A stretch of 22,488 nucleotides of DNA from a virus: positions 1 through 22,488 of IMG/VR virus record IMGVR_UViG_3300042357_000266; one strand, given 5' to 3'. The position numbers and the translations under genes are program-made. The notes beneath the pieces are model-generated. The model was given only the letters and a program-made list of their open reading frames with translations. It was not told the DNA's origin and did no database searches. Shown piece by piece: positions 1-22,488 of this stretch. Each line of letters opens with the position of its first letter. Position 1 is the first letter of the stretch.

Positions 1-158
1 AGTTCGTACTTCTCGATCAAACAATCGACTACCTCAGTCACCGGAGTGGGGTAGTGGTTCAGGATGTCATCGCCCCCGACATCACTGATCTCCAGCAGGA
101 CTCGACGTTCCAGTTCTCGGGCTAGTTCAGCCAGCCACTCCAACTGCGGGGCGGTCAT
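1..158 (-). CDS. hypothetical protein, 3' end outside window
   Basis: The first 52 codons of a leftward gene are visible; the rest lies beyond the left edge. It starts with ATG at 158-156, inside an ATGA overlap with the stop of the VWA-domain gene. A near-perfect Shine-Dalgarno (AAAGGAGGTGA) sits directly upstream within the end of that gene, so the two are probably translationally coupled. The visible residues are acidic and leucine-rich (begins MTAPQLEWLAELARELERR) and look helical. I do not recognise the family. Being the next gene after the MoxR-VWA pair, it may belong to the same operon. Confidence 0.75.
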   Translation of the reverse strand, partial: MTAPQLEWLAELARELERRVLLEISDVGGDDILNHYPTPVTEVVDCLIEKYE

Positions 159-1768
159 TGCGTCACCTCCTTTCCCTCGTCCGGGATGTAGCAAGTCGTA
201 GCCCACTCAGGTGTGGGCAAGTCTTGGGTCAGTGCGATGATCAGCTGGGGCTTGATCTTGGTGGACGGCCAGCCCGTGCCACCGTCCGTTGCCAGCACGA
301 TCACCGTGGGGTTGTGCTTCTCGATGGCGTACTCGATCAGCATCACCATGTCGGTGCCGCCGCCGCCGGGCATCTCGAACTGGTCGGTCAGCTTCGACAC
401 CTTGGTGTCCGACTGAACCCTCATGTCGCCGCAGATAACCGGGAAATCACCGAGAGCCCGCAGCCCCTGAGCAATCACGTTCAGGGCTTTCACCTTGCAG
501 AGAGTGGTCATCGAACCACTCGTGTCCACGATCACCACTGCCTTGGGGGCGAACTTCCGCTGGCTCTTGAGCAGCGGGGAACCAGCGGGCATCGAGTGCT
601 GCCGCCGGTTGGGACGGGAGTAGGTGTAGTCCACCGCTCCCCGTGGGGTACTGGCAGCGAGAGCAGCTACCGCCCGGAGCTTTGCCCAAGGGTCAGGCTG
701 GGGACGGAGCTTGTTCCTGATCGTCTCCTTCAGGCAGCCGGGTACGTTCCCGATGCCGGGCTGCCACGGTCGGCTCTCCTGTTCCTCGATCCGCCGCTCG
801 ACGTCTTCGAGAAGCTGGTCCTCGATGAACGTATCCCAGTTTGGATTCGGCGGTTCCTCGTACTCACGAGGTTCGTTGTCGGCACAGCTGCCGTCACCGA
901 TCCGGGTCAGGTCTTCGTAGGCGGGGCGCTTGCTGGGCTTGTCGTCTTCGACCGGGGTGCCGAAGTCCCCGTAGTCGTCGTCTCCCTGATCCTCTCCCTC
1001 GCCATCCGCCTCCTCGTCTCCATCATCACTGCTCTCGTCGCCATCACCATCGTCGTTCTCCTCGCCGGGCTCACCCTCATCGCTGTCCTCCTCGCTCCGC
1101 TCGCAGTCTTCGTCGGAGTCATCGCCGCTGTCTTCCGACTCGGTGTCGGGATCGAACTCCTCGTCGTCTTCGCTGGGCTGGTGGAAGTCGCCGCCTTCCT
1201 CGTCACCCTGCTCGTCGTCCTGCTCTTCATCGCCCGGCTGGCCCGGTTCCTCGGGTGGCGGTGCATCATCCTGCTCGGAGATGATGTTGTAGATTTCCTG
1301 AGGTGAGAGGTTCCGTTCGAGTGCCGGGTACCGCTCCTTCATCAGGGGGTAGGTGATGCACGAACCGCCCTCGATCTGCGGGGCATGGTGGGCAATCGCC
1401 TCCATCAACTCCCAGATCACGACGTCGTAGGCTACGTTCAACCGCTCCCGCTGGAGACGGGTTGGCGTGGCACCGATGATGTCCTTGCTCCGATGGCAGT
1501 GCCTCAGAATGAGGTGCCATGCCTCGTGAAGAACGACGTAACCACCCTGCTCAAGGGTGAGGGTATCGACGAAGGCAGGATCGAAGTACATCCTTCCGTA
1601 CTTGTCCACTGCCATCGTGCCAATACCGGGACGCTCGACCATGACCAGCGAGTAGACGTAGCTGGACAGGTACGGTGCGTACTGGTGAGTCATCATCCGA
1701 AAGTGAGCAACCCGCTCACGCATCGACAAGCCCTGAAGGTCTGTCTCCGCATTCACTGCTGCGTTCAT
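155..1768 (-). CDS. VWA-domain protein with N-terminal metallopeptidase-like (DUF2201-type) region
   Basis: 537 aa. The N-terminal part (about residues 20-165) carries HEAWH at 81-85 followed by RHCHR, the zincin-like signature of the metallopeptidase-like domain found in front of VWA-like domains (DUF2201 type). Residues 170-270 form an extremely acidic Asp/Glu/Gly/Ser linker. The C-terminal third is a von Willebrand A-like domain: MIDAS motif DTSGS at 415-419, then GGGGTDM with a candidate Thr ligand at 472, and ATDGG with Asp 495. In cellular genomes such proteins are encoded beside MoxR AAA+ ATPases and are thought to act as substrate or ligand adaptors; here the MoxR gene lies two small genes upstream. 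The start at 1768 is set by an ATGA overlap with the preceding gene and an AGAGGAAG ribosome site. Whether the HEAWH site is catalytic cannot be judged. CobT is a weaker alternative because nothing else cobalamin-related is present. Confidence 0.9.
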   Translation of the reverse strand: MNAAVNAETDLQGLSMRERVAHFRMMTHQYAPYLSSYVYSLVMVERPGIGTMAVDKYGRMYFDPAFVDTLTLEQGGYVVLHEAWHLILRHCHRSKDIIGATPTRLQRERLNVAYDVVIWELMEAIAHHAPQIEGGSCITYPLMKERYPALERNLSPQEIYNIISEQDDAPPPEEPGQPGDEEQDDEQGDEEGGDFHQPSEDDEEFDPDTESEDSGDDSDEDCERSEEDSDEGEPGEENDDGDGDESSDDGDEEADGEGEDQGDDDYGDFGTPVEDDKPSKRPAYEDLTRIGDGSCADNEPREYEEPPNPNWDTFIEDQLLEDVERRIEEQESRPWQPGIGNVPGCLKETIRNKLRPQPDPWAKLRAVAALAASTPRGAVDYTYSRPNRRQHSMPAGSPLLKSQRKFAPKAVVIVDTSGSMTTLCKVKALNVIAQGLRALGDFPVICGDMRVQSDTKVSKLTDQFEMPGGGGTDMVMLIEYAIEKHNPTVIVLATDGGTGWPSTKIKPQLIIALTQDLPTPEWATTCYIPDEGKEVTQ

Positions 1769-1998
1769 ACTTCCTCTTCTGTGTTGGTGCCTTGGTTGAA
1801 ACCGATACGAATCAACGCCCGCTCCGCTGCCTCGACGTTCAGCATCCGACTCTCCCGGTCGGCACCGAACCTGTCTTCATCCCATGTGTGAAGCAGCATG
1901 GTGTGAAGGGCAGTCACCGCTTGGTCGATGGCGAGCAGCTCATCGAACGAGAGACGCTTGTACCTCTCGTCCTTCTCCCGTCTGCCAGTAGGTGGCAT
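1765..1998 (-). CDS. small hypothetical protein between MoxR and VWA genes
   Basis: 77 aa, starting MPPTGRREKDERYKRL. I chose the ATG at 1998 because it forms a TGATG junction with the stop of the upstream gene and has GAGGAGGA just before it; an alternative start 27 bases further upstream would overlap that gene without such a site. The protein is charged and probably helical (FDELLAIDQAVTALHTMLLHTW, quoted here in two halves: FDELLAIDQAV and TALHTMLLHTW). No motif is recognised. It ends in an ATGA overlap with the VWA gene, so it is produced together with that partner and may serve the same complex. Confidence 0.75.
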   Translation of the reverse strand: MPPTGRREKDERYKRLSFDELLAIDQAVTALHTMLLHTWDEDRFGADRESRMLNVEAAERALIRIGFNQGTNTEEEV

Positions 1999-2345
1999 CA
2001 GTCCTCCTCGTTGTCCTTGATCCACTCATCCACGAACTCTTGGACGTAGCTGTTCACCTCACCCCGAAGACGGGGGTAGATGACGATCCTCTCCGGGGTG
2101 ACTTCATCCGGCGGCATGGTGATGTCACTGCTCCGCGTCACCTCCCCCTCGATGTTGGCCTCGATGCTGTCTTCGGAGTGGTCGCAGCTGTCGAGGATCG
2201 TCTCGAACAAGTCCTCGTCACCGCTTTCGACCAGTGCGTCGAAAGCCAACCGGGCCTGCTCCAGACTGGCAGCCTTGATGTTGACGTACATCTCATCGAC
2301 TCGGGTCACCGCAACCAGTGCGGTGTAGGTCTTCCTGTCATCCAT
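1998..2345 (-). CDS. small acidic hypothetical protein
   Basis: 115 aa, starting MDDRKTYTALVAVTRVD. The open frame continues upstream, but the extra residues are Arg/Pro-rich read-through and would overlap the MoxR gene, so ATG 2345 is preferred; it lies 22 bases after the MoxR stop. The ribosome site is weak (AGAAAG). The sequence suggests a small alpha/beta fold: a strand-like start (TYTALVAVTRVDEMYVNIKA, read as two strands), a helix with EQARLAFDALV, and an acidic C-terminus (EWIKDNEED). No family is recognised. Position between MoxR and VWA genes suggests a role with that module. Confidence 0.75.
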   Translation of the reverse strand: MDDRKTYTALVAVTRVDEMYVNIKAASLEQARLAFDALVESGDEDLFETILDSCDHSEDSIEANIEGEVTRSSDITMPPDEVTPERIVIYPRLRGEVNSYVQEFVDEWIKDNEED

Positions 2346-2367
2346 GTGCGGTGCTTTCTGTTGGGGT

Positions 2368-3525
2368 TCAGGACCGGTTGTTGGGGCGAGCTTCAGCCGG
2401 GATGGTCTTGCCGAAGGCAGTGATGATCTCTGCCGACCGGCGGGGCAGCGGGCTACCCTCGGGACGAGCAGAGACAAGGGGCTTGAGCTGAGTCAGCACA
2501 AGATCCTTGGCATGCTTGCCGACGTTGTTACAGAACAGATCGACGGCAGCATCGAGACGTGCCTCGCTGTAGTTCTGCTTGAGAGCAGCGACAGCACTGA
2601 CCAACAAGGCAGAGGCAAGGTCAACACGATTGCGGTCAAACGTGTAAGTCTTCTCCCCCTTGAGGACAGCCTCGACATCGACCAGATCCAGGTGGGCAAC
2701 GTGCCGCAGCAGGTTGCTGCCGACCACCTTGCCGACCGTGCCGTGTGCCAGCTGGCTCATCACCCCGCCGGGGGCACCAACAGAATCAGCTGCTGCCAGC
2801 ACATCCCGCAGTGTCATCCAGCTGCGGTAGGTGGGGTACGAGTTCTCCTCGTCGCTATCCGGCGGGGCATGCTCTCGATCGTTGGAGTTCTTGTCGAGGT
2901 AGCTGGTGATCAGGTACCCCCACTTCTCCTTGTACCGCTCCCAGTCGGAGGGCAGGGTGGGGATCCAGTCCTCACCGAACTTGTCGGCCGAGGACTGCAT
3001 GCCGATCTTCCAGCTTTCGTAGTTGATCTTGAAGTCGATGTGAACGAACCGGTTCGCCATCGCTTTCTCCAGCGGCGTGGCATTGGGAGCCCACTTGCTG
3101 GGGTTGGCGGCACCCATCAGCCAGTTGTCCGGGTGGATTTCCAGCTGCCCGATCCTGCGGTTGGCGAACACCAGCTGGAGGGGGGCTCGGGTCGCTGGCC
3201 CAGTGCAGGTGAACTCGTCGGCCAGCAGAATGCACCCCGGTTGCTGGAGTCGGTGAGCCCAGTACGGCGGGATGTTCAGGAAGAACTCCGCTGCGGACAT
3301 GGCATTCCGCTTGATGTCCGGCAGGCCACCGACATCCTCGGGCGGCATCGAACTGCCGATGAGCAGGAGGAACTCCCTGCCCATCCTCCTTGCCATGTGG
3401 ATGGTGCTTGCGGTTTTGGACTGACCGGGAGGCGACCACATCATCACATTGCGGCGGGCCTGAGCCACGATCCAAGCGGCCACGTTGTTGCAGGCTTTCG
3501 TCCAGAGAGAGTCGATCTTGTTCAT
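2368..3525 (-). CDS. MoxR-type AAA+ ATPase
   Basis: 385 aa from the ATG at 3525, which has a TGGAGT ribosome site 6-7 bases upstream; the longer open frame to 3576 runs into the intergenic repeat and is unlikely to be translated. Walker A is SPPGQSKT at residues 31-38, with Ser replacing both usual glycines of GPPGTGKT. The MoxR-like segment PPEDVGGLPD is at 61-70, Walker B CILLADEF at 98-105, sensor 1 GAANPS with Asn 141, and a candidate arginine finger in ANRFVH (Arg 159). The C-terminal region is a helical lid. MoxR ATPases form hexameric rings that use ATP to remodel or activate client complexes, usually with a VWA partner; such a partner is encoded immediately downstream in the same operon. 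CobS-like naming is possible but no cobalamin gene supports it. Confidence 0.92.
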   Translation of the reverse strand: MNKIDSLWTKACNNVAAWIVAQARRNVMMWSPPGQSKTASTIHMARRMGREFLLLIGSSMPPEDVGGLPDIKRNAMSAAEFFLNIPPYWAHRLQQPGCILLADEFTCTGPATRAPLQLVFANRRIGQLEIHPDNWLMGAANPSKWAPNATPLEKAMANRFVHIDFKINYESWKIGMQSSADKFGEDWIPTLPSDWERYKEKWGYLITSYLDKNSNDREHAPPDSDEENSYPTYRSWMTLRDVLAAADSVGAPGGVMSQLAHGTVGKVVGSNLLRHVAHLDLVDVEAVLKGEKTYTFDRNRVDLASALLVSAVAALKQNYSEARLDAAVDLFCNNVGKHAKDLVLTQLKPLVSARPEGSPLPRRSAEIITAFGKTIPAEARPNNRS

Positions 3526-3542
3526 GCAAAACTCCAGTCGGT

Positions 3543-3560
3543 GTGAGGGGAACGCTGAAC
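3543..3560 (-). promoter_or_regulatory. pyrimidine-rich leader motif before the MoxR gene
   Basis: On the minus strand this reads GTTCAGCGTTCCCCTCAC, a diverged copy of the leader GTTCRGTTYTCACCYTCAC that precedes four other leftward genes. It ends about 17 bases before the MoxR start, with the TGGAGT ribosome site between. Function is unknown; a 5'-UTR or promoter-proximal element is the simplest reading. Confidence 0.5.
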
Positions 3561-3602
3561 CGGAACCGTGGGCCACCCCGAAGGGGTAGCGGGCGATCGA
3601 TC
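3561..3602 (-). repeat. GATCGATC / CCCC-TTC-GGGG intergenic element, copy A
   Basis: Minus-strand order: GATCGATC overlapping the stop of the 299-aa gene, then ACCCC-TTC-GGGGT (hairpin core 3576-3586 on the plus strand), then CCCACGGTTCC. The same arrangement occurs four more times (see 4891, 7347, 8146, 8240). The stem is only 5 bp and no U tract follows, so it is not a convincing terminator; an mRNA processing, stability or protein-binding element is more likely. Confidence 0.75.
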
Positions 3603-4500
3603 AGAGACCGAGGTCATCGACCACCGTGTGGGCATCGACTGCCCCTTGAACCTTGGTCACCGCATCACGCAGTCCGGTGAGGGTGACACCAAGGATCCGC
3701 TCGTACCGAGCGATCTTGTCAGCCATCGCTTGGAGTGCAGCGGTCCTGCTCTCCTTGCCATTGGCCCGCTGCCTGCCGATGGTCTTGAGACCCTCCTCGA
3801 TGGCGACAAGAGCCTCGTCGATCTCCGCTTGGAGAGACTGAGCCACAAGCCTGTAGCTCCGTTCTCCGGGACGCAGCTCGAACTTGGTGATGGTCAGCTC
3901 GACCCCACCCTGAGACTTCTCCAGCTCGTCAGCCAGCGGCTCGAACTGGGTCATCGCAGACTCGGGCAGGAAGTACACACCCCCTGCCTTGCGGCAGAGG
4001 ACACCACCCAAGTAGGCCACCACTCGGGAGATGCAGCTGGACACCATCGGAGTGGGGTACCAGTCCAACTGTTGGAAGAAGACAGCGGTCATCTTGTCTT
4101 CGATCAACTGCTGGTTGGAACCGATGTTGAAGTACCTCGGATTGAACTTGGCGATCTTGATCCTGCCAACGGACTCATCGAGGATCACCGAGAGCATGAA
4201 GTCATGCTGATTCTCGGTGTCACCGGGGTGCCGCTGGACAACCTCAAAGCCCTTCACATCAGACCGCAGGGGGTTGATGTCGATGGGCAGCCCCCGCACC
4301 TTGAGGTTGGCTGCCTCAATGAACCCGCCGAGCATCTCTTTCATGCTCGCCGGGATGGTGCTTGCCTTGGGGGCAAGGCCACCCAGACCCACAGAATCCA
4401 GTGCATCACGCAGGCTCGTGACCTTCATCTGGCCGGGGTTCCACCACAGGAAGCACCCATCCTGCCCGCTTCCGTCCACCGAGATTGCCGTCGCTGCCAT
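3601..4500 (-). CDS. 299-aa hypothetical protein upstream of MoxR
   Basis: 299 aa, start ATG 4500 with CAGGAGAT 9 bases upstream. I do not recognise the family. The N-terminal two thirds look globular and mixed alpha/beta (FLWWNPGQMKVTSLRDAL near the start, later RIKIAKFNPRYFNIG and FFQQLDWYPTPM). The C-terminal third, from about residue 215, is helical and charged (AEIDEALVAIEEGLKTIGR). No catalytic motif or membrane segment is seen. It is followed by intergenic element A and then MoxR, so it is probably co-transcribed with the MoxR-VWA module and could supply a substrate or third component. Its first 95 bases overlap the end of the upstream 95-aa gene in another frame. Confidence 0.88.
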   Translation of the reverse strand: MAATAISVDGSGQDGCFLWWNPGQMKVTSLRDALDSVGLGGLAPKASTIPASMKEMLGGFIEAANLKVRGLPIDINPLRSDVKGFEVVQRHPGDTENQHDFMLSVILDESVGRIKIAKFNPRYFNIGSNQQLIEDKMTAVFFQQLDWYPTPMVSSCISRVVAYLGGVLCRKAGGVYFLPESAMTQFEPLADELEKSQGGVELTITKFELRPGERSYRLVAQSLQAEIDEALVAIEEGLKTIGRQRANGKESRTAALQAMADKIARYERILGVTLTGLRDAVTKVQGAVDAHTVVDDLGL

Positions 4501-4693
4501 CGTGGTTGATCTCCTGTCGAGTGGGGATACGCTTGGGACGCTTGCCGGGCTTGCACATCAAGCAACCGGACAACTGACAGCCGAGCCTCGTCTTCCGGTA
4601 CTTGCCGCTGTTGGCGGGCTCGCAGCTGTAGAGCTGGCGATGAAGACGGGACCGCCGCTTGGTTATGTGTTCTTCCTGATGGAAACGCCTCAC
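4406..4693 (-). CDS. small basic Cys-containing protein
   Basis: 95 aa beginning at GTG 4693, in a GTGA overlap with the preceding 55-aa gene and with AAGGAGG placed 7 bases upstream, which strongly supports the start. The first 60 residues are Lys/Arg-rich with cysteines arranged as GCQLSGCLMCKPGKRPKR, suggesting a small metal-binding or nucleic-acid-binding protein. The last 30 or so residues lie inside the start of the 299-aa gene in another frame and have shadow-like Gly/Arg/Pro composition. Either the overlap is genuine or a sequencing error hides an earlier stop. No family is recognised. Confidence 0.6.
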   Translation of the reverse strand: MRRFHQEEHITKRRSRLHRQLYSCEPANSGKYRKTRLGCQLSGCLMCKPGKRPKRIPTRQEINHDGSDGNLGGRKRAGWVLPVVEPRPDEGHEPA

Positions 4694-4857
4694 TCCTGTG
4701 CCTCCTTCTTCAGTGTCCGGGTGCTGTCAATACATGGACCAGAGAACGCAAAGGTCTGGAGTTCGCCGTTCACATCCTCCATCCACGAGCTGGAGTCGGG
4801 CTTCTCTGCCCGCTCCGTCGTGATGTAGGACTTGAGCTTGATCCGCTTGGCTTTCAT
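4690..4857 (-). CDS. small hypothetical protein (55 aa)
   Basis: 55 aa starting MKAKRIKLKSYITTERAEKP. ATG 4857 has GCAGGAGAC just upstream, and the 34-base leader before it begins in intergenic element B. The protein has a basic N-terminus and an acidic middle (SSSWMEDVNGELQTFAF). No motif is recognised. It ends in a GTGA overlap with the 95-aa basic protein, indicating coupled translation. Confidence 0.7.
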   Translation of the reverse strand: MKAKRIKLKSYITTERAEKPDSSSWMEDVNGELQTFAFSGPCIDSTRTLKKEAQE

Positions 4858-4890
4858 GTCTGTCTCCTGCTGGGTGAGGGTGGTGCTGCC

Positions 4891-4935
4891 GGGGAACCGT
4901 GGGCTCCCCCGAAGGGGGCCGCACGGGATCGATCG
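4891..4935 (-). repeat. GATCGATC / CCCC-TTC-GGGG intergenic element, copy B
   Basis: On the minus strand, GCGATCGATC starts 5 bases after the stop of the zinc-finger-like gene; CCGTG, CCCCC-TTC-GGGGG (4906-4918) and CACGG follow. CCGTG and CACGG can pair outside the core hairpin, giving a two-tier stem with an internal loop. This is the most complete copy of the family. It forms the first part of the 5' leader of the 55-aa gene. Confidence 0.8.
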
Positions 4936-4940
4936 CTCTA

Positions 4941-5159
4941 CTACCTGGCCCGCCGGTACGCTCGCTTGGCTCGCCGGATTTCCTCCGGGTTGGTGCCAAC
5001 ACGAACGATCGCACCGGCGGTCTTGTGTCCGTACTCCATAAGCACGAACGCATGCCCCTCGGAGGAGCAGGACTTGCAGGTCAGCGGCCTGCCTGTTTCT
5101 TCGAGGTACTCGGCACGGTCTTTGTCCAGCTGGACGTTGCAGTACATGCACTCTGGCAT
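4941..5159 (-). CDS. small four-cysteine protein, DksA/TraR-like zinc finger possible
   Basis: 72 aa starting MPECMYCNVQLDKDRAEYL. Two CxxC pairs (CMYC near residue 4 and CKSC near residue 27) are separated by 20 residues, close to the C-x2-C-x17-C-x2-C finger of DksA/TraR proteins, which act on RNA polymerase. The intervening DRAEYLEETGRPLTCKSC resembles that finger in style, but the coiled-coil arm of DksA is absent, so the assignment is tentative. The C-terminus is Arg-rich (EEIRRAKRAYRRAR). ATG 5159 forms a TGATG junction with the upstream stop and has AGGGGGTGA before it; GTG 5162 is a less likely start. Confidence 0.75.
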   Translation of the reverse strand: MPECMYCNVQLDKDRAEYLEETGRPLTCKSCSSEGHAFVLMEYGHKTAGAIVRVGTNPEEIRRAKRAYRRAR

Positions 5160-5548
5160 CACTTCACCCCCTGACTCTTGAGGTAGGCGAGGAACTCGTC
5201 GCCGTGGGCCTGACAGAATCGGACGAGCTTCTCGATCTGGGCGTAGTACAGGTACGCCTTGCTGAACTTGCTGAAGAGGATGTTCAGGTACCCCTTCTCC
5301 TTGGCACGGTTCATCTCGAAGGGGAATCCGGGGAAGTGCATCTCCACCTTCTCCACCGGGGGCCGGTAGGTCTTCGTCTTCTCAGGGGTTTGCACCTCCA
5401 CCACCCGCTCGACGACGGGCTGGGGGCTGGGCTGGACGGGGAGTGAGGGAGCCACCTGCGGGGCTGGCGTTTCCTTGGTGGTGGTGCTGGAGAGCAGGTC
5501 GTCCATGAACATCTGCTCGAACTCGCTGGCAGTCTTGTCGTGAGCCAT
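5159..5548 (-). CDS. hypothetical protein with Pro/Val-rich middle (129 aa)
   Basis: 129 aa from ATG 5548 (MAHDKTASEFEQMFMDDLL). The frame is open upstream, but that part is an unlikely hydrophobic/Phe run lying in the leader. The N-terminus is helical and acidic, residues 25-60 are a Pro/Val/Thr-rich linker (APQVAPSLPVQPSPQPVVE), and the C-terminus looks folded (VEMHFPGFPFEMNRAKEKGY then helices to AYLKSQGVK). The ribosome site is modest (AAAAGG). A leader-motif copy lies at 5566-5584. No family is recognised. It ends in a TGATG junction with the zinc-finger-like gene. Confidence 0.8.
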   Translation of the reverse strand: MAHDKTASEFEQMFMDDLLSSTTTKETPAPQVAPSLPVQPSPQPVVERVVEVQTPEKTKTYRPPVEKVEMHFPGFPFEMNRAKEKGYLNILFSKFSKAYLYYAQIEKLVRFCQAHGDEFLAYLKSQGVK

Positions 5549-5738
5549 AGGTAAGAACCTTTTCTGTGAAGGTGAAAACGGAACGAACGGACAGACACAA
5601 ACGGGAAAAAAGAAAAAGGCCAGCCGCCCCGACCAGAGCAGCGACCACAAGGATCACTGCTCCAGCCAGGACGACTGGCCCTGCACTGACAATCAACGCG
5701 ACGAGGATCAGCAAGGCGTAGACAACGTGTGGAATCAC
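5382..5738 (-). CDS. possible two-helix membrane protein, overlapping the next gene
   Basis: 118 aa if translated from GTG 5738, which overlaps the stop of the coiled-coil gene as GTGA. Residues 5-45 contain two hydrophobic stretches (VVYALLILVALIVSA and VVLAGAVILVVAALVGAAG) typical of a small hairpin membrane protein, followed by an Arg-containing tail. Nothing else covers 5549-5734, so this is the best explanation of that space. Against it: there is no clear Shine-Dalgarno, and the last 167 bases overlap the 129-aa gene in another frame, where composition becomes shadow-like. A small holin-like or superinfection protein is conceivable but unsupported. Confidence 0.4.
   Translation of the reverse strand: MIPHVVYALLILVALIVSAGPVVLAGAVILVVAALVGAAGLFLFSRLCLSVRSVFTFTEKVLTYGSRQDCQRVRADVHGRPALQHHHQGNASPAGGSLTPRPAQPPARRRAGGGGANP
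5566..5584 (-). promoter_or_regulatory. pyrimidine-rich leader motif before the 129-aa gene
   Basis: Minus strand GTTCCGTTTTCACCTTCAC, ending 17 bases before ATG 5548. It nearly matches the copies before the genes starting at 6992 and 7296. If the membrane-protein frame is real, this motif lies inside its coding sequence. Confidence 0.6.
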
Positions 5739-6424
5739 TTGTCAGCGGTGAGCCGGGCGACCGTGGCAGAGAGGTTCTCGATCGACCTGACCAGCATCAG
5801 CCCACGCTTCAGGCTGTCGTCGAACCGCTCGACCATCTGTTTGTGGACCTTGAGCAGCTCCGCGTTGTCTGCCCTGAACTGCTGGTTCTCGTCGCGGAGA
5901 ACCTCGCATTTCTCGTTCACCAACTTGTTGGCATCGAGGAGTAGCTCGTTCTCTTTCTTGAGCTGCTTTGCCATCTCGGACCAGTCGCGGTGGGTCTTCT
6001 TGTCCTCGTAATACTCCTCGTTCGACAGCCTGAGGGTTGCGTTCTCCCCCCTGATCTGCCTGTTCTCAAGCTCAAGCTGAATGACCCTGTCTGCCTTGAT
6101 CTTCAGTTCCTTGGCGGTACGCTCGGCATCGGCCTTGAGCTTGTCGCTTTCAGCCTTGAAGTCTGCCCACAGCTGGCCGGTCTGGAACTTCTCGACGATC
6201 TTGATGAACGTCTCGATGGTCTTGTTCTCGGGGTAGCATTCCCGGACCATCTCGGCCAGATGGAGATTCGCAAACTCCAGCCGGTCCCGATCCTTCCACA
6301 GCTCGTCGATCCGGGTCTCCCGAGCCTTGATGATCCTGGTGAGACGCTCACCGATCGAGGACTCGTCGCCCACGTTCGACCGCTTGGTGAGTTCGGGATT
6401 GTCCACGGGTTCGTTGTTGTCCAT
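5735..6424 (-). CDS. coiled-coil protein
   Basis: 229 aa, starting MDNNEPVDNPELTKRSN. Almost the whole chain after residue 20 is predicted by eye to be helical, with heptad-like hydrophobic spacing and a very high Glu/Lys/Asp/Asn content (for example ELENRQIRGENATLRLSNEE and ENELLLDANKLVNEKCEVL), so long coiled coils are likely. No enzymatic motif is seen. ATG 6424 has GAAGGAGG upstream and forms a TGATG junction with the 58-aa gene. A structural or scaffolding role inside the infected cell is an inference only; similarity searches would be dominated by generic coiled coils. Confidence 0.88.
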   Translation of the reverse strand: MDNNEPVDNPELTKRSNVGDESSIGERLTRIIKARETRIDELWKDRDRLEFANLHLAEMVRECYPENKTIETFIKIVEKFQTGQLWADFKAESDKLKADAERTAKELKIKADRVIQLELENRQIRGENATLRLSNEEYYEDKKTHRDWSEMAKQLKKENELLLDANKLVNEKCEVLRDENQQFRADNAELLKVHKQMVERFDDSLKRGLMLVRSIENLSATVARLTADK

Positions 6425-6600
6425 CAGTTCCCTCCTTCGATCTTGGTAAGAGACACCTCTCGAACACGCCAGCCGTCAGAGGCTTCGATGCCCCCCGAAC
6501 TGGCAAAGAACTTCCTCGCTGCCGCTTCAGTCTTGAAGTAGTGGTTCACCCAGAGGCTTTCACCAAACTTCTCCAGCTCCAGCTGTACCCTCCAGACCAT
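6424..6600 (-). CDS. small hypothetical protein (58 aa)
   Basis: 58 aa starting MVWRVQLELEKFGESLWVN and ending EVSLTKIEGGN. It fills the gap between two larger genes exactly, with TGATG junctions at both ends and a very strong GGGAGGTGA ribosome site, so it is real despite its size. Its pattern is strand-rich at both ends with a central helix (TEAAARKFFAS), compatible with a compact alpha/beta domain. No family is recognised. Confidence 0.8.
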   Translation of the reverse strand: MVWRVQLELEKFGESLWVNHYFKTEAAARKFFASSGGIEASDGWRVREVSLTKIEGGN

Positions 6601-6992
6601 CACTCACCTCCCTTCTGGGTGAGGGCCGCATAGACCGCCGCCTTGGTGGCAGCGTTGACCGGCTGGTGGATCCAGTCGAAGACCAGCCCCTTCAACTGCA
6701 CCACGCTGGGCTTCCGCCCATCTCTGGTCAGCTTCGTCGAAGCCCACTTGGCCAGACTCGGGACCGCCGAGAACGCAGTGTCCAGCCAGTGGTGGGCGAA
6801 CACCGTCTCGTCGTTGCCCAAGTAACCCTGCTCCCGCAGGGCATTGGCCTGCCGCTGCCGGTCTTGGAGATACTCCAGCCGAGCAGCAGCGTCGGCTTTG
6901 TTTTTCAGTGCCACCTCGATCTTCCGGGTGGACTTGGTCGCGGATCCAGCTTGGCCGTTGACGTTCGCCAGCTTGAGATTCTTGGTGGCCAT
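6600..6992 (-). CDS. hypothetical protein (130 aa), first gene after terminator
   Basis: 130 aa from ATG 6992 (MATKNLKLANVNGQAGSATK), preceded by AAGGAGT and by a leader-motif copy. The frame is open further upstream, but that part crosses the terminator hairpin and is rejected. The N-terminus is polar and Lys-rich, then a helical stretch (ADAAARLEYLQDRQRQANAL) and a globular C-terminus containing several Trp. No motif is recognised. It heads the coupled gene series 6992-5735. Confidence 0.82.
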   Translation of the reverse strand: MATKNLKLANVNGQAGSATKSTRKIEVALKNKADAAARLEYLQDRQRQANALREQGYLGNDETVFAHHWLDTAFSAVPSLAKWASTKLTRDGRKPSVVQLKGLVFDWIHQPVNAATKAAVYAALTQKGGE

Positions 6993-7002
6993 GATCGACT
7001 CC

Positions 7003-7030
7003 TTGAGGGTGAAAACCGAACCGTAAGACA
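7003..7030 (-). promoter_or_regulatory. leader motif plus promoter-like CTTACGG after the terminator
   Basis: On the minus strand TTGTCTTACGGTTCGG (7030-7015) runs into the leader GTTCGGTTTTCACCCTCAA (7021-7003). CTTACGG matches the core of the repeated rightward promoter-like motif. Placement directly after an intrinsic terminator and before the gene starting at 6992 makes this a plausible promoter for a new transcript. This is inference from position and partial similarity. Confidence 0.45.
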
Positions 7031-7032
7031 AC

Positions 7033-7077
7033 AAAAAAACCTCCCGGCCAATCCCACAGAGGGGACTGACCGGGAGG
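7033..7077 (-). terminator. Rho-independent terminator, leftward
   Basis: Read on the minus strand: CCTCCCGG (7077-7070) pairs with CCGGGAGG (7047-7040), with additional inner pairing TCCCC/GGGA, followed by seven T residues (7039-7033). It lies 19 bases after the stop of the 66-aa gene and would end the transcript coming from 7296. Confidence 0.9.
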
Positions 7078-7095
7078 TAGTGATCGGCACCGTCG

Positions 7096-7296
7096 TCAGG
7101 CAGCAGCGACGTCGGGTTTCGCAACGTCGTACATCAGCACGAACTTCTCCCACGGGAGACCCGACTCGACGAAGTCGTCGAGGATCGCATCCATGGGGGA
7201 CTCTTGCAGGCTGCGCTGCTCGACGCAGAACCCACGATCGACGTCGCTCTCGTCGAGGACCATCGGCAGATCGGAGAGACAGGAAGGTGCGGACAT
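7096..7296 (-). CDS. small acidic hypothetical protein (66 aa)
   Basis: 66 aa starting MSAPSCLSDLPMVLDESDVD. ATG 7296 has TGGAGT 6 bases upstream and a leader-motif copy at 7308-7326. The protein is acidic and rich in Asp/Glu/Ser, with a C-terminal segment WEKFVLMYDVAKPDVAAA. No family is recognised. It stands alone between intergenic element C and a strong terminator, so it may be separately controlled; small acidic leftward genes near a phage control region are often host-takeover factors, but nothing here proves that. Confidence 0.78.
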   Translation of the reverse strand: MSAPSCLSDLPMVLDESDVDRGFCVEQRSLQESPMDAILDDFVESGLPWEKFVLMYDVAKPDVAAA

Positions 7297-7307
7297 GGTG
7301 AACTCCA

Positions 7308-7326
7308 GTGAAGGTGAGAACTGAAC
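7308..7326 (-). promoter_or_regulatory. pyrimidine-rich leader motif before the 66-aa gene
   Basis: Minus strand GTTCAGTTCTCACCTTCAC, directly followed by TGGAGT and the start codon at 7296. It is a close match to the copies at 5566-5584 and 7003-7021. Confidence 0.6.
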
Positions 7327-7346
7327 CGGGGAACCGTCGTCGTCGG

Positions 7347-7386
7347 CAAACCGTGGCCTGCCCCGAAGGGGCGGCGCGTGATCGAT
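7347..7386 (-). repeat. GATCGATC / CCCC-TTC-GGGG intergenic element, copy C
   Basis: Minus strand: GATCGATC overlaps the TGA stop of the 74-aa gene, then GCCCC-TTC-GGGGC (core 7361-7371) and GGCCACGGTTT. As in copy A, the first base of the element is part of the upstream stop codon. A second ACGGTTCCCCGG follows before the leader motif. Confidence 0.78.
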
Positions 7387-7610
7387 CACTCGCGTTTCTC
7401 CAGCCATTGGGCAGCCAGCTCGACTTCGTCGATGGTCAAGCCGCTGACCGCTCCGGGAGCCATCGCATGGATGGGAGCGTCGTCGGTGAAATCGAGAATC
7501 TCCCGCCCCCGGAAAGCGCAGATTTCAAACTCGTCTTCCCCCATGGTGAGGATCGAAAGAGTGATCCCGTTCGGGAATCGTCGAATCGTTTGCGGGTAGC
7601 TTGCGGGCAT
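7386..7610 (-). CDS. small hypothetical protein (74 aa)
   Basis: 74 aa from ATG 7610 (MPASYPQTIRRFPNGITLSI), with CCGGAG about 8 bases upstream. Upstream extension of the frame would cross the terminator at 7700-7745 and is rejected. The pattern is strand-rich (ITLSILTMGEDEFEICAF) followed by an acidic C-terminal helix (LTIDEVELAAQWLEKRE). No family is recognised. It is flanked by a terminator upstream and element C downstream. Confidence 0.78.
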   Translation of the reverse strand: MPASYPQTIRRFPNGITLSILTMGEDEFEICAFRGREILDFTDDAPIHAMAPGAVSGLTIDEVELAAQWLEKRE

Positions 7611-7699
7611 CGTCGTCGCTCCGGGGAAGGGTGAATGCGTGATTGCCGTGGGCGATCGACCGACCGCCAGAACACGACCACAACACGCACTGTGAAAAC

Positions 7700-7745
7700 A
7701 AAAAAAAAGGGGAGGGGAGCAGGGGTTTCCCCCCACTCCCCTCCC
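7700..7745 (-). terminator. Rho-independent terminator, leftward
   Basis: On the minus strand GGGGAGGGGAG (7745-7735) pairs perfectly with CTCCCCTCCCC (7718-7708) around a loop containing GGAAACC, followed by eight T residues (7707-7700). It lies 20 bases after the stop of the 105-aa gene. This is a textbook intrinsic terminator. Confidence 0.95.
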
Positions 7746-7765
7746 CTGTGAATCACCGGCCTAGG

Positions 7766-8083
7766 TCACTCCTTGGGCTCGTAGTTCTTCCAAGTGCGGC
7801 CCGGATCGGCGTACCACTCGTCCATCTTGGCCCGGACTTGGAGCCACGAATCGAGGCAGATCCCGCCACGGGGCAGCACCCACCGACCGGCCCAGAACTG
7901 CGGCTCGAAGGTGTACTCCTTCGCCGCCTTGGCCTTGGCCTTGGGCTTCGCCGCCTTGGGCTTCTCCTCGGGCTCTTCCGCCGCCGCATCGGGCTTCGGC
8001 ATGGCCTGCATCGCCGCCATGATGGCAGCGAGCAGGGCGGGATCGACAGTCGGGGCGGCGGCGGTCTTCGTGGACTTGGGCAT
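7766..8083 (-). CDS. Ala/Lys/Pro-rich protein, first leftward gene from the control region
   Basis: 105 aa from ATG 8083 (MPKSTKTAAAPTVDPALLAA), with CGGAGT about 9 bases upstream. The frame stays open for another 148 codons upstream, but that part is Arg/Gly/Ser/Pro-rich, runs through repeat elements D and E, and has no ribosome site, so the short form is preferred. Residues 15-55 are Ala/Met-rich then Lys/Glu/Pro-rich and probably disordered (EEPEEKPKAAKPKAKAKAAK); the last 50 residues are Trp-rich and folded (EPQFWAGRWVLPRGGICL, LQVRAKMDEWYADPGRTW). It is bounded by a very strong terminator, so it forms a single-gene transcript. No family is recognised. Confidence 0.75.
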   Translation of the reverse strand: MPKSTKTAAAPTVDPALLAAIMAAMQAMPKPDAAAEEPEEKPKAAKPKAKAKAAKEYTFEPQFWAGRWVLPRGGICLDSWLQVRAKMDEWYADPGRTWKNYEPKE

Positions 8084-8096
8084 GGGAACGTACTCC

Positions 8097-8114
8097 GAGA
8101 GTGTGACACCGAAC
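8097..8114 (-). promoter_or_regulatory. diverged leader motif before the 105-aa gene
   Basis: Minus strand GTTCGGTGTCACACTCTC, followed by GGAGT and the start at 8083. It keeps the GTTCGGT-TCAC core of the leader family with several changes. Confidence 0.45.
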
Positions 8115-8145
8115 GAGTGTGACCGGCGAAGGTGCCGACCACACC

Positions 8146-8198
8146 GGGAAACCGTGGCGTCCCCCGAAGGGGCAACGCACGAGCAACCCGATCGATCG
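8146..8198 (-). repeat. GATCGATC / CCCC-TTC-GGGG intergenic element, copy D
   Basis: Minus strand: CGATCGATCGGG, CGTGCGT, CCCC-TTC-GGGG (8162-8172), ACG, CCACGGTTTCCCGG. CGTG...CACG and CGT...ACG can pair outside the core. Unlike copies A-C it does not follow a stop codon but lies in the long leader region of the 105-aa gene. Confidence 0.75.
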
Positions 8199-8200
8199 AG

Positions 8201-8227
8201 CAGCACACTGCACTGCGGCTTGTGCTG
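8201..8227. repeat. inverted repeat between elements D and E
   Basis: CAGCACA (8201-8207) and TGTGCTG (8221-8227) form 7-bp arms around 13 bases. It is a modest hairpin within the leader of the 105-aa gene; it could be structural or an operator, or chance. Confidence 0.4.
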
Positions 8228-8239
8228 GCCGACCGACAC

Positions 8240-8322
8240 CGGGAAACCGGGGGCTGCCCCGAAGGGGCCACGCGCGCGCGTAGGGTGGACCCACCGATCG
8301 ACCCACCGATCACCGATCGATC
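8240..8322 (-). repeat. GATCGATC / CCCC-TTC-GGGG intergenic element, copy E (extended)
   Basis: Minus strand: CGATCGATCGGTGATCGG (8322 leftwards), a further CGATCGGTGGG, a CGCGCGCGTG tract, GCCCC-TTC-GGGGC (core 8257-8267) and CCCCGGTTTCCCGG. The GATCG part is multiplied here (three GATCG units in 35 bases) and separated from the hairpin by about 45 bases. It is the most upstream copy. Confidence 0.7.
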
Positions 8323-8342
8323 GACCCATCGCCCGCGATCCA

Positions 8343-8389
8343 CCGCCCGCAGTACCCCGCGCAGAACTGCGGGCGGTACCGCGCGGGGT
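8343..8389. promoter_or_regulatory. interlocked inverted repeats (possible H-type pseudoknot or switch)
   Basis: Arms CCGCCCGCAGT (8343-8353) and ACTGCGGGCGG (8366-8376) are perfectly complementary over 11 bases. Their 12-base loop begins with ACCCCGCGC (8354-8362), which is perfectly complementary to GCGCGGGGT (8381-8389) just downstream. The two helices interlock, so the RNA could form a pseudoknot, or switch between two folds, on either strand. It lies between element E and the attenuator-like palindrome. No known riboswitch is recognised. Confidence 0.6.
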
Positions 8390-8403
8390 GGCAGTCGAGC
8401 CTG

Positions 8404-8426
8404 AAAAAACCCCTCCACTGGGGGGG
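8404..8426 (-). terminator. weak attenuator-like terminator, leftward
   Basis: Minus strand: a run of seven C (8426-8420), a short loop, GGGG (8413-8410) and six T (8409-8404). The stem is only about 4 bp, but the U tract is clear. The C run can instead pair with an upstream G run (8517-8510), which would dissolve this hairpin. It sits ahead of the leader of the 105-aa gene. Confidence 0.4.
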
Positions 8427-8517
8427 CCGAGGGGGGTCTTCGATTGCCGCGTGTCGCAAAGCCATGCGTGGCAATCGGTTGGCTGCCAGTCGAAGACTGG
8501 GCCAGGCCGCCCCCCCC
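8420..8517 (-). ncRNA. long imperfect palindrome, candidate structured leader or small RNA
   Basis: Nested complementary arms: a G run at 8420-8426 with a C run at 8510-8517; GTCTTCGA (8436-8443) with TCGAAGAC (8490-8497); GATTGCC (8442-8448) with GGCAATC (8470-8476). On the minus strand the structure ends just before a U tract at 8409-8404, so a leftward transcript would be a folded RNA of roughly 110 bases with a terminator-like end. There is no protein-coding support here, and I see no match to a known RNA family by eye. It could equally be a DNA cruciform used at an origin. Confidence 0.4.
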
Positions 8518-8570
8518 AATCCCGCACGCGCGCAATTCACGTTCCCCGCCTGGATTTTCCCCCATTTTGG

Positions 8571-8666
8571 AATCGGGTTACCTGCTCTGGAATCGGGTTA
8601 CCTACACGCTGAGCCCCGGTTACCTCCCCTGAACTCGGGTTACCTTCCCTGCTGTCCCGGTTACCT
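8571..8666 (+). repeat. array of five GGTTACCT boxes at two-turn spacing
   Basis: GGTTACCT occurs at 8576, 8596, 8618, 8638 and 8659, that is at steps of 20, 22, 20 and 21 bases, about two helical turns, always in the same orientation. Flanks are partly conserved (GGAATCGGGTTACCT twice, then CCCCGGTTACCT, CTCGGGTTACCT, TCCCGGTTACCT). Weaker boxes follow at 8719 (AGTTACCT) and 8736 (AGTAACC). The array ends 2 bases before the promoter-like motif of the HNH gene. It looks like an iteron or operator array for a DNA-binding protein. Confidence 0.85.
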
Positions 8667-8667
8667 G

Positions 8668-8690
8668 CTCCCTGGTCCGACACTTACGGG
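8668..8690 (+). promoter_or_regulatory. promoter-like motif 1 (CGACACTTACGGG)
   Basis: CTGGTCCGACACTTACG here is part of a 21-base stretch identical to 13217-13237; it is followed by GGG. The core CGACA-N-WWA-Y-GG is shared with sites at 9515, 18982 and 22097. It lies 63 bases before the HNH start and directly after the GGTTACCT array. Short, rigid and position-specific, it resembles promoters of phage single-subunit RNA polymerases in style more than a bacterial -35/-10 pair, but the polymerase is not in this window. Confidence 0.55.
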
Positions 8691-8752
8691 ACCACGCACT
8701 GCATGAGACAACCCCGCCAGTTACCTGCACCAAAAAGTAACCGGAGGTGGAG

Positions 8753-9274
8753 ATGAGGTTCAGTGAAACCGGGGCCAAGGTAGACCCCAGGCACGAGGCG
8801 AGGGTGGCTGCACTCTCATGGCAACGTAACCAGAACGGTTACCTTCGGCACTACAAGAAGGTAACCGGCAAGACCAAGAACATGTTCGCCATGCACCAGT
8901 ACGTCTGGTTCCTGGAGCATGGCGAGTGGGTCAAGGGGCTCGACCACATCAACGGTGATCCCACTGATAACCGGCTGGAGAACCTGAGAAAGGTAACCAG
9001 GAAGACCAAGGTTGCCGTCGTGAAGGTAACCAAGGCAGACAGCGAGAAGGTAACCAACCAGGAGTCACTCCAGGCTGCCCTCGACTTCTTTGGTGCTGCC
9101 GTAGTCAGCGAGGACCTGGCGACACAACTCTCGGAAGCCCGAGAAGAACGAGGTTGTGTCGCTGTCGCTGCTGTCGCTGGTGGCAAACACGCTGCCACGG
9201 TGCCGCCCGGTGATCTGACGCTCTCGTCGGACCAGATCATGGACGCCTGGCACCAGGCATGGGGGCAAGCATGA
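8753..9274 (+). CDS. HNH endonuclease (HNH_3-like)
   Basis: 173 aa from ATG 8753, with CCGGAGGTGGAG directly upstream; GTG 8747 lies within that ribosome site and is unlikely. His 48 and the block LDHINGDPTDNRLENLR at residues 63-79 are the HNH signature of phage homing-type endonucleases. These nick or cut double-stranded DNA using a single metal ion. The basic region around the core contains K-V-T four times (residues 36-38, 80-82, 91-93, 99-101), always encoded AAG GTA ACC, so each repeats the GGTAACC box found upstream. The C-terminal 70 residues are Ala-rich and unassigned. It is the first rightward gene and overlaps the next gene by ATGA. It could be a free-standing homing enzyme or a packaging-associated HNH protein. 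Confidence 0.88.
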   Translation: MRFSETGAKVDPRHEARVAALSWQRNQNGYLRHYKKVTGKTKNMFAMHQYVWFLEHGEWVKGLDHINGDPTDNRLENLRKVTRKTKVAVVKVTKADSEKVTNQESLQAALDFFGAAVVSEDLATQLSEAREERGCVAVAAVAGGKHAATVPPGDLTLSSDQIMDAWHQAWGQA

Positions 9275-9498
9275 GCGACAAGCCAGTGGATGTGGTGCTG
9301 ACCATAGGGCCGCAGGGGCTTCAGTTCGTAACCCTGGACGGCGAGTTTCACAGCTTGCTGGACCCGGCTGATCTCACAGAGGATCTCTGGGAACAGGTGA
9401 ACCAGCTTGTTACCCACCTCTACGAGACCCTCGGGGACCTGCACGAAGAGATGTGCCAGTCGGACAAGCTGTGGTGGACGGAACCATCCAGGAACTGA
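9271..9498 (+). CDS. small acidic hypothetical protein (75 aa)
   Basis: 75 aa from ATG 9271 (MSDKPVDVVLTIGPQGLQFV), overlapping the HNH stop as ATGA, with GGGGG 5 bases upstream; ATG 9259 is possible but has no ribosome site. It is a compact acidic protein with an N-terminal strand pattern and a helical second half (LTEDLWEQVNQLVTHLYETL). No family is recognised. Translational coupling suggests it acts with, or simply downstream of, the HNH protein. Confidence 0.75.
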   Translation: MSDKPVDVVLTIGPQGLQFVTLDGEFHSLLDPADLTEDLWEQVNQLVTHLYETLGDLHEEMCQSDKLWWTEPSRN

Positions 9499-9514
9499 TG
9501 CCAGACTCCGGGGA

Positions 9515-9534
9515 CTTGGCGACATAAATGGGGG
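9515..9534 (+). promoter_or_regulatory. promoter-like motif 2 (GCGACATAAATGGGG)
   Basis: GCGACATAAATGGGG is repeated exactly at 22100-22114 and aligns with the CGACAYTTACGGG sites. It lies between the 75-aa gene and the Tat-signal gene, 17 bases before the start codon at 9551, in a spacer of 52 bases. Confidence 0.55.
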
Positions 9535-9550
9535 TGAAGGAGTCCCTCCC

Positions 9551-10474
9551 ATGCCGAGTTACATCAAGCTGCTCCAGGGTCTCGTCGGGCAGGCACCGCC
9601 GAAGATCAACCGCCGGGACTTCCTGAAGAAGACTGGGGTACTGGCAGCTGCTGCAACACCGCTTGCCGCCAAGCTCCCCGAAGCACTTCCCGAGGTCGCC
9701 CAGCAAGCCGCCAGAGTCAGGCCCGATCTCCTGCCGCCTGGCTTGATGGACGGGTTCGGTCTTCCTGACGGCTCGATAATCACAAGGCTTGGCGACGACA
9801 TTGCCTTCGAGCCAGGCCCGCTCGCCATGGAGAACGCGAGCCTTGCTGACCTCCGCAAGTGGACAGATGCCATCGAGAGAGCCAGGCGGGCAATGGGCGA
9901 CGAGGCTGCCTCCGGAGTAGTGTCGCACTTCAATCACCTCACCAACACCTGGCATGCACCAGTGCTGGAGCGTGTAGGTGAAGACGGAGACGACTTGTAT
10001 CGAACGCACTACCTGCGAGCTGGCCAGAGTGCGCCAGACAACCTGGCTGATGGCTGGTCACCGGCTGACCCCCACACGCAAACGTATTTCGATGAGAACC
10101 TGGCCTTTGGGGAAGGCATCGACGAGAACACGGTCAGGAACTTGACCGATGAGTGGAAGAAATGGAAAAGCTACGACCTCCAGGCTTCGCTGGACAAGCA
10201 TCCCAAGAGCCGGGAGGCCCACAAGAAGCAGATGGCCGAGAACCCGAAGTACCGGCAAAACCACATCGAGGCTCTCCAGGCGTTCGAGCTTGCCCCCGGT
10301 GGCCGGGCCGACCAGCAGCCGGTCATGGACATTGACCCAGACCCCTACCGCAGGGGCACGATCGACAAGAAGTGGGGCCGGATGCCAGCAGTGCCGTTCG
10401 AGCGAGTCGGCAAAGGCACATTCCTGTCTGCCCCCCTTGGTGCCGCACTCTTGAGTCCGCAGGAGGAACGCTGA
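9551..10474 (+). CDS. hypothetical protein with twin-arginine (Tat) signal
   Basis: 307 aa from ATG 9551 with GAAGGAG 8 bases upstream. Residues 20-27 are NRRDFLKK, matching the Tat consensus (S/T)RRxFLK closely, followed by a hydrophobic segment GVLAAAATPLAA and a possible AxA cleavage region near residue 40. Tat signals direct folded proteins across the cytoplasmic membrane. The remainder is soluble, rich in Asp, Pro and His (DGWSPADPHTQTYFDENLAF), without a recognisable domain. Gene position at the head of a rightward block, with a TGATG junction to a zincin, suggests a virion or lysis-related protein. It could be a structural protein whose N-terminus mimics a Tat signal; only localisation would tell. 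Confidence 0.8.
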   Translation: MPSYIKLLQGLVGQAPPKINRRDFLKKTGVLAAAATPLAAKLPEALPEVAQQAARVRPDLLPPGLMDGFGLPDGSIITRLGDDIAFEPGPLAMENASLADLRKWTDAIERARRAMGDEAASGVVSHFNHLTNTWHAPVLERVGEDGDDLYRTHYLRAGQSAPDNLADGWSPADPHTQTYFDENLAFGEGIDENTVRNLTDEWKKWKSYDLQASLDKHPKSREAHKKQMAENPKYRQNHIEALQAFELAPGGRADQQPVMDIDPDPYRRGTIDKKWGRMPAVPFERVGKGTFLSAPLGAALLSPQEER

Positions 10475-11553
10475 TGGCTGGATACATCAGGAGGCTCGCC
10501 AAGCCCTACAGCATCGACTCGGTCATGGCCGGTCGCTTCGACGCGGACGCTCAGCCTTCTGCCGTTCTCCCCCAGACAGTTCCGGCAACGCAGAAGAGAC
10601 TCAAAGAACTGAGCCAGTGGGCAGAGAAGCACGGCGAGCCGGGCACCGCCAGGGGCACCTACCGCATCAAGAGGTTTGCTGCTGGCGATAAAGACATCCC
10701 CGACGACGCGGACATGCTCACGACCACCCGCGAGCAGTACCACCGGGATCATGTCTACGGTCCCCAGATGTGGGACAAGCTCAAGGACTCGCTTCTCAGT
10801 CCCGGTCTCAGCGGCAGTTTCATGTCCCAGCCCAACGCCCAGCGGGTCAAGGACTTCTCGAAGCCGCTCCATGTGTTCACCGGAAATGGCATTGACATCC
10901 TGGCTGGAGGTGGTGGCTACGCCAGCCCGCAGGCTGGTTTCATTGCCATGAACCCCACCATGGCCAAGAACTTTCATGGGTACCAGCCGGGCGGTCTGTT
11001 CCGTCACGAGATCGGCCATGTGATGAACGACCCGGCTGACATGTACGAAACTGAACTCGCCAACCCCGCCAGAAAGTTCACGACAGACTCCCTGAATGGT
11101 CGCGTCCGGTGGGGGTCAGGTCGCCACGTTCCCCAGGAACACGCACTCACCGCCCTGGCAAACGCCGACTCGATCAGCAAGCACCTCAACTACACGAACA
11201 CGCTGCCCGAGTTCATGGCCGAGTACAGCAGGCTCAAGGGCTTCAACTACGGACTGACCGGTGAAGTCCCGATGACTCCCAAGCAGCACATCGAGATGCT
11301 GAAGAACACGCTCAGGGAGCCGGTCGATGCTGACCTCTCCAAAGGTCTTGGGCCCATAGCCCCGACGACTGGCCCCGAGCCGACCATGCAGTACGGACCA
11401 CAGAAGGGGCGGAAGGCAGACGGGTACCACCAGCTCCAGTTCTACTTGCAGGGGATCCTCCAGGACCTGGACGAGTGGGACATGGAGATCCTCGGCCAGC
11501 TTGGTCCGCACATCGTCAGCAACGAAGGGGCGAAACATGCCGGAACAACCTGA
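10474..11553 (+). CDS. HEIGH-motif zincin-like protein
   Basis: 359 aa from ATG 10474, in a TGATG junction with the Tat-signal gene and with CAGGAGGAA upstream. Residues 178-182 are HEIGH, inside LFRHEIGHVMNDPADMYETE, the HExxH zinc-binding signature. Glu 246 or Glu 250 in LPEFMAEYSRLK could be the third ligand of a gluzincin-like site. The N-terminal 130 residues look helical; the C-terminus carries a long helix (YLQGILQDLDEWDMEILGQL). Phage zincins occur as virion-associated or maturation proteases and sometimes as inactive structural domains; the exact role is not visible. The last 17 bases overlap the next gene. Confidence 0.82.
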   Translation: MAGYIRRLAKPYSIDSVMAGRFDADAQPSAVLPQTVPATQKRLKELSQWAEKHGEPGTARGTYRIKRFAAGDKDIPDDADMLTTTREQYHRDHVYGPQMWDKLKDSLLSPGLSGSFMSQPNAQRVKDFSKPLHVFTGNGIDILAGGGGYASPQAGFIAMNPTMAKNFHGYQPGGLFRHEIGHVMNDPADMYETELANPARKFTTDSLNGRVRWGSGRHVPQEHALTALANADSISKHLNYTNTLPEFMAEYSRLKGFNYGLTGEVPMTPKQHIEMLKNTLREPVDADLSKGLGPIAPTTGPEPTMQYGPQKGRKADGYHQLQFYLQGILQDLDEWDMEILGQLGPHIVSNEGAKHAGTT

Positions 11554-13216
11554 GTCCCCCAGGGGTCTCCGTGAACTCCGAGAGGTGATCGCCCGCTACA
11601 ACAACCGGGGCAGGCTTGCACTCCATCCCGACGAGATGGACCACATCGCCAGCCATCTCTACCACGGGAACTCCGACGCCTACCGGGCTGGGCGAGACGA
11701 ACTCCCGCTCCCGGAAGACTCGTACCTGCTCGATCCAGAGCAGTGGCAGAAGTTCGCCCGTCTCGGGGACAGGTTCGATGACGGCTCGCTGGAAGAGGGC
11801 GAGCTGGTGTTCGACGAAGACCCGCAGGCTCACCGGAAGATCCTGCGTCGTGGAGAAATCGGGCAGGGCTGGACCGACGAGGACGTCAAGGCCAAGGGTC
11901 AGGGCAAGGCTTCGTTCGAGCTGTCGCCAGGAGACAAGCAGGCACACGCATGGCTCAGGGACCGCGAGTTCCTTGAGGGAATGCTGGGCCGCACTCCCGA
12001 GAGCGACCTCGAAGCAGAAGAAGACCGAAGGTTTGCCATGTCCCAAGGTGGGTCTCACATGATGACCCCCCTGGAAAGCGCACTGCACTACTACGAGAGA
12101 AGCAAAGACGCCAACTTCTCGCACGGCAGCAACGGCTGGGATCCCTGGAGAACTGCCAACTTCAAGAGGTACGCCTCGAACCAGGCAACCCTGCAAGCGA
12201 TGGAAAACCCCGAGTTCGCTGCCGGTGCAGTCCTCGGTCCCATGCAGGCTATCGGGCAGTTCGCGTCCCACCAAGCAGTCGAGCATCCCGAAGAGAAAGA
12301 CTTCATGCCAGCTGCGTCTTCAGCACTGGCTGGCGGTGCCCTCTCTGGGTTCGGCCCGGCTGCCTGGCTTGCAACTGGCGGCATTCCAGGCATGACGGCA
12401 AGAGACACTCCCGTCATCGGCCCTGCCCTCGGTGCTGTCGGTGACTTCGCGTCCAACCTGACCCGCAGTCTCCTCGATGGGTCTGCTCCGGGAGAAGCTC
12501 TCGACGCCTGGAGGAACTCGACCTCGGGCAAGAACATCAACAACATCTCGCCCATCATCCCGCAGTCCTCGCAGAAAGACTGGGTGGACTCACCTGCTCA
12601 GCGAGAGCAGTCTCTTGGCGAGGTAGCCAAGACTCACGCAGATGCTCGCGGGATGTCCCAGGATGACTACTGGAGAGCCGAGAAGGGCCAGGTCCCGAGC
12701 TACGCGGGATCCCTTCTGGGCGAGGCGCTCTACGAAGCACCGCTCGATCCGCTCACTCTCTCCAGCATGGGAGTAGGAGCTGCCGCCGGGATCGCTCGCG
12801 GCGTGGCTGGCGGTCTCGCCAAGAACGCAGCTCGCGGTGCAGCCAAAGCCACCCTGAAGCGAAGCCTGCTTTCCGGTGCCAAGCACCTCGGCAACGAGAC
12901 CCTCCAGGAAGCAGGCACATCGGTCCCGCTCACGGCGGCGATCCATGCTGGCATCGAGTACCCGAAGCCGAGCTGGGGTCAGATGTTCAAGCCCGGCATC
13001 GAGAACAGGCCCGATCTCGCCAGCAGCCCGGATTACATCAAGGACGACGGCGAGTTCCAGGGCAAGATGAAGACCTACGACGCAGACCAGGCTCAGCTGG
13101 CAGACAGAGAGTACAGGTACACCGAGGCAGCCAAGGCAATCCAGAACCAGAACTTGAACACAGCCAACAAGGCTAAGCCAGCGATCAAGCCTGGGTCAGT
13201 TCCGATGGCTTACTAA
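11537..13216 (+). CDS. large hypothetical protein with Ala/Gly-rich segments, possible internal virion protein
   Basis: 559 aa from ATG 11537 (MPEQPESPRGLRELREVIAR), with GAAGGGGCG upstream; it overlaps the zincin gene by 17 bases. The N-terminal half is soluble and charged. Two Ala/Gly-rich, weakly hydrophobic stretches follow: about residues 265-305 (ASSALAGGALSGFGPAAWLA, GALGAVGDFASN-like) and about 410-450 (GVGAAAGIARGVAGGLAKNA). Such glycine-zipper-like segments are common in phage ejection and tape-like proteins that contact membranes. The C-terminus is polar and Lys/Asn-rich. No catalytic motif is seen. A role as an internal or ejected virion protein is an inference from composition and place before the capsid block. 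Confidence 0.75.
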   Translation: MPEQPESPRGLRELREVIARYNNRGRLALHPDEMDHIASHLYHGNSDAYRAGRDELPLPEDSYLLDPEQWQKFARLGDRFDDGSLEEGELVFDEDPQAHRKILRRGEIGQGWTDEDVKAKGQGKASFELSPGDKQAHAWLRDREFLEGMLGRTPESDLEAEEDRRFAMSQGGSHMMTPLESALHYYERSKDANFSHGSNGWDPWRTANFKRYASNQATLQAMENPEFAAGAVLGPMQAIGQFASHQAVEHPEEKDFMPAASSALAGGALSGFGPAAWLATGGIPGMTARDTPVIGPALGAVGDFASNLTRSLLDGSAPGEALDAWRNSTSGKNINNISPIIPQSSQKDWVDSPAQREQSLGEVAKTHADARGMSQDDYWRAEKGQVPSYAGSLLGEALYEAPLDPLTLSSMGVGAAAGIARGVAGGLAKNAARGAAKATLKRSLLSGAKHLGNETLQEAGTSVPLTAAIHAGIEYPKPSWGQMFKPGIENRPDLASSPDYIKDDGEFQGKMKTYDADQAQLADREYRYTEAAKAIQNQNLNTANKAKPAIKPGSVPMAY

Positions 13217-13240
13217 CTCCCTGGTCCGACACTTACGAAA
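13217..13240 (+). promoter_or_regulatory. promoter-like motif 3 (CGACACTTACGAA)
   Basis: Starts right after the stop codon of the 559-aa gene. CTGGTCCGACACTTACG and four preceding bases are identical to the copy at 8668-8688, and identity ends immediately after it. It lies 51 bases before the scaffold-like gene and would head the scaffold-capsid block. Confidence 0.6.
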
Positions 13241-13287
13241 CACTCTGTCGTCGCGTGTGATCTCTACACCCTAGGAGAACCGCGCAC

Positions 13288-14379
13288 ATGGACGAGCAAG
13301 AAGACGTTGGCGTTGAACAGCAGGACGTTGACAACACCCAAGAAGAGGTGGAGTCTCCCGAGCCGCAAGCCGCCGAGCCCGCACCACCGCCGCCGCAACA
13401 GGCACCGAACCCGTGGGGGGTGATGGAGAACTTCCGCCGCCTGCCCCAGTTCCAGGGCAGATCCGAGCAGGAAATCGCCCAGGGGCTGTACCTCTCGATG
13501 CAGCGAGAGCAAGCCGCCGCCCGGCACCTGGCCCAGTACCAGCAGGTCATGCCGATCGCTCAGCAGTACCTGGCTGACCGGCCGCAGTACGAAGAGTGGC
13601 TGAAGACCCGGAATCAGCCGCAGGCACCCGTCCAGCAGGCTCCCGCGCCCGAGAAGAAGGGGTGGTGGAACCCGCCGGAAGTCCGGGAGGCATACAAGCA
13701 GTACCTCGTCAAGGACGAGAACGGCCGGGAAGTCATCTCCCCGGACGCACCACTCGACGCCCGCCATGCCTTGGCTGAACTCCAGTCTTACAAGGCAAAC
13801 TTCGCCAAGGAGTTCCTGTCGGACCCGGAGAAAGCCCTCGGCCCCATGATCGAGGCTCGCTCCAAGGAGATCGCCCAGCAGGCAATCCAGCAGCAGCTTC
13901 AGGCCCGCGACAACGAGTCATTCGTGGATTCGATCCAGGCCGAGAACCAGGACTGGCTGTTCGACGAGCAGGGCAATGTCACACCGGAGGGTCTTTCGGT
14001 ACATAAATATGTCGAAGAGGCGAGGGCTCTAGGCATCGCTTCTCCTCAGGCCCGCTGGCAGTACGCGAGGGACAAGGTCGAGTACGGTCTTCTGCTTCGA
14101 GACTTCGAGCAGAGGCAGGCTCAGGCCCAAGCCCCTCAGTACCAGCAGCAGGCTCAGCCACAGCCCCCAGCCCCGCAGTATCAGCCCCCTGCTCCTCCCC
14201 CTCAGGCCGACCAGAGGGCTGCGATTGCCCAGCAAAACATGGAGTACCTGAGGCGCGAAGCCTCCCGGTCTCCAAGCCGATCAGCCGGAACCACCCACAA
14301 CGACCCACGAGCCCCCAAGCCGAAGATGTCGTTCGAGCAGATGCTCGCAGCGAACGCCGAAAGCAAGGGCTTCATCTAA
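13288..14379 (+). CDS. probable scaffolding protein
   Basis: 363 aa, start ATG 13288 with TAGGAGAA upstream. The N-terminus is acidic and Gln/Glu/Pro-rich, followed by helical Gln-rich sequence, a Pro/Gln-rich low-complexity stretch at about 275-315 (QAQPQPPAPQYQPPAPPP), and a basic C-terminus ending KMSFEQMLAANAESKGFI. High helix, high Gln, acidic N-terminus and a basic tail, in the position immediately before the major capsid gene, are typical of tailed-phage scaffolding proteins, which organise procapsid assembly and bind the coat through a basic C-terminal helix. No protease motif is visible. Assignment rests on composition and position. Confidence 0.72.
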   Translation: MDEQEDVGVEQQDVDNTQEEVESPEPQAAEPAPPPPQQAPNPWGVMENFRRLPQFQGRSEQEIAQGLYLSMQREQAAARHLAQYQQVMPIAQQYLADRPQYEEWLKTRNQPQAPVQQAPAPEKKGWWNPPEVREAYKQYLVKDENGREVISPDAPLDARHALAELQSYKANFAKEFLSDPEKALGPMIEARSKEIAQQAIQQQLQARDNESFVDSIQAENQDWLFDEQGNVTPEGLSVHKYVEEARALGIASPQARWQYARDKVEYGLLLRDFEQRQAQAQAPQYQQQAQPQPPAPQYQPPAPPPQADQRAAIAQQNMEYLRREASRSPSRSAGTTHNDPRAPKPKMSFEQMLAANAESKGFI

Positions 14380-14391
14380 GAAGGATAGAAC

Positions 14392-15513
14392 ATGCCGTCG
14401 TCCACCGACTGGGCTCGTAGCATTGGCACCACGATCATCCAGTACCTGCGGCAGGAAGAGCTGAACACCTTCCGCAAGTTCAAGGTGTTCGCCGCTCTCG
14501 AAGCATCGGGCAACGTCCTGATGAATCAATCTGGAAGAGGAATCCAGTGGCAGATCCGTTACCGGAATGTTCCAGTTTCGGGAAACAACGGTGAGACTCC
14601 CCGAGTCTTCGCCCGCCAGAACCTCTGGGTGGACGCCGAGCTTCCGTTCCGTGGCTACCAAGTCCCCGACAGCATCTACAAGAAGGAGATGCTCGAAAAC
14701 CGGGGCCAGCAGGCTCTCATCAACGTCGCCGGGAAGATGGCAACCCGGCTCCAGGAGAGCATGGAACAGCACCTCGGGCATGAGGTGTGGGTTGACGGCA
14801 ACCTGCCGGGGAATGAACTGCGGTTCCACGGCATCGAGTCGATGATGGGCATCGACGGCACCGTCAACATCAACGACGGCACCAAGCGGGTTGCCAACGC
14901 CGAAGACATGTTCGGCTGGCCCGCCGACGTCTACGCCACGGTCAACACCGGTCTCGGTGCGGTGGCTGGCTCCCAGCACCCCGGCAGCTCGTGGCCGAAT
15001 GGCACCTGCGACCCCGAGTACGACTTCTACTCTCCGGTCGTGGTGAATTACACCTCGACCAGCTTCAAGGGTGGTACCACCCCGACCTGGCAGGAGAACT
15101 GCGTTCAGGCCGTCCGCGAGGGCATCAACCAGGCCAAGCGCAACGACACCAAGGAATCCCAGATCGACATGGTCATCGTCGATCGCAAGATGTACATCGA
15201 GTACATGAACAAGCTGGATTCCAAGGAACGGATCCTCGCCAACAACAACGAGGGTCTCCGGTCCTACGGCTTCAAGGACGTCTTCCAGCAGGACGGCGTG
15301 GACGTCAGCACGGAATACGCTGTCCCGAAGGGGTGTGGGTACGGTCTCTCCATCGCAAACATGGAGATGAGGTGCATGGAAGGCAACCTGATGACTCCCG
15401 AGGGTCCGTTCTACAACGAGGAACTTCAGTCTTACAGGTATGTCGTCTCCGTCCTCGCCAACCTCCGGTTCAAGAGCCCGAGGAACTTCTTCAAGCTCCA
15501 GGCCATCGCCTGA
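14392..15513 (+). CDS. probable major capsid protein
   Basis: 373 aa, start ATG 14392 with AGAAGGAT 4-5 bases upstream, 12 bases after the scaffold gene. It lacks low complexity and has the look of an HK97-fold coat protein: an N-terminal helix (WARSIGTTIIQYLRQEELNT), a strand-rich region with basic loop (RGIQWQIRYRNVPVSG), a long spine-like helix (LINVAGKMATRLQESMEQHL), and a C-terminal strand block (LQSYRYVVSVLANLRFKSP). Asp-Met-Val-Ile-Val-Asp near residue 262 fits the A-domain strand where such proteins name a residue in the assembly interface. Following a scaffold and followed by a decoration-like gene supports the call. The exact family is not identified. Confidence 0.82.
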   Translation: MPSSTDWARSIGTTIIQYLRQEELNTFRKFKVFAALEASGNVLMNQSGRGIQWQIRYRNVPVSGNNGETPRVFARQNLWVDAELPFRGYQVPDSIYKKEMLENRGQQALINVAGKMATRLQESMEQHLGHEVWVDGNLPGNELRFHGIESMMGIDGTVNINDGTKRVANAEDMFGWPADVYATVNTGLGAVAGSQHPGSSWPNGTCDPEYDFYSPVVVNYTSTSFKGGTTPTWQENCVQAVREGINQAKRNDTKESQIDMVIVDRKMYIEYMNKLDSKERILANNNEGLRSYGFKDVFQQDGVDVSTEYAVPKGCGYGLSIANMEMRCMEGNLMTPEGPFYNEELQSYRYVVSVLANLRFKSPRNFFKLQAIA

Positions 15514-15567
15514 ACCAAGACGGTCCCCTGAACCCAACCCAGCCCCTCCACCAGAAAGCTCACACGC

Positions 15568-16074
15568 ATGTCCACTCTGACTGCTGATCCGCCGTTCGCT
15601 CGTGGTCACACCCTCGGTGAAGGTGTGAAGGTCTACCCGCCTGAGTTCGGCAACGGGTGGGCCGGTGCCGAGAAGGTCTTCACCGACGACCATGCCCGCA
15701 GCGGAGACAAGCTCTCCAACGGGGTGGTCCGGTGTGTTGCTCTCCGCAACAAGACCGGCGATGTCCTCCAGGCTGGCCAGGTGGTCAGCTACCTCCTCGG
15801 TGAGACGAAAGCTCTCGCTGCTGCCGGTGACGCTCTCACCGCCGTGGTGGACGAGTACCTCCCGCCCGCCGGGGTCAAGGAAGACGACGTCTTCTGGGGT
15901 GTGATCTCCGGTCCCACGACCGTGGATTGTGCTGCCGCTGCCAAGGGCGACAAGCTCGGCCTCGGTGCCGGTGATGCCGTCGTGGGCGAAGGTCTCGGTG
16001 TCGCCCTGGCCGATGTCGAGGACGGCAAGGTCCGGGCCCTCGTCGGCCTCTCGAACCACTCGGCCTCGGTCTGA
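15568..16074 (+). CDS. probable capsid decoration protein
   Basis: 168 aa, start ATG 15568; the ribosome site is weak (AGAAAG). The sequence is strand- and Gly/Val/Ala-rich (SNGVVRCVALRNKTGDVLQA, KGDKLGLGAGDAVVGEGLGV), with no long helix or charged tail, which fits a beta-sandwich protein that coats the head. Many tailed phages encode such a protein directly after the major capsid gene. No signal peptide is present. The pattern is also compatible with a head-fibre or cement protein. Confidence 0.62.
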   Translation: MSTLTADPPFARGHTLGEGVKVYPPEFGNGWAGAEKVFTDDHARSGDKLSNGVVRCVALRNKTGDVLQAGQVVSYLLGETKALAAAGDALTAVVDEYLPPAGVKEDDVFWGVISGPTTVDCAAAAKGDKLGLGAGDAVVGEGLGVALADVEDGKVRALVGLSNHSASV

Positions 16075-16115
16075 TCTCCATCCCCTACCAAGAGCCCCAG
16101 AAAGAACCCACCTTC

Positions 16116-16397
16116 ATGCGTCCCTTGCTCCTCTGCCTCCTCGCGGTCGCTGTCCTGGTCTTCGGTGTCCCGGCCCTGGCTGATGTCTCGGTCAACGTCG
16201 CGGAGCCCGCTGTGGTTGCCGTGGCCGAGACCCCGACTGCCACCGCCGTGGCCGTTGCCACCCCGAAGACCTCCTGCCATGGCAGCCGAAAGTCTGCCCG
16301 GAAGGAAGCCCGGTACCAGCGGTACCTCGGCCGGGAGAACGCTCGTGCTGTCCGAAGTGGTGCCAGTGTGGCTACAGCCACCGCTGTCTCCCGCTGA
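16116..16397 (+). CDS. small secreted protein with Sec signal peptide
   Basis: 93 aa, start ATG 16116 with AGAAAGAA upstream. Residues 1-22 form a clear signal peptide: Arg at position 2, a Leu/Val/Ala core, and PALA before a probable cleavage site at 22/23. The mature part has an Ala/Val/Thr-rich segment (about 25-50) and then a basic segment with a single Cys (TSCHGSRKSARKEARYQRYL). There is no lipobox, so it is probably periplasmic or exported. No family is recognised. Finding it inside the capsid gene block is unusual; spanin-like, surface-modifying or moron-type roles are possible but unsupported. Confidence 0.7.
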   Translation: MRPLLLCLLAVAVLVFGVPALADVSVNVAEPAVVAVAETPTATAVAVATPKTSCHGSRKSARKEARYQRYLGRENARAVRSGASVATATAVSR

Positions 16398-16423
16398 GAT
16401 TCATCTCTTCATCAACAGCCGCA

Positions 16424-16462
16424 CCGGGGGGCCCAGGGATTCCACATCCTCGGGCCCCCCGG
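16424..16462 (+). terminator. strong hairpin without U tract after the capsid block
   Basis: CCGGGGGGCCC (16424-16434) and GGGCCCCCCGG (16452-16462) are perfectly complementary over 11 bases, with GGAT/ATCC pairing inside the loop. No T run follows, and the next start codon is 20 bases away. It may be an attenuator or an mRNA-stabilising 3' end that lets capsid messages accumulate over downstream ones. Confidence 0.6.
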
Positions 16463-16481
16463 ATCTGTAAGGGGGGCAGCC

Positions 16482-16793
16482 ATGTCTGACACGATCCGGG
16501 CTCTGCTGCGAGAGAAGCAGGCCGGGAGACCCATCGACCTCAACGCGGCAGAGGCTGGCATGGGTCAGATGTTCTCCAAGATGGCCAGGGAGAACGCTGC
16601 GTCACCGATCCCGATGGACGAGGGGATGATGGAGTCCCTCTACGAGTCGCTGCTCGGCCCGACGATGGCCAGCCAGATCCTCGACCAGTACGGCAACTGG
16701 CGGGAGAGAACCCTCCAGAATGCCTTGAACCAGGGTGATGAGGGTCAGCTCATGCGTCCCATGATCCGCTCGGTCATGCAGCTCGACAGGTGA
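16482..16793 (+). CDS. small hypothetical protein (103 aa)
   Basis: 103 aa, start ATG 16482 preceded by AAGGGGGGCAG. It is Met-rich and almost entirely helical by appearance (MGQMFSKMARENAASPIPMD, YESLLGPTMASQILDQYGNW). No motif is recognised. It lies between the strong hairpin and the zinc-binding protein upstream of the large terminase. A head-completion or packaging-related role is possible from position only. Confidence 0.75.
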   Translation: MSDTIRALLREKQAGRPIDLNAAEAGMGQMFSKMARENAASPIPMDEGMMESLYESLLGPTMASQILDQYGNWRERTLQNALNQGDEGQLMRPMIRSVMQLDR

Positions 16794-16795
16794 CC

Positions 16796-17509
16796 ATGGA
16801 CATCAAAGAGCAGCCAGAACAGCAGTGCGAGGAGTGCCTGAAGGTACTCCCCATGACACCCAAGTATTTCGCCGCCGCCAAGGGCTGCACCTACAAGCGG
16901 CAGCGGGTGTGCCGGAAGTGCAAGGCTGCCATGAAGCGGCAGTCTGCCCTGGGGAAGATCGAGGCTCAGGCGGTCGAGAGCTTCTGCTCCCGGACGATCT
17001 CGGGTGGTGCGAACATCCCGCACACCGCAGAGATGCTTGAGTCCATGATGAACTACTTCGGGGGAGTGAACGGATTCTCAAGCATCTGCATGAAGCAATA
17101 CTGGGACGCCAAGCCCGGAAGCAGGATCAGGTCGGGAATCCTGGAGATGGTCGTTCGTCTCGCCACGAAGAACACCGAGGCGGGCGGGGCCAAGAAGCCC
17201 ATCGACCTGTACACGGAAGAGGAACTGGAAGCAGAAATCACCCAGCGGATCGAGAACGTGATCCTGCTGAACCAAGGAAGGGTTCTCGATGTCATCCCGC
17301 AAGCACCCACCGGTTCCACCGCCTTCCCCGCTCCCGAATGTGAACTCCCTCTCGGGCTATCAGATCGACGAACTCAAGAGCTTGCAGAGCGAGCTTTCGG
17401 AACGCCGGATGGAGTCCTTGAGGCTGTACTGTCCAACGCCCAAGCAATGGGACTACCACCAAGACAGAGCGAGCGAGACCCTGGTGATCGGGGGGAATCG
17501 GTCGGGTAA
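16796..17509 (+). CDS. zinc-ribbon protein, candidate terminase small subunit
   Basis: 237 aa from ATG 16796 (GTG 16790 overlapping the upstream stop is less likely). Residues 11-14 (CEEC) and 39-42 (CRKC) form a C-x2-C-x24-C-x2-C zinc-binding pair with basic residues between (CTYKRQRVCRKCKAAMKRQ), a likely nucleic-acid-binding ribbon. The middle is helical (AEMLESMMNYFGGVNGF, YTEEELEAEITQRIENVIL). Directly upstream of the large terminase, a DNA-binding helical protein is the natural small-terminase candidate, which recognises and presents DNA for packaging; zinc ribbons are not universal in that family. Its last 221 bases overlap the large terminase gene in a different frame; without that tail it would be about 164 residues. 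Confidence 0.7.
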   Translation: MDIKEQPEQQCEECLKVLPMTPKYFAAAKGCTYKRQRVCRKCKAAMKRQSALGKIEAQAVESFCSRTISGGANIPHTAEMLESMMNYFGGVNGFSSICMKQYWDAKPGSRIRSGILEMVVRLATKNTEAGGAKKPIDLYTEEELEAEITQRIENVILLNQGRVLDVIPQAPTGSTAFPAPECELPLGLSDRRTQELAERAFGTPDGVLEAVLSNAQAMGLPPRQSERDPGDRGESVG

Positions 17510-18983
17510 GTCCCTCTGCACGTTCGTGGAGGACGCATGGGCTGCCACAGGTACCCATCCCGTCGAAGGCAAATACCCCAAAGAGGGCGGGAACCTCATC
17601 ATCGTCGGTGCCAACTGGAAGCACATCGGACTGGTGGTCGTGCCCTACCTGTTCAAGGCCGGGGCCTTCAAGATCATCAAGGACAAGACCACCGGGAAGT
17701 GGCGGGCGTTCAACCCAGCCCTGCTCGGGGACCTGGAGCGGGAGAAGCAGGCTAAACCAGCCCCACCGCTCATCCCGCCCCGGATGATCAAGAGCTACTC
17801 CTGGCTCTTGAAGTCTGCCGGTTACCTCAACTCCTGCGAACTGGTAAACGGCTGGACCATCTACTGCTTCAGTTCTGAAGGCGATCCGCCCCAGGGCTTC
17901 CAGGCTGACAGGGTCCACATCGACGAGGACATCAACAACGAGCAGTGGGTCCCCGAAATGCAGGCCCGGCTTGCTGACCGAAAGGGGAGGTTCACCTGGT
18001 CGGCCATGCCCCACTCGAAGAATGACGCCTTGCTGGGGCTCAACGAGCGGGCCGACAAGGCAGAGGAGTCAGGAAGCAGTGACATCAAGAGGTACGTCTT
18101 GAGGTTCCTGGATAACCCTCACATCGACGAGAACGAGAAGAGGAAGATGATCGAGCGGTGGGCAGCCGTGGGCGAGGATGTCCTCAAGCAGCGGTCGGAG
18201 GGCGAGTTCAACACCGACTCGATCAAGGTCTACCCGAACTTCAACATGTCGGTTCACGGTCTGTCTAGAGAGACACTGGCAGGCTCATGTGTTCCCCCGG
18301 ACTGGTGCCGGTACGCCGTCATCGACCCCGGCCACTCGGTCACCGCAGTTCTTTTCGCCGCAGTTCCGCCCGACGAGCGGATGGTGCTGGTCTACGACGA
18401 GCTGTACATCAGGCACTGCAACGCCATCATCTTCGGCCAGGAGCTGCTCAAGAAGGTAACCGGAACTCAGTTCTATGCCTTCCTGATCGACGCCCATGGT
18501 GCCCGCCTGACTGACATTGGTTCAGGCAAGTCGCCCCAGGAGCAGTACACCGAGCAGATGGTGAAGCACAACATCCGCTCCCAGGCCACCGGATCGAGCT
18601 TCATCCCCGGCTCCGACGACGTTCAGGCTGGTCTGTCTGCCGTCCGCAACATGATGCACATCCGCCCGGACGGCACCCCCAAGCTCCGGTTCCTCAGGGG
18701 CTGCCTGCCCAACATGGAGCGGGAGATGAAGCTCTACAAGAAGAAGGTGCAGTACGTCGCCGGGACCTCGATCGTCACCGATGAACCCAACAAGCGGGGC
18801 GACTTCCACCTCGTGGACTGCCTGCGGTACCTGTGTGCCTACGAACCCCGGTATCACGCCCCCCACCGGCAGTCAGACGACCCCTGGTGGGTGAAGTGGA
18901 AACAGGACAGAGACAAAGCCAAGGGGAACAACGGAGTGGTTTACCTGGCACCCAACTCATACACGGAGACCTGGGTCGCGTGA
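17289..18983 (+). CDS. terL: terminase large subunit
   Basis: 564 aa, the motor that drives DNA into the head and cuts it. The ATPase half has Walker A VIGGNRSGKS (residues 66-75), Walker B RVHIDED (208-214) and a coupling segment TWSAMPHSKND. The nuclease half has the RNase H-like acidic residues Asp 346 in VIDPGHS, Asp 401 in LIDAHGAR and Asp 510 in HLVDCLRY. ATG 17289 has AAGGAAGGG 7-8 bases upstream. The first 20 residues are Ser/Pro-rich and coincide with the overlap on the upstream gene, consistent with a late-added N-terminus. One AAGGTAACC box (18453) and one GGTTACCT (17820) lie in this gene. Confidence 0.97.
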   Translation: MSSRKHPPVPPPSPLPNVNSLSGYQIDELKSLQSELSERRMESLRLYCPTPKQWDYHQDRASETLVIGGNRSGKSLCTFVEDAWAATGTHPVEGKYPKEGGNLIIVGANWKHIGLVVVPYLFKAGAFKIIKDKTTGKWRAFNPALLGDLEREKQAKPAPPLIPPRMIKSYSWLLKSAGYLNSCELVNGWTIYCFSSEGDPPQGFQADRVHIDEDINNEQWVPEMQARLADRKGRFTWSAMPHSKNDALLGLNERADKAEESGSSDIKRYVLRFLDNPHIDENEKRKMIERWAAVGEDVLKQRSEGEFNTDSIKVYPNFNMSVHGLSRETLAGSCVPPDWCRYAVIDPGHSVTAVLFAAVPPDERMVLVYDELYIRHCNAIIFGQELLKKVTGTQFYAFLIDAHGARLTDIGSGKSPQEQYTEQMVKHNIRSQATGSSFIPGSDDVQAGLSAVRNMMHIRPDGTPKLRFLRGCLPNMEREMKLYKKKVQYVAGTSIVTDEPNKRGDFHLVDCLRYLCAYEPRYHAPHRQSDDPWWVKWKQDRDKAKGNNGVVYLAPNSYTETWVA

Positions 18984-18998
18984 CCGACAGTTACGGAT
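18982..18998 (+). promoter_or_regulatory. promoter-like motif 4 (CGACAGTTACGGA)
   Basis: ACCGACAGTTACGGATC begins within the TGA stop of the large terminase gene. It matches CGACACTTACGGG at all but two positions. It is 60 bases before the 110-aa gene and would head the portal block. Confidence 0.5.
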
Positions 18999-19014
18999 CG
19001 GGCCACCATGTGGT

Positions 19015-19038
19015 TTGATTCCCAGCTGGAGCAATCAA
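19015..19038. promoter_or_regulatory. operator-like inverted repeat
   Basis: TTGATT (19015-19020) and AATCAA (19033-19038) flank 12 bases that contain the palindrome CCAGCTGG. It sits between promoter-like motif 4 and the start codon at 19058. A dimeric repressor site or a small leader hairpin are both possible. Confidence 0.35.
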
Positions 19039-19057
19039 CCAGGGAGCAAGCTACATC

Positions 19058-19390
19058 ATGGACCACAGTGAACTTCTCGTCGGTGACATGGTTCTCTTTC
19101 ACAGCAACCCCTTCACGCCCGACAAGAGTCAGGCTGCGATGGGGTGGGTCAGCACTCGTCCCGGCAACAACACCGTCAACATCCTGATCTGGGCCCAAAA
19201 CGCCGGGTTCGTGGAAAAGCCGAGTGTTCGCCACATCGATGACCCGTTCTGGCGGGAGAGCGAGACGGCCGCTGCCTGGGGGAAGTGGGGGGCATATGAG
19301 CTGCACCCCAACACGAAAGCTCTGAAGGAAATGCAGGCCGTCCTGACCAGAGCCAAGATCGACGCCGCCAAGAAGGTGAAGGGTGAATGA
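19058..19390 (+). CDS. hypothetical protein (110 aa) before portal
   Basis: 110 aa, start ATG 19058 with AGGGAG about 11 bases upstream. The N-terminal part suggests a small barrel (LVGDMVLFHSNPF, NTVNILIWAQNAGFV), the middle is Trp-rich (DPFWRESETAAAWGKWGAYE) and the C-terminus is a basic helix (KALKEMQAVLTRAKIDAAKK). No family is recognised. It ends in an ATGA overlap with the portal gene, so the two are translationally coupled. Confidence 0.78.
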   Translation: MDHSELLVGDMVLFHSNPFTPDKSQAAMGWVSTRPGNNTVNILIWAQNAGFVEKPSVRHIDDPFWRESETAAAWGKWGAYELHPNTKALKEMQAVLTRAKIDAAKKVKGE

Positions 19391-21540
19391 TGGACACCAT
19401 GGGGCTCTCCACTGACGCTGCCGAGAACTCCGAGGACGGCGGGCTGCCGCCACTCCCCGAGGACGGCATCAACCAGAAGCTGATGGAAGACGCACTTCGG
19501 TCAGTGGCGACCTCGTGGCTGGAGAAGATCAAGGCTTCCGAGACCCACAAGCGGCCGTTCTCCATGGACGCCCAGGAAGCCAGGGACTTCTTCGACGGAG
19601 CTGCGGACTGGTTCTGGAAGGGGCGAGGCGACGGTCCTGGGGCATCCCCCAACTACTCGAAGCTGGCCCCCCCGAGCTTTCGGATGTGCGTGAACAAGGC
19701 TTTCGAGGCCGTCAAGCTCTTTGCCTCTGTCATCTACCACCGAAATCCGGTCAGGACCGTGACTCCCAGGCCGTTCCCGATGGTGACCCCGGTCGCCCTT
19801 GGGATCGACCCGAGCGCCCCGCCGCAGGTGGACCCGATGACGGGCCAGCCAGCCCAGGATCCTCGCATCCAGACGTTCATCCAGACCTCCAACATGATCG
19901 CCATGGAGGACGAGAAGAAGAAGGGCGTCTCGGCTCTGGTCGAGGCTTACCTCAACTACACACCCACCGAGCTGAACCTCAAGGAACACTCTCGGAAGTG
20001 CGTGGATGAAGCGATCGTCACCGGGCTGGGTCTTTGGTGGACGGAGCTGGTCACGCTCGAAGGTCCCGGCGGTCAGCCGTTCGGCATGATCGGCAGCTTC
20101 TTCGACAGCAGCGACAACATCCAGTGGGATCCTGACGCCGACGAGCAGGAGGACATCCTCTGGGTTGCCAGGCGGTGCGTTCACCCCATCGACCAGGTTG
20201 CCAAGCAGTACGGCGTGTCTCGGGACGACCTCAAGGGCCACATCGAGAGCTACTCGTCCAGGTCCCAGGAGCAAGACCAGGGGTACAAGACCAAGCGACG
20301 GAACGGCAAGACGAACGACCTGATCGTCTACTGGAGGATCTACTCCAAGACTGGCTTCGGCCACACCCTCAAGGGAGCCCCGAAGGAACACAAGGAGACG
20401 TTCGACTCCCTGGGGGACAACTGCTACATCGTGGTGGCCGAGGGGGTGGACTGGCCGCTGAACTGCCCGAAGCAGCTCGCCCTTGAGCCGCCTTCCCCCG
20501 AGACCGGACTGCCCGAGCAGATGTTCGCCAAGACCCGCTGGCCGATCCCCTTCTATGCGGACAACAACGGCTGGCCGTTCGTGCCGCTCCAGTTCCACCG
20601 GAAGACCGGGTACTCGTGGCCGATCTCGCACCTCAAGCCAGCCATGCCCGAGCTGAAGTTCATCAACTGGGCCATGAGCTTCCTTGCCACCAGGATTATG
20701 ACTTCCTGCAAGACGGTGATCGGGGTAAGCAAGGCCGCTGACCAGGACGTCAAGGACCAGCTCGCCAAGCACGAAGAGAACGGATTCTCGACGATCGAGC
20801 TGTCCGAGACCCTGGGCCGGTCGATCAACGACATCGTGTCTGTGTTCCAGCTCCCGACCGTCACCCCGGACATCTGGCAGATCCTCCAGGCTGTCATGGA
20901 GATGTTCGAGAAACGGACGGGACTGACGGAACTCGTCTATGGCATGACTCGAAATCAGTTCAGAAGTGCAGCAGAGGCGCAGGTCAAGTCGGAACAGATC
21001 AGCGTCAGACCCGACGACATGGCCAATGTGCTTGAAGACGCTATGGGACTACTGGCCCGCAGGGAAGCACTTGCAGCCAGATGGTTGCTGACCGGCCAGG
21101 ACGTCGTCCCGGTTCTCGGCCCGCTGGGTGCTGAAGTCTGGGAGTCCCAGATCCAGCAGCTCGACCTCAACACGGTTGCCCGAGAGTACGAGTACCGCAT
21201 CGAGGCTGGTTCTGCCCGCAAGCCGAACAAGGCCAGCGAGGTGGAGCGGATGCAGATGGCAGTTCAGACCCTCGGTCCTATCCTTCAAGGTTTCGCCCAG
21301 ATGGGTCAGGTTGACCCCATGAACGCCCTGCTCCGCGACTGGTGCAAGTCCATCGACATCGACCCGAACCCGTACATGATCCAGCCCCCGCCCCCGCCGC
21401 CCCCGCCGCTGCCTCCCGGTGACCCCGGCCAGCCCACTCCACCTGGCCCCGAGGGTAACTCTCCCCCGGTCGAAGGCGGCGGCGGGGCTCCTCTCATGCC
21501 CCCGGAGCCCGAGCAGATTCCGCAGGAGATGCAGCCATGA
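19387..21540 (+). CDS. portal protein
   Basis: 717 aa. The portal forms the dodecameric ring at one capsid vertex through which DNA is packaged and ejected. Support comes from its size, position after the large terminase and typical segments: an N-terminal helical region with FRMCVNKAFEAVKLFASVIY, a strand-rich wing, a stem/crown-like helical core (LKFINWAMSFLATRIM, TPDIWQILQAVMEMFEKRTG), and RSAAEAQVKSEQISVRPDD, the pattern seen in many podovirus- and siphovirus-type portals. The C-terminal 60 residues are poly-Pro and Gly-rich, an unusual flexible tail. ATG 19387 overlaps the previous stop (ATGA); ATG 19390 is an equally placed alternative. Confidence 0.85.
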   Translation: MMDTMGLSTDAAENSEDGGLPPLPEDGINQKLMEDALRSVATSWLEKIKASETHKRPFSMDAQEARDFFDGAADWFWKGRGDGPGASPNYSKLAPPSFRMCVNKAFEAVKLFASVIYHRNPVRTVTPRPFPMVTPVALGIDPSAPPQVDPMTGQPAQDPRIQTFIQTSNMIAMEDEKKKGVSALVEAYLNYTPTELNLKEHSRKCVDEAIVTGLGLWWTELVTLEGPGGQPFGMIGSFFDSSDNIQWDPDADEQEDILWVARRCVHPIDQVAKQYGVSRDDLKGHIESYSSRSQEQDQGYKTKRRNGKTNDLIVYWRIYSKTGFGHTLKGAPKEHKETFDSLGDNCYIVVAEGVDWPLNCPKQLALEPPSPETGLPEQMFAKTRWPIPFYADNNGWPFVPLQFHRKTGYSWPISHLKPAMPELKFINWAMSFLATRIMTSCKTVIGVSKAADQDVKDQLAKHEENGFSTIELSETLGRSINDIVSVFQLPTVTPDIWQILQAVMEMFEKRTGLTELVYGMTRNQFRSAAEAQVKSEQISVRPDDMANVLEDAMGLLARREALAARWLLTGQDVVPVLGPLGAEVWESQIQQLDLNTVAREYEYRIEAGSARKPNKASEVERMQMAVQTLGPILQGFAQMGQVDPMNALLRDWCKSIDIDPNPYMIQPPPPPPPPLPPGDPGQPTPPGPEGNSPPVEGGGGAPLMPPEPEQIPQEMQP

Positions 21541-22082
21541 GGATCCCGCTGCCGTTCGAGATCGAAGCCGCCCCCGACGAGATCCGCCACCACTACGAGC
21601 GGATGATCAGGGACGGGCAGACCGAATCCTTCGCCCTGATGTGTGCGCTTCAGCAGCCTCCGGGAACCAAGGGCACCGACCGGGCGTTCCAGCAGGGCAG
21701 GCTCGACGGCAACTGGATGGACGACATGCCGGTTCACCAGGCCCAGAGGATGGTCCGCGAAGCCAAGGCTGCCGGAATCAGCATCACCGGCAAGCAGTAC
21801 GTCTCCGGTCTGGCCGACAAGCGGGGTCACATGGACCCCATGGCTTGGGTGTCGGACACGGCTGACGTCAAGGCTGTAGCCAAGGCCCGCAACCTAACGG
21901 TTCAAGGCATGGTCACACACCAGGGTACAGAGATGCCCCGGAAGCAGGTCGGCATCAACAGGGCGACTGCCAGAAAGCTGGTCCGGGAGGAGATGAGCAA
22001 GAAGCCAGGCATGAAAAAAGAGGATGCCGTGGCTCTGGTGCACGAGAAGTACAGCCTCAAGCAGACTCCGAAAAAGCAGTGA
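21537..22082 (+). CDS. hypothetical protein after portal
   Basis: 181 aa, start ATG 21537 overlapping the portal stop (ATGA), with GCAGGAGATG upstream. The N-terminus is acidic and helical (EIRHHYERMIRDGQTESFAL), the C-terminal half basic (RATARKLVREEMSKKPGMKK) with a possible DNA- or protein-binding helix. The segment WMDDMPVHQAQRMVREAKAA is distinctive but I cannot assign it. Its place after the portal suggests a head-tail connector, neck or internal protein; the sequence alone does not decide. Confidence 0.75.
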   Translation: MRIPLPFEIEAAPDEIRHHYERMIRDGQTESFALMCALQQPPGTKGTDRAFQQGRLDGNWMDDMPVHQAQRMVREAKAAGISITGKQYVSGLADKRGHMDPMAWVSDTADVKAVAKARNLTVQGMVTHQGTEMPRKQVGINRATARKLVREEMSKKPGMKKEDAVALVHEKYSLKQTPKKQ

Positions 22083-22096
22083 TCCATCTGGGGTGC

Positions 22097-22114
22097 GTTG
22101 CGACATAAATGGGG
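22097..22114 (+). promoter_or_regulatory. promoter-like motif 5 (GCGACATAAATGGGG)
   Basis: An exact copy of motif 2 (9519-9533), 29 bases before the start of the 104-aa gene, in the 60-base spacer after the 181-aa gene. Confidence 0.55.
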
Positions 22115-22142
22115 CAGACGCCCACTCTATGTCGAGGTCACC

Positions 22143-22457
22143 ATGCCCAAGATGGAACGCAACGCCGGGGTCATGCCGGTCAAAATCACCTCGGATGTCT
22201 CCACCTCCCAGGTGATCCCCTTCCACGCTTCGGCTGGCGGGATCCTGATCGCTGAGTCTGGTTCCGGGACCGTCCAGTGGTCCTGCCTGGTCGAGCCGGG
22301 CGGCACCCCGTTCCCCCTGTACGACGAAGAGGGGAACAGAGCCGAGACCCTCATAACTGAGGGTAACGCCGTTGCCCTCCCTGGGTGCGTCTACTCCGTC
22401 TCCTACCTCGTGGGCGAGGGGGCTGACATCGAAGGCTACCTCTGTGCGAGCGGCTGA
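22143..22457 (+). CDS. small beta-rich hypothetical protein (104 aa)
   Basis: 104 aa, start ATG 22143 (MPKMERNAGVMPVKITSDV) with GAGGT 4-5 bases upstream. The pattern is strand-rich and Gly/Val-rich throughout (SAGGILIAESGSGTVQWSCL, ITEGNAVALPGCVYSVSYLV), with two Cys and almost no helix, fitting a small beta-sandwich such as a decoration, neck or tail-associated protein. No family is recognised. The 31 bases after its stop to the window edge show no feature. Confidence 0.75.
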   Translation: MPKMERNAGVMPVKITSDVSTSQVIPFHASAGGILIAESGSGTVQWSCLVEPGGTPFPLYDEEGNRAETLITEGNAVALPGCVYSVSYLVGEGADIEGYLCASG

Positions 22458-22488
22458 TGCCCCACTCCCAAATCACCCTCACCAACAA

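Follow-up and report, generated by a model that had tools for sequence, protein, structure and literature searches.

A repeated word before and within a small gene at the operon junction of an uncultivated phage: a candidate origin or control element with a different word in each relative

In lambda-type origins of replication, the middle of gene O carries iterons together with an AT-rich tract (PMC7466680). The stoperators of mycobacteriophages L5 and Bxb1 are short phage-specific sites whose consensus sequence differs between the two relatives (PMC6550527), while the homing endonuclease I-TevI represses its own gene by way of an operator that overlaps its late promoter (PMC2988022). The small terminase of HK97 recognizes a site with an A-tract 15-29 bp past the cut, and in vitro the HNH protein gp74 enhances cleavage at cos (PMC11331095). 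The locus described here resembles each of these systems in some features and differs in others.

The window, which is the whole stretch of DNA analysed, is a 22.5-kb viral contig (22,488 nt). Its left genes are transcribed leftward and code for a DUF2201/VWA-like protein, a member of a phage ATPase family and a DUF6744 protein; the DUF2201 metallopeptidase and VWA-like model matches belong to the homologue of the left protein in a circular relative, G002. The rightward genes are an HNH gene followed by those for capsid, terminase and portal, with terL located at 17289-18983. The conserved 373-aa protein encoded at 14392-15513 was read by us as the capsid protein from its place and conservation rather than from a family match. 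At the junction of the two divergent operons lies an array of short repeats, the surroundings of which contain the following features.

8510 to 8517, plus strand: C8 tract forming the left part of a junction element (C7-8, ~22 bp, ACGTTC...) that is conserved in most relatives with the junction
8538 to 8569, plus strand: block A, CACGTTCCCCGCCTGGATTTTCCCCCATTTTG, a T-rich conserved element directly 5' of the array, recognized by comparison with relatives
8576 to 8666, plus strand: upstream array, five GGTTACCT at steps of 20, 22, 20 and 21, from a word search
8719 to 8742, plus strand: two near-copies just 5' of the HNH gene, AGTTACCT (8719-8726) and AAGTAACC (8735-8742), seen in the sequence and as repeat families D3 and D8
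8753 to 9274, plus strand: HNH gene, an HNH_3 domain followed by the tail GGKHAATVPPGDLTLSSDQIMDAW common to the relatives' cassette proteins, from family and profile matches
8824 to 8866, plus strand: in-gene near-copy ACGTAACC (8824), exact GGTTACC (8837, Gly-Tyr-Leu) and exact GGTAACC (8860, Lys-Val-Thr, KVT)
8992 to 9055, plus strand: in-gene copies at 8992, 9025 and 9049, each AAG GTA ACC (KVT)
9518 to 9534, plus strand: block B, GGCGACATAAATGGGGG, which marks the right-hand limit of the cassette slot ahead of the first late gene; also found in L132

The HNH gene probably starts at the ATG at 8753, which is preceded by GGAGG, a GTG at 8747 being a possible alternative. Ten exact copies of GGTWACC were located between 8576 and 9055, at the positions and with the upstream steps given in the initial annotation. 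An exact count over the window gave 12, the other two (17820 and 18455) being in terL, again as reported there. The full word is an 8-mer, present as GGTTACCT in direct orientation upstream and mostly as the complement AGGTAACC in the HNH gene, and three near-copies accompany it. The suspicion that so many copies exceed chance was borne out: dinucleotide shuffles of the window (n=100) contained on average 0.94 and at most 3 copies against the 12 observed, and shuffles of the 963-bp cassette (n=500) had a mean of 0.11 and a maximum of 2, which excludes chance as the origin of the array. Contig G003, assigned to the same phage on the basis of sampled 40-mers identical to the window from 17608 onward, extends it by 27.8 kb and adds a single copy. 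Over the window and this 27.8 kb the word is not common elsewhere in the genome, the outcome that the initial annotation had named as a refutation, and confinement to one locus argues against a genome-wide operator or restriction word.

Within the HNH gene, four of the five exact copies read AAG GTA ACC, while that at 8837 reads GGT TAC C; the AAG GTA ACC reading (KVT) recurs in the terL copy at 18455. GTA, suspected to be uncommon, makes up 4.9% of the Val codons in the other genes of the window, and codon usage predicts that all four KVT of the gene would be spelled AAG-GTA-ACC with a probability of ~3e-7. Synonymous codon resampling of the HNH gene (20,000 trials) gave a mean of 0.59 copies and never reached five (0/20,000). 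Peptide-level selection is therefore excluded, and it is the DNA word rather than the peptide that is kept, as the initial annotation had proposed. The array very probably represents protein-binding sites acting at the DNA level, a prediction from the sequence, and the repeats would then be putative sites of a phage-encoded DNA-binding protein, selected as DNA.

Related phages carry arrays of the same kind in other words. The L128 gene is 99% identical to the HNH gene and its array is kept. In L129, whose terminase is 81% identical, GGTWACC is missing from the region; in the same slot, its gene and the DNA upstream contain 13 copies of GTAGTCAC/GTGACTAC, and the gene shares the HNH-gene tail GGKHAATV..GD..L..DQ.M.AW. 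Absence of the array from a relative, a case foreseen in the initial annotation, is thus only apparent here, since the array has been rewritten in another word although GGTWACC is missing. Four more cassettes were found via capsid-based relatives, L197 with the aid of a protein profile.

L166: word TGTGAAC, 9 copies
L184: word GATAACG, 8 copies
L190: word CGTTACA, 6 copies
L197: word CCTGTG, 8 copies

In total there are six cassettes, represented by one or two contigs each, in which the cassette's own word occurs ~6-13 times before and within one small gene. Five of the six were first noticed by word clustering, with the protein link made later, L197 being the one found through its protein. 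Copies stand both upstream of and inside the gene in all six, those inside being mostly in a single frame (e.g. SVNP, SEIT, VVT, KVT). Both orientations of the word occur within the window cassette, and the orientation of upstream relative to in-gene copies varies among cassettes. The word-by-phage matrix was nearly diagonal, words being essentially missing from the other cassettes; as exceptions, L166 and L197 overlap in part and L184 has two bare CCTGTG. With word limits of our choosing, the words were more alike than their shuffled versions (23/3000). The two-turn phasing claimed for the array holds for the upstream copies of the window and partly for L184; as it is absent from the other relatives, the phasing does not define the array. 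Where a private word is rewritten in concert, in a control region and in codons, the simplest and likeliest reading is that it is bound by a sequence-specific phage protein of drifting specificity. A shared slot and related genes with six words amount to a natural experiment on joint specificity change, which addresses how a DNA-binding protein and some ten sites, half of them in codons, can change specificity together.

The cassette proteins are related. A profile built from those of L166, L184, L190 and L129 matched L197 (E 2e-11), the window gene (E 3e-5) and L172 (E 3e-5 to 5e-5), the last of which has both gene halves and no words; the tail of the HNH gene also matched the L129 cassette protein directly (E 2e-7). 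The domain matches of the HNH gene were PF13392 (E 2e-11) and phrog_99 (E 2e-16), and among the cassettes this domain was present in the window and L128 only. In four relatives it is replaced by a helical-hairpin-type N-terminus (YCKxYYxRLKxDPxK), and in L190 by a related basic stretch. Because these five relatives have the same kind of array, the HNH nuclease domain is not a constant part of the cassette, and the HNH protein, one of the candidates initially put forward, is a putative binder. An AF2 model of the L166 protein (seven sequences, pTM 0.33) put the words in a low-confidence stretch between the helical hairpin and the C-terminal helix; three exact copies of the window fall within the HNH fold itself rather than in a linker, that at 8992 coinciding with the NLRxVT position of HNH_3. 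No credible match to the small cassette protein was found among solved structures, neither the window gene nor the cassette proteins matched Phage_rep_O or HTH_36, and eight records of the phage family yielded no HTH_36 initiator. The EYDGGL motif of L129 was rejected as a replication tag, its matches being mostly hypothetical proteins. Stand-alone, word-free YCKAWYxRLK N-terminal domains are encoded in L129 (629-796) and L172 (4940-5077).

The slot lies between the conserved junction element and the late operon, and in five relatives it contains a small gene related to the HNH-gene tail. In L132 two ACAGGGGGTCCCCAGCA, weak evidence when taken alone, follow the junction element, and block B comes ~130 bp past block A with no gene between. 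Other relatives have a slot that opens with an SSB-like gene or another small gene. Given the gene-free slot of L132 and these other occupants, array and gene form an accessory cassette, made up of an upstream array of sites and then a small gene with further in-frame sites. SSB-like genes, assigned from reading the translation, stand first or early after block A in four cassette-free relatives (L257, 1870-2241; L271, 8088-8519; L281, 4541-4924; L265, 507-1034).

The junction element (C7-8, ~22 bp, ACGTTCcCCtCCtGGATTTTTTCC) is common to carriers and non-carriers of the cassette. Block A, which contains a T6 tract, also occurs without words, and many relatives that have it lack the cassette; in L129 it was not seen, the contig there stopping at a C9 tract immediately 5' of the array. 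The element (C7-8, ~22 bp, ACGTTCCCCTCCTGGATTTTTTCC) was mapped to 8510-8569 in the window, 1 in L128, 14154-14176 in L278, 1 in L129, 1 in L184 and 1-75 in L190. Several contigs end in or beside it, and it may be a genome end (cos), a promoter or the core of an origin. Several repeats in related contigs were set aside as being of different kinds: at least seven AACTGC..GCAGTT hairpins left of block A in the near-identical relatives L183 and L187 (5156-5390), a tandem 8-bp GTGGACAA array after a small gene and 5' of the late genes in L143 (439-519), and CAGCAGTAC clusters in L210, L211, L224, L225, L228 and L230.

The closest counterpart in anatomy is the lambda origin. GGTTACC arrays brought in eleven phage contigs unrelated to the window phage: in ten (L007, L015, L017, L054, L057, L072, L077, L078, L097 and L112) the array is inside a lambda O-like initiator gene, and in L033 beside one. 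These arrays have steps of ~18-23 bp or of codon multiples, irregular as in the window, and often encode Val-Thr. Other contigs have their GGTTACC arrays near a DnaD-like gene (L060), a DnaB-like helicase (L106), the terminase small subunit (L118) or nothing recognized; in L118 four GGTTACC at 9-21 bp steps (1231-1277) lie at the start of the small subunit gene, a possible packaging site. The likeness to lambda ori (Phage_rep_O, PF04492) and to the HTH_36 O-like genes thus comprises short in-frame repeated sites, found in all six cassettes, and the word GGTTACC itself in ten unrelated phages; a possible further likeness is an AT-rich tract near the sites, for which the T-rich block A is a candidate, as it precedes the arrays but also occurs without sites and was not seen in L129. 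The cassette protein differs in having no O-type (winged HTH) domain, and by this test of membership the cassette does not belong to the lambda O family, even if its anatomy may work like one. Further differences from lambda ori are that sites lie upstream of the gene as well as within it, that the word is private to each phage within one family, and that the cassette is not universal.

Because of the ten arrays inside and the one beside O-like genes, a role like that of lambda ori is our first choice, with a probability of roughly 40%. The cassette protein would bind the words in and before its own gene, a nucleoprotein complex would assemble on these sites beside block A, and this complex would initiate or control DNA replication in the style of lambda O and its origin. 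Binder and sites would co-diverge, giving each phage its own word with the codons rewritten along. This reading agrees with the SSB gene in the same slot of several relatives, the lack of HTH_36 in the eight family records, the L166 model, the likeness of the words, the nearly diagonal matrix and the selection seen at the DNA level. Against it stand the missing initiator domain, the accessory nature of the cassette, the word-free gene halves of L172, the copies in the HNH fold of the window, the unconserved phasing and the GC skew, which showed no clear switch at the junction. A bolder reading, somewhat less likely than not, takes the cassette as a new kind of self-addressed phage control module. 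A small protein whose N-terminus is exchangeable (helical hairpin or HNH) would have its private word present 6-13 times in the control region and in its own codons, and all copies of the word would be rewritten in concert whenever specificity changes, providing each phage with its own replication or control address.

Since the cassette protein lacks an initiator domain and the cassette is dispensable, two other roles were retained. The array could be an operator, through which a repressor or activator, either an autoregulator from the cassette or an unlinked immunity-type repressor, controls the late and the divergent left operons, the in-gene copies acting as stoperator-like roadblocks. Its location between divergent operons and ahead of the late genes fits such a role, as do drifting phage-specific sites, typical of immunity repressors as in L5 and Bxb1, and the serine recombinase of G002, which suggests temperate relatives. 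Stoperators, however, are distributed across the genome with a single orientation relative to transcription, whereas the cassette sites occupy one locus in both orientations, about half of them within the gene. Neither a repressor gene nor a sigma-70-like promoter was found at the array, and a search there for known RNA families and tRNAs was also negative. The parallel with I-TevI is that possible binding sites directly precede a nuclease gene, but in the window a short word occurs ten times, half of these within the gene, and relatives do without the nuclease domain. An operator is considered somewhat unlikely, though it comes next after the origin-like role. Packaging, with the junction element as a DNA end (cos) or recognition site and the words plus the HNH or small protein providing specificity in the manner of cosB or HK97 gp74, is improbable. 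As in HK97, an HNH gene lies by a conserved A/T-tract element near contig ends, block A having its T6 tract and five contigs (L128, L278, L129, L184 and L190) ending in or beside the junction element, although homopolymer C tracts may break assemblies. The HK97-type HNH gene adjoins terS-terL and cos, whereas that of the window is 8 kb from terL; moreover the words are private, most cassettes have no HNH domain, and both the junction element without HNH and block A without words occur.

A selfish cassette, that is an HNH-type mobile gene spreading by copying and carrying its own target words without a part in phage control, would account for the HNH_3 domain of the window gene, as in HNH homing endonucleases, and for L132, whose slot without a gene is a putative empty site. 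The design is nevertheless kept in five relatives without HNH, and, with the words restricted to the cassette, such a gene has no visible outside target; this explanation is very improbable. Pairing of upstream with in-gene copies at the RNA level to control translation is hardly credible. Folding was better than in shuffles for the window region (z -3.9) and L129 (z -5.4), but no excess was seen in L184 (z 0.07), L166 (z -0.7) or L197 (z -0.8), and the relative orientation of upstream and in-gene copies is unconserved. Having no folding excess in three of the five cassettes folded, RNA pairing was rejected as a general cause.

Relatives of the capsid protein were absent from the phage-record collection and were present on MAG contigs labelled Planctomycetia and Pirellulaceae, with one Ignavibacteriales and one Gammaproteobacteria; a left-arm protein search of viral records gave no match. 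The hosts of this uncultivated phage family are probably Planctomycetes, in whose phages the cassette is a candidate origin or control element. An early gene of the late operon (9551-10474) codes for a twin-arginine signal-like N-terminus, with TAT_signal just under the cut-off. Block B (GCGACATAAATGGGG) is repeated before several rightward genes (9518-9534 and 22100-22114 in the window; 7779-7793 in L156) and is a possible promoter or leader element.
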